A stretch of 64,000 nt of DNA from positions 62,001 to 126,000 of the forward strand of contig NZ_NRTA01000003.1 of assembly GCF_002286735.1 (NCBI RefSeq), read 5' to 3'. Source of the DNA: Leptolyngbya sp. BC1307 (lineage in GTDB: Bacteria > Cyanobacteriota > Cyanobacteriia > Phormidesmidales > Phormidesmidaceae). Positions 1-64,000 of this stretch are shown here, piece after piece (position 1 is the first letter of the stretch; each line of letters begins with the position of its first letter). The notes beneath the pieces were generated by a model. That model was not told the DNA's origin. It saw only the letters and a list, made by a program, of their open reading frames with translations, and did not search any database. The position numbers and the translations under genes are program-made.

Positions 1-30
1 TGATTCGGCCCTATCTGTACCCTTATTAAA

Positions 31-86
31 TTTATCTGACTGGCTTTATCTGGCTAGCTTTATCTGGCTAGCTTTATTTGGCGTGG
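31..86. repeat. 14-bp tandem repeat, about 4 imperfect copies
   Basis: Four consecutive 14-bp units begin at 31, 45, 59 and 73. The second and third are identical (TTTATCTGGCTAGC); the first differs at two positions and the fourth is more diverged. The fourth copy contains the stop codon and last codons of the minus-strand transferase gene, so the array seems to have grown outward from the gene's 3' end. Confidence 0.85.
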
Positions 87-1138
87 CGCATTGCCCGCCA
101 CCCGGTGTAGCTCAGCAGTACGGTAGAGGCAAAGGCAAAAGGAATGCCTGCCCGCAGCCCCGAAAAGGCCATAGCTAAGCTCCCTACCCATAGGGCCAGC
201 GCGTAAATAAACAGAACGGTAAAGCGATGTGAAAACCCAGCATTGAGCAGCCGGTGATGCAAATGGCGCTTATCAGCTACAAAAGGCGATAGTCCCCGGC
301 GCAGCCGCAGCAAAATCACCGTTGACATATCTAAAATGGGCACTGCCAGCGTCAGTGAGGGCAGCAGCACCGCTACCGTCGTCACCCCTTTCACTAAGCC
401 AATTACGCCAACACCGGCCAGGGTGAAGCCAATAAAGTAGGCCCCGCCATCGCCCATGAAAATCTGCGCCGGGTTAAAGTTGTAGCGCAAAAAGGCCAGT
501 GAGCCGCCAGCTAGGGCTGCGGCAATCAGCGCGGCGGCTGGCTGTCCCATATACAGGCTAACGACGGCCAGCACCACCGCTGCAATGCCCGACACCCCAG
601 CGGCTAATCCATCTAATCCATCAATCCAGTTGATGGCATTGGCCATACCCACTAGCCAGAATATGGTCACAATTAGGCTCAGCCAGTCTGGCAGTTGCGT
701 AATGCCGTTACCCACTAGGGGAATGGTCAAAAAATGAATATCGACACCAACATACCAGGCGATCGCCGCCACCGCAGACTGCATAACCAGCCGACTGATT
801 GCCGAGAGTCCGAACAGATCGTCAATGAGGCCAATCAGAAAAAAGGCTAGGCCGCCCAGCGTCACGCCCCAGATAGAATAGTCAGCGACTCGATCTAGGG
901 GCTCGCCATCGACGCTGGTGAACCCGCCTGAGGCCCACACCATTAGCAACGCCGCTAAAACACCCACAAAAATTGAAACACCGCCCAGTCTTACCATGGG
1001 TTGAGTATGGACTTTTCGGTTGCCAGGCAAATCGACTCTGCCGCTAGCGAGCCCGGCCTTTTTAACCAATGGAGTCAGTAGCAGAACTATGATTGCTGAT
1101 ACGGCAAAAGCGAGCAGATGATAGAACGGGAACGCCAT
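74..1138 (-). CDS. wecA: MraY/WecA-family undecaprenyl-phosphate sugar-1-phosphate transferase
   Basis: An integral membrane enzyme that moves a HexNAc-1-phosphate from UDP-sugar to undecaprenyl phosphate, the first lipid-linked step of cell-surface polysaccharide synthesis. With the start at 1138 the protein has 354 residues and about ten hydrophobic helices. Family motifs are in order: LIDD (about 104-107), the NWIDGLDG loop (170-177), MGDGG (228-232) and the HLHH cytoplasmic loop (292-295). This histidine loop favours the WecA/TagO branch over true MraY. The frame is open 44 codons further upstream, but that stretch is polar and serine-rich and precedes the first transmembrane helix, so the later ATG was chosen. 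A wecB epimerase lies 13 kb away. The exact sugar substrate cannot be read from the sequence. Confidence 0.9.
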   Translation of the reverse strand: MAFPFYHLLAFAVSAIIVLLLTPLVKKAGLASGRVDLPGNRKVHTQPMVRLGGVSIFVGVLAALLMVWASGGFTSVDGEPLDRVADYSIWGVTLGGLAFFLIGLIDDLFGLSAISRLVMQSAVAAIAWYVGVDIHFLTIPLVGNGITQLPDWLSLIVTIFWLVGMANAINWIDGLDGLAAGVSGIAAVVLAVVSLYMGQPAAALIAAALAGGSLAFLRYNFNPAQIFMGDGGAYFIGFTLAGVGVIGLVKGVTTVAVLLPSLTLAVPILDMSTVILLRLRRGLSPFVADKRHLHHRLLNAGFSHRFTVLFIYALALWVGSLAMAFSGLRAGIPFAFASTVLLSYTGWRAMRHAK

Positions 1139-1411
1139 CAGAAGCAGGTCATGTAGGGTGGGCAATGCTGTCACCCCTTCTCTACCACTTGCTACAAGCT
1201 CAACAAGTACAGAGCTGGACCTTCTTGAGGATTTTGACCCGGCGACGCGCTTTACGATCGGGTGAGCCAAAAAGCTAACTGCTGGCAGTGACCAACCAGG
1301 AATATACCGCAGTCGTTCAGGAGAAGGGGTTTTAGGTCTACTCGGCGACAGTATACCCCTTTACCATTTACCTGAAGCAAGAAAATTATCAACGGTTTCT
1401 CATATAGAGAG

Positions 1412-1452
1412 AGTCCGCTAGATACAGTCCGCTAGATACAGTCCACTACACC
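1412..1452. repeat. 14-bp tandem repeat at the glyA 3' end
   Basis: Two identical 14-bp units (AGTCCGCTAGATAC) at 1412 and 1426 are followed by a diverged third copy from 1440 that contains the glyA stop codon (1446-1448). The geometry matches the repeat at the 3' end of the upstream transferase gene. Confidence 0.85.
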
Positions 1453-2729
1453 AGCGCAGGCTCAGCTACCTGTAAGTGAGGGTAAAGCGGAAAGCGATCG
1501 CACAGCGCCCCTACCCGTCGCCGACAGTCACTCGCGACCGCGCTATCGTCCGGGCTAAGTAAGCAGTCAGCCAAAATATTCGCAATCTCGACGAACTCGG
1601 ATTCACCCATGCCCCGCGTCGTCATGGCTGGCGTCCCCAAACGCAGCCCGCTGGTGACAAACGGCGACTCTGGATCAAAGGGCACTGTATTTTTATTCGC
1701 CGTGATATTGACCTGGCTGACCAGGGCATCGGCACGCTTACCGGTCATGCCAATCGAGCGTAAGTCCATCAGCACCAGGTGATTGTCAGTGCCGTCAGAG
1801 ACAACTTTAATCCCACGCTTTTGCAGCTGAGCAGCTAATGCCTGGGCGTTTTTGATCACCTGCTGGCAGTAGCTCTGAAAGTCAGGGCTGAGCGCCTCGC
1901 CGAAAGCGACTGCCTTGCCCGCGATCACATGCTCTAAAGGCCCGCCCTGACTGCCGGGGAATACCGCCTTATCAAACTTTTTGCCCAGCGCTTCGTCATT
2001 GGTGAGAATTAGCCCACCACGCGGCCCTCGCAAGGTTTTATGAGTGGTGGTGGTGACGACATGGCAGTGAGGCAGCGGATTGGGATGGCAGCCGGTAGCC
2101 ACTAGCCCAGCAATATGGGCAATGTCGGCCATCAGGTATGCGCCCACTTCATCGGCGATCGCTCTGAACCGATCAAAGTGAATTGTCCGAGGGTAAGCCG
2201 AATAGCCACAGATAATCATCTTCGGCTGGTGCTCTAAGGCAATTTTACGAATCTCGTCAAAGTCGAGTTGCTCAGTTTCGCGGCTAACGCCGTACTGCAC
2301 CACGTTAAACCACTTGCCTGAAAAGTTGACGGAGGAGCCGTGGGTGAGGTGACCGCCGTGGGATAAATCCATCCCCAGAATGGTGTCGCCAGGTTTGAGC
2401 AGGGCCAGAAATACTGCAAAGTTGGCCTGAGCGCCTGAGTGCGGCTGCACATTGGCATGAGCCGCGCCAAAGAGCTGCTTAACCCGGTCTATCGCTAGCT
2501 GCTCAGCGCGATCAATAAACTCGCAGCCGCCGTAATAGCGCTTACCCGGCAGCCCTTCGGCGTACTTATTAGTCAGCACAGACCCTTGCGCTGCCATCAC
2601 TGCCGGAGAGGTAAAGTTTTCACTGGCAATTAGCTCCAGGTGGGTCTGCTGGCGGTTTAGCTCCTGGTCAATAATAGCGGCGATCGCCGGGTCGCCCTGC
2701 TGCAAAAAGTCAACGTTAGCCTTTGTCAT
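1446..2729 (-). CDS. glyA: serine hydroxymethyltransferase
   Basis: A cytoplasmic PLP enzyme that interconverts serine plus tetrahydrofolate with glycine plus 5,10-methylene-tetrahydrofolate. It feeds one-carbon units to purine, thymidylate (ThyX at 24.9 kb) and methionine synthesis. The 427 residues match the family length. The PLP lysine lies in the [10 protein letters not shown] motif (Lys231), and the N-terminal substrate region with LIASENF is present at about 33-39. The gene stands alone, transcribed away from crtB, with a 1 kb non-coding region on its 5' side and a short tandem repeat on its stop codon. Confidence 0.98.
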
Positions 2730-3494
2730 CTGCTTACCCTCTCGATATAACTAAACCCTTGCCCGGCAATGCACGCAAAAAATACGCCAGACGCCCATAC
2801 CCCTCAGCAGCTTATCAAACAGTCAGCTTGTAGGCCCTTAAAAGCCGCTGGAAACCTACAAAGCCATCAAAAAACCGATCCAAACTTGCGATGAACCTTT
2901 TGAGTCATGGCTTTTACGAGGTCTTCACATGAGGGTTTTATGATAGCCTGCCGCCTACCTGGACTGACGGGCCAACCACTATCAATTCCATGTTTTTCCT
3001 TCATAGAAGGCAATCAGCAAGCTGGATAGATGGCTGGTTTTTCTCAGCTATGGCCTGTGAAGCGATTAGAGAAACTCAGAATATCTGCCAAAATGTAACG
3101 CTTTGAAACATATAATGAGGAAATTACGCATTGTTGAGCGCGTGTATCGACGCCCTCATGCCTGGCCGCTGTAAATAGCTGCTGTTGCCTGTCAAAGTCC
3201 GGCGCTCAGGGGCCGTTCTTAGAGGCAGCTCTCTCGTCGTACGGTCCCAGATTAACCTCACCTGACAACCCTTGCTCGAAGAAACTTACTCAAAAAAACT
3301 TGCCCAACCGGCCTTAACCCTGAAGAGGCTGCATGCCCCCGTCTTTAGTCTTGGCGTTAAGCCTAAATGAAGGGGCTAGGAAGACTCGGCTGCGAGCAAC
3401 GGTATAGAACTAGCCCAGCGGCACTGTTGGCGTATAAAGTAATGAAAGCGATGCGCTTGGTATTTACCGCTTTGGCCCAGTCGCCAACTTTAGC

Positions 3495-3532
3495 AAGCCC
3501 GCTTAGGAAAGCGTTTCTGAGTGGGCGGGCTT
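3495..3532. other. long hairpin in the crtB leader region
   Basis: AAGCCCGC (3495-3502) pairs with GCGGGCTT (3525-3532). Inside it, CTTAGGAA pairs with TTCTGAG-type sequence including G-U pairs, leaving a short loop and a small asymmetric bulge, for about 15 pairs in all. No T-run follows, so it is not an obvious intrinsic terminator. It may be an mRNA leader structure of crtB or a small interspersed hairpin element. Confidence 0.55.
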
Positions 3533-3668
3533 ACGGCTGTCAGTTCACAGCGCTTGGCTTGCTAGCACAGTCCTCGATTACAAAATCTTTGTTTTTTTGG
3601 GCCAGCGGTTCGGTCGAAGGCAATCCTCGGCCAGAGGCGGCTTGCGATATCAGACTCTACTCCCAACA

Positions 3669-3700
3669 GCTTTGGCTAGATTGGGCTTTGGCTAGATTGG
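3669..3700. repeat. perfect 16-bp tandem duplication upstream of crtB
   Basis: The 16-mer GCTTTGGCTAGATTGG occurs twice head to tail, at 3669-3684 and 3685-3700. It ends 40 bp before the crtB start and shares the core TGGCTAG with the 14-bp repeat at the left end of the window. Confidence 0.9.
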
Positions 3701-3740
3701 CCACCTGCTACTGTTCATTTTTTTCCAGTTTGAGGCGTTG

Positions 3741-4676
3741 ATGCTGCAACTGACCCATCCTTCAACTACTGCCATTCCTAAGTGTGTCACGCTTCAGGAG
3801 TCTTACGAGCAGTGCCGTCAAATCACCGCAGAGTGTTCTAAAACGTTTTACATGGGAACGCTGCTCATGCCTGAGGCTAAGCGCCGGGCAATCTGGGCTA
3901 TTTACGTTTGGTGCAGGCGTACTGACGAACTGGTCGATGGACCCCAGGCAAAGTTCACTACCGAAAGCACCTTAGATCACTGGGAGTCTCAGCTAGAGAT
4001 GCTGTTTTCGGGCCATCCAAAAGATGACCTCGATGTGGCCATGGTCGATACGCTAGAGCGATTCGATCTAGATATTCAGCCTTTTAGAGACATGATTGCG
4101 GGTCAGCGAATGGATCTGCACCGATCGCGCTATGAGACCTTTGATGAGCTGAAGCTCTACTGCTACCGGGTGGCGGGCACGGTGGGTCTGATGTCTACTA
4201 CGGTGATGGGAATGGATACCGCCATTAACGCTGCGCCCTGGCGACGGCTAAACCCAGTGGCACCCCCCATCAAAGAGGCGGTTTCGCTCGGCATTGCCAA
4301 TCAGCTCACTAATATTTTGCGAGATGTAGGGGAAGATGCCAGACGCGATCGCATCTATCTACCCCTAGAAGATCTGGCCCTGTTTGACTATACCGAAGAA
4401 GATCTGTTCAACGGGGTGATTGATGATCGCTGGCGGGCGCTGATGCGGTTTCAAATCCAGCGATCGCTTAAATATTATCAAGAAGCCGAGAGCGGCATCG
4501 GTAGGCTGCACCCCAATGCACGCTGGCCCGTCTGGTCAGCCTTGATGCTTTACCGCAAAATCTTAAACGTAATTGTTGAAAACGACTACGACGTCTTTAA
4601 TCGCAGGGCCTTTGTTCCTAAAACTCGTAAGCTGCTATGCCTACCGCAAGCGCTGGTCCGAGCGAGAGTCTCTTAG
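3741..4676 (+). CDS. crtB: 15-cis-phytoene synthase
   Basis: Condenses two geranylgeranyl diphosphates to phytoene, the committed step of carotenoid synthesis; peripheral to the thylakoid membrane. The protein has 311 residues. The first aspartate-rich motif DELVD is at about 62-66 and the second, within NILRDVGED, at about 191-199, followed by DRIYLP, all typical of squalene/phytoene synthases. The ATG at 3741 was preferred over the TTG immediately before it. In many cyanobacteria crtB follows the desaturase gene crtP/pds; here it stands alone behind a long non-coding region, so it must have its own promoter. It ends 140 bp before the convergent RNA-binding protein gene. Confidence 0.97.
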   Translation: MLQLTHPSTTAIPKCVTLQESYEQCRQITAECSKTFYMGTLLMPEAKRRAIWAIYVWCRRTDELVDGPQAKFTTESTLDHWESQLEMLFSGHPKDDLDVAMVDTLERFDLDIQPFRDMIAGQRMDLHRSRYETFDELKLYCYRVAGTVGLMSTTVMGMDTAINAAPWRRLNPVAPPIKEAVSLGIANQLTNILRDVGEDARRDRIYLPLEDLALFDYTEEDLFNGVIDDRWRALMRFQIQRSLKYYQEAESGIGRLHPNARWPVWSALMLYRKILNVIVENDYDVFNRRAFVPKTRKLLCLPQALVRARVS

Positions 4677-4738
4677 CGCTTCAAGAGGCAACCCCTTATA
4701 AACAAATGGCCAGAAAAATGGATAAAAAAAGCCCAAAC

Positions 4739-4768
4739 AAAAAAGGCAGACTGATTTGACAGACTGCC
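4739..4768 (-). terminator. intrinsic terminator of the RRM protein gene
   Basis: A 9-bp stem with one A-A mismatch (4745-4753 with 4760-4768, loop of six) is followed on the minus strand by six T (4739-4744). It lies about 50 bp after the stop codon of the RNA-binding protein gene and faces the 3' end of crtB. Confidence 0.8.
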
Positions 4769-4816
4769 CTGATGGGTACGCAATAGGGAATGACTTAAAA
4801 ATCGATGGCCAAAAAT

Positions 4817-5269
4817 CTAGGAAGGGGTAGTCTGTGCAGCTAACATTTCCTTTAGCTTTGCCAAATCCTGCGCCCAGCGAGGATCGGGTTCTGCAGAAGC
4901 CGTTTGAGTTTCAGAGACGACAGTATTAGTATTAGAATTGCCACGACGAGCGGCCTTTTTGCTACCGCTGCTGCGACGGCTACCGCCTTCACCTGACTCC
5001 TCATCGCCTTCCTTATTGGTGCGGGGCATGGCTTTTTCAACCTTTAGCGTAGCGTCTTGAAGCGAATAGCCGTTATATTTTTCGACGAGAGCATCTGCAA
5101 TTTCGTCAGTTTTAGCGGTGACAAAACCAAAGCCTCGACATTTTCCAGTCTTGCGATCTGAAATCAGCTTCACAGAGACCAAATTGTCGGTTTCTTCAGC
5201 AAAGATAGCTTCAAATGCTTCGTGCTCCAAGTCTCTAGGCAAATTGCCAAAATATAGACGAACTGACAT
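4817..5269 (-). CDS. RRM-type RNA-binding protein
   Basis: A single RNA-recognition-motif protein of the cyanobacterial Rbp group, probably binding mRNA or small RNA in the cytoplasm; in relatives, members of this group are often cold-inducible or guide mRNAs. RNP2 is LYFGNL (5-10) and RNP1 is KCRGFGFV (43-50); the RRM fills residues 2-80. The tail (about 85-150) is low-complexity: a Ser/Arg/Lys/Gly basic stretch, then an acidic, glutamine-containing end, rather than the short glycine-rich tail of RbpA proteins. It is monocistronic, with its own intrinsic terminator and a 640 bp non-coding 5' region. Confidence 0.93.
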   Translation of the reverse strand: MSVRLYFGNLPRDLEHEAFEAIFAEETDNLVSVKLISDRKTGKCRGFGFVTAKTDEIADALVEKYNGYSLQDATLKVEKAMPRTNKEGDEESGEGGSRRSSGSKKAARRGNSNTNTVVSETQTASAEPDPRWAQDLAKLKEMLAAQTTPS

Positions 5270-5909
5270 GGGGGTGACCTCTAGTTTCTAAATTTAACAA
5301 CAAGCCTCAGGAGCGCTCAGAAGTAATCCGCTGATGATGCTTTACCCGTGGAAGTATGAAAAACTTTCTATCGCAACGTCTCTTGAAAGACCAGTTCGGT
5401 CTTTGACAACCCATACCAGCTTGCCTAGACCTCTCCTGTCCGCCCTACTCAACCGGTTAACAAGACTTCTGCGCAGCCTCACTCTCAACAACGATAGCCT
5501 TATAGCTCCATACTCAGCCTATCATTTGAGAGGAAGGATTCATTTCTTACTTGACCTTCACTAAAGTATCACGATGTCTGTAGCCAGACCAGACGATCAA
5601 GCCAGCTAAGAGAAGCGCTGAACCCTCGAAATGCTCCCTGCACTGGGCTTTTTGTGAGGCCGCTACAGCGTTAGTAGTTTAGAGAGAAAATCGGCCAAAA
5701 TAAAAACCAGCCGATCAAACCGGCTGGCTCATTATGCTGTGTTGAGAGTAGGAGAACCCGCGCCTGAAGATTAAGCTGGCTGACTATGAAAACATCGCTG
5801 CCCGGCTTACTTTCTAGACTTAACAAGTTCCTACGCGAAACATAACATTATTTTATATATTTCGCAACATTTCTTTATGCTTCCGCCAGGCTGACGACCT
5901 TCCTGGGCA
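5270..5909. other. non-coding region between the RRM gene and the M48-type gene
   Basis: The left part is presumably the promoter and leader of the minus-strand RRM gene. The right part is the 3' flank of the M48-type gene and contains an intrinsic terminator at 5702-5727. A 76-codon plus-strand open frame at 5334-5564 has no ribosome-binding site or recognisable domain and is not called. Confidence 0.5.
5702..5727 (-). terminator. intrinsic terminator downstream of the M48-type gene
   Basis: CCAGCCG (5707-5713) and CGGCTGG (5721-5727) form a perfect 7-bp GC-rich stem with a 7-nt loop. On the minus strand it is followed by five T, an A and four more T. It lies about 180 bp after the stop codon of the M48-type gene, implying a long 3' UTR. 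Confidence 0.75.
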
Positions 5910-8255
5910 TTAGCTGCTGCTTTGGATTAACAGGCAGAGTCCCAGTCCGCAGGCGGCGATCGCTAGCAGCAATGAGTGAATCGGATGAGCCGCTTGAATT
6001 AAGCTACCGTTCGAGCTGTTGTTGTCTAATCGAATTTTGTCAATATCTAACCAGGGCTGATTTCCCCGGCGAAACCAACCGAGTACTTGAACGGACTGTC
6101 CGAACCAAGCAGCGGGTTTGCGGCCTAACCCAATGACATTGCCCAGCGGGCCAAGCGCTGTGAAGAAGTGGAGCTTGAGCAAGCCAGATGACGTTTTTAG
6201 CAGCAGATCCTGGCCTAGCCAGTTGGCCAGTTCAGGTCTGCCGGTGACTGTTCCGGAGAGTCTGGCCGGCAGGCTATTCGACGGCAATAGGTCAGGGTCA
6301 TTTACCCAGTCAGGCAACGCTTGGGTAGGCGGCATCGCATAAGACAGATCGGGAAAGAAACGATTGATGCGCAGCGCTGTACCTACCCCTAAGCCTAGCA
6401 GCAGGCAGCATTGAAATAGCCCGATGTCTTGGTTCATCCAGGCTAGCACTTGCCAATCGAGCAGCTGAGCAAGGGCACCGACCAGCCATAGCCCCAGCCC
6501 GGTAGCTACCCCTATTGCCAGGCCAAAAAAAGGCGTTCCCTGGCTGATGAGCTGAGACCAGTCTGAGGCTGAGAGCCCTTTACGGCGCGGGGGTACCTCT
6601 ATCTGCATTTCTAAATCTAGCTGCCAGTGTTTGGCATAGGCCATAACCAGCCGCAGGCGATCGCCCAGTGGCGGCTGAGCAGCTCGTACACTCATCCAAT
6701 CTCGTAACGGATTGAGACTATCCCAGGCGTATAGCTGGCCCAACGGTAAGCTGCCGTAAAGCTGCTGGCGAGACAGATCGGCAGAGACGGGTAATAGCAA
6801 GGCTAGGCTCTCTATTAAGGGAAGTGTGTAGCCCTGCTGTTCAACGCTGGCCGCTAGAGCGAAAGACAGCTTGGCCAGAGCCCGGGCAAGACCGTTGGGG
6901 TTACCGGTGATTTCTGCTGCATCGCGATCGCCGTAGTAGGTTCGTACTCGGCTCGGCCAGAGCCCCGGCAGTCGCATCAGCCAAAAAATGCTGTAGCTCA
7001 AGTTAGCTAGGGTGCCCGCTGCGATTTTGATCGGTTTAGGCTTACCGGCCCCCCACAGCGCTAGCTGCCAGTAAGCCTGATGAAATAGCTGAAGAATTAG
7101 GCTCTGAGCTGAGAGCAGCGGCCAGTACCAGACCTTCCAGTGAGAAATTTCATAGGCGACCAGCGCTGCAATCTCATCGGCGGCTAGCTGAGAGAGCAAC
7201 CCCTGAGAGACCACCAGCCTGGCCTGGCGCGGATGCCAGCCGTAAGAAAAGATCAGCGGCACCTCAGTAGGTAACTGCCACAGCGTAGGCAGTTGCCAGC
7301 GGCGCTGCTGACACTGTCTACTCAGAAGGGTCACCGCCTCTGCCGAATAGGTACGCAACTGCTGGCTAGAAAGGGGTTGCCTATCGGCTGTTGCCTGTAG
7401 CCAAATATCCCACAGCCAGGGAGAGGCGATCGCAATGCCAACCAGACTGCCTAGAAGCACCCAGGCAGAGTTCAGAAAAGTCGCCGGTATTTGACTGACG
7501 CCAAACGGCAAAATGCTGTCTAGAAAGTTTAGATAGCCATTGGTTAGCGCGATCGCACCGTAAATTAAAGAGCGCAGGAAAAAATAAAAGGCAATTGCGC
7601 CGCCGATCTGCGCCGTTCGTAGCTGGCCGCGCTTGAGTTTTCCGAGCGAGCGCCCCTGGGCCAGGCGACCTGCGTAAACCCGTTGGTAGCCCGCCTCTGA
7701 GTCCGCTGCTTGAGAGGGTTTGCTCTCGTCTTGTAAAGCTGTGACTGCCCTATCCTCATCGGTTGGGGCCGCTGCAATCTCACCATTGAGATAGGCATAG
7801 TGAAACATAGAGACTTGAGCATCTGAGCGCTCATCGGCCTGATCAGCCTGACTGTCGGATTGACCGACTGGCAACGGTTTGGCTAAATCAAGCTCAGGCT
7901 GACGAGCTTGGGAGGGGGGTGCGATCGCCTCATCGGGCGCAATTGGCTGAAAGCCGCTGAGATTTTGGATCGGTTGAGTAATCTGGCGCTCAATTTTGGT
8001 GAGAATAGCGGCTGCCCACTGCTGCGCGGCTAATTTTGGGCTCTGGCTGATTTCTTGACAGAGCGATCGCGCCCTCTGCCAGTCTTTTTGGGCCATGTAA
8101 GTGCGCACCAAACCCATCTTGGCCTTCATCCGATAAGCCTGATTGGTCGTACGGCTCAGCTGTGACAGGGACGCTGTCGCCTGCTCGTAAGCCCCCTGCT
8201 GATAGGCAGTCATCCCCGTTTTGAGCAATTGTTCTAACTCTGCTACAGCTGTCAT
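5910..8255 (-). CDS. M48-type peptidase-like membrane protein with altered HExxH motif
   Basis: A 781-residue protein. Residues 1-100 look like helical TPR-type repeats, 100-200 form an acidic, proline/glutamine-rich linker, two or more membrane segments follow at about 210-285, and an M48 (HtpX/Ste24-like) peptidase region spans about 290-540. Two further membrane segments and a small beta-rich domain follow near the C-terminus. In the peptidase region the expected zinc motif HExxH reads YEISH (368-372), so the first zinc ligand is tyrosine; the distal glutamate-containing segment (about 445) is still recognisable as GDRDAAEI. Loss of one His would normally abolish zinc proteolysis, so a non-catalytic or differently ligated role is possible. 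The TAT codon is one transition away from His. The substrate is unknown. Confidence 0.75.
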   Translation of the reverse strand: MTAVAELEQLLKTGMTAYQQGAYEQATASLSQLSRTTNQAYRMKAKMGLVRTYMAQKDWQRARSLCQEISQSPKLAAQQWAAAILTKIERQITQPIQNLSGFQPIAPDEAIAPPSQARQPELDLAKPLPVGQSDSQADQADERSDAQVSMFHYAYLNGEIAAAPTDEDRAVTALQDESKPSQAADSEAGYQRVYAGRLAQGRSLGKLKRGQLRTAQIGGAIAFYFFLRSLIYGAIALTNGYLNFLDSILPFGVSQIPATFLNSAWVLLGSLVGIAIASPWLWDIWLQATADRQPLSSQQLRTYSAEAVTLLSRQCQQRRWQLPTLWQLPTEVPLIFSYGWHPRQARLVVSQGLLSQLAADEIAALVAYEISHWKVWYWPLLSAQSLILQLFHQAYWQLALWGAGKPKPIKIAAGTLANLSYSIFWLMRLPGLWPSRVRTYYGDRDAAEITGNPNGLARALAKLSFALAASVEQQGYTLPLIESLALLLPVSADLSRQQLYGSLPLGQLYAWDSLNPLRDWMSVRAAQPPLGDRLRLVMAYAKHWQLDLEMQIEVPPRRKGLSASDWSQLISQGTPFFGLAIGVATGLGLWLVGALAQLLDWQVLAWMNQDIGLFQCCLLLGLGVGTALRINRFFPDLSYAMPPTQALPDWVNDPDLLPSNSLPARLSGTVTGRPELANWLGQDLLLKTSSGLLKLHFFTALGPLGNVIGLGRKPAAWFGQSVQVLGWFRRGNQPWLDIDKIRLDNNSSNGSLIQAAHPIHSLLLAIAACGLGLCLLIQSSS

Positions 8256-8404
8256 GGGCCTCTTAATCGGTAGCGTCTGATCAGGTGCCCACTGGCGGGC
8301 ACAGTTCAGAGTACGCAGATCCCGATGAAAGATAACCTCTCAACGCAGCCAGTAGCATTCACCGCTTTTCACTGCTTTCTTGTCAAAAGCTTGAACCTGG
8401 TCGG

Positions 8405-9664
8405 TTATTCCTGGTCCAGTAAGGTTTCGACCAGCCCGTAGAGACTTTCTTCACTTTCACTGGCCATTTGCCGATCTTTGAGATCGATCAGTCCCTGCGC
8501 CAGCTGAGCGGCGCGCTTTTTGTAAACGGTGTTGGCAGCGAGCAGATCGGTGAAGACCTCTTGCTCAACTTCTGTACGACTGGCTTCTTCAGAAATCGGT
8601 GAGGCGTAACCTGCTTCATCCACGTCATAACGCAGTAGAAAAATCAGCGCGTTGCATTGTTCTTGTAGCTGCTTTTGGAGCGATCGCGTATCTAGCTCTA
8701 GTCGGTCAAAGCCGACGGTGCCGGTGATCCGTAGCTCGACGATAGGCTGCTGTTCTGGGACGACTTCTTTGGATTTGATAGCTTTGGTGAGGAGGGCGAT
8801 CGCACCTGTCTCCACGGCCTCTATCGGATCTTGGCCGCGCATTTTTAGCTGTAGTCGATGAATGGGCCGCTGATGGTAGTCGGTCTTTAGCTCAGCGCGA
8901 ACGCCCGTACTATCAATCTCAACTAGATACGCGCCGCGCTCAAACTGGCTTTCTTCTACGTTGTTCGCTTCTAGCGAGCCGGGGTTAAAAATCCAGTTAT
9001 CTTCTGAGTAATTTTTGTGAATGTGACCCAGCGCTAAGTAGTCAATTCCTGCTTTTTTGAGCGGCAGCACTTCGCCGTAGCGCAACGCCCCCGAGTAGCG
9101 AGCAATCTGCCCTTCTAACCCATGATGAAAGAGCAAAATAGACGGCCCAGGGGCAGGTGGCAAATCGCCCAGCGCCTTTGCGATTTGCTCAATCGCCCGA
9201 GGCGCAGCCGCACCATACCAGTTAGAGCCTAATACGCGTACGCCGCAGGCGAGGTCAATATATCCGCCCTTCTGAGTCTCTTCGTCCCAATGGGCATAAA
9301 ATGGCTCACCGTCGCTGACGTTCCCCGGCTCCAGAAGTTTGAGCAGTCCCCAGTCTGACAGGTATCGCAGCCAGCTCGACTTAGTACCGTAGGGTGCGTT
9401 GTCGTGATTGCCCTCGATTGCCAGCACGGGAATATTCGCTTCCTGGAGAATTCGCAGACAAATTTGCGCCTGGTTGAGAATAGCGGGCTTAATATTGCGA
9501 TGCTCGAACAGATCGCCGCCAATAATGACAAAATCTACTGCCTCACCCACAGCGTATTTGGCAAACACGTCTTGCAGGGCGTAGAAAAAGTCCAGCGTGC
9601 GCTGCTTGCTGTCGTAGCGGTCAAAACCGAGGTGAATATCGGAGATATGCAGAAATTTTGGCAT
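8405..9664 (-). CDS. sbcD: SbcD/Mre11-type DNA repair exonuclease (metallophosphoesterase)
   Basis: A calcineurin-like phosphoesterase of the SbcD/Mre11 family, expected to process DNA ends and hairpins with an SbcC/Rad50 ATPase. All metal-binding motifs are present in order: DIHLG (9-13), GGDLFE (49-54), GNHD (85-88), FHHG (179-182) and GHIH (213-216). At 419 residues it has the normal length, with a capping domain in the C-terminal 150 residues. No sbcC lies next to it; the neighbours are an M48-type gene 150 bp downstream and ilvD 215 bp upstream. The family is certain. The symbol rests on domain similarity; a YhaO-like nuclease is the alternative. Confidence 0.88.
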   Translation of the reverse strand: MPKFLHISDIHLGFDRYDSKQRTLDFFYALQDVFAKYAVGEAVDFVIIGGDLFEHRNIKPAILNQAQICLRILQEANIPVLAIEGNHDNAPYGTKSSWLRYLSDWGLLKLLEPGNVSDGEPFYAHWDEETQKGGYIDLACGVRVLGSNWYGAAAPRAIEQIAKALGDLPPAPGPSILLFHHGLEGQIARYSGALRYGEVLPLKKAGIDYLALGHIHKNYSEDNWIFNPGSLEANNVEESQFERGAYLVEIDSTGVRAELKTDYHQRPIHRLQLKMRGQDPIEAVETGAIALLTKAIKSKEVVPEQQPIVELRITGTVGFDRLELDTRSLQKQLQEQCNALIFLLRYDVDEAGYASPISEEASRTEVEQEVFTDLLAANTVYKKRAAQLAQGLIDLKDRQMASESEESLYGLVETLLDQE

Positions 9665-9727
9665 GTCTCAATGTTAAAAAAGTGGCGAAGCAGCTCTTGT
9701 AGGATAGCCATCCTGGCTGTCCTCACC

Positions 9728-9755
9728 CCAGAGCGTTCATTCCAGAGCGTTCATT
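9728..9755. repeat. perfect 14-bp tandem duplication
   Basis: CCAGAGCGTTCATT occurs twice head to tail (9728-9741, 9742-9755), about 65 bp upstream of the nuclease start codon. Confidence 0.9.
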
Positions 9756-9878
9756 GTAGAACAGGCGAGCTGTAGCGTCTACGAGTACCCACCCATTTCA
9801 CAGGTCATCACCACAGAAGCTGTTCGGCAGCTAGGGGGCACCATCGCCGACACGCTATTTACTGAGAAGAGGGGGGCC

Positions 9879-11564
9879 CTAAAACAGGTCTTTATCAGTC
9901 ACTGCGCCCTGACTGCTCGAAGATACCAATTTGGCGTATTTTGCAAGTACCCCACGCTCATAGCGAGGCTTGGGCGGGCTCCACTGAGTTTTACGCTGGG
10001 CGAGTTCTGCGTCTGATACGTTCACTTGTAGCAGGAGCTTGTCGGCATCAATGGTGATAGTATCGCCTTCTTTGACGAGGGCGATCGCTCCCCCTACCGC
10101 CGCTTCCGGCGCAACATGGCCCACCACCATGCCATACGTCCCCCCGGAGAACCGCCCGTCGGTAATCAGCCCGACCGAGTCCCCTAGCCCAGCCCCGATG
10201 ATCGCCGAAGTGGGTGCGAGCATTTCGCGCATACCCGGCCCGCCTTTTGGCCCTTCGTAGCGCACGACAATCACGTCGCCCGTCTTGATTTTGTTCGCCA
10301 AAATCGCGTCCAGACAGTCTTCTTCCGATTCAAATACGCGGGCGGGGCCGGTGATGCTGCGGTTCTTAATGCCCGTGAGCTTAGAGACGCCGCCTTCAGG
10401 TGCGAGGTTGCCTTTGAGAATGCCGAGATGCCCTTGCGGATACATCGGTTTGTCAAACGGGCGAATGACATCCTGGTCGGCAGACGGCTGATCGGGTACG
10501 TCGGCCAGGACCTCGGCGATGGTTTGGCCGCTGATAGTAAGGGCCTCGCCGTGGAGCAGCCCTTCGTTCAGGAGCATTTTCATCACCTGCGGAATGCCGC
10601 CTGCTTGGTGTAAGTTGGTGGCAACGTAGCGGCCCGAGGGCTTCAGGTCACAGAAGACAGGGACTTTGTTGCGAATGGTCTCAAAGTCATCAATGGTCAG
10701 ATCGACGCCGATGGTGTGGGCGATCGCCAATAAATGCAGCACCGAATTCGTCGAGCCACCAACGGCCATAATTACTGCGATCGCGTTCTCAAACGCTTGG
10801 CGCGTGAGAATATCTTTGGGCAAAATCTGCTGACGAATGGCTTCTACCAGCGTGGAGGCAGACTTTTCTGTACTGACTGCCTTTTCCTCATCCTCAGCCG
10901 CCATGGTGGAAGATCTGGGCAAGCTTAGCCCCATAGCCTCAATCGCCGAAGACATCGTATTCGCTGTAAACATGCCGCCGCAAGAACCGACTCCCGGACA
11001 AGCGTGACGCTCGACTGCATCAAGCCTTTCCTTGTCAATTTTGCCGGCGCTGTACTGGCCGACGGCTTCAAAAGCACTGACCACTGTGAGATCTTCGCCG
11101 TCTAAATGTCCCGGCTTAATGGTGCCGCCATAGACGAAGACAGCGGGGATATTCATGCGGGCGATCGCCATCACCGCTCCCGGCATATTTTTATCGCAGC
11201 CGCCAATTGCCAGCACGCCGTCCATGCTCTGTCCGGTGCAGGCCGTCTCAATCGAATCGGCAATCACTTCGCGTGAGACCAGGGAATATTTCATGCCCTC
11301 AGTGCCCATCGAAATGCCGTCGCTGATGGTGATCGTGCCAAACATCTGCGGCATGGCCCCGGATTCGCGTAGGGCCGCTTCTCCGCGAAGTGCCAGCGTA
11401 TTAATGCCCATGTTGCAGGGCGTAATGGTGCTGTAGCCGTTGGCTAGCCCGACGATCGGCTTATTGAAATCGCCATCTTGAAACCCTACCGCCCTCAGCA
11501 TCGCTCGGTTGGGAGCCCGCTGCACACCCTGGGTGACTACCTGACTGTTGCGATTCTCTGGCAT
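9879..11564 (-). CDS. ilvD: dihydroxy-acid dehydratase
   Basis: Dehydrates 2,3-dihydroxy-isovalerate and its isoleucine-pathway homologue to the 2-keto acids in branched-chain amino-acid synthesis; a cytoplasmic iron-sulfur enzyme. With the start at 11564 it has 561 residues, the usual length. Cluster-binding cysteines are visible in [13 protein letters not shown] and CPGVGSCGG. The frame is open 25 codons further upstream, but that part is a lysine/tryptophan-rich direct duplication encoded by a 21-bp tandem repeat and is unlike any family N-terminus, so the later ATG was taken. It follows a DUF1400 hydrolase gene on the same strand after a gap of about 130 bp. Confidence 0.97.
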
Positions 11565-11588
11565 GCGGGGCTTCTCCTGAGTTGAGTG

Positions 11589-11630
11589 CTTCCAAGGCTT
11601 AGCTTCTGACTTCCAAGGCTTAGTTTCTGA
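11589..11630. repeat. 21-bp tandem duplication upstream of ilvD
   Basis: Two 21-bp units start at 11589 and 11610 and differ at one position. They lie just upstream of the chosen ilvD start. Because 21 is a multiple of three, the frame stays open and reads as a repeated KPWK-containing heptapeptide if the upstream ATG is used. Confidence 0.9.
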
Positions 11631-11693
11631 GCTTATCATTGCGCCATAGTTTTCGCCTGTAACAATGTCGCCAATCTACCGGCCTACCGTCAG

Positions 11694-13580
11694 CTACCGA
11701 CCAATCATGACTGGCAGAGACAAGCGCAGCACAGTGACCACCTGGCTAACCTGCAAGTGAACGGCGATCGCCTTTTGCCACTGCTGACGACTCTCCAACG
11801 CGTTGAGATAGCCCAGAGCAGCCAGTCTGCTGACCAGGGAAGGTGAAAGCGTATCGGCTGTCAGTCGAGCCATGATCTTCAGCCAGCTTTGCACGCTGGC
11901 GGGCAGCGCCTCTGCCAATCGCAGCGGCAGTGTCGGCGTCGAAAAAGACTGCACGTAGGCCGCACTTAAGAAAGGACGATATTGCTCAGCCTCAGGCGAT
12001 CGCTGCAAAGCAAAGCTTAGAGAAACCCCTTTTAGTAGCTGTCGTAGATTGGCCGTCTCATCGCCCCGTAGCTCAGCAATAAAGGGCAGCTCAGTCAGCG
12101 CCTGATTGATATTACTCGGATCGCCTACGCTCAGGTGAGTACCGCCAATTACAGCCAGCAGATATTTAGGACCAGAGAGCTGCTCAAACGGTACCAGCTG
12201 CTGATTGAGCGGGGGGGTAACGCTATCTTGAGTGCCGGTCAAAATCAGGGTGGGCACCGTGACTGCCGACAGACCCGCTTCGCCAAACAGCTTGCCCACC
12301 AGCGGATTCATCGCCATCACCTGCTTGATCCGGTCGTCGCTGAGGTCGGCTACCTGCTCTGGCAAATCCACCGCCGCGCACTGCAACCAGTCTGCCGGAG
12401 AAACGCCCAGCGGCTGAATATCCTGACAAAAGCTTTGGAGCGATCGCACATCTAAAGTCGCCCCGGCTAAAGCCAGCCCGGTGTAACCACCCAGAGAATG
12501 GCCGATGAGCGTGACATCTTCAGTATTAAAAACGCCGCCATAGAAAAAGCTGCGCTGATCGAGCTGCGCTAGCTGGTCTAGCACAAAGCTGACATCCCGA
12601 GGCCGGTCCAAAAACTCTGTTGCAGGCAGCAGCCGACTCGGCGACTCAGCAAGCTCTGGATCAACTGGCAGGTTAAGCAGCGCCTGCACATTGCTGCCCG
12701 GATGCTCCACTGACACCACTGTGAGACCGTGAGAAGCCAGGTGCTGAGCAAGATAGTCTAAAAAATAGCGATCTGCGCCGAAGCCGTGAGAGAGCACGAC
12801 CAGCGGCCCTCGCGGATTTCTGGTCCAGTGCACCTCCACCGGAATCACCCGCTGGCGATCTACGTCACGAAAAGACAGCGTGCGCTGAAGGACGCGGTTG
12901 TTTTGGCCTTGAGCAGTCGGGTCAAGATCACTCGGCGGTAGGGTAGAGAGTGAGGTCGGCTCTACCTTTAGCTCCTGCTCCAGTACGCCGCTAAGAGACC
13001 GGCTCTCCAGGTTAGACAAGTTGAGCTGAGAGGCCAGAGCGATCGCCGCGCTCAAGTCTATTTCTAACGTCTCTTGCGGCACCGCTCGCAAAATGTCCAA
13101 AAGGCTAAGGCCATCTGCCTGACTAGCCGCTAGCCGAATCGCGGCCTGCAGCTGAGGAATCGTTAAATTGGGGGCAATTCGCGCCAGCGCGTTGGTAAAA
13201 ATCTCGCCGTTCGCTGAAGCCAGTACGTCTTCGATCATGCGATCGCTCATCTGCGGGTCGAGTTCTAACCGCTGCTGCAGGGCAAGCTGCACCTGCGGCG
13301 ACAAAAACCGCTGATACAGCCGCAAACTCGGCGACACCTCACCAGTTTGGGCAAATGTTTCCAAATCGCGCAGGGCGATCACCTGACGCAGCGGCCCCAC
13401 CTTAATCACTAAGCGCTCAGCCGCCCAGCCGGGAGACGCCACTAGCGCTGCCAGCCCGATGCTGAGGCCAGCCGCTCTCAAGCCAGCCCAGCTCAAAGGC
13501 CCAGCCCTGAAAGACCACACACGGCGAGTACCGCACAACACACCGAACGCTTCGCTTAAAGGCATAAACACAACTAGCAA
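11694..13580 (-). CDS. DUF1400 alpha/beta hydrolase
   Basis: A 628-residue secreted or periplasmic hydrolase. An N-terminal hydrophobic segment (about 26-52, ending in an Ala-rich cleavage-like site) is followed by a DUF1400 domain (about 53-205), which is largely found in cyanobacteria. The alpha/beta-hydrolase core covers 240-520: LSHGFG near 264 forms the oxyanion region and GHSLGG places the nucleophile at Ser362; GGTH near the end of the core supplies the likely catalytic His. The second Met (residue 6) is an alternative start. Related proteins are annotated as putative lipases or platelet-activating-factor acetylhydrolase-like enzymes; the substrate is not known. Confidence 0.85.
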   Translation of the reverse strand: MLVVFMPLSEAFGVLCGTRRVWSFRAGPLSWAGLRAAGLSIGLAALVASPGWAAERLVIKVGPLRQVIALRDLETFAQTGEVSPSLRLYQRFLSPQVQLALQQRLELDPQMSDRMIEDVLASANGEIFTNALARIAPNLTIPQLQAAIRLAASQADGLSLLDILRAVPQETLEIDLSAAIALASQLNLSNLESRSLSGVLEQELKVEPTSLSTLPPSDLDPTAQGQNNRVLQRTLSFRDVDRQRVIPVEVHWTRNPRGPLVVLSHGFGADRYFLDYLAQHLASHGLTVVSVEHPGSNVQALLNLPVDPELAESPSRLLPATEFLDRPRDVSFVLDQLAQLDQRSFFYGGVFNTEDVTLIGHSLGGYTGLALAGATLDVRSLQSFCQDIQPLGVSPADWLQCAAVDLPEQVADLSDDRIKQVMAMNPLVGKLFGEAGLSAVTVPTLILTGTQDSVTPPLNQQLVPFEQLSGPKYLLAVIGGTHLSVGDPSNINQALTELPFIAELRGDETANLRQLLKGVSLSFALQRSPEAEQYRPFLSAAYVQSFSTPTLPLRLAEALPASVQSWLKIMARLTADTLSPSLVSRLAALGYLNALESRQQWQKAIAVHLQVSQVVTVLRLSLPVMIGR

Positions 13581-14100
13581 AAATCATCAGCAGAGCAGCT
13601 TCCTGTAGGTGATCACCGCAGATGCCGTATCGGTGATGAGACCCCGTATGACGATAGGGGGGCACGCCGGGCACTTACAAAGCACGCACAAAAAAGACTT
13701 GATGATAATATCTTACCCACTCCTTCACAGGTATCGGAGTAGCGCTCGCGTTTTTCTACCCTGCTGCTGAGTTATTTGCAGGCAAAAGGTGTCACAAGAA
13801 TGAGAGGTGGTCACAGGTTCTATCTAGGGTCTATCTGTTAGATTTCTCAATATTTTGCGCCTGAGTCACATCTGTCAGAGGCTATAGAGGAGACCCTTTA
13901 AGCTTTACTAGCTATTTTTGGCAGCGTCAAAATGACGCCAACCGGGGCAAGCTAACAAGCGATCGCGCCTGCCTGCAGCGCGAGATGAAGCCAATCGTTT
14001 AAAATCAAAACCTGTGAAATTAAAGCTTAATGTCAGCAGGCTTTGACAGCCCGCAACCTTCTCACACCTTCGCTATAGCATCCAAACTCCGGAGTATTTT
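13581..14100. other. 520 bp divergent non-coding region
   Basis: This is the shared promoter region of the DUF1400 hydrolase (leftward) and a small conserved protein (rightward). A TTGATG...AATATC-like stretch at 13700-13715 and AT-rich DNA at 13990-14030 are candidate promoter elements, but none is convincing. One HIP1 octamer lies near 13962. No gene or stable hairpin was seen. Confidence 0.4.
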
Positions 14101-14352
14101 ATGACTGATGACGAAAGAAAGCAGCTAGACGAGTTCTTGACGCCTCGCAGCAAATACCAGGGGGAATTTTCGCCCCAGAATCTAGCCTTCAACGCCAATT
14201 TGCAGGAGTTTGCGCAGCGGGTATCGCTCATCTGCGGGCTTGAGACCGGCGGAAAAATTAGCAGCGCTCAAGCCTATGACGATATTAAAAAGCTTTGGAA
14301 AGAGGTCAAAGCATCCAAGAAAAACCTACTGAATAAAGACCAGGAGAGCTAG
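14101..14352 (+). CDS. small conserved cyanobacterial protein (DUF7219-like)
   Basis: An 83-residue soluble protein, mostly helical, with the pattern FL.PRS.Y.GEF.P.NLAFNANLQEFAQRV followed by a lysine-rich helical tail. I recognise this as a short conserved cyanobacterial family, probably the one catalogued as DUF7219; no function is known to me. GGAG lies 7 bp before the ATG. It is convergent with wecB, with only 8 bp between the stop codons. Confidence 0.8.
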   Translation: MTDDERKQLDEFLTPRSKYQGEFSPQNLAFNANLQEFAQRVSLICGLETGGKISSAQAYDDIKKLWKEVKASKKNLLNKDQES

Positions 14353-14360
14353 CCGAGGGG

Positions 14361-15512
14361 CTACTCACTGTCGCTCGGCTCGTGAGTAAAGTAAGCAGTG
14401 ACAATTTTGGCAATTCGCTCAGCAGCATGACCGTCACCAAAGGGATTGACGGCCTTAGCCATGGCGGCATAGGCGTCTGCATCAGCCAACAGTTCTGAAG
14501 CGGCCGCAACGACGGTAGCCGGATGAGTACCCACTAATTTGGCGGTGCCAGCGGCGATCGCCTCGGGTCTTTCAGTGGTCTCTCTCAGCACCAGCACCGG
14601 CTTACCCAGGCCAGGCGCTTCTTCTTGCAGTCCGCCCGAATCAGTCAGCAGCAGGGTGCAGCGCTTCATTGCCCCCACCAGCTGAGCATAGTCGAGTGGC
14701 TCTACTAGAAACGCTCGGGGATGGCCGTCTAGAGCGGCCTTGAGCGGATCGCGCACGGTAGGATTGCGGTGCAAAGGCAGCAGCAGCGCGGTATCCGGAA
14801 AGCGGTCGAGAATCTCCAGAAAGCTATCGGCAATGTCTTTGAGCGGAGTGCCCCAGTTTTCCCGGCGATGCACGGTTGAGAGAATGACGCGCTGCTTTTC
14901 CCAGTCGAGCCCTGGCACCTCACAGACCGGAGATTTTCCGGCCACAGTCAGCAGCGCGTCAATCACGGTATTGCCCGTTTGGTGAATGCCAGTAGAAACG
15001 CCAGAAGCCTTGAGATTATTTACTGAGGTGGCAGTCGGGGCAAAATGCAGGGTGGCGATCTGCGAAACCAGCCTGCGGTTGGCCTCTTCTGGAAAAGGGT
15101 TCAAAAGATTATCAGTGCGCAGGCCCGCTTCGACATGGCCAACCGGAATTTTTTGATAAAAGGCAGCTAGGGCAGCGGCAAAAGCAGTCGTCGTATCGCC
15201 CTGAGAAATCACCATAGCCGGCTGCATTTGGGTGAAGAGACGCTCTAGCCCTTTTAAGCTACGACAAGTGATGTCGCTGAGGGTTTGCTGAGGCTGCATG
15301 ATATCTAGATTGTGATCGGCCTGCAGGTCAAACAGGGACATGACCTGTGCCACCATCTCCCGGTGCTGACCGGTAAGTACGACCTGTGTATCAAACTGAG
15401 GCAGTTGCTGAAAGGTCTGGATAACGGGGGCGAGCTTAATCGCTTCAGGGCGAGTACCCAGGGTGATGCAGATGCGAATAGGAGCGCCAGAAGCGCGAGA
15501 AGACTCAACCAT
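14361..15512 (-). CDS. wecB: UDP-N-acetylglucosamine 2-epimerase (non-hydrolysing)
   Basis: Interconverts UDP-GlcNAc and UDP-ManNAc for surface polysaccharide synthesis. The 383 residues match the family. The N-terminal GTRPEAIKLAP, the QHREM stretch, GDTTTAFA, the HVEAGLRT segment and the EEAPGLGKPVLVLRETTERPEA region near residues 285-305 are all characteristic of the WecB/MnaA group. Its natural partner, a WecA-type transferase, is elsewhere in this window (74-1138), not in the same operon. It is divergent from the CRR6 gene. Confidence 0.96.
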   Translation of the reverse strand: MVESSRASGAPIRICITLGTRPEAIKLAPVIQTFQQLPQFDTQVVLTGQHREMVAQVMSLFDLQADHNLDIMQPQQTLSDITCRSLKGLERLFTQMQPAMVISQGDTTTAFAAALAAFYQKIPVGHVEAGLRTDNLLNPFPEEANRRLVSQIATLHFAPTATSVNNLKASGVSTGIHQTGNTVIDALLTVAGKSPVCEVPGLDWEKQRVILSTVHRRENWGTPLKDIADSFLEILDRFPDTALLLPLHRNPTVRDPLKAALDGHPRAFLVEPLDYAQLVGAMKRCTLLLTDSGGLQEEAPGLGKPVLVLRETTERPEAIAAGTAKLVGTHPATVVAAASELLADADAYAAMAKAVNPFGDGHAAERIAKIVTAYFTHEPSDSE

Positions 15513-15709
15513 GAGCGATCGCCTCAGTGAAATGCTGCAAACAGTAAACCGTGAAGAACCAGCAGAATAACGCGAACCGGTTCCTAACGAACAGATCTCC
15601 TACAACCGGCAGGGCAAACCAGCTCGTCCATAGCGACGCTAAAGCGTTCCTTTGATAGCATAAAACCCCTTCCCATTCCCCTTTTTCCTTTTCCCTCTCA
15701 CCTTGCCTT

Positions 15710-16207
15710 ATGAAACATGCGATCGCTCTCACCGCCACCCACTGCCAATCTCTCGACCTGACCCTCGCCCAGCAGGTAATTGACCCCGTTCTAATGCACC
15801 ACCAAACGGACGCCAAACCGGGACAGGGACTTGGCAACCCCGATCTAACCTTTAGCTTCGCTATCGACTTTCCGCAGGAAGCAGGCGATCCGCGTGAGCT
15901 GTCAGAGATTCCAGAAGTGCGCCTATGGTTTATCCGGTTAGACGCCCATTACCCCTGGCTACCGCTTTACCTCGACTGGGAATCTGGCGAACTCAGCCGC
16001 TATACCGCCATGCTCGTACCCCACCAGTTCAGCCCGGTTGACGGCATTCGCTACAACCCTGAGGCGCTAGAGATTTTTGTCATGAGCAAAGTTTTTAGCC
16101 TGGATGGATGGCTCAAGCAGCAGGGCATCGACGGTCGCTCCCGGCTCAAGTTTATGACCCAAATGCTGGGCTATGAGCTAGACGATGCTTTGTTTAATCT
16201 GTTGTAA
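15710..16207 (+). CDS. CRR6-family NDH-1 subunit NdhI maturation factor
   Basis: A 165-residue soluble protein of the CRR6 (formerly DUF1817) family. In plants CRR6 is needed to assemble NdhI into the peripheral arm of the photosynthetic NDH-1 complex; cyanobacterial members are thought to do the same. Supporting features are the length, the tryptophan- and tyrosine-rich middle (residues 62-90, LWFIRLDAHYPWLPLYLDW), and the C-terminal segment ending MLGYELDDALF. It opens a plus-strand run of eight genes that reaches proB at 22.8 kb. A pyrimidine-rich tract lies just upstream of the ATG. Confidence 0.9.
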   Translation: MKHAIALTATHCQSLDLTLAQQVIDPVLMHHQTDAKPGQGLGNPDLTFSFAIDFPQEAGDPRELSEIPEVRLWFIRLDAHYPWLPLYLDWESGELSRYTAMLVPHQFSPVDGIRYNPEALEIFVMSKVFSLDGWLKQQGIDGRSRLKFMTQMLGYELDDALFNLL

Positions 16208-16274
16208 GGTGACCTTTACCCCCTACAATCTGGGGCGTAAGCACTCAGGTTTTATCAGAAAGTAGAGTATCAGC

Positions 16275-17483
16275 ATGGCGGCCATTGGAGAGATTATCGG
16301 CGGATTCATCGGGCTGCTCATCCTGGCCGGCATTGTCGCCTATCTGCTGATTGAGTGGCAGTATCGTCAGCGCCCTGGCAACGACCTGGAGCTGACCGCC
16401 AGCGAGTGGAATTTGGATACCTATGAACCTGAGCACTACGCGATTTCTCTCGATACGGTCTTTACCAACCGCACCCGCAGCCTGGAAATTTTTATTCCAG
16501 AAGTCAGCGTTGAGTACGAGCTACTCTCTGGCAGTAGCTTAGAGGGCATCACCGTTAAGACCGAACTGGTTCCCCAGCACGAAGACTTTCCGGCCCGGCC
16601 CGATAATTACTGGTTTGCTTACATTGTCAAAGTGGGCAAAGCGACCAAAGCCCAGCTCAAAGTAGACATCACCGGAGCCGACCTCACCCGGCTCAAATCG
16701 CTCTGGCTAAAGGTGCATTACATCACCTATGGCCCCGAGGGGCGAATTCCTAAGACCGGTCACTTTATCGTGCCGCTCAAATTTCCTAAGCCCGAGGCAG
16801 CGACCCAGTGGCGCGAAAGCAGCGTCGCCAAAATTCTACCGATACCCACTCATCTGCTCACCCCGCTTGACAGCCCCATCGAAATTGTCAAGCACTACGT
16901 CAAGCCCTGCGCGCTGCCTGGCGATATTGTCACTATTGGCGAAACACCCGTGGCGATTATGCAGGGGCGGTTGCGTCACCCGACGACAGTCAAACCGGGC
17001 TGGCTCGCTAAGCGACTGTGCTACTACTTTATGCCGACTTCTAGCCTGGCAACAGCCTGCGGAATGCAAACGCTGATCGATGTCTCTGGGCCGTGGCAGG
17101 TGGCGATCGCTTTTATCATTGGAGCGATCGCCAAAGTCGCCGGCAAACCCGGCATGTTCTATCAGCTAGCCGGAGAGCAAGCCCGCCTGATTGACGATGT
17201 CACCGGCACCCTACCGCCCTTCGATCAGTTTATTGTGCTCGGGCCCCAGCACTCACAGCAGCTAGTTGACCAAATTTACCGAGAAACCGGCCTGAAAGCG
17301 GCCATTGTCGATGTCAACGATTTAAAAGCGGTTAAAATATTAGCAGCGACTGCCAATACCGACCAGCAACTGCTCATTCAGGCGCTGATCGATAACCCCG
17401 CAGGCAACGCCGATGAGCAGACCCCCGTTGTCCTCATTCGCCCTGCGCAGCCCGCACCCTCACCGCCGACGGAGCCCTCATGA
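16275..17483 (+). CDS. CofE-like (F420-0:gamma-glutamyl ligase domain) membrane-anchored protein
   Basis: A 402-residue protein with one N-terminal membrane helix (about 8-27), a beta-rich domain (about 35-175), then a domain resembling the F420-0:gamma-glutamyl ligase CofE (about 190-385). The signature region includes TPLDSPIEIVKHYVKP, the LPGDIVTIGE turn and the DVTGTLPP segment. Cyanobacteria do not generally run the methanogen F420 pathway, so the real acceptor is unclear; an amide-ligase reaction on another substrate is an inference. The stop overlaps the next gene by 4 bp, which suggests translational coupling. Confidence 0.75.
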   Translation: MAAIGEIIGGFIGLLILAGIVAYLLIEWQYRQRPGNDLELTASEWNLDTYEPEHYAISLDTVFTNRTRSLEIFIPEVSVEYELLSGSSLEGITVKTELVPQHEDFPARPDNYWFAYIVKVGKATKAQLKVDITGADLTRLKSLWLKVHYITYGPEGRIPKTGHFIVPLKFPKPEAATQWRESSVAKILPIPTHLLTPLDSPIEIVKHYVKPCALPGDIVTIGETPVAIMQGRLRHPTTVKPGWLAKRLCYYFMPTSSLATACGMQTLIDVSGPWQVAIAFIIGAIAKVAGKPGMFYQLAGEQARLIDDVTGTLPPFDQFIVLGPQHSQQLVDQIYRETGLKAAIVDVNDLKAVKILAATANTDQQLLIQALIDNPAGNADEQTPVVLIRPAQPAPSPPTEPS

Positions 17484-18784
17484 CTCGCAGCCCTTCGCCA
17501 GAAAATGGCCTCTTAATCAGATCCATTCACCTACGTGATCTGGATCATTTGGAGGCGGCTGGCGCAACCGAGATTGCCTCGCATGACACCGAAGCGCCAG
17601 AAATTGATCAGTACGTCAAGCAGATGCGCCGCTGGTATGGGCCGCTAAAGGCGCTGACGCTTTTTCCCAATCCGCTACAGCATGTCTTTTCGGCCTTTGT
17701 CGCCGAGGCCGAAGGCAACCTTCAGGGCATGATTCAGGTGTCGCCGTTTAACCGCACCCTGAGCACCTGGAAAATTGACCGAATGCTGGTTAATTTGGCC
17801 AAATCTGCTCAAGAATCTAGCAAAAAGGCTGATAGTGGCGAAGGCGGGCAGCTGCACTTAGGTCTAGACGTTGGCTCTCAGCTGCTGCGTCACTGCTTCA
17901 GCAGCATCCGAGAGGCTCAATACTGGATTAGCGAAACCGAAGTCAACGACAAGTTTGGCCTCTCTCTCTACCGGCACAATGGCTTCCAGCCGCTGGCCCG
18001 GGCGACTTACTGGTCCATTCAGCCAGAGCAGTTGGCCGCGCTCTCTGAGCGCGACCCGGCCCTGCCCAATCTGCTGCCGGTGAGCAATGCCGATGCTCAG
18101 CTGATCTATCAGCTAGAGACGGTCTCGGTGCCACCGCTGGTGCGTCAGGTACTCGACTACCAAATTCAAGACTTTAAGACGACGCTCACGGGTAAGCTAA
18201 AAAAGCGGATGACTCGCTGGGTCAACCGTGAAGAGACTGTCTCTGCTTACGTGTTTGAACCGCAGCGCAAGGCGGCTATTGGCTTTTTTGAGATTAAGCT
18301 GTGTCGTCACAGTACCGCCGCCCACAGCGCCAAGCTCACAGTGCATCCAGCCTATACCTGGCTCTATCCTGAGCTGATGGCGCAGATGGCGGGCGTGGTG
18401 CAGAAGTTTCCTAACCAGCCGCTGCAAATTACTTCGCTGGACTATCAGACTGAGCGAGAAGAGTATCTCCGGCAGATTGGGGCGCTAGAAATTGAGCACA
18501 CGCTGATGATGTCGCGTTCGGTATGGCATAAGGTGCGCGAGGCTAAATCAGGTGCGCTAGAAGGGTTGAAGCTACCGGATATGCTGCCAGGGCTGAAGCC
18601 GACCGGCAGCCCATTGCCGGGCCGTTTTTCTTGGCATGGGCCAGCGCTAGACAGTCCGTCGCGCGATGGCCTGTCTTGGGATGGGCTGGCCTGGGATCGG
18701 TTTTTCTTAGAGAGTATGTCGCAGCTCTCTTTAGACAAGCGCAGTGGCGATGCCGCTCACGAGGGAGAGGCCACGTCAGACTGA
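17480..18784 (+). CDS. GNAT-type N-acetyltransferase-like protein
   Basis: A 434-residue protein with a GNAT-like fold in its N-terminal half: LLIRSIHLRDLDHLE at the start, then FVAEAEGNLQGMIQVSPF and a paired helix that ends in GFQPLARATYW near residue 172. A second, weaker acetyltransferase-like region follows, and the C-terminus is a low-complexity proline/serine/tryptophan tail (about 365-434). It overlaps the CofE-like gene by 4 bp, so the two are probably co-translated. The substrate is unknown. Confidence 0.7.
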   Translation: MTRSPSPENGLLIRSIHLRDLDHLEAAGATEIASHDTEAPEIDQYVKQMRRWYGPLKALTLFPNPLQHVFSAFVAEAEGNLQGMIQVSPFNRTLSTWKIDRMLVNLAKSAQESSKKADSGEGGQLHLGLDVGSQLLRHCFSSIREAQYWISETEVNDKFGLSLYRHNGFQPLARATYWSIQPEQLAALSERDPALPNLLPVSNADAQLIYQLETVSVPPLVRQVLDYQIQDFKTTLTGKLKKRMTRWVNREETVSAYVFEPQRKAAIGFFEIKLCRHSTAAHSAKLTVHPAYTWLYPELMAQMAGVVQKFPNQPLQITSLDYQTEREEYLRQIGALEIEHTLMMSRSVWHKVREAKSGALEGLKLPDMLPGLKPTGSPLPGRFSWHGPALDSPSRDGLSWDGLAWDRFFLESMSQLSLDKRSGDAAHEGEATSD

Positions 18785-18806
18785 CGCTAAGGGTTTCGAT
18801 GAGGGT

Positions 18807-19286
18807 ATGGTTTCTGCACTGGGCTTGGATTTGGGGGCAAAGCGAATTGGGGTGGCGGGGTGTGATCGCACTGGCCTGATCGCGACTGGCCTCACCACCC
18901 TGCGGCGCACCTCATTTGACAGCATGGTCAACCCGCTGCGAGAGCTAATCCGGGCGCGGTCGGTTGAGGTGTTAGTGATCGGACTGCCCTACACCATGGA
19001 CGGGCAAATTGGCCGTCAGGCTAAGAAAATTCAAAAGTTAGCCTGCCGCCTGTCGCGATCGCTAGACCTACCGGTCGAATTTGTCGATGAGCGTTTGACC
19101 TCATTTCAGGCTGAGCAAATGCTGCTAGCAGAGCGGCGATCGCCCTCCAGGCACAAAGAACTGATTGACCGTAAGGCCGCCGCGATTATCTTACAGCAGT
19201 GGCTAGACAACCGGCGAGAGCGGTTCGATCAATCCTCTGATCAGCCCGTAGGCTTACCCTGCTCTGCCCACTCACTGATACCCTAG
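18807..19286 (+). CDS. ruvX: Holliday-junction resolvase-like RuvX (YqgF)
   Basis: An RNase H-fold nuclease of the YqgF/RuvX family, implicated in pre-16S rRNA 5'-end processing and Holliday-junction resolution. With the ATG at 18807 it has 159 residues and begins directly with the catalytic strand ALGLDLGAKRIGVA; the other conserved acidic positions lie in FVDERLTS and in the C-terminal IDRKAAAIILQQWLD. An earlier in-frame ATG (18744) lies inside the GNAT gene and adds a non-homologous 21 residues. Order ruvX - DUF3727 - mltG - yqeG - proB is a familiar cyanobacterial block. Confidence 0.95.
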   Translation: MVSALGLDLGAKRIGVAGCDRTGLIATGLTTLRRTSFDSMVNPLRELIRARSVEVLVIGLPYTMDGQIGRQAKKIQKLACRLSRSLDLPVEFVDERLTSFQAEQMLLAERRSPSRHKELIDRKAAAIILQQWLDNRRERFDQSSDQPVGLPCSAHSLIP

Positions 19287-19359
19287 TTGAAGCTCTCGTT
19301 AAAGCTTCCCGTTAAGGCCCAATCCGACATGCCCCTTGCTTACCTCAGGAGACGCTGCT

Positions 19360-19932
19360 ATGGAGTTTGATCCTAACCTGCTCGATGAGCCCGCTGAATA
19401 TCCGGTTGTGACGCTCACTGACGAAGACGAGCGGCTGCTACCTTGCTATGTTGAGAAAAGCATGGAGGTAGACGGGGAAGAGTATCTGCTGCTGCTGCCT
19501 GTCAACCTGCCGATTGAGATTTTTGTCTGGCAGGCCGATGAAGACGATAGCGAAGAAGAAGTCTTAGTTGACGTAGAAGAAGAAGAAATTGACGCGCTAT
19601 TTCCGTCAGCGCGGGCAGTACTCGCTGAGCTTGATCTGCTGCTAGAGCGCTCTGCCCACACGCTCACTGCCGCTGGTGACCTACCCGAAGCCGATGAGGA
19701 AGACTGCTTTTCTTTGGAAATTAGCGAGGAAGATAGCCCTGCTGCCACTGAAGATTTTCAAATGCTGGCGACTTTCTTCCACGACAACTCGCAGTACACA
19801 CTCTGTACACCGCTCGACCCGCTGCTGTTCTTTGCCCGTCGCCGTGAGGGGAAGGTAGAGCTAGTCGATCCAGAGGAGTTTCAAAAGATGCGATCGCAGC
19901 TAGAAGACAAGCTGTTTGACGTTTTAGACTGA
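19360..19932 (+). CDS. DUF3727 domain protein
   Basis: A very acidic 190-residue protein conserved across cyanobacteria and found in chloroplasts. The first 60 residues contain the VTLTDEDERLLPCYVE and LLLPVNLPIEIF segments typical of DUF3727; the middle is an Asp/Glu-rich stretch; the C-terminal part (about 130-185) carries YTLCTPLDPLLFFARR. The ATG at 19360 has an AGGAGA ribosome-binding site about 8 bp upstream and is preferred over an upstream frame extension. The function is unknown; placement between ruvX and mltG is conserved. Confidence 0.88.
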   Translation: MEFDPNLLDEPAEYPVVTLTDEDERLLPCYVEKSMEVDGEEYLLLLPVNLPIEIFVWQADEDDSEEEVLVDVEEEEIDALFPSARAVLAELDLLLERSAHTLTAAGDLPEADEEDCFSLEISEEDSPAATEDFQMLATFFHDNSQYTLCTPLDPLLFFARRREGKVELVDPEEFQKMRSQLEDKLFDVLD

Positions 19933-19998
19933 CCCCTTACACTAGAGTTTGTAAAAAGTGGCCCTACCTCAAAGAGCTGCCTCCTTTCACTATGACCT

Positions 19999-21072
19999 GT
20001 GAACATGCCCATAAATATGCGTAGTTCAAAACGTCTTTTTTTAATCGTGCTGCTGACGCTGGCAGGCTTAGTTGCGGGTCAAAGCTGGGCCTGGTGGAGC
20101 TGGGCTAGGTCGCCAGTCGCCGAGGAGCCGACTTCCAAAGAAAACTTCGTGCAGGTGCAAATACCCGAAGGCACCGCCTCTAATCAGATCGGGCAAATCT
20201 TAGAAACTGCTGGCCTAATCCGCTCAACGACTGCTTGGAAGCTGCTGGGCCGGTGGAGGTCATTTCGCAATGCAGAGGGAGGCTTTCAAGCGGGCAGCTA
20301 CGTCATCTCCCCCAGCCAGAGCCTGCAAGATATTGCCGATACCATTTGGGATGGCGATGTGGTGCAGGTGAGCTTTACAATTCCAGAGGGCTGGAACCGC
20401 GAGCGCATGGCTGCAGAGTTCGAGGCCCAGAATTTGGTGCTCGCCGCAGACTTTTTAGCGGCTACTGAAAATATTCCCTACGAGCGCTTTCCCTGGCTAC
20501 CTGAGGGCATTCCTCATTTGGAGGGCTTTTTATACCCTAATACCTACCAGATTGGTAGCGCTGCTGTCACGGCAGAAAGCCTAGTTGATGTCATGCTCAG
20601 ACAGTTTGAGGAAGTTGCTCTGCCTCTCTACCAGGATCAGCCTAGCCGATATAACCTTCTAGACTGGGTAACCCTGGCCAGTATTGTAGAAAAAGAGGCC
20701 GTCGTTGCCGACGAGCGCGACCAGATTGCCAGCGTATTTGCTCGCCGATTAGAAGAGGGCATGACGCTAGGCTCTGACCCGACAGTGGAATATGGCTTGG
20801 GCATCGTTCAAACTCCGGAAAACCCGCTGACGTATGCTCAGGTAGAGACGCCTAATCCTTACAATACCTATATCAATGCAGGGCTGACGCCGACGCCCAT
20901 CGCTAGCCCCGGCATAAAGAGCTTACAAGCCGCCGTTGATCCGGGCCCGACCGATTTTCTCTACTTTGTCGCTCGCTATGACGGCACCCATGTCTTTAGC
21001 CGCACACTCGGCGAACATGAGTCCGCTCAGAATAAAATTCGCGATCGCGTTGAGGCCGAATCCGATGGCTAG
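19999..21072 (+). CDS. mltG: endolytic murein transglycosylase MltG
   Basis: A single-pass inner-membrane lytic transglycosylase that cuts nascent glycan strands and so terminates peptidoglycan synthesis. The membrane anchor lies at about 11-33, a LysM-like segment at 50-110 and the YceG domain after that. The catalytic Glu is in ASIVEKEA (Glu231), and the family ending GLTPTPIASPG plus FLYFVARYDGTHVFSRT is intact. The 357 residues are normal. Three in-frame starts are close together (GTG 19999, ATG 20005, ATG 20017), and the sequence does not clearly favour one. Confidence 0.96.
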   Translation: MNMPINMRSSKRLFLIVLLTLAGLVAGQSWAWWSWARSPVAEEPTSKENFVQVQIPEGTASNQIGQILETAGLIRSTTAWKLLGRWRSFRNAEGGFQAGSYVISPSQSLQDIADTIWDGDVVQVSFTIPEGWNRERMAAEFEAQNLVLAADFLAATENIPYERFPWLPEGIPHLEGFLYPNTYQIGSAAVTAESLVDVMLRQFEEVALPLYQDQPSRYNLLDWVTLASIVEKEAVVADERDQIASVFARRLEEGMTLGSDPTVEYGLGIVQTPENPLTYAQVETPNPYNTYINAGLTPTPIASPGIKSLQAAVDPGPTDFLYFVARYDGTHVFSRTLGEHESAQNKIRDRVEAESDG

Positions 21073-21145
21073 TTGCTTCAAAGCTGGTTAGCCCGCTAAA
21101 TTACCCCGACCGATACGCGCCTTTGTCCCCTTCATCTGCCCTGCT

Positions 21146-21679
21146 ATGAGCTGGATCAATCTCCTACAGCCCGACTTAATCGTCAGTAATTCGGTTTTGG
21201 GCATCACCCCTAAGATGGTGCGCGACTATGGCATCAAAGGGCTGGTGCTCGATGTAGATGAAACCATCATCCCCATCGGCAAAATACAGCTCGACCCGGC
21301 TGTACGGACTTGGGCGGAGGAAATTCAGTCGGTGGTGCCGCTTTCTCTAGTCAGCAACAACGTGGGCTATGAGCGGATTCGCAAAATCGCGCTGGGCATG
21401 GCTCATGGCGCAGACGTGCCCTTTACAGCCAGCGCGGGCAAACCCTCCCGACGCAAGCTGCGCAAGGCAGCGACGGCGATGGATTTACCCTTTGAGCAGA
21501 TTGCGATGGTGGGCGATCGCCTCTTCACAGACGTTTTAGCAGGCAACCGATTAGGGCTATTCACTATTTTGGTGCAGCCGATGCTAGAGCCCAACTCTAA
21601 AGATCCGAGAAATCTGCTGCGCAATGCGGAGTTTTGGATTTCCCGGCAGCTAGGCATTACCCTGACGGCGACGCTTTAA
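21146..21679 (+). CDS. YqeG-family HAD IIIA phosphatase
   Basis: A 177-residue haloacid-dehalogenase-superfamily protein of the YqeG type. Motif I is VLDVDETIIP, motif II lies in LVSNN, the lysine of motif III in the SAGKPSRRKL stretch, and motif IV is MVGDRLFTDVLAGN. The family includes phosphatidylglycerophosphate phosphatases of the Gep4/PTPMT type, so a role in phosphatidylglycerol synthesis for thylakoids is plausible but not shown here. The stop is 3 bp before the proB start, so the two are probably one transcript. Confidence 0.88.
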   Translation: MSWINLLQPDLIVSNSVLGITPKMVRDYGIKGLVLDVDETIIPIGKIQLDPAVRTWAEEIQSVVPLSLVSNNVGYERIRKIALGMAHGADVPFTASAGKPSRRKLRKAATAMDLPFEQIAMVGDRLFTDVLAGNRLGLFTILVQPMLEPNSKDPRNLLRNAEFWISRQLGITLTATL

Positions 21680-21682
21680 GCC

Positions 21683-22789
21683 ATGCCTCAGTACACGCTG
21701 GTGGTCAAAATTGGCACTTCAAGCCTTACCCGCGCCGACACTGGCAAGCTGGCGCTGGCAACCATTGGCAGATTAGTCGAGACTCTTTGTCAACTTCAGC
21801 AGCTGGGTCATCGAGTGATTTTGGTGTCTTCTGGGGCAGTCGGAGTGGGGTGCGCCCGTTTGGGTATTACTCAACGGCCCAAGACGATGGCGCTCAAACA
21901 GGCCGTTGCGGCAGTGGGTCAGGGCCGGCTGATACGAATCTATGACGATTTTTTTACCGCGCTCACGCAGCCGATTGCTCAGGTGCTGCTAACTCGTAGC
22001 GATTTGGCTCAGCGATCGCGCTACGTCAACAGCTACCGCACTTTTCGCCAGTTAATGAAGCTGGGCGTGATTCCTATCGTCAATGAAAATGATACCGTCG
22101 CCACGGACGAACTGAAGTTTGGCGATAACGACACGCTCTCGGCACTCGTTGCTAGCCTGGTGGCGGCTGACTATCTATTTTTGCTTACCGATGTCGATCA
22201 GCTCTATTCTGCTGACCCTCGGCAAAACCCTCTGGCGCAGCCAATCAGCCGGGTGCGCCAAATCGATCAGCTAGAGGCTGAGGTTGGGGCCGCCGGTTCG
22301 AGTTGGGGCACAGGTGGTATGTCCACTAAAATAGAAGCGGCTCGAATTGCGATCGCCGCTGGCACGCACACTGTGATCACGCAAGGCCAAACGCCCGAAA
22401 ATATTCTCAAGGTTTTGCAGGGCGAGCCCATCGGCACCCTCTTTGAAGCGCAGGCTAGCAAGTCAACAGCCCGCAAACGCTGGATTGCAGGCAGCATCGT
22501 CCCTGCCGGACGGATCTACTTAGATGCGGGTGCCGCCGCCGCCATTCGCACTGCCGGTAAATCGCTGCTGCCCGCTGGCATCACTGAAGTAGAAGGCGAA
22601 TTTGCCTCACAAGATGCTGTTTTGCTCTGCGATCGCAGCGGCCAGGAAATCGCTCGCGGCCTAGTCAACTACAGCGATAGCGAACTACGCAAAATCTGCG
22701 GTCATCGCTCTGCCGATATTGCCGGTTTGCTTGGATATGCCGGAGCCGAGACGGTCGTTCACCGGGATAACCTGGTACTCGCACCGTGA
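21683..22789 (+). CDS. proB: glutamate 5-kinase
   Basis: Phosphorylates glutamate to gamma-glutamyl phosphate, the feedback-regulated first step of proline synthesis. The amino-acid-kinase domain fills residues 1-255 with [10 protein letters not shown] at the N-terminus, NENDTVA and [12 protein letters not shown] in the middle and [11 protein letters not shown] near 210. A C-terminal PUA domain (about 270-355) is present, as in the long bacterial form. It starts 3 bp after yqeG. No proA lies in the window. Confidence 0.97.
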
Positions 22790-22933
22790 AACGGCTGTAC
22801 TAGGCAGACCGTATAAAGCAGATGTATGAAGCAAATATATGAAGCTGCGGTTTACTTGTCAGGGAACCATAGCGATCGCCAGCAAATGCATTAGACTGCG
22901 CGTGTAAAGCGCTGAGATACTTTTCGACTTACC

Positions 22934-23980
22934 ATGGCGATCGCTTCTTCTCCCACACCTAACGCTTCAACCCATTCTTCTCGAAAACCGGCTGTGCTGG
23001 TCACTGGCGGCGCTGGCTACATCGGCGCTCATGCTGTCTTGGCGCTAGAAGCCGCAGGCTATCAAACCGTCATCTTAGACAACTTGGAATATGGCCATCA
23101 AGATTTAGCCAAGCGCCATCTCAAGGCCGAACTCGTCGTCGGCGATACGACTGATCGGCCTCTATTAGACCGGCTGTTTAGCACTTACAACTTTGCTGCG
23201 GTGATGCACTTTGCCGCTTACATCGCAGTCGGCGAATCGGTCAGTGAGCCCGCCAAATACTACCGCAACAACGTATACGGCACGCTCAATTTACTAGAAG
23301 CGATGGTGGCAGCGGGCGTCAAGCGGCTGGTCTTCTCTTCTACCTGCGCTATCTATGGCCCGCCAAAAACGGTGCCAATTCCTGAAGATCACCCGCAAAA
23401 CCCGATCAGCCCCTATGCCACCAGCAAGCTGATGGTCGAAAAAATGCTGCTCGACTTTCAATCCGCCTACGGTTTGCAGTCGGTGTGCTTTCGCTACTTC
23501 AATGCGGCTGGCGCTGACCCGCAGGGCCGTCTGGGAGAAGACCATAGCCCCGAGACTCACCTGATTCCGCTGGTATTGTTCACGGCTTTGGGCAAGCGCG
23601 AGTCGGTGTCTATTTTTGGCAGCGACTATGAAACCCGCGATGGCACCTGCATCCGCGACTATATTCACGTGAGCGACTTAGCCGATGCCCACGTCAAGGG
23701 GCTAGAGTACCTGCTGGAGGGCGGCGAAACCTCATTTTTTAACCTGGGGAATGGCAGCGGCTTTACTGTTAAAGAAGTGATTGAGACAGCTCGGCGGGTG
23801 ACCGGACGGGAGATTGTGGCGGTGCCGTGCGATCGCCGCCCTGGAGATCCGCCGAGCTTGGTCGGTACTAGCGAACGGGCGCAGCAGGTCTTAAACTGGC
23901 AGCCTCAGTACCCTGATTTAGAAAATATCATCACGCACGCCTGGCAGTGGCATCAGCAGCGGCATGGCGATCGCACTTGA
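22934..23980 (+). CDS. galE: UDP-glucose 4-epimerase
   Basis: NAD-dependent interconversion of UDP-glucose and UDP-galactose for glycolipid and polysaccharide synthesis; galactolipids dominate cyanobacterial thylakoids. An extended SDR protein of 348 residues: GGAGYIG nucleotide motif at 25-31 after a short polar N-terminus, the SSTCAIYG catalytic strand and the YATSK Tyr/Lys pair, then CIRDYIHVSDLADAH near 240. It is monocistronic, separated from proB by 144 bp and convergent with msrA. Confidence 0.95.
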   Translation: MAIASSPTPNASTHSSRKPAVLVTGGAGYIGAHAVLALEAAGYQTVILDNLEYGHQDLAKRHLKAELVVGDTTDRPLLDRLFSTYNFAAVMHFAAYIAVGESVSEPAKYYRNNVYGTLNLLEAMVAAGVKRLVFSSTCAIYGPPKTVPIPEDHPQNPISPYATSKLMVEKMLLDFQSAYGLQSVCFRYFNAAGADPQGRLGEDHSPETHLIPLVLFTALGKRESVSIFGSDYETRDGTCIRDYIHVSDLADAHVKGLEYLLEGGETSFFNLGNGSGFTVKEVIETARRVTGREIVAVPCDRRPGDPPSLVGTSERAQQVLNWQPQYPDLENIITHAWQWHQQRHGDRT

Positions 23981-23999
23981 CCCTTTAGATTAAAGTCAT

Positions 24000-24032
24000 A
24001 AAAAAACGGGTGCAGATCAACTATCTGCACCC
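24000..24032 (-). terminator. intrinsic terminator of msrA
   Basis: A perfect 10-bp stem, GGGTGCAGAT (24008-24017) with ATCTGCACCC (24023-24032) around a 5-nt loop, is followed on the minus strand by seven T (24000-24006). It lies 30 bp after the msrA stop. On the plus strand the A-run precedes the stem, so it may also slow polymerase coming from galE, but the canonical orientation is for msrA. Confidence 0.93.
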
Positions 24033-24061
24033 ATTCGTGTCAAGCGAGCAGGCAAGTGCCC

Positions 24062-24727
24062 CTACGAGGCAGCCGCCACCCCAATCGGGCAGGCAACGTT
24101 AGTACCGCCCAAGCCACAGTAGCCACCCGGATTTTTCGCCAGATACTGCTGATGATAGTCTTCAGCGTAGTAAAACTCAGGTGCAGGCATAACTTCGGTC
24201 GTGATGTTGCCGTAGCCTGCTTCGTTGAGCACCTGCTGATACATCACCTTCGACTCTTTCGCGGCTTCTAGCTGCGCGTCGGAGTAGGTGTAAACGCCAG
24301 AACGGTACTGAGTGCCCGTGTCGTTGCCCTGACGCATACCCTGAGTTGGGTTGTGGCTCTCCCAAAATAACTTGAGTAGCGCTTCGTAGCTGATAACTTT
24401 AGGATCGTAAATGACGCGCACGACTTCGTTGTGGCCCGTCATACCAGAGCAGACTTCCCGGTAAGTAGGGTTTGGCGTAGAGCCCGCTGCATAGCCGACA
24501 GATGTGCTGTGCACGCCATCAGCCTGCCAAAACTTGCGCTCTGCGCCCCAGAAGCAGCCCAGGCCAAACATCGCCGTTTCTAACCCTGCCGGAAAAGGTG
24601 GCTTGAGGGCGTTGCCATTGATAAAGTGCTTAGCGGGCACTGGCATTTCCTTTGCCCGACCCGGCAGCGCGTCGTCGGGGCTGGGGAGCGTGTCTTTTTT
24701 GCCGGTTCCAAGTCCAAAAAATGCCAT
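24062..24727 (-). CDS. msrA: peptide-methionine (S)-S-oxide reductase
   Basis: Repairs oxidised methionine in proteins. It has 221 residues with the catalytic cysteine in GCFWGAE near residue 58, the [12 protein letters not shown] segment, and the HNPTQ and GTQYRSG stretches that shape the active site. The C-terminal [14 protein letters not shown] supplies recycling cysteines. A leader of about 45 residues precedes the core, as in many cyanobacterial MsrA. Monocistronic, with a strong terminator. Confidence 0.97.
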
Positions 24728-24951
24728 AAATTTCTTCTCTAATTAAATAGTGCGACCTATCTCAGTGGAGACAAGTTCGTCTGTACTGTACTGTTGATTT
24801 TAGCGCGGTATAATTGGCTGCGCAGTCGGCAAAACCGTACAGATGAGCCCGATTCAGACAGATGAAATGTTAAATCCTCTGTGCCTGCTGACTCACTGGC
24901 CTGAAGATCGAGGAAAATATAAGCCTATCAATTGTCAGAGCCAGCTTCTCT

Positions 24952-25674
24952 ATGGATCGATTCAGAGTCGAGGTCATTTCTAAAACCCCCAACCCTCAGC
25001 AGACAATTTACGCAGCCATGCACCAGGACTACGCCGAGGCGTTTGTCTGGGATCAGCGCGGCGAATGGCCCTCAGAAGAAAAAGCAGGCGATCTCGTCAT
25101 TCGCAACTTGCTCAAAGGCGGACGTGGTCACTACGGCCCGCTAGAGCACCCCCAAATCGTCTTAAACTGCGGCTTTTTTCCCCATTCCACCATGCAGCAA
25201 ATCCGAACTCATCGCGTCGGGTTGAGCTTTGATGTCCAGTCCTTTCGGTATACAGGTTCTAGAATTCTGGATGTAGCGCTGGGGAAGGCCGACGTTGAAG
25301 ATGTGTTTTATCTGCGCCCGCTAGGGGCTTACACTGACCGCCAGGGCAAAAAGTACGACTATACTGAGGCGCTGCGTCAGCAGGATCTCGATTGGTGCTT
25401 GCAAGGGGCTCAGCGGTATAAGACCCGGATTGATCAGGGCTTCTCAGAAGAACATGCGCGCGGGCTGATCCCGTTTGATGTGCGGCAGCATTGGGTGGTC
25501 TCGGCTAATGCTCGCTCGCTGATGCACCTGCTAGACCTGCGCTGGAAAGCCGACGCTCAGCTCGAAGCGCAAAAGCTGTGTGAGGCGATTTGGCCACATT
25601 TTCAAGCGTGGGTGCCAGCGATCGCTCAGTGGTACGAGACCAACCGTCTCAAAAAAGCTCGCCTATCTCCCTAA
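24952..25674 (+). CDS. thyX: FAD-dependent thymidylate synthase
   Basis: Makes dTMP from dUMP using methylene-tetrahydrofolate, FAD and NADPH; replaces ThyA. The 240 residues match the family. The ThyX signature, usually written RHRxxSxNxxSxRY, reads THRVGLSFDVQSFRY at 86-100, so the first arginine is Thr and the Asn is Asp; I recall this as the normal form in cyanobacterial ThyX rather than damage. The conserved C-terminal SANARSLMHLLDLR is present. No thyA was seen. It is followed by a long non-coding region before sigA. Confidence 0.95.
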   Translation: MDRFRVEVISKTPNPQQTIYAAMHQDYAEAFVWDQRGEWPSEEKAGDLVIRNLLKGGRGHYGPLEHPQIVLNCGFFPHSTMQQIRTHRVGLSFDVQSFRYTGSRILDVALGKADVEDVFYLRPLGAYTDRQGKKYDYTEALRQQDLDWCLQGAQRYKTRIDQGFSEEHARGLIPFDVRQHWVVSANARSLMHLLDLRWKADAQLEAQKLCEAIWPHFQAWVPAIAQWYETNRLKKARLSP

Positions 25675-25752
25675 TCAAAGTCAGTAAGTTCGAAGAGATC
25701 TTGGTCAATTGGGTTAGCGGTTCGTCGCCTTACTTTTGTTCACAATAGGTTG

Positions 25753-25782
25753 TTTAAAGCGGCACTTCTGCGTCGCTTTAAA
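25753..25782. other. inverted repeat downstream of thyX
   Basis: TTTAAAGCG (25753-25761) and CGCTTTAAA (25774-25782) are perfect 9-bp complements around 12 nt. The plus strand has only a short T-run after the stem, so terminator activity for thyX is possible but weak. Confidence 0.55.
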
Positions 25783-25788
25783 TTTCCG

Positions 25789-25815
25789 ATAAACTAATAT
25801 ATGGCATTAGTTTAT
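25789..25815. other. second inverted repeat downstream of thyX
   Basis: ATAAACTAAT (25789-25798) and ATTAGTTTAT (25806-25815) are perfect 10-bp complements around 7 nt, immediately after the previous repeat. It is AT-rich and symmetric, so it could be a protein-binding operator as well as an RNA hairpin. Confidence 0.55.
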
Positions 25816-26418
25816 CTAATGACTGAACGGTCACTACGCGCCTAACTTTAAGCCATGTAAAGTAAAACTTTGTAGTTACTCATTTGAGGTAGACAAGCAT
25901 GAGAGCACTAGGCCACTTCCGCCACTCACATATCTCAATATATAGATAGCGACCATGCTTACCATAGATATGGCAGCAGTCTGTACAGCAGGCTTCTCAG
26001 CGGTTTGCCTGATCAGGCGGTGACTCAAAATATACAAGCGACACCCAAAGAAACTTCAAAGCATCTGGTCGATTTCTCTCAGCTCGTGTTAACACTGTAA
26101 AGACATCAAGGGATCATTAAAACTCCGATAGTGGAACCATAGGTGGTGAATTTCTGTCTAGAAAGCTACAATCTATGGGGTTCCGAAAAGAATGGTTAAA
26201 CTTTATTGATTGAACGGATAGCCTCTTTTCTGCACAACCACATGAGTAATTTGACTAACTTGACTCAGTATCTACTCACTCAGTTCAGCAATTTTCCGGA
26301 GGCGCGTTTTTGCGCACGCATCTAGGCATATATTGTTTACATAAAGTCTGATCAAGTATCATCACTGATCAGTAGTCCTAAGCGGCTCAGTCTGATCGAA
26401 TCGGCCACCGGCTTACAT

Positions 26419-26446
26419 ACCCATCGGTAACAACCCATCGGTAAAA
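26419..26446. repeat. 14-bp tandem duplication in the sigA leader
   Basis: Two 14-bp units start at 26419 and 26433, both ACCCATCGGTAA plus two bases; they differ at one position. One of the series of short-period duplications in this window. Confidence 0.85.
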
Positions 26447-26624
26447 AGATATTGCGATCGCCAGACATAACCGTGCCCAGACACCGACTTTGTAGATAGA
26501 TGCCTAAAAAGCCTTATGGAATGTGTTGAGGAGCCATCGGACTCCAATCTTGTTGAGGGGCTACTGAGCTTCAATTGATTACATCTGACCTGTCACACAT
26601 AAGAAGGAGCGAGAGGAAAGCGGC

Positions 26625-27773
26625 ATGACCCAGGCTAAGGAAACACTTCAAACTTTAGAATCCAGCAGTGAGCCCGATCAAAAGACCAGTTCGTCAGCAA
26701 CCGTTAAAACCATAGACTTAACGGATTCAGGCACCGCTACTGCTACCAAAGCCACCAAAGGGGCCGCTAAGGGCGCTGCCAAAGGGAAAACCACTCGCCG
26801 CCGCACCGCTCAGACCAAAAAGAAGCACTATACCGAAGACTCTATTCGGCTATATCTGCAAGAGATCGGGCGAATTCGCCTGCTGCGCGCTGAAGAAGAG
26901 ATCGAGCTGGCCCGTAAGATTGCAGACCTGCTAGAGCTAGAGCGAATTCGCGATGAGATTGACGACCAGCTAGAAGATGAGCCCACCGATACTGACTGGG
27001 CCAATGCGGTCGATATGACGCTTCCTGCTTTTCGGCGTCGGTTGCACTTGGGTCGCCGCGCCAAAGATAAGATGGTGCAGTCCAACCTGCGTCTGGTTGT
27101 CTCCATTGCCAAAAAGTATATGAACCGGGGTCTGTCTTTTCAGGACTTGATCCAGGAAGGCAGTCTGGGCCTGATTCGCGCCGCCGAAAAGTTTGACCAC
27201 GAGAAAGGCTACAAGTTTTCTACCTACGCCACCTGGTGGATTCGTCAGGCGATTACCCGTGCGATCGCCGATCAGTCTCGCACCATCCGGCTACCGGTGC
27301 ACCTGTACGAAACGATCTCGCGCATCAAAAAGACCACCAAGCTGCTTTCGCAAGAACTAGGCCGCAAACCCACCGAAGAAGAAATCGCAACTCGCATGGA
27401 GATGACCATCGAGAAGCTGCGCTTTATCGCCAAGTCTGCGCAGCTACCTATCTCTCTAGAAACGCCCATCGGTAAGGAAGAAGACTCTCGTCTAGGTGAC
27501 TTCATCGAGTCGGACGGCGAAACCCCTGAAGATGAGGTTTCTAAAAGCCTGCTGCGCGAAGATCTAGAAAGCGTACTCAGTACGTTGAGCCCTCGTGAGC
27601 GCGATGTGCTGCGGCTGCGCTACGGCCTTGACGATGGCCGGATGAAGACCCTAGAAGAAATCGGTCAGATCTTCAACGTCACTCGGGAGCGTATCCGCCA
27701 GATCGAAGCCAAGGCTTTGCGTAAGCTGCGTCATCCCAATCGCAACAGCGTTCTCAAAGAATACATCCGGTAA
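26625..27773 (+). CDS. sigA: principal RNA polymerase sigma factor (group 1, SigA/RpoD)
   Basis: The housekeeping sigma-70 factor. After a low-complexity N-terminus rich in Thr/Lys/Ala (about 1-68) come region 1.2 ([16 protein letters not shown], 71-86), region 2 with the [15 protein letters not shown] helix and the 2.3-2.4 [19 protein letters not shown] stretch, region 3, and region 4.2 with the helix-turn-helix [19 protein letters not shown]. The C-terminus NSVLKEYIR is typical of cyanobacterial group 1 rather than group 2 factors. 382 residues is normal for the group. It has its own terminator and is followed by lexA. Confidence 0.95.
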
Positions 27774-27807
27774 GCGTTCAGACCGGAGAGTTCAATTCAT
27801 ACATAGG

Positions 27808-27845
27808 GAGGAAGTTTGACAATAGTTGAACTTCCTCTTTTTTTT
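27808..27845 (+). terminator. intrinsic terminator of sigA
   Basis: GAGGAAGTT (27808-27816) pairs with AACTTCCTC (27829-27837) around a 12-nt loop and is followed by eight T (27838-27845). It lies 35 bp after the sigA stop. A pyrimidine-rich tract (CCCTTTT-type units) follows at about 27866-27904. Confidence 0.95.
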
Positions 27846-27965
27846 GCCTAGCCCACAAGCTCTCCTTTTTCCCTATTTCCCTTTTCCCCTTTTCCCTTTT
27901 CCCAGCCTCAGCCAAAACTTCACGCCCACCACCCACCTCACCTGTGGACAATTTTTATACAAGTT

Positions 27966-27979
27966 GGTACAGTTGTTCT
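27966..27979 (+). promoter_or_regulatory. LexA box of lexA
   Basis: GGTACAGTTGTTCT matches the published cyanobacterial LexA-box consensus RGTACNNNDGTWCB at every defined position. It ends 33 bp before the lexA start codon, where a repressor would overlap the promoter, so lexA is predicted to repress itself. A scan by eye of the other GTAC sites in the window found no second full match. Confidence 0.85.
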
Positions 27980-28012
27980 TGTTAGTGTGTAGCTGGTAGC
28001 CTGAAAATTACA

Positions 28013-28618
28013 ATGGAACCCTTAACTGAAGCTCAACAAGAGCTGTACGACTGGTTGGTGAGGTACATCCGAGAAAATCGACACTCGCCTTCAATTCGGC
28101 AGATGATGCGAGCGATGAAGCTAAAGTCACCAGCGCCCATTCAAAGTCGTTTAGAGCATCTGCGCCGCAAGGAGTACATTGACTGGACGGAAGGCAAGGC
28201 TCGCACCATTCGAATTTTGCAAGAGTCTCAGGGCGTGCCTATTTTTGGAGCGATCGCCGCAGGCTCAATGGTAGAAGCTTTTACCGATACGCTAGAGCAT
28301 TTCGACCCAGCCTCCCTAATCTTTAAGAGCGGCGACTTTGCGCTGAGAGTCAGCGGCGACTCGATGATCGAGGCATTGATTGACAGCGGCGATATCGTCA
28401 TCATGAGAGAAGTCGAAGAGCCCTCCCGCATCCGCAACGGCACGATTGTCGCGGCCCGCGTAGAGTCTACCACCACATTAAAGTACTACTACCGCGAAGC
28501 CGGAAAGGTCACGCTCAAGCCCGCTAACCCTCACTATGAGCCGATGCACTACCCGGCCGAAGAGGTGAACATTCAGGGCCGATTAGTGGCGGTTTGGCGC
28601 AATCAGGATCTCAGCTAG
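28013..28618 (+). CDS. lexA: LexA repressor, apparently cleavage-competent
   Basis: SOS-type repressor of 201 residues. The N-terminal winged helix (about 4-65) includes SPSIRQMMRAMKLKSPAPIQS, and the C-terminal S24 peptidase fold carries all self-cleavage elements: the Ala83-Gly84 scissile bond in AAGS, the nucleophile Ser117 in SGDSM and the base Lys157 in TTLKY. Some cyanobacterial LexA proteins, for example that of Synechocystis 6803, have lost these residues and no longer act as SOS repressors; this one has not. Together with the upstream LexA box this supports a genuine DNA-damage-inducible, self-regulated lexA. Confidence 0.96.
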   Translation: MEPLTEAQQELYDWLVRYIRENRHSPSIRQMMRAMKLKSPAPIQSRLEHLRRKEYIDWTEGKARTIRILQESQGVPIFGAIAAGSMVEAFTDTLEHFDPASLIFKSGDFALRVSGDSMIEALIDSGDIVIMREVEEPSRIRNGTIVAARVESTTTLKYYYREAGKVTLKPANPHYEPMHYPAEEVNIQGRLVAVWRNQDLS

Positions 28619-28668
28619 CGCCGCCCGCAACCTCGCTAAGCCGAGCGAATAGGTCAGCGCGCCACTAG

Positions 28669-28698
28669 GTTAGCGCGCAAATCAGTTAGCGCGCAAAT
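28669..28698. repeat. GTTAGCGCGCAAAT direct repeat
   Basis: The 14-mer occurs at 28669-28682 and 28685-28698 (period 16), with a degenerate third copy near 28652. It sits between lexA and the DUF3352 gene and overlaps the first possible, but less likely, start codon of the latter. Confidence 0.85.
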
Positions 28699-28741
28699 GG
28701 CGGTATACACTGATGTGAGACTCGCTAAGGGAGCACAGAAG

Positions 28742-30577
28742 ATGACTGCTGCGGCGCAACCCCCCGACCGCCCTAGCCGCACTTTTGCGGTAGGACTACT
28801 GGCAGTGGTGCTGGTGGTGCTGTCGATAGGCATCGGCGGTTTTTGGTATATGACGACAAATAGCCCGCTGAGCCTCTTGTCTGGCGGAGATCGCCCCATT
28901 GCTGCAGCGACCGCTTTTGTACCCGCGCGATCGCCTTTTGCGCTATCCCTACTCACTCGTCCCGAGCGATTGATTGCTCTACAGCAGGCGATCGCCTCGC
29001 CCGACCAGCGCCGCCCGACCCATCGTGAAATTAGTCAGCTCAAGCAAAGCCTGCTCGAAAACACAGGTCTCGATTACGACCGCGACATTCAGCCATGGGT
29101 CGGGAGCGAGATTACCTTTGCCCTCACTGACAGAGATCTAGATTTTGATAGCGCTAACGGTCAGCAGCCGGGATATCTACTAGCTCTGGAGATCGCCCCT
29201 GGGCAACAGCTGCAGGCCCGTAATTTTTTACAAACGCTCTGGCAGCAGCAAAGTCTGACCACTGGCAACCCGCCTGGTAGCCAACAAATTAGCGGTGTCC
29301 GCATCCTTTACGACTTGCCTGGCAGCCAGCGACTCACGACAGAAACTTCGCGATCGCGCTCTCAGCTAAAGGGTAGACCCCCATCTTTAATAGCGGCTAG
29401 TGCTCTAGTGGGCAACCAGTTCGTCATTTTTGCCAATGATGTCCGGGTGCTGCAACGCAGCATACGGGCGACCCAGACGGCTGCAAACTTAGCTCAGAAC
29501 CGGGCTTACCGGCAGGCGATCGCTCAGCTCCCCACCCAGCGAATTGGCCTTGCCTACTTCAATGCAGCAGAGCTAGGAAAAATTGGCAGCGGCGAGCCCG
29601 ATTTAGCCGAGTCAAGTCTGCATAGGGGCAGAGACCGCGCAGCGTTTACAGCAGTCAGCTTGGGCGTCACCCGTAACGGCCTGATAGCTCATGCTCAGCT
29701 CTCAGACCAGCTATTAGATCAGCTGCCAGCAGATGCCGCTGCCCAGAGCCGCCCTGAAGCTGCCCTGAAGTATCTACCAGCAGATAGTGTGATCGCGCTT
29801 GCCAGCCGTGACCTCAGTCAGTTAGCGCCTACGCTTACAGCAGCAGGCTTACCCAGCCATCTCTTACCCGATTTTCTTTTCTTAGAACAGCCGGCAGCGG
29901 GTGGAAATGGTACCGCTGAAAAGGGTGTTGTCGCCAGTACTCCACAGCCAACTCAGCTGTCACCTGAGCTATGGAACTGGGCAACGGCAGACTATAGCTT
30001 AGGCCAGGTTAGCGTGGGTCAGTCGCCCGACTGGGTACTAGCAGTTGTCCGCGATACTGAGGGGATAGCCAGTCTTGATCGAGCTATCGTGGCTCAAGGC
30101 TATAGCGCCGTTCCTGTCAGTATCGGGGCAGACGAAGCGATCGCCTGGACCCGATTTCGCGTCAGGACCCAGCGCCGGCTAGCAGCTAATAGTCTAGAAA
30201 CTGAGATTTTGGGCTTACATTTGCAGCAGGGAGACTACGAGATTTTTGCTAGCTCGCCAGCGGCGATGGATAGTGCCTTGGCTGCGCCTCAAAACCCACT
30301 GCTCAAGGCTGAGCGCTTTACCCAAGCGATCGCTCCGCTGCCCACCTCTAACCAGGGATATCTCTATATTGACTGGCCAGCGATCGCCCCAACAGCAGAG
30401 CGAGCCCTCCCCATACTCAACCTGATCGACGTAGCCGCACGGCCCTTTGTCAGCCATATTCAGACGCTAGCCGCCGCCTGCGAAGGTGAAACTGCGAGTA
30501 TTTTTATCAAGCTGAGTCAGCCCGCCGATAAAACAGCCCCCAGTCAAGCTACAGCTCCCAGCCAAACTAATGAGTGA
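28742..30577 (+). CDS. DUF3352 membrane-anchored protein
   Basis: A 611-residue protein with one N-terminal membrane helix (about 14-37) and a large extracytoplasmic region matching the cyanobacterial DUF3352 family: AATAFVPARSPFALSLL after the anchor, the QPWVGSEITFALTD segment near 125, and a repeated pattern ending in a Ser/Thr/Gln-rich tail. The function is unknown. The start at 28742 has AAGGGAG 8 bp upstream; an ATG at 28697 lies in a direct repeat and lacks a ribosome-binding site. The stop overlaps the glycerate kinase gene by 8 bp. Confidence 0.82.
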   Translation: MTAAAQPPDRPSRTFAVGLLAVVLVVLSIGIGGFWYMTTNSPLSLLSGGDRPIAAATAFVPARSPFALSLLTRPERLIALQQAIASPDQRRPTHREISQLKQSLLENTGLDYDRDIQPWVGSEITFALTDRDLDFDSANGQQPGYLLALEIAPGQQLQARNFLQTLWQQQSLTTGNPPGSQQISGVRILYDLPGSQRLTTETSRSRSQLKGRPPSLIAASALVGNQFVIFANDVRVLQRSIRATQTAANLAQNRAYRQAIAQLPTQRIGLAYFNAAELGKIGSGEPDLAESSLHRGRDRAAFTAVSLGVTRNGLIAHAQLSDQLLDQLPADAAAQSRPEAALKYLPADSVIALASRDLSQLAPTLTAAGLPSHLLPDFLFLEQPAAGGNGTAEKGVVASTPQPTQLSPELWNWATADYSLGQVSVGQSPDWVLAVVRDTEGIASLDRAIVAQGYSAVPVSIGADEAIAWTRFRVRTQRRLAANSLETEILGLHLQQGDYEIFASSPAAMDSALAAPQNPLLKAERFTQAIAPLPTSNQGYLYIDWPAIAPTAERALPILNLIDVAARPFVSHIQTLAAACEGETASIFIKLSQPADKTAPSQATAPSQTNE

Positions 30578-31697
30578 GCCGCCCGCCCGCTCAGACTTTG
30601 GCCATTCACGGGAGTCTAGCCAGACCCTCTGGCCATCGGTCATTGCTTGGGCACAGGGTCATCTGCCCTCAGCCAGCGAGCAACAGCAGATGGCTGATTG
30701 GGAGCTAGAACCCAACCGCGCTGCTGTCTGGCAGGTCTCTGCTGATCATGTCGTTCATGCACTGAAGACCAGAGCCGCGCTGCTGCAAGCCCTCTGCCAG
30801 CAGACACCTGACTCCACCATGCCCTTACCGGGTGATTGGACAGACTGGATTGTTCCGCTATGGACAGTGTGGCTGCCGCTTGCACAGTGGCTGGATAAAA
30901 AGCAGCGGGACTTAGGCGGTCCTTGGGTTCAAGGTATCTTAGGCGGGCAGGGGACGGGGAAGACGACGCTCACTAAAATTTTGCGACTGATTTTAGGCCA
31001 CTTAGGCCACCAGACAGCGGCGCTGTCTATTGATGATCTGTACCTGACCCATGCCCAGCGCTGTGAGCTGAGAGCGCAAGATCCCCGGCTGATTTGGCGC
31101 GGCCCGCCGGGTACGCACGATATTGAGCTAGGGCAGCGCACGCTGAGGCAAATTAAAAATGCGTCAGCTAGTGAGCAGATCACGCTACCCCAGTTTGATA
31201 AGTCGCTGTATCAAGGGGATGGCGATCGCACGCGCTCCCTTACCCTACCGGCCCCAACGATTGTGCTATTTGAGGGCTGGCTTGTCGGCACGCGGCCCGT
31301 AGATGACAGCGTCTTTAGCGACCAGCATCCGCTGCCTGACCCGATCCATACCGCTGCTGATCGGCAGTTTGCCAGAGACAGCAACCGCCGACTGCAAAGC
31401 TATTTACCCCTATGGGATTTTCTCAATAGTTTGCTCGTGCTCTACCCTACCGACTACCGCCAGTCACAACAATGGCGACAGCAGGCCGAACAGCAGATGA
31501 AAGCGCAGGGTAAAGAGGGCCTTGGCGATCGCCAGATCACCGCCTTTGTCACCTATTTTTGGAAAGCGCTGCACCCTGAACTGTTTATCACCCCGGCCAT
31601 TCGCAGCCCAGATACCAGCCTGGTCGTAAAAGTTGAGCGCGACCACAGCCCAAGTGAAGTGTATTCTCCCTCATCTGGGCGGGCTCATTTTATATGA
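30570..31697 (+). CDS. D-glycerate 3-kinase (GLYK type)
   Basis: A P-loop kinase of the plant/cyanobacterial GLYK type, which phosphorylates glycerate in the last step of photorespiration and returns carbon to the Calvin cycle. The Walker A motif GGQGTGKT is at 125-132, followed by the ALSIDDLYLTH segment (about 153-163), RGPPGTHD (about 181) and the FEGWLVG strand. 375 residues is close to the family norm. It overlaps the upstream DUF3352 gene by 8 bp and so is probably co-transcribed with it. Confidence 0.92.
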   Translation: MSEPPARSDFGHSRESSQTLWPSVIAWAQGHLPSASEQQQMADWELEPNRAAVWQVSADHVVHALKTRAALLQALCQQTPDSTMPLPGDWTDWIVPLWTVWLPLAQWLDKKQRDLGGPWVQGILGGQGTGKTTLTKILRLILGHLGHQTAALSIDDLYLTHAQRCELRAQDPRLIWRGPPGTHDIELGQRTLRQIKNASASEQITLPQFDKSLYQGDGDRTRSLTLPAPTIVLFEGWLVGTRPVDDSVFSDQHPLPDPIHTAADRQFARDSNRRLQSYLPLWDFLNSLLVLYPTDYRQSQQWRQQAEQQMKAQGKEGLGDRQITAFVTYFWKALHPELFITPAIRSPDTSLVVKVERDHSPSEVYSPSSGRAHFI

Positions 31698-31831
31698 ACC
31701 TCCCGTAGAGACTCAGCAAAGAGTTAGGGCTGGTGACTCGTCTTTCTAGCCAGCAGCTGTCTCTACCTGACAAAATGGCAGTTGCTTCTAAGCTAAATAG
31801 TAAAGTACCGTCAGTAGAGAAGGGAACCTAA

Positions 31832-32161
31832 ATGAACATGGTGAGTATGGATACAACCGTTCAAGTGCTAGTGCCCTCTGGCATTCTAGATAGCACTCAA
31901 GCAGAAGAGGTTCGCGCTCAAGTCGATAGCGCCCTCTCGACCGGGGCCAAGACGCTGCTGATGGATCTTAAAGACATCACTTTTATCGACAGCTCTGGAC
32001 TGGGCGTTCTAGTCTCTGTACTGAAGAAGGTGCGATCGCAGGGCTGCGAAATGGTCGTCTGCGCAATCAATCCTCAGGTCAAAATGCTGTTTGAACTCAC
32101 CAGCATGGACCGGGTGTTTGAAATATTTGAAAACCGCGAAGCTTTTGAAGCTTCACGGTAG
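31832..32161 (+). CDS. STAS-domain anti-sigma factor antagonist
   Basis: A 109-residue stand-alone STAS protein of the SpoIIAA/RsbV type. The phosphorylation motif FIDSSGLGVLV is at 51-61, so Ser54 or Ser55 would be the site used by a switch kinase. A PP2C-type phosphatase with a GAF sensor (37560-39098) is the kind of enzyme that would reactivate such an antagonist, but the two are 5 kb apart and no serine kinase is nearby. ATG codons at 31832, 31838 and 31847 are possible starts; GAAGGGAA lies upstream. Confidence 0.92.
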   Translation: MNMVSMDTTVQVLVPSGILDSTQAEEVRAQVDSALSTGAKTLLMDLKDITFIDSSGLGVLVSVLKKVRSQGCEMVVCAINPQVKMLFELTSMDRVFEIFENREAFEASR

Positions 32162-32189
32162 TGGTCGTTAATTGGTAGCTAGCTGATTA

Positions 32190-32250
32190 GCAGCCAGTCA
32201 ATGATTAGTCAGGCAGTCAGTAGTCAGTCAACAGTCAGTTGGCAGACTGT
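32190..32250. repeat. AGTCAG-type short repeats
   Basis: Imperfect copies of AGTCAG/AGTCAA recur at 6-11 bp intervals between the STAS gene and the 3' end of ssb. They are low-complexity with no coding potential. Confidence 0.7.
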
Positions 32251-32266
32251 CAGCCCGCAGATCCCT

Positions 32267-32734
32267 TTAGAAAGGGATGTCGTCGTAATCAGGCGTTTCG
32301 GCAGCGGCGGGTTTAGCAGCGGCGGGCGCAGAAGGCGCAGCCGCTGAGGGGACAGAAGCCGGAGAGCTGCTGCTACCTGCGAACTTGCCTTCGGCCATAG
32401 GCGTAGGTTCGGCGATCGCCATGGCCTGCAAATCACCAATCGGGCTGACTCGCTGAACCGTCATTTCAACCCGCTTTTCTTTAAAGCCCTCAGGCCGCTC
32501 TAGCGTGTTCATTCCTAACCGGCCTTCTAACAGGACGCGGTCACCTGCCTGATAGCGCTCCTGAATCTCTTGGGCAAGATTGCCCCAACCAATGGCTTTC
32601 ATCTGACCGGGCGCATCGCCTTCCCGCAGCCCCGGAAACTTAACGACAAACTCCGCAATCGGCGTTTGATTATCGGCGGTGTAGCGCAGCTGAGGAGCCT
32701 CCACAATTTCCGCCATTAAGATGCAGTTGTTCAT
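32267..32734 (-). CDS. ssb: single-stranded DNA-binding protein
   Basis: A 155-residue SSB with an OB fold (1-105) and a disordered Ala/Pro/Ser-rich linker ending in the acidic tip DYDDIPF, which recruits replication and repair partners. The N-terminus MNNCILMAEIVEAPQLRYT and the VKFPGL stretch are typical of the cyanobacterial form. It starts 12 bp after the stop of the large nucleotidyltransferase gene and is probably its operon partner, an unusual pairing. Confidence 0.95.
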   Translation of the reverse strand: MNNCILMAEIVEAPQLRYTADNQTPIAEFVVKFPGLREGDAPGQMKAIGWGNLAQEIQERYQAGDRVLLEGRLGMNTLERPEGFKEKRVEMTVQRVSPIGDLQAMAIAEPTPMAEGKFAGSSSSPASVPSAAAPSAPAAAKPAAAETPDYDDIPF

Positions 32735-32746
32735 ACCCGCTCTTCC

Positions 32747-35257
32747 TTAATTCTGCTCTACTTCAATGAAGTGTTGAACCTTCTGCCGATACGTTTGCAG
32801 CTGCCTATCTACCCAATTTCGATCTTCGCTATTGGCAAAAATACGCACCAAAGGCTCACTGGCATCGGGTAAAATTAGCACCCAGTTCTGTCGGCTCGGG
32901 TCTACTATTTTAACGCCATCGACCAGTTCTAAACTATCAGCCGGATGGGTCTCTACAAGATAGCGCATGAGGGCTCCCTTAATCGTCCAGGGGCAGCGGA
33001 TGCTCTGAGAGCGGTGGGAAATGCGCGGCAGCTCCTCCCAAATTTTGCCTAGCGATCGCTCTTGAATTAGCAGCATCTCAATCAGCTTAGCCACGCAAAA
33101 CATCGCATCAAAACCGGGATGAAGCTGCGGAAAAATGAAGCCCATATCGCCACTGCCACCGAGCACCACATTAGGATGGGTGCGGCAAGCTTCCATCAGC
33201 GCGGTCGGGTTGGCCTTAGTGCGGATCACCTGACCGTCATGGCGACGGGCAATTTCTTCGATTGCACCTGAGGCGTGAACGGGCACAACCACCGTCCCTC
33301 GGGGGTGCGCAGTCAAAATCATATAGGCCATCAGCGCCGTTAGCTGTTCACCACGAATGGGTGAACCAATTTCATCAACGAGCACCAACTGCTCGCCGTT
33401 GGCCAAAATTTGCACGCCAAAAGTCGCCTGCAAAGCCAGCACCACCTTCCCGAGCTGACCGAGTAGCACCTCACGAGCCGCCGCCGAGGGCACCGTCGGA
33501 TTTAAGCTGGCATTGAGCACCACCGCGTCGCAACCAAACTTGCCGAGCAGTTGGGGTAAAACCGCGCCCGACACCGCATAGGCGTAGTCAATCACAATCT
33601 TGGACTTGCTGCTGCGAATCGATCCTATATTAAGATGATCTTCAAAGGCCGTTGTATAGGCATCTAGCAGGCCGCTGGGGTAGGAGACAGAGCCGATTTC
33701 GTGGATTTGCGATCGCCGTAAATTCTCCTTGAAGTAAGCCCCTTCAATCTTCTTCTCTTGGGCTTTGGGAATGTCGATGCCTTGGTCGTCAAAAAACTCA
33801 ATCAACAGATGATCCGAGCGATCAGGGTGAATCCGAACGTGAATTCCCCCGGCCACATTGAGCGCCGGCAGCACATTTCTGGCCACCGGAATTGAAATGG
33901 CCTCTAAATTTTGTACATGAATGCCCACTGACATCAGTCCGGCAATGAGTGAGCGCGTCACCATTCGCGAAATGCTGCGCTGATCTCGAGACACCGTCAC
34001 ATGGTCGCTGGGCTTCAGCGTAGAGCCATAGGCGGCACCTAGCTTTACCGCAAACTCAGGCGTGATATCGACATTGGCTAGGCCCGCCACCCCGCGCTGG
34101 CCAAACAGATTGCGCTGAGCCGTCTTCCCCCAGATCAAATTGATATTCAGCGTCGCGCCCGACTCAATCAGCTTACTAGGCCAGACCCTTACCCCTGGGC
34201 TAATTTGGGCCTCTTCTCCAATCGTCGAAAGCGCCCCGACAACAGCACCTTCCAGTATCTGAGCGCGGCGATCAGCGCGGGTGCCCCGAGCGATCACACA
34301 GGCCCGCAGATGCGTATCATCTCCAATCACCGCGCCATTCCAGATGATGGGCCGCTTGAGATCGGCGTCGCTGCCAATCGTGACATTATCCCCGACGACT
34401 GTACCTGGCTCTAGCAGCGCTCTGGGGCCGATGCGACAATTGCTGCCAATCAACACAGGCGGCATGATCTTGGCAGTCGGATCGATGCAGGTGTTTTTGC
34501 CGACCCACACTCCGCTACTGACTTCAGGGTAAGCATAGTCAATTTTTACGCGGCCCTGCAGTGCGTCGTAATGGGCTTCGCGGTAGGCATCAAGATGACC
34601 CACATCGCACCAGTAGCCCTCAGCGATATACCCATACATCGGCTCGCCTTTCTCTAGCAGCAGTGGAAAGAGATCAGTCGAAAAGTCTTGCTCGCACTCA
34701 GGCAGCAAATACTCCAGCACCTCGGGCTCCAGAATATAGATGCCTGTATTTACCGTATCTGAAAAAATCTCGCTGGCAGAAGGCTTCTCCAAAAAGCGCA
34801 CAATCTCCCCGCTGGAGTTAGTAATCACAACGCCAAACTCAATCGGATTAGGCACACGGGTCAGCACCAGCGTGGCCTTAGCGCCCTTTGTCCGGTGAAA
34901 ATCTATCGCCTTTTGCAGATTAAAATCGGTAATGCTGTCGCCGCTAATGACCAGAAAAGTATCGTCGAGCAGTTCAGAGACATTTTTGACGCTGCCAGCG
35001 GTTCCTAGGGGCTGATCTTCTTCGACAGCGTAGGTAATCTGCACCCCAAAATCTTGACCGTTTTGAAAATAGTCCCGCATGACATCGGGCAGATAAAACA
35101 GAGTGGCAATAATCTCTGTGATGCCATAGCGCTTAAGCAAATTGATAATGTGCTCGGCAATAGGGCGGTTGAGCACAGGTACCATAGGCTTAGGCAGGTC
35201 ACAGGTCAGGGGCCTGAGCCTGGTTCCTGAGCCACCGGCCATGATTACTGCACGCAT
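32747..35257 (-). CDS. sugar nucleotidyltransferase / phosphomannomutase-like fusion
   Basis: An 836-residue fusion. The N-terminal third is a nucleotidyltransferase with [11 protein letters not shown] (8-18) and the [12 protein letters not shown] active-site strand; residues about 250-370 are a left-handed beta-helix of hexapeptide repeats; residues 380-836 resemble phosphomannomutase/phosphoglucomutase. Cyanobacterial homologues are annotated mannose-1-phosphate guanylyltransferase. The mutase half looks inactive: the place of the phosphoserine loop has no SHNP sequence, and the metal loop DxDxDR reads [10 protein letters not shown]. So it probably makes a nucleotide sugar (GDP-mannose type) with a regulatory mutase-like half. 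It is divergent from a small membrane protein gene and followed by ssb. Confidence 0.85.
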
Positions 35258-35577
35258 AGTTACTCTCCAGATGAGTCACTAATGTATTTTATAGGAGTTG
35301 CGAAAAGCAGGATGCTTGTTGCCTACGGCGCTACCTTTGAAACGCTTAAAAAAGCGGTCGGAGCCACAGCGCGAGAGCAAGCGCCCGCTTTTTATTAAGC
35401 AGATGTTGTAATCAAGGGCGATTTTCCGCAGCGGCGGCTATGGTGGGCTAGATTATCTCTAGATGACTGGGCGGCTATCTCAGGTGAGCTGTCATGAGGC
35501 TATTGATATCATTATGGTCATAGAGTCATCAAACAGAGCTATCAATTTAAGTGTGGAAACACGCTAGGAGGGCGTCA
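35258..35577. other. 320 bp divergent non-coding region with a terminator-like hairpin
   Basis: This lies between the outward-facing nucleotidyltransferase gene and a small membrane protein gene. The main feature is the large hairpin at 35344-35400. The right end carries the strong AGGAGGG ribosome-binding site (35566-35572) of the small gene. Confidence 0.5.
35344..35400. terminator. terminator-like hairpin in a divergent promoter region
   Basis: GCTTAA (35344-35349) pairs with TTAAGC (35395-35400), AAAAAGCGG (35349-35357) with CCGCTTTTT (35385-35393), and an inner GCGC with GCGC (35370-35384). T-runs occur on both strands after the core stem. Its place between two divergent genes is odd for a terminator; it may end a small RNA or attenuate a leader. 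Confidence 0.5.
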
Positions 35578-35763
35578 ATGAGTACCTTGATTACGATTAT
35601 TTTGCTGGGCGTTTATGGTGCTGGAGCCTGGAAGTTTTGGCAGGGGTTTAACCGCACAAATTTCAGCACGGGTAAAGCCTATTTGACTTTGCTATGGCCG
35701 TTTTTCTTGATTGGCAATAAGGACTACAGACGCAATTTTACTAAGGCCATCAAGGGCTCTTAA
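35578..35763 (+). CDS. small conserved membrane protein
   Basis: A 61-residue protein with one N-terminal membrane helix (about 4-20), then a second hydrophobic stretch (about 37-47, TLLWPFFLI), ending in a basic tail. It resembles a small hypothetical protein common in cyanobacteria; the function is unknown. The ATG at 35578 has AGGAGGG 5 bp upstream, an unusually strong ribosome-binding site, and is preferred over an upstream frame extension. It is 15 bp from the methyltransferase gene and probably in one transcript. Confidence 0.8.
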   Translation: MSTLITIILLGVYGAGAWKFWQGFNRTNFSTGKAYLTLLWPFFLIGNKDYRRNFTKAIKGS

Positions 35764-35778
35764 AGGACAGTAGCGCAG

Positions 35779-36510
35779 ATGGGTCAAAGCATAAGTAAAT
35801 CGTCCCAATCCCCCTTGGGGGATGTCTTGCAAGCCAAGTCTGTGCCCTGGCTGCCCATGATTAGTGCGGTCGCCCAACGGTTTGATGCGGAGTATGCGGG
35901 TGAGTCTTTTGATCTACCCGAAGAAGTCGAAGCGATGCCGGTATTTCGTGACTGGGCAGCGGGCTCGCTGAATTCGCGCATTGCTTCACCGTTCTGGCAG
36001 ATCGCTCAGCCGAAAAAAAATCAGCACTGCTTGGACTTGGGCTGCGGGTTTAGCTTTTTGATCTACGAATGGAAGAGCTGGCAGGCGCTGTTTCACGGGC
36101 AAGATGTGAGCGAGACTGCAACTAAGACCCTGCATCAGCGCGGCCCTCAGCTGGACTCTAAGCTGTTTAAAGGGGTCAAGCAAGGCCCGGCCCATCAGCT
36201 AGACTATCCGCCTGCGAGCTTTGATCTGGTGATTGCGACGGGCTTTAGCTGCTACTACCCGCTGGACTATTGGCAGGCGGTGATGGAGGCGGTGAAGCCA
36301 CTGCTGAAACCGGGTGGCTTTTTTGTATTTGATGTGGTCGACCCAGAGCAGGCGCTAGCGGAAAACTGGGCCATTTTAGAGACTTATCTGGGCGCAGAAG
36401 TCTTTTTAGAGAGTTTGACTGACTGGCGATCGCTCATAAAAGCAACCGGAGCCAAAGTCGTCAAGCAACAAGAAGGCGAGCTGTTTCACCTCTATAAAGT
36501 GCGCTGGTAG
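35779..36510 (+). CDS. class I SAM-dependent methyltransferase
   Basis: A 243-residue Rossmann-fold methyltransferase. Motif I is CLDLGCGFSF near 79-88, the acidic residue after strand 2 lies in FHGQDVSE, and the post-motif region FDLVIATGFSCYYPLDYW and LLKPGGFFVFDVVDP is typical of the small-molecule or protein methyltransferase group. The acceptor is not identifiable. Six bp separate its stop from the cobK start, so the pair is probably co-transcribed; a link to corrinoid synthesis is only contextual. Confidence 0.85.
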   Translation: MGQSISKSSQSPLGDVLQAKSVPWLPMISAVAQRFDAEYAGESFDLPEEVEAMPVFRDWAAGSLNSRIASPFWQIAQPKKNQHCLDLGCGFSFLIYEWKSWQALFHGQDVSETATKTLHQRGPQLDSKLFKGVKQGPAHQLDYPPASFDLVIATGFSCYYPLDYWQAVMEAVKPLLKPGGFFVFDVVDPEQALAENWAILETYLGAEVFLESLTDWRSLIKATGAKVVKQQEGELFHLYKVRW

Positions 36511-36516
36511 TCGGCT

Positions 36517-37305
36517 TTGACGGCGATCACACCCCAGGTTTGGCTGATTGGCGGTACCCGCGAAAGCGCTGATCTCGCGAGACGACTCTCAGCTCAGGGC
36601 GTGCCTTACCTCGTGACGGTAACGACGCCAAGCGCCGCTGATCTATATCCAGATGCCGCTCAGATTCGGGTCGGAAAGCTCACGGCTGAAGCCATTCAGG
36701 CGTTCGTCATGCAGCAGCGGGTGCAGTGCATTTTAGATGCGTCTCATCCGTTTGCCTGTGAAATTTCTCAGCAGGCGATCGCCCTCTCACAAAAGCAGGC
36801 GATCGCCTATATACGCTACGAACGCCCGGCCCAGACAGACAGCGCCCTGCAACAAGACGGGTTGCTCACAGTCGTTGAGTCGCTAGAGTCACTAATAGCC
36901 AGCGACTTGTTGCACGACCAGCGGGTGCTTTTGACGATTGGCTACCGGCATCTAGCCAGGTTTACAGCGCTGCGCCAAACTTCAAAGCTATTTGCGCGGG
37001 TGCTGCCTTCGGTGGAGGCGGTTGCAGGGGCGATCGCCGCCGGATTTGCCTCCTCAGAAATCATTGCCCTGAGGCCACCCGTCTCTCTCGCCTTAGAAAA
37101 AGCCCTGTGGCAGCAGTGGCAGATTACCCAAGTGGTTGCCAAAGCCTCCGGCCAGCCCGGCGGCGAAACCATTAAGCAGCAGGTGGCTCAACAACTGGGC
37201 GTTGGTCTGATTTTGATCCAACGTCCGGCGATCACCTACCCCAAGCAAACCAGCACTTTGTCTATAGCTGTTAAATTTTGCTCAGAAGCGCTCAGTCTGT
37301 ACTAA
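36517..37305 (+). CDS. cobK: (cobalt-)precorrin-6A reductase
   Basis: NAD(P)H-dependent reduction of precorrin-6A in the corrin ring pathway to (pseudo)cobalamin. The 262 residues match CobK/CbiJ. Signature pieces are WLIGGTRES at the start, ILDASHPFA near 70, YIRYERP near 100 and KASGQPGG near 210. The only early start is TTG at 36517, six bp after the methyltransferase stop. No other cob/cbi gene is in the window. Confidence 0.93.
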   Translation: MTAITPQVWLIGGTRESADLARRLSAQGVPYLVTVTTPSAADLYPDAAQIRVGKLTAEAIQAFVMQQRVQCILDASHPFACEISQQAIALSQKQAIAYIRYERPAQTDSALQQDGLLTVVESLESLIASDLLHDQRVLLTIGYRHLARFTALRQTSKLFARVLPSVEAVAGAIAAGFASSEIIALRPPVSLALEKALWQQWQITQVVAKASGQPGGETIKQQVAQQLGVGLILIQRPAITYPKQTSTLSIAVKFCSEALSLY

Positions 37306-37436
37306 CCTGACGCTTAAGGGGAGCAGCTCAATCAATTCAATCAGTCAAGCAGAGTAAATGAGTGGCGATCGCCATCAGCGGTCAGCGCAGAAATCACTAA
37401 AAAAGCGACCAGTCACGCAAAAAGACCAATTTCACC

Positions 37437-37464
37437 TTGACTATGTGCCAAGAAGTGCTATCGT
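37437..37464 (+). promoter_or_regulatory. candidate promoter of the PP2C phosphatase gene
   Basis: TTGACT (37437-37442) and TATCGT (37459-37464) are spaced 16 bp apart, about 95 bp before the ATG. It is the best -35/-10 pair in the 250 bp gap after cobK. Confidence 0.5.
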
Positions 37465-37559
37465 GATGGCTACTTTTCGCACAATGCTTACTCACTGCCA
37501 AGACAATTGGCTCCGACGCAATTCTTAACAGTCGTTGCCCTTTGCCTAACTAACTCCCT

Positions 37560-39098
37560 ATGCCCTCTTCTCCTATGCAATCTAGGCCGACTCCACCATT
37601 TAATTCGTCGCCAGAAGGCAGGTCGTCAGAGAGCAGTGGTCGTACAGTTCCTAGTGATACCGCTGGGCCGACGTTGCCCAATCCACCCCGGCCCAGCCCG
37701 GCAATGCCCAGTAGCACTTCGGTATATGCGCTCAGAGAACTGGTCTCCCGACTACAGCGCGAGCAATACAAGATTCAAGATCTGCTGGGATCGCTAGGGT
37801 TCGCCCTGCGCAGTCTGAACAACCTCAGCCAGTTTTTAGAGCTGATTCCGATGATTGCCAGCCGGGTAACTGACGCCTATGGTGGGGCGCTGGTGATGTT
37901 TCAGCCGGATGGGCAGCTGCGGCTAGAGCAGGTGCACTGTGCGGGCTCTGACGACTGCCAAAACGTCCGCCTGGCACTGGAGATGGCTACCCGGCAGACG
38001 ACGGTATCGCTAAATGCAGCGAGTGAAACCGCTACCTTGACCCACGCCATGCTGTCGCTTGACCAGCAGGCAGGACGGTACTTAGGCGCAGATTTTCAGA
38101 TCTTTGGCACCGCCATCATTGTGCAAAATGTAGAGCGAGGGCGGCTGTATGTCTTCAGCAATGAGGGCGACTATACCTGGAGTGAAACCCGCCAAAAGCT
38201 AGTGCGTCTGGTGGCCGATCAAACGGCTGTCGCCATCGAAAACAACGAGCTTACTCATGAGCTGCGCCACAAAGAACGCATTGACAGAGAGCTGGAACTG
38301 GGCGCTGAAATCCAGGCGCAGCTGCTGCCCCACGAGTGCCCGACCATCGAAGGCATTGACCTGGCTGCTCGCTGCAAAACCGCCAATAAGGTTGGCGGCG
38401 ACTATTACGACTTTATCCCAACAACCTACGAGCAGCTGCGGCAGCCTAACGCCCCCGCCTCTGGGCAAAAGCCCTGGAGCTTTGCGGTCGGCGATGTAAT
38501 GGGTAAAGGCGTACCGGCAGGGCTGATGATGACCATGCTGCGCGGCATGCTGCGCGCTGAAGTGCTCAACCGCCACTCGCCCGGACAGCTATTGCAGCAC
38601 CTTAACTGGGTCATGCGCACCGACTTAGAAAGCTCTAATCGCTTTGTCACCCTGTTTTGCGCCCAGTATGATCCGCGCACTCAGATGTTGGCCTATGGCA
38701 ACGCCGCTCACAATCCGCCGCTGCTATGGCGGGCCGCGACCGGGCAGATAACCCGCCTCGATGCCGACGGCATGCTGCTAGGGCTAGACATGGATACTCA
38801 CTACCAGGAAAACCAGGTTCAGCTTCAGCCGGGAGATACCGTTATTTACTATACCGATGGCTTTACCGAAGCTGCCAACAGCGGCGGCAAACGGTTTGAT
38901 GAGGATAACTTAATAGAATCCTCTTGCTGGGCCTGTCGCAATCTCTCTAGCGCCGAAGAGATTTTAGATTATTTGTTCAATATGCTTCAGCGTTTTGTCG
39001 GCGCCGACCGAGAAGCCGAAGACGATACAACCCTGGTGGTGATGCGGGTGACTGCGCCCGCTGAGTTTAGGCAGCTTTCAACTGGCGTATTGTCTTGA
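37560..39098 (+). CDS. GAF-domain PP2C (RsbU/SpoIIE-type) serine phosphatase
   Basis: A 512-residue protein: a disordered Pro/Ser-rich N-terminus (1-55), a GAF-like sensory domain (about 75-215), a linker helix with the ELELGAEIQAQLLP motif that precedes RsbU-type catalytic domains (about 246-259), and a SpoIIE/PP2C domain to about 500. Metal-binding aspartates are visible in GGDYYDF, VGDVMGKG, YTDGFTEA and DDTTLV. Such enzymes dephosphorylate STAS antagonists in partner-switching systems; the STAS protein at 31.8 kb is a candidate substrate by inference only. Confidence 0.9.
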   Translation: MPSSPMQSRPTPPFNSSPEGRSSESSGRTVPSDTAGPTLPNPPRPSPAMPSSTSVYALRELVSRLQREQYKIQDLLGSLGFALRSLNNLSQFLELIPMIASRVTDAYGGALVMFQPDGQLRLEQVHCAGSDDCQNVRLALEMATRQTTVSLNAASETATLTHAMLSLDQQAGRYLGADFQIFGTAIIVQNVERGRLYVFSNEGDYTWSETRQKLVRLVADQTAVAIENNELTHELRHKERIDRELELGAEIQAQLLPHECPTIEGIDLAARCKTANKVGGDYYDFIPTTYEQLRQPNAPASGQKPWSFAVGDVMGKGVPAGLMMTMLRGMLRAEVLNRHSPGQLLQHLNWVMRTDLESSNRFVTLFCAQYDPRTQMLAYGNAAHNPPLLWRAATGQITRLDADGMLLGLDMDTHYQENQVQLQPGDTVIYYTDGFTEAANSGGKRFDEDNLIESSCWACRNLSSAEEILDYLFNMLQRFVGADREAEDDTTLVVMRVTAPAEFRQLSTGVLS

Positions 39099-39292
39099 GC
39101 TTTTCCCCAGGGGGCGGTAGATGTCTCACGCTTTAGCACCTATCTCCTACTTTCTATTCCCTTTTCTGCGCATCAGGAATATTTACCAAACAGAATTACC
39201 GCCCCAAAATCAATTCAGCTTTGTTAGTTGCTCACGCGGTTACGGGTATTTTGGGTGGGTGCCTATTAGATAGCGATCGCCGCTAAAAATCT

Positions 39293-39499
39293 ATGGAACC
39301 TTTTGAGTTTTATACTGCTCAGTTTGAGACGACTGCCGTCACGGGTACGCCTGTCATTGGCCAGCAATACTTTGATCAAGACCTCATCGGCTCTACTGGC
39401 GAGATGCTGACCGGTTTCTATCAGTCGGGGCAACTGTGGGCGCTGCTGATTGGGCTGGTGCTGGGCTACGCTTTTAAGTCGATGTCTTCCTACGGCTGA
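39293..39499 (+). CDS. small single-pass membrane protein
   Basis: A 68-residue protein with a polar N-terminal half (EPFEFYTAQFET) and one hydrophobic helix at about 44-62 (SGQLWALLIGLVLGYAF). I know no function; the size and design resemble small thylakoid or envelope proteins of cyanobacteria. It is flanked by non-coding DNA and lies before argH. The coding call rests on the start, length and clean membrane segment. Confidence 0.6.
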   Translation: MEPFEFYTAQFETTAVTGTPVIGQQYFDQDLIGSTGEMLTGFYQSGQLWALLIGLVLGYAFKSMSSYG

Positions 39500-39501
39500 G
39501 G

Positions 39502-39523
39502 CCAGTTGATATCCAGTTGATAT
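39502..39523. repeat. perfect 11-bp tandem duplication
   Basis: CCAGTTGATAT occurs twice head to tail, 3 bp after the stop codon of the small membrane protein gene. Confidence 0.9.
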
Positions 39524-39630
39524 GAAAGGGGAGCCAACAGCAGACCAGGGAACCTTGACAGAACAAAAGGAAGGCCGCTCAAACTGCTACTGTATGGTGG
39601 GCTAATACTTAAAGCCCAAGTACAGAGAAA

Positions 39631-41073
39631 GTGCAGGAGAGCGAGACAGTGGGTACCCAACCGAGCCAGTCACCTACCCCGGCAGGCGGCCAGCAAGCCT
39701 GGAGCCAGCGATTTGAATCGGCGCTGCATCCAGCGATCGCTCAGTTCAATGCCAGCATTGGCTTCGATATTGAGCTGCTAGACTGTGACCTGACTGGATC
39801 GATTGCTCACGCCCAGATGTTGGCAAAGGTCGGCATTCTCTCAGAGGATGAATGCGATCGCATTGTCGCCGGGCTAGAAACCATTCGGCAAGAATACCAG
39901 CAGGGTAAATTTAACCCGGGTATAGACGAAGAAGACGTGCATTTTGCCGTAGAGCATCGCCTGATCGAACTGGTGGGAGACGGCGGTAAAAAGCTGCACA
40001 CGGCCCGATCACGCAACGATCAGGTCGGCACCGACATGCGGCTATATCTGCGCGGCCAGATTGAGCAGATCCGCCAGCGCCTGAAAGCCTTTCAGCAGGC
40101 TCTTGTTGACATTGCTGAGCAGAACGTAGAGACGCTGATCCCCGGCTACACGCACATGCAGCGCGCGCAGCCTTTGAGCCTAGCGCATCACCTGCTGGCC
40201 TACTTTGAAATGACCCAGCGCGACTGGGAACGCTTGGGTGATGTGCTCAAACGGGTGAACCTTTCGCCATTGGGCTGCGGCGCGCTGGCGGGCACAACTT
40301 TCCCGATTGACCGGCACTATTCAGCAGAGCTGCTGGGCTTTGATGATATCTACCACAACAGCCTGGACGGAGTCAGCGACCGAGACTTTGCCATTGAATT
40401 TGCTGGGGCTGCAAGCCTGATCATGGTGCATCTTTCGCGGCTGTCTGAAGAGATTATCTTTTGGGCTTCGGAAGAGTTTCGCTTTGTGACGCTAGGGGAC
40501 ACTTGTTCGACCGGGTCGAGCATTATGCCGCAGAAGAAAAACCCAGATGTGCCAGAGCTGGTACGGGGCAAAACCGGGCGAGTCTTCGGCCACTTGCAGG
40601 GGCTGCTGGTGATGATGAAGGGTCTGCCGCTGGCCTACAACAAAGATTTGCAAGAAGACAAAGAGGCTATTTTTGATACGGTGGCAACGGTGTCAGGCTG
40701 CTTAGAAGCAATGACCATTTTGCTGCAAGAGGGCATCACCTTCCGTCCGGAGCGGCTCAATCAGGCAGTAGCTGAAGACTTCTCTAACGCGACCGACGTG
40801 GCTGATTATCTAGCGGCTAAAGGTGTGCCTTTTCGCGAAGCTTACAATTTGGTGGGCAAAGTCGTAAAAACGTCTCTGGCTGCTGGCAAGCTGCTCAAAG
40901 ATCTGAGTTTGGCAGAATGGCAGTCGCTGCATCCGGCGTTTGAGGCGGATATTTATGAGGCGATCGCCCCTGCTCAGGTTGTCTCTGCTCGCAACAGCGC
41001 AGGTGGCACCGGCTTTGAACAGGTACGCATTGCCCTAAATCGGGCTCAATCTTTGCTAAAGCCAGATGCTTAA
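39631..41073 (+). CDS. argH: argininosuccinate lyase
   Basis: Splits argininosuccinate to arginine and fumarate, the last step of arginine synthesis. The 480 residues include a short Gln/Ser/Pro-rich leader (about 1-22) before the conserved core. Signatures are [17 protein letters not shown] near 125-141, the HMQRAQP segment, and the fumarase/ASL signature [12 protein letters not shown] near 297-308. The start is a GTG (39631); a second in-frame GTG at 39649 is possible. Only 4 bp separate its stop from the convergent Uma2 gene. Confidence 0.97.
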
Positions 41074-41077
41074 TGAT

Positions 41078-41632
41078 TCAAGCTCGCCTGATAATGTCAC
41101 TAACTTCAATCAACACATCTGGAAAGGCAAGCGGAGTCAATTCACCTTCGGTATAAGAAACGCGAGAAGTATACTGTCCTGACTGAGGATCTCGAAAGAC
41201 ATTCAGTGACTGATTTTTGAGATCGACTACCCAATACTCCGCAATATTTACTTCTGCATAAACTTGGGTTTTCACCTGTAAGTCCTTCTGCAAACTAGAG
41301 TTTGAATATTCAATCAACCACAATATGTTTTCTGGATAGGGATGATGGCTAGCGTATTCAATTCCCAAAGGTACTACAACGGCAACGTCTGGCTCGGGCT
41401 CAGATTGGTTGGGTAGCGTAATCGGTTTTGCTTGACGTACCATCGCTCGGTCGCCCAGCAGCCGGATCAAGTAATTGCCTGTGGCAGTACTGAAATGAGC
41501 ATGAGGTTCGCCTTCTGGTGGCATTTCGACAATTTCTCCCCTAATCAGCTCTACCCGCTTGTCGTCTAGCAGGCCAGATGCAATCATCTGGTGGTATTCT
41601 TCCAGAGTCCATTTTGCAATTGCAACCGTCAT
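41078..41632 (-). CDS. Uma2-family (DUF820) PD-(D/E)XK protein
   Basis: A 184-residue Uma2 protein, a putative endonuclease family hugely expanded in cyanobacteria. Core residues are SEPEPDVAVV (about 101-110), LIEYSNSSLQKDL and the Lys of VKTQVYAEVNIAEYWVVDL, matching the PD-(D/E)XK fold. The biological role is unknown; many copies per genome suggest mobile or repair-related functions. It starts about 70 bp from the divergent glycosyltransferase gene. Confidence 0.92.
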   Translation of the reverse strand: MTVAIAKWTLEEYHQMIASGLLDDKRVELIRGEIVEMPPEGEPHAHFSTATGNYLIRLLGDRAMVRQAKPITLPNQSEPEPDVAVVVPLGIEYASHHPYPENILWLIEYSNSSLQKDLQVKTQVYAEVNIAEYWVVDLKNQSLNVFRDPQSGQYTSRVSYTEGELTPLAFPDVLIEVSDIIRRA

Positions 41633-41703
41633 TGTGCGGCTCCCATTGTGTTAGCCAGTAGTCCACATTGTAGCAGCGCCTTCTAGAGGTTTTTTTCATC
41701 GCT

Positions 41704-42930
41704 ATGGCCACCCTCAGTCTCTGCATGATCGTCAAAGATGAAGCGGCAAATTTGCCCAGAGCGCTAGCGAGTGTGAAAGATTTGGCTGACGAAATCGTGG
41801 TTATTGACACCGGATCACGGGACGATACGCCGACGATTGCCGCCAAGGCTGGCGCGAAAGTGGACTTCCTGACCTGGAACGACGATTTTGCTCAAGCCCG
41901 TAACGCGGCGCTAAAGCAGGCCACGCAGGACTGGGTTTTGGTATTAGATGCCGATGAAACGCTGACTCAGGCGGGTAGACAGCTAGTTGGCGCGATTAAG
42001 CAGGGTCAGTCTCTAGGACAAATTGATCCGAACGATCTGCTGCTAGTAACGCTGCTGCGCCAAGAGATTGGTGCCAATCAGTCGCCCTATAGCCAGGTAT
42101 CCCGGCTGTTTCGCAACTTGCCCGCCCTGAGCTTTTCTCGCCCCTATCACGAGAGCATTGACGACAGCGCCGAAGCGCTGATGGCCGCTGATTCGCGCTG
42201 GCAAATTGCGCAGTTTGGCGATGTGGCGATTGACCATACAGGCTATCGCGTCAGTGAAATTGCCGCCAAGCAAAAGTTCGACCGGGCGCAACGGATCATG
42301 GAGGCACACCTGAACGCACATCCGCAGGACGCCTATATGGCTAACAAGCTCGGCGCGCTCTACACCCAAAATAACGAGTGGGATAAGTCTCTGCCCATTC
42401 TGCGGACGGCGCTCAGCTCGGGCAACTTTGACCCGATGACAGAGTACGAGCTGCACTATCACCTGGGCATTACGCACCGCCATTTAGCGCCGATAGCCGG
42501 TCAGAGGGAAGCGGCAGAAGCGGCCTACCGTCAGGCGATCGCCATTCCCATCGCCGACAAGCTGAAGCTAGGCGCTTATCTCAACCTCGGGGCGCTGCTT
42601 AAACACAAAAACGATTTAGCCGGGGCACTCACTCAATATGAAGCGGCTGCCCGCATTGATCCCACTCAGCCAGTGACCTATTTCAATCTGGGCGTCGTTC
42701 ACCGGGCCAGGGGCTATTTAGAGCCTGCCCTGAGAGCTTACGAATACGTGATCGCGCTGGCTCCCGACTATGGCGCGGCCTATCAAAATCTGGCAGTCGT
42801 ACTCTTTAAGCTAGGCAGGCTCCCTGAGAGCAAGCGAGCCTTTGAGCAGGCGATCGCGCTCGCTGAGAGTACTCATCCGGCAGAGAGCGATCGGCTTCGG
42901 CAAGGGATGAAAAAGTTAGGACTCAGCTAG
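41704..42930 (+). CDS. family 2 glycosyltransferase with C-terminal TPR repeats
   Basis: A 408-residue protein. The N-terminal GT2 domain (about 1-200) has the SLCMIVKDEAANL start, VVIDTGSRDDT and the DXD-like VLDADETL near 81-88. From about 210 on it is a run of TPR helices (YMANKLGALYTQNNEWDKSL, then repeated YxxLGxxxxxxGxxxxAxxxY units). This SunS-like arrangement is common in cyanobacteria and may glycosylate proteins or lipids; the acceptor is unknown. Convergent with the ComFB gene, 40 bp apart. Confidence 0.9.
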   Translation: MATLSLCMIVKDEAANLPRALASVKDLADEIVVIDTGSRDDTPTIAAKAGAKVDFLTWNDDFAQARNAALKQATQDWVLVLDADETLTQAGRQLVGAIKQGQSLGQIDPNDLLLVTLLRQEIGANQSPYSQVSRLFRNLPALSFSRPYHESIDDSAEALMAADSRWQIAQFGDVAIDHTGYRVSEIAAKQKFDRAQRIMEAHLNAHPQDAYMANKLGALYTQNNEWDKSLPILRTALSSGNFDPMTEYELHYHLGITHRHLAPIAGQREAAEAAYRQAIAIPIADKLKLGAYLNLGALLKHKNDLAGALTQYEAAARIDPTQPVTYFNLGVVHRARGYLEPALRAYEYVIALAPDYGAAYQNLAVVLFKLGRLPESKRAFEQAIALAESTHPAESDRLRQGMKKLGLS

Positions 42931-42970
42931 ACGACAGACTGATGACTACGCCCGTCGGACTAAGATATGT

Positions 42971-43552
42971 CTATTCTGAGTCCGAGAATTTTGAGGCCGA
43001 CATGCCACGGCCTCGTAAATCGGCAAGATGCTGAGCCGATTTTTGCCAGGGCTCGCTGCCACCATGACTGGCTGGCTGCCAAAAAGCTGTGTGCTGAGTC
43101 TCTTCTCGCAGGGCTGGTCGGTCGGGATGATCGCGAGGCAACAAAATCCGCTTGCATTTGTATAAGACATCGTCCCAGGTCAACTCAGGCTGGTTGAGCA
43201 ACTGGCGAAAGGTACTCAAAATCACCTCAGATTCGCTATTTTGCTGCACTGAGAGGGGTTGAGACGCCCGAAGGGGATCGATCTGGACGGCAGCGATCCC
43301 CTGACGCACAGCGTTGCGGATTGCTTGAGTGTGGGCCTTACCTGCTTTTTCATACTGCATCTGCCAGCCCTTTTCACTCGAAGCATAGAGTGCAGGCAGC
43401 CGGTTGAGCGCATAGGTTTCGACTTCGGTCGTTTTGATATACTCGCGTAGCTTGGGAGGAAGCTTGGTCTTTTGCCGTCCGACTTCTTTAGCAACCAGCC
43501 TCTCCATGACGTTGGTGTAGGCTCTATCGGCCTGCGAGGAAGAAGTAGTCAT
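42971..43552 (-). CDS. ComFB-domain protein
   Basis: A 193-residue protein with a ComFB (late competence) domain in its N-terminal half: NVMERLVAKEV at the start, then TTEVETYALNRLPALYASSEKGW and the C-terminal helix AIRNAVRQGIAAVQIDPLR. In cyanobacteria ComFB-type domains have been reported to bind cyclic-di-nucleotides and affect motility or competence; whether this one does is not shown. The C-terminal third is less conserved. It stands alone. Confidence 0.8.
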   Translation of the reverse strand: MTTSSSQADRAYTNVMERLVAKEVGRQKTKLPPKLREYIKTTEVETYALNRLPALYASSEKGWQMQYEKAGKAHTQAIRNAVRQGIAAVQIDPLRASQPLSVQQNSESEVILSTFRQLLNQPELTWDDVLYKCKRILLPRDHPDRPALREETQHTAFWQPASHGGSEPWQKSAQHLADLRGRGMSASKFSDSE

Positions 43553-43729
43553 AAGCGATGAAAACCTGGTGGAGATGTGTGTAGCTGACAGTAAGGCGCT
43601 TGGATATCAAGCCTACAGGTATAGCTTTATAGATAGGTTGCCCAGGGGCTTTGGGTTACGTATCAGGCGCGATCGCAAAGTCAACGAAAATACACCAGGC
43701 CTATTGAAAACCCATCCGTACAATTCACG

Positions 43730-43793
43730 AAAAAGCTCCCAGATCAAAGTTTTGACCTGAGAGCAGTTAGCTAGCAATTGATTTTGATCTGGG
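43730..43793 (-). terminator. terminator-like inverted repeat downstream of clpB
   Basis: CCCAGATCAAA (43738-43748) and TTTGATCTGGG (43783-43793) are perfect 11-bp complements around a 34-nt loop. On the minus strand the stem is followed by AGC and five T (43730-43734). It starts 5 bp after the clpB stop. The long loop makes it atypical but probably functional. Confidence 0.65.
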
Positions 43794-43797
43794 TTGC

Positions 43798-46416
43798 TTA
43801 GGTGGTGACTAACTCAGCCGGTAAGCGTTTGAAGGCTAAGCGCTCATTTTCCACATCGACGAAAATGGTATCTCCCTCTGTGAATTCGTTACGCAAGATG
43901 GATTTGGCGATTTGGGTTTCGACTTCCCGCTGAATAGCTCGCTTCAGGGGGCGAGCGCCGTAGGTGGGGTCGTAGCCAACATCGGCCAAGAAGTCTAGCG
44001 CCGCATCGGAGAGCTTGAGGGCCATTTTGCGATCTTCTAGACGACGCCCTAGCCGCTTGATCTGAATTTTGACGATGTTGCGCAGCTGCGCTTTGACCAG
44101 GGCGTGGAAGATGATAATTTCATCAATCCGGTTGAGAAACTCGGGCCGGAAGCTGGATCGCAGCGCGTCGGTGACGCGCGATTGCATCGTGTCGTACTGA
44201 GTATCGTCGCCAGCAATATCGAGAATGTACTGAGAGCCGATATTGCTAGTCATGATGATGATGGTGTTGGTAAAGTCTACCGTCCGGCCCTGAGAATCGG
44301 TGATGCGGCCATCGTCTAGCACTTGCAAGAGGATGTTAAATACATCGGGGTGGGCTTTTTCAATTTCATCAAACAAAATCACCGCAAAAGGACGGCGACG
44401 CACCGACTCGGTAAGCTGACCGCCTTCGTCATAACCGACGTATCCCGGCGGGGCTCCGACTAAGCGAGAGACAGAGTGCTTCTCCATGTATTCAGACATA
44501 TCGATCCGCACCAGGGCATTTTCGGTGTCAAACAGGTAGCTCGCTAGGGCCTTGGCCAGCTCAGTTTTACCGACACCTGTCGGGCCGAGGAAGATAAAGC
44601 TCGCCATCGGTCGGTCGGGATCGGCCAGCCCAGCGCGCGATCGCTGAATTGAATCGGCGACTGCTGTCACCGCCTCGTCTTGACCAATCACCCGCCGATG
44701 CAGCTCATCTTCTAAGTTGAGCAGTTTCTCCATTTCAGAGGCCACCAGCTTATTGAGCGGGATGCCCGTCCACTTAGAGATAATCTCAGCAATATCGGAC
44801 TCGGTCACTTCTTCGCGCAGTAGTGTCTGTCCAGAGGTTTGAGTTTCGCTTAAAACGACTTCGGCTTTTGCTAACTGCTTTTGCAGCTTAGGAAGCTTGT
44901 CGTACTCAAGCTCAGAAGCTTTGGCCAAATTAACGTCGCGCTTGGCCTGCTCGATCTCAACATTGACGCGATCTATCTCTTCTTTGATGGACTGAATATT
45001 GCTGATAGTATCTTTCTCAGATTGCCACTGCGCGTTCAGTTCACCTTGATCTTCTTTCAGGTCGGCTAGCTCTTTTTCTAACCGTTCTAGCCGTTCTACT
45101 GAAGCCGCATCACTCTCTTTTTGCAGCGACAGCCGCTCCATCTCTAGCTGCAGGATTTTGCGATCTACTTCGTCTAGCTCTTCGGGCTTGGAGGTGATCT
45201 CCATTTTTAGCTTGGCAGCGGCTTCGTCTACCAGGTCAATGGCTTTGTCAGGGAGAAAGCGATCGCTAATATAGCGAGTAGACAAAGCAGCGGCGGCCAC
45301 CAGCGCACCGTCGGCAATTTTCACCCCGTGGTGAACTTCGTAGCGCTCCTTGAGCCCCCGCAAAATCGACACCGTATCGGCCACCGAAGGCTGATCGACG
45401 TACACCTGCTGGAATCGACGCTCTAGCGCAGCGTCTTTTTCGATATGTTTGCGATACTCATCAAGCGTGGTCGCCCCGATGCAGCGCAGCTCGCCCCGCG
45501 CCAGCATCGGCTTCAGCAGGTTACCCGCATCCATTGCGCCCTGGGTCGCCCCGGCACCGACAACGGTATGAATTTCGTCAATAAATAGAACGACCTGACC
45601 GCTAGAATCGGTAACTTCTTTGAGCACGGCCTTGAGCCGCTCTTCAAATTCGCCGCGATATTTGGCCCCGGCAATCAGCGCCCCCATATCGAGCGAGATC
45701 AGCGTGCGATCTTGCAGTGACTGCGGCACATCGCCGCGCACAATTCGCTGAGCCAAGCCTTCGGCGATCGCTGTCTTCCCCACCCCCGGTTCACCAATCA
45801 GCACCGGATTATTTTTAGTGCGGCGTGAGAGTATTTGAATAGTGCGGCGAATTTCATCGTCGCGGCCAATCACCGGATCTAGCCTGCCTTCACGGGCGTA
45901 GGCAGTGAGGTCACGGCCATATTTTTCTAGCGCTTCGTATTTGCCTTCGGGGTTTTGGTCGGTCACTTTTTGGTTGCCTCGTATCTGCTCGATTGCCTGC
46001 TTTAAGTCTTTTTCGCTCAGGTTAAACGCTTTAAATAAATCTCGGCCAAAACGCTTGTCTTGGGTATAGCTCAGCACCAGATGCTCAATTGAAATATAGT
46101 CATCTTCAAACGCTTTACGATAGCCTTCGGCCCGGTCTAACAGCGTATCTAGGGCACTACCTAAATAGACAGAGTCGTTACTGCCGCTGACTTTAGGCTG
46201 CTTGTTGATAAAGGCAGTCGTGCGATCGCGCAGTTCGCCGATGGGCACACCTACCTTTTGAAAAATACTGACCGCCAGACCTTCTTGCTCTAGCAGCGCC
46301 TGCATCAGGTGTTCGGGCTCTAGCTGCTGCTGAGCTGATTGCTTAACGATATCCGGGGTGCGGGCGATCGCACTCCAAGCTTTTTCTGTAAATTTGTTGG
46401 GATCGTTTGGTTGCAT
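43798..46416 (-). CDS. clpB: ATP-dependent disaggregase ClpB
   Basis: A hexameric AAA+ chaperone that, with DnaK, pulls proteins out of aggregates after heat stress. With the start at 46416 it has 872 residues, the normal length. The N-domain covers about 1-150, NBD1 has GEPGVGKT near 205, the coiled-coil middle domain spans about 410-540 (heptads such as [18 protein letters not shown]), and NBD2 has GPTGVGKT near 610. The frame stays open 85 codons upstream, across a 15-bp tandem repeat that would encode four VVYRA units, but this is non-homologous and the start [14 protein letters not shown] is family-typical. Confidence 0.97.
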
Positions 46417-46771
46417 AGTTCCCCTTCCGGTGTCTAGCGCTCCAGCTTTTATTCTGACTAAATAGAATTGAGCCGTTGCCAGATGCTCAATTGAGTATGT
46501 CTGTATTGTAAAAAAGCCTGAGCGTTTTACCATTCGGTGTTCACGGCTTAAACAGGTAGGTATTGCCGCCCTATAGACAACCGCCCTATAGACAACCGCC
46601 CTATAGACAACCGCCCTATAGACAACCGACAGAGCAATTTCGCGAACTATCGACTTTGCAGGCCCAGCCAAAGGTGCACAGATAGCAAACTGCCCCCCTC
46701 ACAGCTAGACTGATATCGAATTAAGCTATACAAGTAGCGTCACACTGCCCTCTCGAAGCTAGGTCGCGTCC
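46417..46771. other. non-coding divergent region clpB / BrkB-family gene
   Basis: It contains AATTGAGC (46466-46473) paired with GCTCAATT (46485-46492) 50 bp before the clpB ATG, and the 15-bp tandem repeat at 46566-46625. No CIRCE operator (TTAGCACTC-N9-GAGTGCTAA) was found, so the HrcA route is not indicated for this clpB. Confidence 0.5.
46566..46625. repeat. 15-bp tandem repeat, 4 perfect copies
   Basis: CCGCCCTATAGACAA occurs four times head to tail (46566, 46581, 46596, 46611), with CCG of a fifth. All copies are identical, which suggests recent slippage growth or homogenisation. It lies 150 bp upstream of the clpB start. Confidence 0.95.
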
Positions 46772-47740
46772 TTGTCTTCTCGTCCTCGCACTATCTCTAA
46801 AAAAATCTATTCGACTTACTGTCAGCAAAAACCGCTGCGGCGACTTTGGCGCAACCTTTCACCTATCGAGTTTGTCCGGTTTCTGAGCTACATCAATCTG
46901 AGCACTACGCAGTTGGTTATCCGCAGCACCTTTCGCCAGCGCCTGCCTAGCCTTGCCTCAGAGATGGCCTACAACTCCATGCTGGGCCTATTTCCAGCCA
47001 TTCTGGCTTTTCTGACCGCAATCGGCTTGTTTAGCCCGCTCAAAAAGACTTTTATCACCCTGGCCGGACGGCTCAGCGAGCTGGCCCCAACTGGCGTGCC
47101 CGAACTGATTTACGGCTTTGGCAATGTAGTGACTGAAAATCAGAGTCGCGGCCTGTTTTCGGTGAGTTTTGCCTTTTCGCTCTGGGCATCAGCCGGGGCA
47201 ATGAGTGCCGCCATGCGAGCCCTCGATCAGATGCATCAGATTCCGCCTCGCAAGCGACGGCCATTTTGGAAAGCGCGGCTGGTATCTATTGCACTGACGC
47301 TGGGCACCATCGCCCTGCTGATTACCGCGTCTAGTCTGGTATTCGTTAGCGATTGGGCGGTGCAGCAGTTGGTCATTCACAGCCGAGGCAATGTCAGCCT
47401 TTGGGTTTCAGAGATCTGGAGCTTGTTTCGCTGGCCTTTGGCCTTAGGCATTATGTCAACGGCTTTTGCTTTTGTCTACCGGTTTGGCCCGAGCCGCTGG
47501 AATCCGGGTAAGCCGCTGATGCCGGGAGCCATCTTAGCGGCCCTTTCTTGGGCGGTGATCTCCGGCCTTTTTCGGCTGTATGTCACGCACTTTGGTAATT
47601 TTGTCTACAGCGCAGTTGCCACTGTCATTGTTTTACTGCTGTGGCTGTGGATTACTTCTTTGGTGATGCTAATTGGGGACTTGCTCAATCTGACGGTGGG
47701 CAGAGCGATGGCCGACAGCCGCCGACAGCCAGGACGCTGA
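46772..47740 (+). CDS. YihY/BrkB-family membrane protein
   Basis: A 322-residue inner-membrane protein with about six hydrophobic helices. The family pattern is visible in LASEMAYNSMLGLFPAILAF near 65-84, the WASAGAMSAAMRALDQMH segment near 138-155 and the GPSRWNPGKPLMPGAILAALSW stretch near 245-266. The family was once called ribonuclease BN by mistake; its transport or structural function is unresolved. The start is TTG at 46772; no ATG is close to the expected N-terminus. Confidence 0.92.
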   Translation: MSSRPRTISKKIYSTYCQQKPLRRLWRNLSPIEFVRFLSYINLSTTQLVIRSTFRQRLPSLASEMAYNSMLGLFPAILAFLTAIGLFSPLKKTFITLAGRLSELAPTGVPELIYGFGNVVTENQSRGLFSVSFAFSLWASAGAMSAAMRALDQMHQIPPRKRRPFWKARLVSIALTLGTIALLITASSLVFVSDWAVQQLVIHSRGNVSLWVSEIWSLFRWPLALGIMSTAFAFVYRFGPSRWNPGKPLMPGAILAALSWAVISGLFRLYVTHFGNFVYSAVATVIVLLLWLWITSLVMLIGDLLNLTVGRAMADSRRQPGR

Positions 47741-47789
47741 GCACTCGCCAAACTATTTACTAGCGCTTAGGTTCCTACGACACAGACTG

Positions 47790-47975
47790 CTAGCGCATAG
47801 ACTGCAAACTATTAATTACAAACACCGTCAGGCAGGCCAGTACCAGCAGCCAGATAACAATGCCCGGCAAAAAGGAGAGCAGCGTCAGGCCCCGTAAAAC
47901 CCATACTGCCAGAGTAAAACAGATCAGCGCTAACAGGAGTTGAGAGCCGGTTTTTAATCGAAAGCGATTGGCCAT
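47790..47975 (-). CDS. small two-helix membrane protein
   Basis: 61 residues from the ATG at 47975: a basic N-terminus (ANRFRLKTG) followed by two hydrophobic helices with little between them. The frame extends 12 codons further upstream to another ATG at 48011. No family was recognised; similar short proteins are frequent in cyanobacteria. Convergent with the BrkB-family gene. Confidence 0.6.
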   Translation of the reverse strand: MANRFRLKTGSQLLLALICFTLAVWVLRGLTLLSFLPGIVIWLLVLACLTVFVINSLQSMR

Positions 47976-48011
47976 AGCGGTGAGGGAGATAGTAGGAGCG
48001 GTCGTTTTCAA

Positions 48012-48463
48012 CTATAGTTTAGTGCCTTCGAATACGCTTTTGGAGGTTGCTAGCTGGTAGCTTTAGCCTAACCAAATATACTGGCTGCGTTTTTAATTTC
48101 TCGGCGATAAAATTCAACAAAGAAATATATTGGCCTCCATAGGAACACGATCACACACTACAGAGTCTTGCGAATGAAGTGGGTATTCTCTAGTCTGCAT
48201 ACTTTAGCAAATCAGTGATTTCACTAAAAGTTTACTCAGCGCTCTTACAGCCTTAACTTTACCGCCGTCAGCTTAGGTAATAATAGCAGCAGCTACTAAC
48301 CACAGACATACCCGCAGATATACATACCGCTATCCTCCTATAGGTTGTTTCTCTTTAAGTTCTGGTTTCTTATATTTCTGCTGTAATACTTCTAAAATCG
48401 TGTCGCTTAATTCTCTACCCGAGCGCGATTTTTCCTAACCCTTTTACGCCCCTTTTTTAACTT
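48012..48463. other. 450 bp AT-richer non-coding region
   Basis: This is the divergent region between the small membrane protein gene and the SRPBCC gene. It is AT-richer than its surroundings and has no HIP1 site. No open frame with a ribosome-binding site, stable hairpin or tandem repeat was seen; a TAAAAT near 48395 is a possible -10 element for the rightward gene. Confidence 0.4.
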
Positions 48464-49021
48464 ATGACAGCTTCTTTGCGTTTACCTGCGCTATCAGCAG
48501 CAGCCCTTCAACAAGAAAAATCGCTCTTGCAGGGAGATGTCTTGATTTCGACCACGCTAACTGATATGGGCGCGGCTGTTACTGCCACCATGTACGTGCC
48601 GATGGTGCGATCGCAAACCTGGCAAAAGCTCACTGACTACAGCAAATGGGTACTTTATTTTCCCGACATTGTGCAAAGTCAGGTACTAGAAGCCAAAAAG
48701 CAGTCACAGTCGCACCCGATGACCCGCAGGCTCTATCAGGTCGCCCGCAAAGCCTTTTTAATGTTTTCAGCGCAGGTAGAGATTTACTTACAGGTGATTG
48801 AGACGTTACACCAAAAGATTCAGTTTCGCTTTGAGCGTGGCACCTTCTCCGACTTTAGCGCCGATCTCACCCTCGAAGACTATGGCCAGGGCACGCTAAT
48901 CACCTATTCTGTAAGCGCGACACCGCTTATTCCTGTACCCGGCTTCTTAATTGAGCAAGCCATTCGCCGCGACCTGCCTGGCAACATGAAAACTATGCGC
49001 CGGGTGATGTGCGCCGCCTAA
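48464..49021 (+). CDS. SRPBCC (START-like) family protein
   Basis: A 185-residue protein with a SRPBCC/polyketide-cyclase-like fold, that is, a hydrophobic ligand pocket. It shows the strand pattern VTATMYVPMVRSQTWQKLTDYSKWVLYFPDIVQS near 36-69 and the terminal helix IEQAIRRDLPGNMKTMRRVM. The ligand is unknown. The stop is directly followed by the ATG of the O-methyltransferase gene, so the two are co-translated; a joint role on a lipophilic compound is conceivable. Confidence 0.8.
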   Translation: MTASLRLPALSAAALQQEKSLLQGDVLISTTLTDMGAAVTATMYVPMVRSQTWQKLTDYSKWVLYFPDIVQSQVLEAKKQSQSHPMTRRLYQVARKAFLMFSAQVEIYLQVIETLHQKIQFRFERGTFSDFSADLTLEDYGQGTLITYSVSATPLIPVPGFLIEQAIRRDLPGNMKTMRRVMCAA

Positions 49022-49687
49022 ATGTCAAATCAGTCCATCGGGCTCGATCAACGCCTTTATGACTACCTGCTCTCGGCAACCCTACGAGAGACAGATCTGT
49101 TAGCCCAGCTGCGATACGAGACCGCAGCGCACGCTCAGGCGAGAATGCAAATTTCTCCTGAACAGGGGCAGTTTATGGCGCTGCTAGTGCAGCTGATTGG
49201 CGCGAAGAAAACGCTAGAAATTGGCGTCTTCACAGGCTATAGCGCCCTGGTAGTAGCTCAAGCCTTGCCAGAAGATGGGCAGGTAATCGCTTGCGATGTG
49301 AGTGAGGAGTATACGGCGATCGCTCTTTCCTACTGGCAAAAAGCCAACGTTGCCCACAAAATAGATCTTCGCATTGCCCCCGCCCTGGATACTTTAGATG
49401 GACTGATCGCCGCTGGAGAATCAGGCACCTTTGACTTTGCTTTTGTCGATGCAGATAAGAGCAACTATGACAATTACTACGAGCGCGCTCTGCAACTCAT
49501 CCGCCCCGGCGGACTAATCGCGGTAGACAATACTCTCTGGTATGGCCGCGTCGCCGACCCCGATGTGCAGGATAACCGCACCAAACGCATCCGTGCTCTA
49601 AATGAAAAGGTGCAGGGCGATAAGCGCGTTAATATGAGTTTGGTGCCTATCGGCGATGGGCTATTGCTGGCTGTTAAAAACAACTGA
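49022..49687 (+). CDS. class I SAM-dependent O-methyltransferase (CCoAOMT-like)
   Basis: A 221-residue enzyme of the cation-dependent caffeoyl-CoA/catechol O-methyltransferase type. Motif I lies in TLEIGVFTGYSALVVA near 61-76, the metal-site aspartates in FVDADKSNYDNYYE near 140-153, and GGLIAVDNTLWYGRVAD near 162-178. Relatives in cyanobacteria methylate phenolic or mycosporine-type compounds. It abuts the SRPBCC gene with no gap and is convergent with trhO (11 bp). Confidence 0.92.
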   Translation: MSNQSIGLDQRLYDYLLSATLRETDLLAQLRYETAAHAQARMQISPEQGQFMALLVQLIGAKKTLEIGVFTGYSALVVAQALPEDGQVIACDVSEEYTAIALSYWQKANVAHKIDLRIAPALDTLDGLIAAGESGTFDFAFVDADKSNYDNYYERALQLIRPGGLIAVDNTLWYGRVADPDVQDNRTKRIRALNEKVQGDKRVNMSLVPIGDGLLLAVKNN

Positions 49688-49698
49688 CAAGCGATCCA

Positions 49699-50589
49699 CT
49701 AACAATTGTTTTTCGCATTCAAGTGCCGCTGGTGCTTTCTTTCGCGGAGGCGATCGCGCCTTTCCTCAGTCAACTCTTCTATACAATGCGGACAGGAAAC
49801 TTCACTTTCATAGGCAGAACATTGTTGATCGGTCGTTGAAATCGGGTGACCGCAGGCGTAGCAGATCTCGTAAGATCCAGGTTCGAGTCCGTGTGTAATG
49901 GCTACTCGCTCATCAAAGACAAAACATTCGCCCTGCCACAAACTCTCTTCTTCAGGCACGTCTTCTAGGTACTTGAGAATGCCACCTTTGAGGTGATAGA
50001 CCTCTTCAAAGCCTTGAGAGAGCAGATAAGAAGAGGCTTTTTCGCAGCGGATGCCGCCAGTACAAAACATAGCGATCTTCTTGTTTTTTGCTGGAGATAA
50101 GTTGTTCTTTGCGTAGTCAGGAAATTCGTTAAAAGTCGCGGTTTCGGGGTTTCGGGCTCGCTTAAATGTGCCCATGCCAACTTCGTAATCATTACGGGTA
50201 TCAATCACCGTTACCTCTGGATCAGAGATAATCTGATTCCACTGCTGAGCTAGAACATAAGTGCCGACCCTTTGGGTAGGGTTGACCTCTGACAAACCCA
50301 GCGTGACTATCTCTTGCTTGAGTCGAACCTTAAGTTTCTCAAACGGGGGGTCGCTAGCGGAAGACTCTTTAATATCTATATTGGACAGTCGGTCGTCTGA
50401 TTTGATGTAGCTCAGCGTTTTATCAACACCGCTGCGAGTTCCGGCAATCGTCCCATTAATGCCTTCTGCTGCCAGTAAAATAGTGCCTTTAATTCCCTGC
50501 GCCTGGCAAACGTCTTTAAGCGGTTGCTTTAGCGCTGAGTAGTCGGGCAGCGTCACAAATTTGTAAAAGGTGGCAACGGTTAGAGACAT
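49699..50589 (-). CDS. trhO: tRNA uridine(34) hydroxylase TrhO (rhodanese-like)
   Basis: Installs the 5-hydroxyl on U34 of certain tRNAs using molecular oxygen. It has 296 residues with an N-terminal acylphosphatase-like domain (1-95) and a rhodanese domain (about 105-230). The active cysteine is in [13 protein letters not shown] near 176. A cysteine-rich C-terminal segment (CYACGHPIS, then CPHC) could bind zinc. The gene was formerly called yceA. Confidence 0.92.
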
Positions 50590-50646
50590 ATCGACGGTAA
50601 GGCAATTCGCTGAGCAAGTCTGCTTCTATTTTGCCATTAGCTTGCG

Positions 50647-51558
50647 CTATTGGGCTAGCACTGCCTTGGCTGCTCTGTGCAACAGTGAATGTCGGTAAAT
50701 CAGCGCGTTCATATCATCGCCGTAGCCGCCGCCGATGACGCAGGCGACGGGAATACCTGCCGTTTTACAGGTTTGGAGGACGGTGCGATCGCGCTCATAA
50801 ATCCCCTCATCCGTCAGCGCCAGCTTCCCTAGCCGGTCATCCCGGTGTACGTCCACGCCCGCATCGTACATGACCAGATCGGGCTGGAGACGAGTGAGTA
50901 AGGCGGGGAGGTGCGATCGCAGAACATCTAGATACGCGGCATCTCCCGTATTTTCTTCTAAAGGCACATCCAAGTCGCTTTGCTGCTTTCGACCCGGAAA
51001 ATTAATGCCGCAGTGCATTGAAAAGGTGAACACGCTGGGATCATCTCTGAAGATAAAGGCAGTGCCGTCGCCCTGATGCACATCGAGATCGACAATCAGC
51101 GCTGTGCGGATCAGACCTTGTAACTGAAGGACTTTGAGGGCGATCGCCAGATCGTTAAAAATGCAAAATCCGGAGCCATAGCGCGGAAAAGCGTGATGGG
51201 TACCCCCTGCTGTATTGCAAGCCAACCCCTGCTGCAAAGCGAGTTTGGCCGTGAGGATAGTGCCACCGACCGCCGTACAGGTGCGCCGTACTAACCCCTC
51301 ACTCCAGGGCAGGCCAATTCTCCGCTGGGCCTTAGCCTCTAGCGTGCCCTGACAGTACGCCTGCACGTAGCTAGCATCGTGAACCAGTTCTAACCATTCT
51401 CGGGGCGGGGCACCCGGCTGATAAATTTGCCCCTCATGGATCACCCGATCTCGCACCAGCAAATCGCGCAGTAGCTGGAACTTCGGCATCGGGAAGCGGT
51501 GACCCTCGGGCAGCGGTGTTACATAGTCAGCATGGTAAACGATCGGAAAGTCAGCCAA
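50647..51558 (-). CDS. histone deacetylase-family (class IV/acetoin-utilization-like) hydrolase
   Basis: A 303-residue zinc-dependent deacetylase-fold enzyme. The active site is complete: GGTHHAFPRYGSGFCIFNDLA supplies the His pair, DLDVHQGDGTA the metal Asp/His, and DAGVDVH the second Asp. The C-terminal GGGYGDD glycine loop is present. Bacterial members act on acetylated small molecules or proteins; the substrate here is unknown. 58 bp from trhO on the same strand. Confidence 0.93.
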   Translation of the reverse strand: MADFPIVYHADYVTPLPEGHRFPMPKFQLLRDLLVRDRVIHEGQIYQPGAPPREWLELVHDASYVQAYCQGTLEAKAQRRIGLPWSEGLVRRTCTAVGGTILTAKLALQQGLACNTAGGTHHAFPRYGSGFCIFNDLAIALKVLQLQGLIRTALIVDLDVHQGDGTAFIFRDDPSVFTFSMHCGINFPGRKQQSDLDVPLEENTGDAAYLDVLRSHLPALLTRLQPDLVMYDAGVDVHRDDRLGKLALTDEGIYERDRTVLQTCKTAGIPVACVIGGGYGDDMNALIYRHSLLHRAAKAVLAQ

Positions 51559-51634
51559 AGGAACCCACTCAAATCAAGCAGTAGTCTACTCTATGATGAA
51601 TGATGATCGGGCCGACGACCACGACGACGAACAG

Positions 51635-51991
51635 CTAAAAGAACAACATTCGCACAGCGACTCCTAAAATTGCCACGCCGAATACTCGCTTTAACAAGAG
51701 CGCGGGGATAGCGATCGCAAACTTTGCCCCCACCAAACCGCCCAAGACGAACCCAACGCAAATCAGCGCTGCCGCATGCACATTTACATAGCCGCGCTGA
51801 TAGTAGGTCCAAGCGCCTAAAATGCCAATCGGCGGCACCAGCAGCGCCAATGTTGTTCCTTGTGCTTCGTGCTGCGAAAACCCCAACAGATACACCAGCG
51901 CCGGGGTAAACAAAACGCCGCCACCAATGCCAATTAGCCCGCTGATGATGCCGCCTGCTAACCCCAGACATAAAAACAGCAAAATTTCCAT
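51635..51991 (-). CDS. short TauE/SafE-family membrane protein
   Basis: About 118 residues from the ATG at 51991 (a TTG 36 bp upstream would give 130). Four hydrophobic helices with GLAGGIISGLIGIGGGVLFTPALVYLLGF near the N-terminus, the hallmark of TauE/SafE sulfite or organosulfonate exporters. Full-length members have about 250 residues and eight helices; this is half that. Half-size forms exist in cyanobacteria and may pair, so it need not be a fragment. It is divergent from the phosphonate transporter. Confidence 0.85.
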   Translation of the reverse strand: MEILLFLCLGLAGGIISGLIGIGGGVLFTPALVYLLGFSQHEAQGTTLALLVPPIGILGAWTYYQRGYVNVHAAALICVGFVLGGLVGAKFAIAIPALLLKRVFGVAILGVAVRMLFF

Positions 51992-52081
51992 CTGACCAAA
52001 GCCGCCTTCGATAAAGTCTTGAAACAAAATTCTGTGCTAACCGCAGCAGCTTATCAGAGAGTATGCTGACAGTGCCAACGT

Positions 52082-52118
52082 AGCGCTGTTGACCGACATT
52101 TCCCCGATCAACAGCGCT
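52082..52118. promoter_or_regulatory. long inverted repeat upstream of phnC
   Basis: AGCGCTGTTGA (52082-52092) and TCAACAGCGCT (52108-52118) are perfect 11-bp complements around 15 nt, just before the Pho box. No T-run follows on either strand, and it lies in a divergent promoter region, so an operator for a dimeric regulator is more likely than a terminator. Confidence 0.6.
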
Positions 52119-52129
52119 GTCGCTATCGC

Positions 52130-52159
52130 TTTAACCCTTCATTAATCTACATTTAACCT
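52130..52159 (+). promoter_or_regulatory. Pho box (three direct repeats)
   Basis: Three 8-bp repeats with an 11-bp period: TTTAACCC (52130), ATTAATCT (52141) and TTTAACCT (52152). This matches the cyanobacterial PhoB/SphR box of CTTAACCT-like octamers spaced by 3 bp. A fourth, weaker match CTTAAAGT at 52174 is in the same phase one unit later. It lies 77 bp before the phnC start and predicts phosphate-starvation induction of the transporter genes. Confidence 0.82.
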
Positions 52160-52235
52160 GCCGACCACACTCGCTTAAAGTACTGACCTGATCAGTGTGG
52201 TTGAGTAAGGGGGCAGTCAAGCATTCAGTAATGTC

Positions 52236-53072
52236 GTGGTTTCTGTTGAGAAAGACATCAGTGTTGAGAGCTTGCTGAACCAGCCAGCGGTTACAGTTAC
52301 AAACTTAAGCAAGAGTTTCAAGGGTATTCCGGCTTTGCAGCAGGTGGATTTTGCCGTTCGAAACGGTGAAATGGTGGCGCTAGTAGGCGCTTCAGGTTCT
52401 GGCAAATCGACGCTGCTAAGAACAATCAACGGCCTGCAAATGGCCGATAGCGGCACGGTCAAGATTTTTGATACACCGCTACAGAGTGACAGCAAGCTGC
52501 ATTCTAAAGCTCGCCAACTGCGCGCTCAAGTCGGCTTTATCTTTCAGCAGTTTAATCTGGTCAGCCGCCTCAGCGTTTTAGAGAATGTGCTGATTGGCAA
52601 CTTGTCACGAACACCGTCTGTCCGCTCGGCCTTTCGCCTGTTTACTCAGGCGGAAAAAACGCGAGCGTTAGCAGCGCTAGACCGGGTAGGCATTTTGGGT
52701 CAAGCCTACAAGCGGGCGGCGTTGCTCTCAGGCGGGCAGCAGCAAAGGGTAGCGATCGCTCGCTGCCTGATGCAGGGAGCCCAAATCATATTGGCGGACG
52801 AACCGATTGCTTCGCTTGACCCTGAATCGGCCCGGCGCGTGATGGAACTGCTGGTAGATCTCAATCGCGATCAGGGCCTCACGGTCATCACCTCACTGCA
52901 TCAGGTGCAGATGGTGCGATTTTACTGCGATCGCTCCATCGCCCTACGAGACGGCACGGTGCAGTTTGACGGGGAGACCACAGCGCTTGGCGATGAGCAG
53001 CTTAGCAATATCTACGGGGCCGCTGCCGAAGAGCTGGTACAGCGGGGCCATGCAGAGATGCTAACCGGTTAA
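52236..53072 (+). CDS. phnC: phosphonate ABC transporter ATP-binding protein
   Basis: The ATPase of a phosphonate/phosphite importer. It has 278 residues with Walker A GASGSGKS, signature LSGGQQQR and Walker B IILADEPIASLDP followed by the switch HQVQ. Its order phnC-phnD-phnE is the standard one. The start is uncertain: GTG at 52236 keeps about 22 residues before the conserved TVTNLSKSF. A Pho box lies just upstream. Confidence 0.95.
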   Translation: MVSVEKDISVESLLNQPAVTVTNLSKSFKGIPALQQVDFAVRNGEMVALVGASGSGKSTLLRTINGLQMADSGTVKIFDTPLQSDSKLHSKARQLRAQVGFIFQQFNLVSRLSVLENVLIGNLSRTPSVRSAFRLFTQAEKTRALAALDRVGILGQAYKRAALLSGGQQQRVAIARCLMQGAQIILADEPIASLDPESARRVMELLVDLNRDQGLTVITSLHQVQMVRFYCDRSIALRDGTVQFDGETTALGDEQLSNIYGAAAEELVQRGHAEMLTG

Positions 53073-53151
53073 ACCAAAGGGCCGATCCCAGTTTTCGGGT
53101 GGCGATCGCCCGCCTTAACGTTGTTCACTTTCATGCCCTCAGGAGTCTTCA

Positions 53152-54213
53152 ATGCTACCAAGATCGTTTAACCAATCCGCGAAAAAATGGACCTCTTTAC
53201 TGATGGTGACGCTATTGAGCGGCGCTGTCTTAAGCAGTTGCAGTGGCAGCGCTGAGCCAGAAGCTGATGTAGCCACGGACACTACTGGTGAAGCCCAAGC
53301 CTGTGCTCCCGAGCTAACCGAGCTAGACTTTGGCATTATCTCCACCGAGTCGCAAGACAACCAAAAGCCCAAGTGGGAGCCGTTCATCGCCGCCATGTCT
53401 GAAGCGTTGGGCCGCGACGTAATAGCCTCCTATGCAACAGACTACGCGGGCGTCATTGAAGCGATGGGCGCAGGCAAAGTGCAGATGGCCTGGTTCGGCG
53501 GCAAGTCTTATATCGAAGCGGCTGAGCGCTCTGATGCCGAAGCCTTTGCTCAAACGGTCAACAGCGATGGCACAAAGGGCTACTACGCTTATCTCATCAC
53601 CAACAAAGACAATCCTATCGTGGCGGATATTGATGTTGAAGCGGGCAATGGCGATCAATATGTAGTAGATAACGCCGCCAACCTTACCTTTGCCTTTAAC
53701 GATCCCAACTCTACCTCGGGTTTCCTGGTGCCTAGCTACTACGTCTTTGCGAAAAACGACGTTGACCCTGATCAGGCGTTTAAGGAACTCATCTTTGCAG
53801 GCAGTCATGAGGCAACAGCCCTGGCGGTTGCTAACAATCAGGTAGACGTAGCCACCAACAACAGTGAATCTCTCGTTGAGGTCGAGAAAAATGATCCGGC
53901 AGCCTTTGAGAACATTCAGGTAATTTGGACATCACCTGAGATTCCCAGTGATCCGATCGCCTATCGCAAGGATCTGCCAGACTGCCTGAAGAGCAATATT
54001 CAAGAGTTTTTCTATAGTTACGACGACGAGGCTATTTTGGGGCCTTTGGAGTGGGAGGGATTTGACGAAGCCGACGACAGTACCTGGAATACGGTGCGCG
54101 AACTGGAGATCGGCAAGAGCATTCTCGAAGTGCAGAACGACGCTAGCCTGGACGACGCGGCTAAGCAGCAGCAGCTAGACGAGCTAAATAAAGAGCTAGA
54201 AGCGGTGCAGTAA
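53152..54213 (+). CDS. phnD: phosphonate ABC transporter substrate-binding lipoprotein
   Basis: The periplasmic binding protein, 353 residues. It has a lipoprotein signal peptide with lipobox LSSC (Cys30), followed by an acidic Ala/Glu/Thr linker. Typical PhnD elements are LDFGIISTESQDN, YAGVIEAMGAGKVQMAWFGGKSYIEA and FNDPNSTSGFLVPSYY, which line the phosphonate pocket. The C-terminal 40 residues form a charged helix. An intrinsic terminator follows before phnE, consistent with needing more PhnD than permease. Confidence 0.95.
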   Translation: MLPRSFNQSAKKWTSLLMVTLLSGAVLSSCSGSAEPEADVATDTTGEAQACAPELTELDFGIISTESQDNQKPKWEPFIAAMSEALGRDVIASYATDYAGVIEAMGAGKVQMAWFGGKSYIEAAERSDAEAFAQTVNSDGTKGYYAYLITNKDNPIVADIDVEAGNGDQYVVDNAANLTFAFNDPNSTSGFLVPSYYVFAKNDVDPDQAFKELIFAGSHEATALAVANNQVDVATNNSESLVEVEKNDPAAFENIQVIWTSPEIPSDPIAYRKDLPDCLKSNIQEFFYSYDDEAILGPLEWEGFDEADDSTWNTVRELEIGKSILEVQNDASLDDAAKQQQLDELNKELEAVQ

Positions 54214-54250
54214 GCAAGGTCGTCAGTCTAGCAAAAGTGCTCATGGTACA

Positions 54251-54300
54251 TCAGGCGGTTTAGGCGATGGTTAACGGCAACCGCCTGATTTTTCTTTTTA
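54251..54300 (+). terminator. intrinsic terminator between phnD and phnE
   Basis: TCAGGCGGTT (54251-54260) pairs perfectly with AACCGCCTGA (54279-54288) around 18 nt, followed by TTTTTCTTTTT (54289-54299). It lies 38 bp after the phnD stop and 17 bp before the phnE start. Partial read-through would set the phnD:phnE ratio. Confidence 0.88.
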
Positions 54301-54316
54301 CGGGCGAACGGTAGTT

Positions 54317-55150
54317 ATGTCTCTTAAGTCAGAGAAGTATGCGCTTCCGGTTTCTCCGGCAGTGGTGGAGATGCAGGCCCGCGATCGCCTTACACCCCGA
54401 CAGATGGTGCGATGGGCTGCATTTGGGTTGGGGGCGATCGCCCTCCTCTACTACTCGGCTGTCGTCAGTGAAATCGACCTGGTTGAGCTAGCCGAAGGTG
54501 GCAGCACTATGGGCGAATACATCAGCCGCTATTTCCCGCCCAATTTTTCTGACTGGTCTTTTTACCTGACAGACATTATTGAAACAATTGGCATGGGCAT
54601 TTGGGGCACGCTGCTCGCGGTTGTCGTGGCTGCGCCGCTCTCAATTTTGGCCTCGGCTAACCTGTGCCCGATATGGATTGTGCAGCCGACTCGTCGCCTC
54701 TTAGATGCCATGCGGGCGATTAATGAGATTGTATTTGCGCTGGTGTTTGTCGTCGCCGTTGGGCTGGGACCGTTTGCGGGAGTGTTAGCTATCTTCGTCC
54801 ATACAGCGGGCATCTTGGGCAAGCTCTTTTCTGAAGCGATTGAAAATATTGAGGTTGGCCCGATTGAGGGCGTGCGGTCAACCGGTGCGAGTAAGTTTCA
54901 AGAGATTTTATTTGGGGTGATTCCGCAGGTAATTCCGCTCTGGATCTCTTACATCCTCTACCGCTTTGAATCCAACGTGCGCTCGGCGACCGTGCTGGGA
55001 ATTGTGGGCGCGGGCGGCATTGGGGTCTCTCTCTATCAAAGCTTTCGCTCGTTTGACTACACCAAAGTCTGCGCTATTTTGATCATTTTAGTAGTGGTCG
55101 TGGGCGTTATTGATGCTGCTTCGGCCTGGTTACGCCGTCGGTTTGTCTAG
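54317..55150 (+). CDS. phnE: phosphonate ABC transporter permease
   Basis: The inner-membrane permease, 277 residues with about six helices. The EAA-type coupling loop is visible as SEAIENIEVGPIEGVRSTGASKFQEIL near 174-200. The N-terminal 40 residues are polar. Only one permease gene is present, where some phn operons carry two. The stop overlaps the convergent phnF gene by 21 bp. Confidence 0.95.
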   Translation: MSLKSEKYALPVSPAVVEMQARDRLTPRQMVRWAAFGLGAIALLYYSAVVSEIDLVELAEGGSTMGEYISRYFPPNFSDWSFYLTDIIETIGMGIWGTLLAVVVAAPLSILASANLCPIWIVQPTRRLLDAMRAINEIVFALVFVVAVGLGPFAGVLAIFVHTAGILGKLFSEAIENIEVGPIEGVRSTGASKFQEILFGVIPQVIPLWISYILYRFESNVRSATVLGIVGAGGIGVSLYQSFRSFDYTKVCAILIILVVVVGVIDAASAWLRRRFV

Positions 55151-55885
55151 GCTGTCGGTTTCATTGTCAAAGACTAGCTCCATGCGATCGCCTCTCAATC
55201 GCGCCACTCCATACTCGATCAATCGCCCCTGCTGATCGGCATTGATCGACTCTGCTAGCAAAATCGGCTGGTTCAAAGGGAGCTGCAATAGCTTGGCATC
55301 TCGCGGCTGTACCAAACGAGCCGATACGGATGTGCGGCAGCGGATGTGATCGACACTGTAGCGATCGCTTAACCACTGTGAGATTGAGCCTGTTTTTTCA
55401 AAGGCCGCTAAGCTCTCATCAGTGAGCAGATCGGGGAATAGCGCCAGCGGGAAGTAGCCGCTACCGACGCTAATGGGTTCGCCATCAGCCATACCGAGCC
55501 GCTCAATTAGCGCTACTGGGTCTCCAGGGGCAATCGCCAACCCTGCTGCGACCGCTGTCTCAGCCGGTATCTCTAAAGCCCTCAGCAGCGTGAACTTCGC
55601 CGTGCGTCCTTGAGCCTTGAGCGCTTCGCTATAGCGAACCCGTTGACCGATAGCATAGCGAATCGGCGCGGCGACAAAGGTACCGCGCCCGCGTTCGGCC
55701 CGCAGCAGACCTTCTTGTTTGAGTAGAGCGATCGCCTGTCTGAGCGTATGCCGATTAACATCAAACTGCTGCGATAGCTGAGATTCGGGCGGTAGTTTGT
55801 TACCAACCGGATACACCTGCGACTGAATGCTATGGCGGAGCTGATTGGCAATTTGAATGTAGAGAGGCGCAGCAGCGTTGCTCAT
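55130..55885 (-). CDS. phnF: GntR/UTRA-family transcriptional regulator of the phn genes
   Basis: A 251-residue HutC-subfamily regulator: a winged helix-turn-helix (about 6-75; PLYIQIANQLRHSI, then KLPPESQLSQQFDVNRHTLRQAI and GRGTFVA) and a UTRA effector domain (about 95-245). It is transcribed toward phnE and away from phnG, so it sits between the two arms of the island. The 98 bp gap to phnG contains an operator matching the HutC-type consensus. It is expected to repress phnG and itself, with a phosphonate or pathway intermediate as effector; the ligand is not known. Confidence 0.92.
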   Translation of the reverse strand: MSNAAAPLYIQIANQLRHSIQSQVYPVGNKLPPESQLSQQFDVNRHTLRQAIALLKQEGLLRAERGRGTFVAAPIRYAIGQRVRYSEALKAQGRTAKFTLLRALEIPAETAVAAGLAIAPGDPVALIERLGMADGEPISVGSGYFPLALFPDLLTDESLAAFEKTGSISQWLSDRYSVDHIRCRTSVSARLVQPRDAKLLQLPLNQPILLAESINADQQGRLIEYGVARLRGDRMELVFDNETDSLDKPTA

Positions 55886-55929
55886 AGCGGCAGATGGAAA
55901 AGATATTTCACTAATGTATTCAAAAACAC

Positions 55930-55958
55930 TTGCAAGTTTTAGAGACGTATTTCATAAT
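55930..55958 (+). promoter_or_regulatory. promoter of the phnG operon
   Basis: TTGCAA (55930-55935) and CATAAT (55953-55958) are spaced exactly 17 bp apart, predicting a start site near 55965. This is the best sigma-70 promoter seen in the window. Confidence 0.75.
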
Positions 55959-55960
55959 TT

Positions 55961-55976
55961 GTCTAGACATCTAGAT
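55961..55976. promoter_or_regulatory. paired PhnF-type operator
   Basis: Two adjacent 8-bp palindromes: GTCTAGAC (55961-55968) fits the HutC/GntR consensus GTnTAnAC perfectly, and ATCTAGAT (55969-55976) is a close variant. They cover the predicted transcription start of the phnG operon, so bound repressor would block initiation. Confidence 0.75.
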
Positions 55977-56022
55977 TATTGCATTGATCGGTCAAGCAAA
56001 TTTTAGTAGCAGGGTTAGCTTT

Positions 56023-56469
56023 GTGGAAGACAGGGCCGAACGGCAAGCCTGGATGGGGATACTGGCCAAGGCTGAGCTGGCGGCGTTGGAAGGCTGTGTG
56101 GCTCGGTTGGGAGATTTGCCAGGGTATGTTTTTTTGCGATCGCCTGAAATCGGTCTGGCGATGGTGCGCGGCAGGGCAGGCGGCGTAGGCGATGCGTTCA
56201 ATTTGGGGGAGATGACGCTGACGCGCTGTGTGGTGCGGTTGGAGGAGGCAGGAACTGCGGGATTTGGATATGTGAGGGGGCGATCGCACCGGCACGCTGA
56301 ATTAGCCGCGCTCTGTGATGCGCTTTTGCAATATGAGCAATGGTATAGCCGGGTAATGAAAGCAGTGATTGAACCCTTGCAGCGCAGGCTGCAACAGTCG
56401 GTAGAACACCAGCAGCGACAGACAGCAGCCACTCAGGTCGAATTCTTTACGATGCTCAGAGGAGAATAG
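56023..56469 (+). CDS. phnG: C-P lyase subunit PhnG
   Basis: A subunit of the PhnGHIJ core that transfers the phosphonate to the 1' position of ATP ribose. It is about 148 residues from the GTG at 56023; the core starts at RQAWMGILAKAEL. A TTG at 55984 would add 13 residues but would leave only about 20 nt of leader. The AREP-like segment reads YVFLRSPEIGLAMVRGRAGG, and the C-terminal half fits the PhnG pattern. First gene of an operon of eight. Confidence 0.9.
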   Translation: MEDRAERQAWMGILAKAELAALEGCVARLGDLPGYVFLRSPEIGLAMVRGRAGGVGDAFNLGEMTLTRCVVRLEEAGTAGFGYVRGRSHRHAELAALCDALLQYEQWYSRVMKAVIEPLQRRLQQSVEHQQRQTAATQVEFFTMLRGE

Positions 56470-56479
56470 GAGAGGAGTG

Positions 56480-57061
56480 ATGGTAACGACAACATTGCCG
56501 GGGTTGGGTGATCCGGTGCATGACGCTCAGCGGACGTTTCGAGCACTGTTGGAAGCGATCGCGCATCCTGGTCAGCTTTACACGCCCGAAGTGAATCTCT
56601 CCTCGCCCACTGGCCTCATGCCCATCTGCGCGGCGGCTTGTCTGACTCTTTTAGATCTTGAAACGACTGTTTGGCTACAGCCCAGTCTGCCAGCAGGCAT
56701 TAAAGACTGGCTGCGTTTCCACACCGGCTGTCAATTTACTGAAAGCTCAAAAGCGGCAGATTTTGCAATTATTGGCGATGCCTGCTTGCAACCTGAGCTA
56801 AAGGCGTTCAACTGGGGCAGCGCTGAAGATCCTGAACAGTCCACGACTTTACTCATGCAGGTTGAAGACTTCGCTTCGGGTACCGCTCAACAGCTCAGTG
56901 GCGCAGGCATTTTAGACAGTGTTTCTTTTGCGCCTAAGTTACCAGAGGCTTTTTGGAAACAGCGGCTTCAAGACGCTTACCCGCAGGGAATTGACTGTTT
57001 TTTGTTTACACAGCGATCGGTGGTGGGATTGCCTAGAACCGTTCGCGCCAGAGCCATATAG
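56480..57061 (+). CDS. phnH: C-P lyase subunit PhnH
   Basis: A core C-P lyase subunit, 193 residues, related to PLP-transferase folds without the cofactor. The N-terminal DPVHDAQRTFRALLEAIAHPGQ and the C-terminal GVDC-like GIDCFLFT and GLPRTVR match the family. The ATG at 56480 follows AGGAG; a GTG directly before it is the alternative start. It is 10 bp from phnG. Confidence 0.94.
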   Translation: MVTTTLPGLGDPVHDAQRTFRALLEAIAHPGQLYTPEVNLSSPTGLMPICAAACLTLLDLETTVWLQPSLPAGIKDWLRFHTGCQFTESSKAADFAIIGDACLQPELKAFNWGSAEDPEQSTTLLMQVEDFASGTAQQLSGAGILDSVSFAPKLPEAFWKQRLQDAYPQGIDCFLFTQRSVVGLPRTVRARAI

Positions 57062-57072
57062 TAACCAAACAA

Positions 57073-58233
57073 ATGTCCTACGTATCCGTCAAAGGTGGCG
57101 AAAAGGCCATCCAGAACGCAGAAGCACTCCTCACCGCCCGGCGGCGCGGCAGTCCTGAGGTGCCTGAGCTGAGCATTGAGCAGATCAAGCAGCAGATGGC
57201 GCTTGCCGTAGACCGGGTAATGTGCGAAGGCAGTCTTTATGATCCGGATCTGGCGGCACTGGCTATCAAGCAATCTTGGGGCGATCTGGTCGAAGCGGTC
57301 TTTCTCTTGCGGGCCTATCGCACCACGCTGCCCCGGCTGTACTACACCCAGCCGTTGAATACCGATCAAATGGCCATTCAACGGCGGATCTCTTCTATTT
57401 TTAAAGATGTCCCTGGCGGGCAGCGGCTCGGCCCTACCTTCGACTATGTTCACCGACTGCTAGATTTTAAGCTGGCCGCCGAAGATAATCGGCCCGCCAT
57501 GCCGCAGGGTGAAGCCAGCCATGTGGAGACGCCCAGAGCCTTAGATGCCCTGGGACATGAGGGGTTGATTCAGCCCGAAGAGAAGACAGTCGCCGCCACA
57601 CCGTTTGACTTGACCCGAAAACCCTTGAATTTGCCTGCTGACAGAGACGCTCGATTACAGAACCTGGCTCGCGCAGACGAAGGATTTTTGCTGAGCATGG
57701 CCTACTCTACTCAGCGCGGCTATGGCAACAGCCATCCGTTTGCCGGAGAGATTCGCATGGGTGAAGTGGAGGTGGTAATTTGCCCAGAAGAGTTGGGATT
57801 TGAAGTGGCTATCGGTCAAATTCCGGTGACTGAAGTGCAAATGGTGAATCAGTTTCAGGGCAGTAAAAAGCTTGCGCCTCAGTTTACTCGGGGCTATGGC
57901 CTGACGTTTGGCTACAACGAGCGCAAGGCGATGTCTATGGCAATTGTCGATAGGGCGCTGCGGGCAAAAGAATTTGGCGAGGAGATTAAAGGGCCAGCCC
58001 AACAGGAAGAGTTTGTGCTCGCTCACAGTGACAACGTGGAAGCGCAGGGGTTCGTACAGCACTTGAAGCTACCGCACTACATCGACTTTCAGGCAGAGCT
58101 AAATCTGGTGCGAAAGATGCGAGCAGAGTACGAACAGGAACATGCAGCCAAATGCTCTAAACCTCAACCAGATAGAGCGAATCAGGCCAGCGTTCCGAAT
58201 GATGCCGCCATACAGCCCTCACTCATTTCTTGA
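57073..58233 (+). CDS. phnI: C-P lyase subunit PhnI
   Basis: The nucleosidase subunit of the C-P lyase core, 386 residues; with PhnG, H and L it forms the ribose-triphosphonate from ATP. It begins with MSYVSVKGGEKAI and contains EVPELSIEQIKQQM, the FDYVHRLLDFKL stretch and the SMAYSTQRGYGNSHPF segment typical of the family. It starts 11 bp after phnH and ends 10 bp before phnJ. The C-terminal 20 residues are variable. Confidence 0.96.
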   Translation: MSYVSVKGGEKAIQNAEALLTARRRGSPEVPELSIEQIKQQMALAVDRVMCEGSLYDPDLAALAIKQSWGDLVEAVFLLRAYRTTLPRLYYTQPLNTDQMAIQRRISSIFKDVPGGQRLGPTFDYVHRLLDFKLAAEDNRPAMPQGEASHVETPRALDALGHEGLIQPEEKTVAATPFDLTRKPLNLPADRDARLQNLARADEGFLLSMAYSTQRGYGNSHPFAGEIRMGEVEVVICPEELGFEVAIGQIPVTEVQMVNQFQGSKKLAPQFTRGYGLTFGYNERKAMSMAIVDRALRAKEFGEEIKGPAQQEEFVLAHSDNVEAQGFVQHLKLPHYIDFQAELNLVRKMRAEYEQEHAAKCSKPQPDRANQASVPNDAAIQPSLIS

Positions 58234-58243
58234 GAGGAACAGA

Positions 58244-59116
58244 ATGAAAAGTACTGAACCTGGTTTCAACTTTGCCTACCTCGACGAACAAACCAAGCGC
58301 TCTATCCGCCGAAGCCTGCTCAAAGCTGTCGCGATCCCCGGCCATCAAATTCCGTTTAGCTCGCGCGAGATGCCCATGTCCTACGGCTGGGGCACAGGCG
58401 GTATTCAGCTGACCGCTTCTATCATCGGCGCGGATGATACGCTCAAGGTGATTGATCAAGGGGCGGATGATACGACGAATGCAGTCAACATTCGGCGATT
58501 TTTCAAAAAAGTTTGCGGCATAAAGACAACAGAACAAACAACAGCGGCGACAATTATTCAAACCCGCCATCGCATTCCCGAAACACCTCTGCAAGTCGGG
58601 CAAACAATGGTGTATCAGGTGCCGATTCCTGAACCGCTGCGGTGGATTGAGCCTTCAGAAGTAGAGACCCGGAAAATGCACGCGCTCTCTGAATATGGGG
58701 CGATGTACGTGCGGCTGTACGAAGACATTACCCGCTACGGACATATCGCCACCGCCTACGACTATCCGGTGATGGTAGATGGCCGCTACATGATGCGCCC
58801 GAGCCCCATTCCCCGATTCGACAATCCCAAGCTCGATATGAGTTCGGCCCTACAGCTCTTTGGCGCGGGGCGAGAGAAACGCCTATATGCGGTGCCGCCC
58901 TATACGTCGGTGAAGAGTCTCGATTTTGAGGATCATCCTTTCACAGTAGAGCGGTGGGATAAGCCTTGTGAATTTTGCGGGGCGACCGATAGCTATCTTG
59001 ATGAGGTGGTGACAGATAACGAGGGCGGGCGGCTGTGGATTTGTTCGGACACAGATTATTGTACTCAGCGGCAGGAAAGTCAAAAGTCAGGAGGTGAAAA
59101 TGCAGTCTTTGCTTGA
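58244..59116 (+). CDS. phnJ: C-P lyase catalytic subunit PhnJ
   Basis: The radical-SAM subunit that breaks the C-P bond of ribose-1-phosphonate-5-phosphate, releasing the alkane. From ATG 58244 it has 290 residues. The four cysteines are spaced CxxC-x21-C-x5-C (Cys242, 245, 267, 273), the same spacing as in E. coli PhnJ, and the radical glycine lies in YGWGTGGIQ near 50. The frame is open 34 codons upstream inside phnI, but the family N-terminus is TEPGFNFAYLDEQTKR. It overlaps phnK by 17 bp. Confidence 0.97.
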   Translation: MKSTEPGFNFAYLDEQTKRSIRRSLLKAVAIPGHQIPFSSREMPMSYGWGTGGIQLTASIIGADDTLKVIDQGADDTTNAVNIRRFFKKVCGIKTTEQTTAATIIQTRHRIPETPLQVGQTMVYQVPIPEPLRWIEPSEVETRKMHALSEYGAMYVRLYEDITRYGHIATAYDYPVMVDGRYMMRPSPIPRFDNPKLDMSSALQLFGAGREKRLYAVPPYTSVKSLDFEDHPFTVERWDKPCEFCGATDSYLDEVVTDNEGGRLWICSDTDYCTQRQESQKSGGENAVFA

Positions 59117-59870
59117 TGTTTGTAACCTGAGTAAGGCTTATGGAGCGGTGCGGGCTTGCGATCGCATCTCCTTCTCTCTCTACCCCGGCCAAATTCTCGG
59201 CATCATCGGTGAATCAGGGTCGGGAAAGACGACGTTGTTGAATGCGATTGCCCACCAACTCCCTTTCGACAGCGGCCAGATACTGTATCGCAGCGCCACA
59301 AATGAAACGCTAGATGTCAGCCAGCTTAGCGAATCTGATCGGCGGCAGCTAATGCGTAGTGAATGGGGCTTTGTCCGGCAGCACGCCCGCGATGGGCTGC
59401 GGATGAAAGTGACTGCCGGGGCCAATATTGGCGAGCGTTTGATGGATATTGGTGAGCGACACTACGGCAACATTCGCACTGAAGCGAGCCGGTGGCTTGA
59501 CCAGGTGGAAATTTCATCTGCTCGCATGGATGACCTGCCCGGCACCTTTTCGGGCGGGATGCAGCAGCGGCTCCAGCTTGCCCGCGTACTGGTTACCCGG
59601 CCCCGACTTGTCCTGATGGATGAACCAACCGGAGGATTGGATGTCTCAGTCCAGGCAAAGCTGTTGGACTTGATGCGGCAGCTGGTGCGAACCCTTGACC
59701 TTAGCGTTATTTTGGTTACTCACGATATTGGCGTCGTGCGGCTGCTAGCGCACAGACTGATTGTGATGCGCCATGGCCAGATCGTCGAAGCAGGGCTGAC
59801 CGATCAGGTGTTAGACGATCCGCACCATCCCTACACGCAAGAGCTAATTAGCGCCACGTTAGTTCCTTAA
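59100..59870 (+). CDS. phnK: C-P lyase ABC-type ATPase PhnK
   Basis: An ABC-family ATPase that docks on the PhnGHIJ core and is needed for turnover rather than transport. It has 256 residues, Walker A GESGSGKT, signature FSGGMQQR, Walker B LVLMDEPTGGLD and an NHxx-like C-terminal half, with the PYTQELI C-terminus of the family. The ATG at 59100 has AGGAGG 5 bp upstream; a GTG inside that site is not a plausible start. Confidence 0.95.
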   Translation: MQSLLDVCNLSKAYGAVRACDRISFSLYPGQILGIIGESGSGKTTLLNAIAHQLPFDSGQILYRSATNETLDVSQLSESDRRQLMRSEWGFVRQHARDGLRMKVTAGANIGERLMDIGERHYGNIRTEASRWLDQVEISSARMDDLPGTFSGGMQQRLQLARVLVTRPRLVLMDEPTGGLDVSVQAKLLDLMRQLVRTLDLSVILVTHDIGVVRLLAHRLIVMRHGQIVEAGLTDQVLDDPHHPYTQELISATLVP

Positions 59871-59887
59871 ATCAAACAGAAAAGCCT

Positions 59888-60643
59888 ATGCAAACGCTCC
59901 AAACTCACGCTCGCCAGAACGGGTCTGCGCAAAGATCTGTCGCTGATCTGCCGGAAACGGCCCTGCTGCAAGCCAATCAGCTCTACAAAGGATTCACTCT
60001 TCACAACCAGGGTGGTATTCACTTTCCGGTGTTGCGGGACGTTTCGCTGACGGTCAATCCGGGCGAATGTGTGGCGCTTGTTGGCGCGTCGGGCTCGGGC
60101 AAAAGTACCTTTATGCGATCGCTCTACGCCAACTACCGCACCGACAGCGGCGAAATTTGGATAAAACATCGGGGCCAATGGCAAGACTTAGCCGCCTGCG
60201 AACCTCATGCGATTATGAGCATTCGTCGGCACACCCTGGGCTACATCAGCCAGTTTTTGCGGGTGATTCCTCGGGTATCAGCCTTAGAAGTTGCTGCCGA
60301 ACCCCTGATGGAGCTAGGGGTGGAGCCTGAGGCCGCTAAAGACAAGGTGCGATCGCTCTTTACCCGGCTGAATTTACCTGAGCGACTTTGGTCACTTTCG
60401 CCCACGACCTTTTCCGGTGGTGAAAAGCAGCGGGTCAATATCGCCAGGGCATTTGCCGTAGACTATCCCGTTTTACTGCTAGACGAACCGACTTCGGCCT
60501 TAGACACCGCTAATCAGGAAGTTGTTATCCATCTGATAGAAGAGAGAAAGGCTGAGGGCGGTGCGCTCATCGGCATTTTTCATGATGATGACGTGAGGAA
60601 TCGCGTTTGCAACCGTTTCTTAACCTTTAGGCCCCATGATTGA
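59888..60643 (+). CDS. phnL: C-P lyase ABC-type ATPase PhnL
   Basis: The second ABC-family ATPase of the pathway, 251 residues, with GASGSGKS, FSGGEKQR and LLLDEPTSALD. A non-conserved leader of about 30 residues precedes the core ALLQANQLYKGF. With PhnG, H and I it is required for the phosphonate-ribosylation step. It is 17 bp after phnK, followed by a 60 bp gap to phnM. Confidence 0.95.
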   Translation: MQTLQTHARQNGSAQRSVADLPETALLQANQLYKGFTLHNQGGIHFPVLRDVSLTVNPGECVALVGASGSGKSTFMRSLYANYRTDSGEIWIKHRGQWQDLAACEPHAIMSIRRHTLGYISQFLRVIPRVSALEVAAEPLMELGVEPEAAKDKVRSLFTRLNLPERLWSLSPTTFSGGEKQRVNIARAFAVDYPVLLLDEPTSALDTANQEVVIHLIEERKAEGGALIGIFHDDDVRNRVCNRFLTFRPHD

Positions 60644-60703
60644 AACTTCTTATTTTTACTATGAATAACTCTTCAGAAAATCATTCGCCAAGCGACCCAG
60701 ACT

Positions 60704-61873
60704 ATGAAAGAACAGATCTATACGAACTATCGGCTACAGCTTCCGACCGAAGAAATTATCGGCACGCTCGTCGTAAAAGACGGCGTAATTGCCGATATTC
60801 AGTCGGGGAACGTCGAGCACGGGCAGAATGGCAAGGGTCAGTATCTTCTACCCGGCCTGATTGAGCTACATACGGACAATCTGGAGCGCTGTATCTCACC
60901 TCGGCCCGGTATTCGCTGGCCCTTAGCAGCAGCGGTCACCTATCATGACCGCGATTTGGCCGCCGCTGGGATTACGACGGTTTGCGATGCGATCGCCATT
61001 GGCGATGTCACCCCTGCCGAGTCGCTGCGCAAGACCAACTATGGTCCGATGATTCAAGCCGTCCATGACCGTCAGCAGGCAGGCAATTTACTGGTGGATC
61101 ATCGCCTGCATCTGCGCTGCGAGCTAGGCTACGAATCGGTTCCTGAAATCATCAGCCACTACGTGAATCATCCAGATCTCGCCCTGATTTCGCTGATGGA
61201 TCATACGCCGGGGCAGCGGCAATTTGCCAAGCTTGACAAGTTTCGCGAATATTACATGGGCAAGCATGGCATCACCGAAGCCGAACTCGATGAGTTCATT
61301 CGCGGGAGAATTGAGGCTCAAAAAGAACATGCCATCAACAACCGCAAAGCTCTAGTAGACATGGCAGCTACTCATAATCTTTCTATGGCCAGTCATGACG
61401 ATGCCACGGTTGAGCACGTACAGCAAGCAGTCGAAGAAGGGGCTAATATCTCCGAATTTCCGACCACGCTCACCGCTGCAAAAGCGGCCAAAGAGAACGG
61501 ATTGCAGGTACTGATGGGCGCACCTAACCTGGTTTTAGGCGGTTCTCACTCTGGCAATGTCTCGGCAATGGAACTGGTCAAGCTCGATCTGGTCGATTTG
61601 ATTTCGTCGGACTACGTGCCTCACAGTTTGTTGCAGTCAATTTTTGTGATGGCCGCGGTAACGGGTAAGCCGGTGTATGAAACGATGAAGCCAGTGACGA
61701 TCAATGGCGCGATCGCCATTCAATTAGAGGGCGATCGCGGCAGCTTGGAAATCGGCAAACGCGCCGATCTCCTCACCGTCTGCTACGACATAGACAAAGC
61801 TTCCAAGAGCGACTCAGGCAGCTCAGTTCCTCAGCTCACTCAGGTCATTCGAGGAGGTCGCCGTGTTGCCTGA
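60704..61873 (+). CDS. phnM: alpha-D-ribose 1-methylphosphonate 5-triphosphate diphosphatase
   Basis: An amidohydrolase-fold enzyme that removes pyrophosphate from the ribosyl-triphosphonate before PhnJ acts. It has 389 residues with the metal motif LIELHTDNLERC near 50, LISLMDHTPGQRQF and MASHDDATVEHV for the other ligands, and VLGGSHSGNVSA near the end. The final codons overlap the HD gene by 11 bp. Confidence 0.95.
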   Translation: MKEQIYTNYRLQLPTEEIIGTLVVKDGVIADIQSGNVEHGQNGKGQYLLPGLIELHTDNLERCISPRPGIRWPLAAAVTYHDRDLAAAGITTVCDAIAIGDVTPAESLRKTNYGPMIQAVHDRQQAGNLLVDHRLHLRCELGYESVPEIISHYVNHPDLALISLMDHTPGQRQFAKLDKFREYYMGKHGITEAELDEFIRGRIEAQKEHAINNRKALVDMAATHNLSMASHDDATVEHVQQAVEEGANISEFPTTLTAAKAAKENGLQVLMGAPNLVLGGSHSGNVSAMELVKLDLVDLISSDYVPHSLLQSIFVMAAVTGKPVYETMKPVTINGAIAIQLEGDRGSLEIGKRADLLTVCYDIDKASKSDSGSSVPQLTQVIRGGRRVA

Positions 61874-62417
61874 CGCTGCTGCTAAAATCGCGCCGATCAT
61901 TGAGTGCTTCACCATTCGAGGCAGCGAGCAATACGGTCGTGAAGCCGTCACCCAACTGCAACACGCTCTCCAGTGTGCCACCTGGGCCGAAGCTGCCCGC
62001 CAACCGCCGGCACTCATCGCCGCCTGCCTGCTTCACGATGTAGGTCATTTGCTCCATAACCTCGGTGAAGATGCTGCTGAACGCGGACTTGATGACCGCC
62101 ACGAATATCGCGCCATTCCCTTCCTGAGCCAGCACTTTCCGCCTGCGGTCACCGAGCCCATTCGCCTGCATGTCAACGCCAAACGCTATCTCTGCGCTAC
62201 CCAAGCAGATTACTGGGCCGACCTCTCACCTGCTTCCAGACTCAGCCTGGAGCTACAGGGCGGTATCTTCTCAGAAGCAGAAGCGATGGATTTTATTGCG
62301 CAGCCTCACGCCAAAGACGCTGTCCAACTGCGCATTTGGGATGATCTGGCCAAAGCCCCGCACCACAAAACTCCGAATCTGGCCCATTTTTTACCCATAC
62401 TCACTTCAGCCTTGTAA
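61863..62417 (+). CDS. PhnZ-like HD-domain oxygenase (phosphonate-operon type)
   Basis: A 184-residue HD protein of the phosphonate-associated family that includes PhnZ, a mixed-valence di-iron oxygenase cleaving 1-hydroxy-phosphonates to Pi. Metal ligands are His34, His58-Asp59, His80, His103 and Asp160/161. The PhnZ-type substrate residues Tyr24 and Glu27, which distinguish oxygenases from HD phosphohydrolases, are both present. The start is GTG 61863 with GGAGG upstream, overlapping phnM by 11 bp, so it is part of the C-P lyase operon. No PhnY hydroxylase is in the island; the substrate may be taken up already hydroxylated, or the protein may have another role. Confidence 0.85.
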   Translation: MLPDAAAKIAPIIECFTIRGSEQYGREAVTQLQHALQCATWAEAARQPPALIAACLLHDVGHLLHNLGEDAAERGLDDRHEYRAIPFLSQHFPPAVTEPIRLHVNAKRYLCATQADYWADLSPASRLSLELQGGIFSEAEAMDFIAQPHAKDAVQLRIWDDLAKAPHHKTPNLAHFLPILTSAL

Positions 62418-64000
62418 AACTTGATTACCTGTCTGACGCTGTACCAAAGCAATCGTCATATCTACTGCTGCTGATGATGGGGCATCCACTTCGCCGTACT
62501 GAGCATTGTCTTGTAAAAATAGGTGGAGTGACTGGGCTTTAGGCTCTGTAGATAGTTTGCCAGGTAGAACAACAGCAGCGATGCCGCCAGGCTGGAGCAA
62601 ATTAAAGCACTGCTCTATGAAGAGGCGATCGCACGAAAACTGGTTGCGAACGGGTTTGCCATGAGCTAACGGGTTTTGATGCGTATACTGCTCGCTGCGG
62701 TAGAAGTAGTCAGCCACATAAGCATACTGATTTTGATAAAACAGCCACGCCTGAGTGACTTCGGGATCGCCTTTAGCCAGCGCCTGCTTTGAGGTTTTAA
62801 GTGAGTGGACACTCACACCTTTCGCCTCGGAAAGATCTTGAAACCGCTGAAAAAACTCTTCAGCCGTCGGCTTAAAAGTCCCCCACGGCGGCGCACAGAC
62901 AATCGCATCAAACCCACCCTGCCGGATAATCTTGTTGAAATGGTAGCCCCAGTGAAAGGGCTGCAAAATATCGATATCTTCGGAGGTCAGGGGGCGGCGC
63001 TGAGGTTTGTCAGTGAGCTGCGCGGCCTTGTACTGAATGCCTAGCTGCTGGCTCATGTGGTTTAGCAGCAGCGCGTCTAGCTTATTTTGAGCTTTGATGT
63101 CTAGCCGTAAGATATCTTCTCTTAATAGGGCAGCTCTGGCGTAAGGCGGAATGTTTTTAGCGGCTGCTAGCAGCTGATTGCGAGACTTATAGTGCTCTAG
63201 AGCCAGGTTCTTCTCTGCCAGGGTAGTTTGGTAGCTGTCGGCAACGAGCGGCTGTAGCAGGTTGCCCTGTAAGACGCTATCCTTGCCAGCGCTGATCTGG
63301 TCAAATCGAGCTTCATCCACGGTGAGCAATCCGATTAGCGCATTACCCGACATGACGTTAAAGGTCAGATCGGTTAAAGGCTCTAGCTCTGATGGATGCT
63401 GAGCGATCGCGACAGTATGCAGCCATAGCTGAAAATGAGCAGTCTCAGTCGCACCGGCTCTCAGCTCAACGCCATAGAGATTGTTTTTAAGAATTCGCTT
63501 TTGAATCGTGTGCAACAGATTAGGACGGGCTGATTTTTGTTCTATCAGGCCAGTGCGCCAGAGCTTTAGCTGCGGATCTGGCGTCTGCTGAATATGACCG
63601 ATGAGAATACTAAAAATCTCCGTCAGCCGCTGATGGATCGCAACCAACAAATTGCCGCTGCCACAGGCCGGGTCGAGCAGTCGCAGGTCAGGCAAAATCT
63701 CTTGAATCAGAGGGCGGCACAGCTGAGAGTCAGCATTGAACAGGCGGTCGTTGAGGGTAGTATCAGCGGCGGTTGGGGTTGGCATAACCTGATCGAGCCG
63801 GTCTAGTAGCAGCCGGTCTAGCGTGCGATCGCTCAATTCTCTAGCCAGTGCTGGCGTCCCAACATATCCGACCGGCTGCGTTTGCTCGGCCCAATAGCGC
63901 TCTAGCCAGTAGCCCAGCTCGCCGCTCATCCAGGGGTTCAGCGCATCGACGCTAGCCTGTTCACTCAGCCAGCCCAAAACCGCTTCAAAGGGCGGGTTGC
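62406..64000 (-). CDS. N6-DNA methyltransferase-like protein, partial and probably 3'-truncated
   Basis: The frame is open to the right edge, so the N-terminus lies outside the window. At least 530 residues. Motif I is intact as DPACGSGNLL (about 100 residues in from the edge). Motif IV, normally NPPW/Y, reads CAPPWG: the catalytic Asn is Ala. The family context (YVGTPALARELSDRTLDRL, then FKPTAEEFF after motif IV) suggests a type IIG/Eco57I-like enzyme. The protein stops about 150 residues after motif IV, with no visible target-recognition domain, and its stop overlaps the HD gene by 12 bp. It is probably catalytically dead. Confidence 0.75.
   Translation of the reverse strand, partial: NPPFEAVLGWLSEQASVDALNPWMSGELGYWLERYWAEQTQPVGYVGTPALARELSDRTLDRLLLDRLDQVMPTPTAADTTLNDRLFNADSQLCRPLIQEILPDLRLLDPACGSGNLLVAIHQRLTEIFSILIGHIQQTPDPQLKLWRTGLIEQKSARPNLLHTIQKRILKNNLYGVELRAGATETAHFQLWLHTVAIAQHPSELEPLTDLTFNVMSGNALIGLLTVDEARFDQISAGKDSVLQGNLLQPLVADSYQTTLAEKNLALEHYKSRNQLLAAAKNIPPYARAALLREDILRLDIKAQNKLDALLLNHMSQQLGIQYKAAQLTDKPQRRPLTSEDIDILQPFHWGYHFNKIIRQGGFDAIVCAPPWGTFKPTAEEFFQRFQDLSEAKGVSVHSLKTSKQALAKGDPEVTQAWLFYQNQYAYVADYFYRSEQYTHQNPLAHGKPVRNQFSCDRLFIEQCFNLLQPGGIAAVVLPGKLSTEPKAQSLHLFLQDNAQYGEVDAPSSAAVDMTIALVQRQTGNQVLQG

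Follow-up and report, generated by a model that had tools for sequence, protein, structure and literature searches.

The last gene of the C-P lyase operon of Leptolyngbya sp. BC1307 encodes an HD-domain protein that, by its sequence, is a new member of the known Phn-HD family. An oxygenase activity on 1-hydroxyphosphonates is very likely for this protein. It would be a mixed-valent diiron oxygenase which, with O2, splits the C-P bond of 1-hydroxyphosphonates into phosphate and a carboxylic acid. Within the operon, it probably acts as an accessory oxygenase for 1-hydroxyphosphonates that arrive ready-made from outside, most likely (R)-1-hydroxy-2-aminoethylphosphonate (R-HAEP), both the activity and the substrate being predicted. 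Uptake would take place through PhnCDE, and the enzyme might either let the operon use further compounds or clear a hydroxylated aminophosphonate which is poorly handled by C-P lyase.

Layout of the phosphonate locus

The window, i.e. the whole stretch of 64,000 nucleotides that was analysed, comes from a genome of 4.92 Mb in 222 contigs that is 99.99% complete. Its phosphonate locus spans positions 52236-62417 and contains phnC, phnD, phnE, phnF on the opposite strand, phnG to phnM and the HD gene. On the forward strand, the transporter ATPase gene phnC (52236..53072, TIGR02315), the substrate-binding protein gene phnD (53152..54213, TIGR03431) and the permease gene phnE (54317..55150, TIGR01097) all score above their cut-offs, as does the GntR-type regulator gene phnF (55130..55885, minus strand, TIGR02325), which is divergent from phnG. 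The lyase genes follow on the forward strand. These are phnG (55984..56469, TIGR03293 above cut-off), phnH (56477..57061, TIGR03292 above cut-off), phnI (57073..58233, 58% identity to E. coli PhnI), phnJ for the radical C-P lyase subunit (58142..59116, PF06007), phnK (59094..59870, TIGR02323 above cut-off), phnL (59888..60643, TIGR02324 above cut-off) and phnM (60704..61873, TIGR02318 with 454.6 bits against a cut-off of 390.55). PhnI and PhnJ do not match the respective PhnI and PhnJ models in NCBIfam, and PhnJ is recognised by PF06007. The listed start of phnJ overlaps phnI by 92 bases, so this annotated start may be too early.

The HD gene (61863..62417, forward strand, TIGR03276) has a GTG start and encodes 184 amino acids. 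It had been proposed from the sequence that this gene starts inside phnM with a good ribosome-binding site and ends a C-P lyase operon. Both points hold: it overlaps phnM, whose stop is at 61873, by 11 bases, a likely ribosome-binding site (GAGGAGG, 61851..61857, forward strand) lies within phnM 5 bases ahead of the GTG, and the genes of the locus were checked by the NCBIfam cut-offs, PF06007 and the identity to E. coli PhnI. The gene overlap suggests that the HD gene is co-transcribed with phnM. The run ends with the HD gene, since its 3' end overlaps a convergent methyltransferase open reading frame (62406-63998). Tandem Pho boxes were not found in the window using a regular expression for their consensus.

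Family, fold and active site

Against TIGR03276, ‘phosphonate degradation HD-domain oxygenase’, the HD protein obtains 236.3 bits, above the curated cut-off of 214.6. In accordance with the trait given for this family, genes in phosphonate-degradation clusters, the gene closes a phnG-M-HD run. The scores on the equivalog models for TmpB (NF049941, 164.3 bits) and PhnZ1 (NF052439, 135.3 bits) are below the 300 required in both cases, and the Pfam HD score is under that model's own cut-off. Among solved structures, the nearest by sequence are TmpB (2.3e-33, phmmer) and PhnZ (about 1e-23), the other ten rows having E-values of at least 0.11. The closest HD protein found belongs to Phormidesmis sp. 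RL_2_1 (Leptolyngbyaceae), with 78% identity. Compared to its closest relative found (L002, 183 codons), the HD gene differs at 36, 22 and 109 first, second and third codon positions, respectively, the pattern that purifying selection should leave.

An AlphaFold2 model was made from eight sequences, with a mean pLDDT of 87.3 and values under 50 for residues 67-72. Compared with solved folds, TmpB (Z 24.1) and PhnZ with R-HAEP (4mln, Z 23.9) are tied, and the TmpB and PhnZ matches lie between Z 22.8 and 24.1. The next match is MIOX (Z 10.8), followed by others of at most 8.9 among the 50 entries listed. Foldseek gives the same division, with ten TmpB and PhnZ chains at E-values of 7.1e-9 or lower and everything else at 0.1 or higher. 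MIOX is itself a third oxygenase of the PhnZ/TmpB kind.

For the residue counts, PhnZ and TmpB were aligned with 53 homologues, of which the 25 rows linked to C-P lyase genes represent 24 distinct proteins (L003 and L120 are identical). The six metal ligands (H34, H58, D59, H80, H103 and D160) and the gate/substrate loop Tyr24-x-x-Glu27 align with those of PhnZ and TmpB, and all eight residues are present in 25/25 C-P-lyase-linked members. H62, K107, Q132 and R157 are equally invariant in these 25; after the PhnZ structures, we take them to be substrate-holding residues. Tyr24 and Glu27 are also found in all eight unlinked cyanobacterial members, and Glu27 in six of the seven phnX- or phnWAY-linked rows. 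The loss of these two residues in the clade, named beforehand as a finding that would speak against an oxygenase, was thus not observed. The six PhyH-paired HD proteins have a Tyr loop shorter by one residue, and the Glu27 column holds Glu in three of them and Pro in three.

According to PMC8177086, Tyr24 of PhnZ is an Fe2 ligand before substrate binding, while Glu27 partners the amino group of the substrate. These two residues have the same numbers in the window protein, as stated in the original prediction, which also named the six ligands. PMC11203657 states that the ligand motif is not fully reliable. Here, the oxygenase assignment holds because the family cut-off, the fold, the ligands and the YxxE loop all agree. 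The label ‘PhnZ-type’ that had been given to the protein is therefore kept as far as the oxygenase is concerned; in the strict sense of PhnZ it is dropped, as the TmpB and PhnZ1 cut-offs are missed and the protein branches apart from both PhnZ and TmpB.

HD proteins are often phosphodiesterases (PMC8177086), and this one is encoded at the end of its operon, a place taken in E. coli by phnN, phnO and phnP, in a genome with no PhnN or PhnP above cut-off. It might thus be a phosphohydrolase which replaces the cyclic phosphodiesterase PhnP or performs another late C-P lyase step, a reading we consider hardly credible. The fold is far nearer to PhnZ/TmpB than to hydrolases, and YxxE and the oxygenase-type residues occur in 25/25 linked members. 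In addition, PhnP is above cut-off in none of the 14 cyanobacterial genomes searched, with one control genome scoring over it. Twelve of these 14 have PhnJ, six with HD and six without, so the presence of HD does not follow the absence of PhnP. Replacement of PhnP was rejected on this presence pattern and on the fold.

Hydroxylase partner, distribution and gene neighbourhoods

The operon contains no Fe(II)/2-oxoglutarate hydroxylase gene, and searches with PF05721, PF02668, NCBIfam and BLAST gave no recognisable PhnY in the 99.99%-complete assembly. ‘Without PhnY’, as first stated, thus holds for the operon and, within the reach of family searches, for the genome. The same searches bear on the suggestion that the HD protein performs the second step of a PhnY/PhnZ pathway, with its hydroxylase encoded elsewhere. 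In its favour, PF05721 finds two tandem PhyH proteins on contig C48. Against it, TauD proteins are absent from the genome. The C48 proteins have weak ectoine hydroxylase matches in NCBIfam, one also a weak chlorinating-enzyme match, but match neither the methylphosphonate hydroxylase model NF052437 nor any PhnY model, whereas a Rhodococcus PhyH encoded beside an HD gene obtains 257.8 bits on NF052437 (below the cut-off of 500). One of the two is 22% identical to this Rhodococcus protein and the other does not match it, compared to 40-44% identity between the Rhodococcus protein and three HD-linked cyanobacterial PhyH proteins. Five C-P-lyase relatives that carry HD were compared: both PhyH and TauD are missing from G042, G170 has one TauD and no PhyH, G051 has PhyH without TauD, and G233 and G338 have both. 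The HD gene hence persists where neither hydroxylase family is found. A PhnY elsewhere in the genome, one of the options in the original prediction, is not supported by these results and appears highly improbable. The two C48 proteins might be unusual hydroxylases, which would count against the favoured reading of a ready-made substrate.

The distribution of the HD gene was examined in a phylum sample of 386 cyanobacterial genomes and in 63 genomes of the order of the window. In the phylum sample, TIGR03276 is found in 13 genomes at 1e-20, seven of them above cut-off. PhnJ is present in 12 of the 386, i.e. in 6/7 over-cut-off HD genomes versus 6/379 of the rest. The seventh (G193) is without PhnJ and has phnX-type neighbours. 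As for the six below-cut-off genomes, five are small (1.6-2.6 Mb), presumably picocyanobacteria, with PhyH adjoining HD, and G111 has phnX-type neighbours. In the order, 23 genomes have HD and 24 have PhnJ; PhnJ occurs in 20/23 HD genomes versus 4/40 without HD, and 36 have neither. The Fisher p-value is about 1e-9 for each table, not corrected for relatedness.

At least one phn gene lies beside HD in 17 of the 20 genomes with both. G391 and G393 (a 2.1 kb contig) have no phn gene there despite PhnJ, and G438 has two HD copies with just a 122-residue phnM-like fragment 2.5 kb from one of them. HD is away from intact phn genes in G391, G390, G394, G438, G426 and Elainella L004, some of these contigs being short, and eight cyanobacterial rows have no intact phn gene beside HD. 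The ten neighbours scanned around the unlinked genes in G391, G394 and G438 matched no phosphonate family. Three of the 23 HD genomes of the order (G390, G394 and G426) lack PhnJ, which, with the unlinked genes, counts against the favoured reading.

PhnJ without HD occurs in G436, G439, G421 and G445. Within the stretch taken, phnC-M is present in G436 and G439 and phnF-M in G445, while a contig end truncates the G421 locus. None of the four shows HD, although the contig of G436 ends 457 bases past phnM. C-P lyase gene sets thus occur without HD in close relatives. This weakens the earlier suggestion of an unknown role in the service of C-P lyase.

A specific form of such a role would be an O2-dependent bypass of PhnJ, in which the HD protein cleaves phosphoribosyl 1-hydroxyphosphonates made by PhnM. 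If true, an O2-producing cell would gain an oxidative exit beside the radical enzyme PhnJ. The gene order suggests it: in 23 of the 25 linked loci (24 distinct proteins), the recognised gene just before HD is phnM or a phnM paralogue. This copy may be a terminal phnM or phnM2, or a phnM2 with phnJ or phnG on the other side of HD. The pair also stays together apart from phnJ, as phnCDE-phnM-HD in G387 and G389. On a plasmid of Variovorax paradoxus, HD is accompanied by a permease and a PhnM paralogue, and the 14.6 kb shown contain no annotated phnJ. However, free 1-hydroxyphosphonates are the substrates of the known enzymes of the group, the clade of the window protein also occurs in clusters without PhnM in the stretch taken, HD follows a GNAT gene in L032 and phnE in L063 (Variovorax), and the adjacency is in large part due to common descent. 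Action on PhnM products is therefore very unlikely.

Beyond the cyanobacterial samples, 18 of 27 plasmid records and all seven matching genome-contig loci were examined. The plasmid contexts are C-P lyase in three (H1, H7 and H8), phnX with TIGR03364 in two, phnA with an aldehyde dehydrogenase in two, the permease and PhnM paralogue in one, PhyH in two, TauD in four and no recognised phosphonate gene in four (H3, H16, H26 and H27). H7 and H8 share the same HD protein accession. The genome-contig loci comprise three with C-P lyase, three with phnA and an aldehyde dehydrogenase and one with nothing recognised.

In the tree, the window protein falls into a clade of 40 rows (support 98/88) which holds C-P-lyase-linked members, members with phnA and phosphonoacetaldehyde dehydrogenase neighbours (L006, L007, L008 and L072) and members with phnX-type and TIGR03364 oxidoreductase neighbours (L034, L062 and L064). 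L072, labelled ‘other’ in the alignment and tree, is actually beside phnA and an aldehyde dehydrogenase. The PhyH-linked proteins (six rows, 99/96) and the TauD-linked ones (three rows with TmpB, 98/97) form separate clades. The placement of PhnZ is unsure and its branch very long; several other branches are long as well, and according to program warnings some starred branches join long ones. L035 (contig end), L070 (very long branch), L023 (fragment), L166 (G440, with BLAST identities equal to those of L002) and the plasmid loci L176-L181, including L178 with phnA and an aldehyde dehydrogenase, were left out of the tree.

Proposed substrate and comparison with known systems

One HD clade occurs on C-P lyase, phosphonoacetate hydrolase and phosphonatase clusters, and the best explanation for this is an outside substrate which those pathways cannot use. 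Of the options raised at the outset, the uptake of ready-made hydroxyphosphonates is therefore favoured, as the same clade accompanies three different C-P cleavage pathways. R-HAEP is the probable main substrate. The retention of Glu27 in the clade except for L062, together with the short loop of the PhyH type, points to an amino-bearing substrate; Glu27 is present in TmpB too and so does not single out R-HAEP. The His at position 27 of L062, a member of the window clade, speaks against R-HAEP.

Several papers bear on this compound. According to PMC8154272, PhnW-PhnX of phnWX clusters do not handle R-HAEP properly, racemic HAEP inhibits E. coli, and Acanthamoeba and Bdellovibrio are sources of HAEP. 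In the counts given there, PhnZ homologues are found in 15 of 1,186 phnWX and 24 of 75 phnWAY clusters and never together with PbfA. Biosynthesis of S-HAEP by Streptomyces is described in PMC12366243, while PMC5987646, whose abbreviation list includes HAEP, reports that lichen Nostoc has clusters for phosphonate biosynthesis that contain a 2-oxoglutarate oxygenase. Accounts of other HD oxygenases are divided, which counts against R-HAEP: G. maris PhnZ takes R-HAEP according to PMC10574752, but the turnover of HAEP by this enzyme and by TmpB is called inefficient in PMC11203657.

The same oxygenase might act on another 1-hydroxyphosphonate, ready-made or produced locally, for instance hydroxymethylphosphonate or 1,2-dihydroxyalkylphosphonates. 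The substrate range of C-P lyase operons is broad, and G. maris PhnZ takes hydroxymethylphosphonate as well as R-HAEP (PMC10574752). A FosA-type gene in related operons (Nostoc plasmid L061, G338 and G278) also suggests that such operons meet unusual phosphonates. However, the window operon has no FosA gene, the PhyH-paired proteins with their shortened Tyr loop form another clade, and the phnWAY and phnX company of the window clade points to aminoethylphosphonate-type compounds. A main substrate other than R-HAEP is thus possible but unlikely.

If R-HAEP and related compounds are indeed used, the C-P lyase operons of a whole cyanobacterial order and some others would often carry a second, oxidative C-P cleavage, yielding phosphate and an acid (glycine in the case of R-HAEP), and hydroxylated aminophosphonates would be a real phosphorus source in these habitats. 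The finding also offers the Phn-HD family a specific and cheap assay, and it calls for caution with metagenomes, in which a phnZ homologue is not always a member of a PhnY/PhnZ pathway. No account of Phn-HD in C-P lyase operons was found in the literature searched, although the earlier PhnZ/TmpB papers and a 2012 survey may mention it. RefSeq already names an HD oxygenase gene in C-P lyase operons of Nostoc and Variovorax, and PhnZ homologues in phnWX and phnWAY clusters have been published (PMC8154272).

Within the same HD oxygenase group, the PhnZ1-type hydroxymethylphosphonate dioxygenases and the PhnYZ systems of small-genome cyanobacteria differ from the window protein: in the latter systems, a PhyH partner is adjacent in 5/5 loci and the loop is one residue shorter. 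TmpB (6npa) is the nearest solved protein by sequence, ties with PhnZ in fold and has the YxxE loop, but it works after TmpA, is 38% identical and has its closest rows beside TauD-type genes. The R-HAEP dioxygenase PhnZ (4mln and 4n71) resembles the window protein in fold (Z 22.8-23.9), ligands and Tyr24/Glu27, and shares H62, K107, Q132 and R157 with it. It differs in sequence (31-33% identity) and tree branch, and it works after PhnY*, which was not found in the source genome.

The Achromobacter PhnHD belongs to the same TIGR03276 family as the window protein, above the curated cut-off, but it adjoins phnX, whereas the window gene sits in a cyanobacterial C-P lyase operon. As described in PMC11203657, the Achromobacter PhnHD is located beside phosphonatase operons; HAEP was proposed by modelling with caution urged, a HAEP pathway would seem redundant in Achromobacter, and pseudomonads are said to have PhnHD-type proteins with PhnW and PhnX and no PhnY*. 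In its role, the HD protein may be likened to the R-HAEP ammonia-lyase PbfA of phnWX and phnWAY clusters, an extra enzyme which opens R-HAEP to another pathway (PMC8154272). PbfA belongs to another enzyme class and works without O2, unlike the oxygenase proposed here.

Genes accompanying the HD oxygenase gene

The HD oxygenase gene is often immediately preceded by a second phnM, which belongs to the PRK15446.2-3 subfamily in those copies that were scanned. Among the loci compared, such a second phnM is found on the Nostoc plasmid pNsp_b (L061, 8770-9978) as well as at L005, L030, L031, L033, L109, L126, L153, L154 and L160-L163. A V. paradoxus plasmid (L065) likewise carries a phnM paralogue (9324-10496) near the HD gene, with no phnJ annotated within the 14.6 kb stretch inspected. 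A gene for a FosA-type fosfomycin glutathione transferase is also present in the C-P lyase operons of pNsp_b (8351-8773), L031 (11502-11987) and, as a fragment, L054 (7857-8123), each time located between phnI and a phnM paralogue.

Away from the phn operon, genome G438 carries the HD gene in two copies (L168 and L169), both on contigs other than that of its phn operon. One copy adjoins an ACR3 arsenite transporter gene and has a phnM-like fragment at a distance of 2.5 kb. In G394, which lacks PhnJ, a GCV_T (aminomethyltransferase-type) gene (L167, 5391-6449) comes next after the HD gene; if the HD enzyme acts on (R)-1-hydroxy-2-aminoethylphosphonate, it would yield glycine.

HD oxygenases paired with PhyH hydroxylases

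In the six PhyH-paired HD oxygenases (L036-L040 and L067), the Tyr24-x-x-Glu27 loop is shorter by one residue, with the Glu being absent from three of them. These loop features are a possible marker for methylphosphonate-type substrates. The Leptolyngbya genome itself encodes two PhyH-family oxygenases in tandem on contig C48 (L009, 1438-3166), sharing 42% identity.

Late C-P lyase steps and the start of phnJ

Neither PhnN nor PhnP scored over the cut-off in the Leptolyngbya genome, despite the presence of phnG-M, and PhnP did so in none of the 12 PhnJ-bearing cyanobacteria searched. Therefore, the late steps of the C-P lyase pathway in such cyanobacteria may use other enzymes. From its listed start, phnJ overlaps phnI by 92 bases (window 58142-58233) and encodes 324 aa, compared to 281 in E. 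coli; judged by eye, a start around 100 bases further downstream would fit better.
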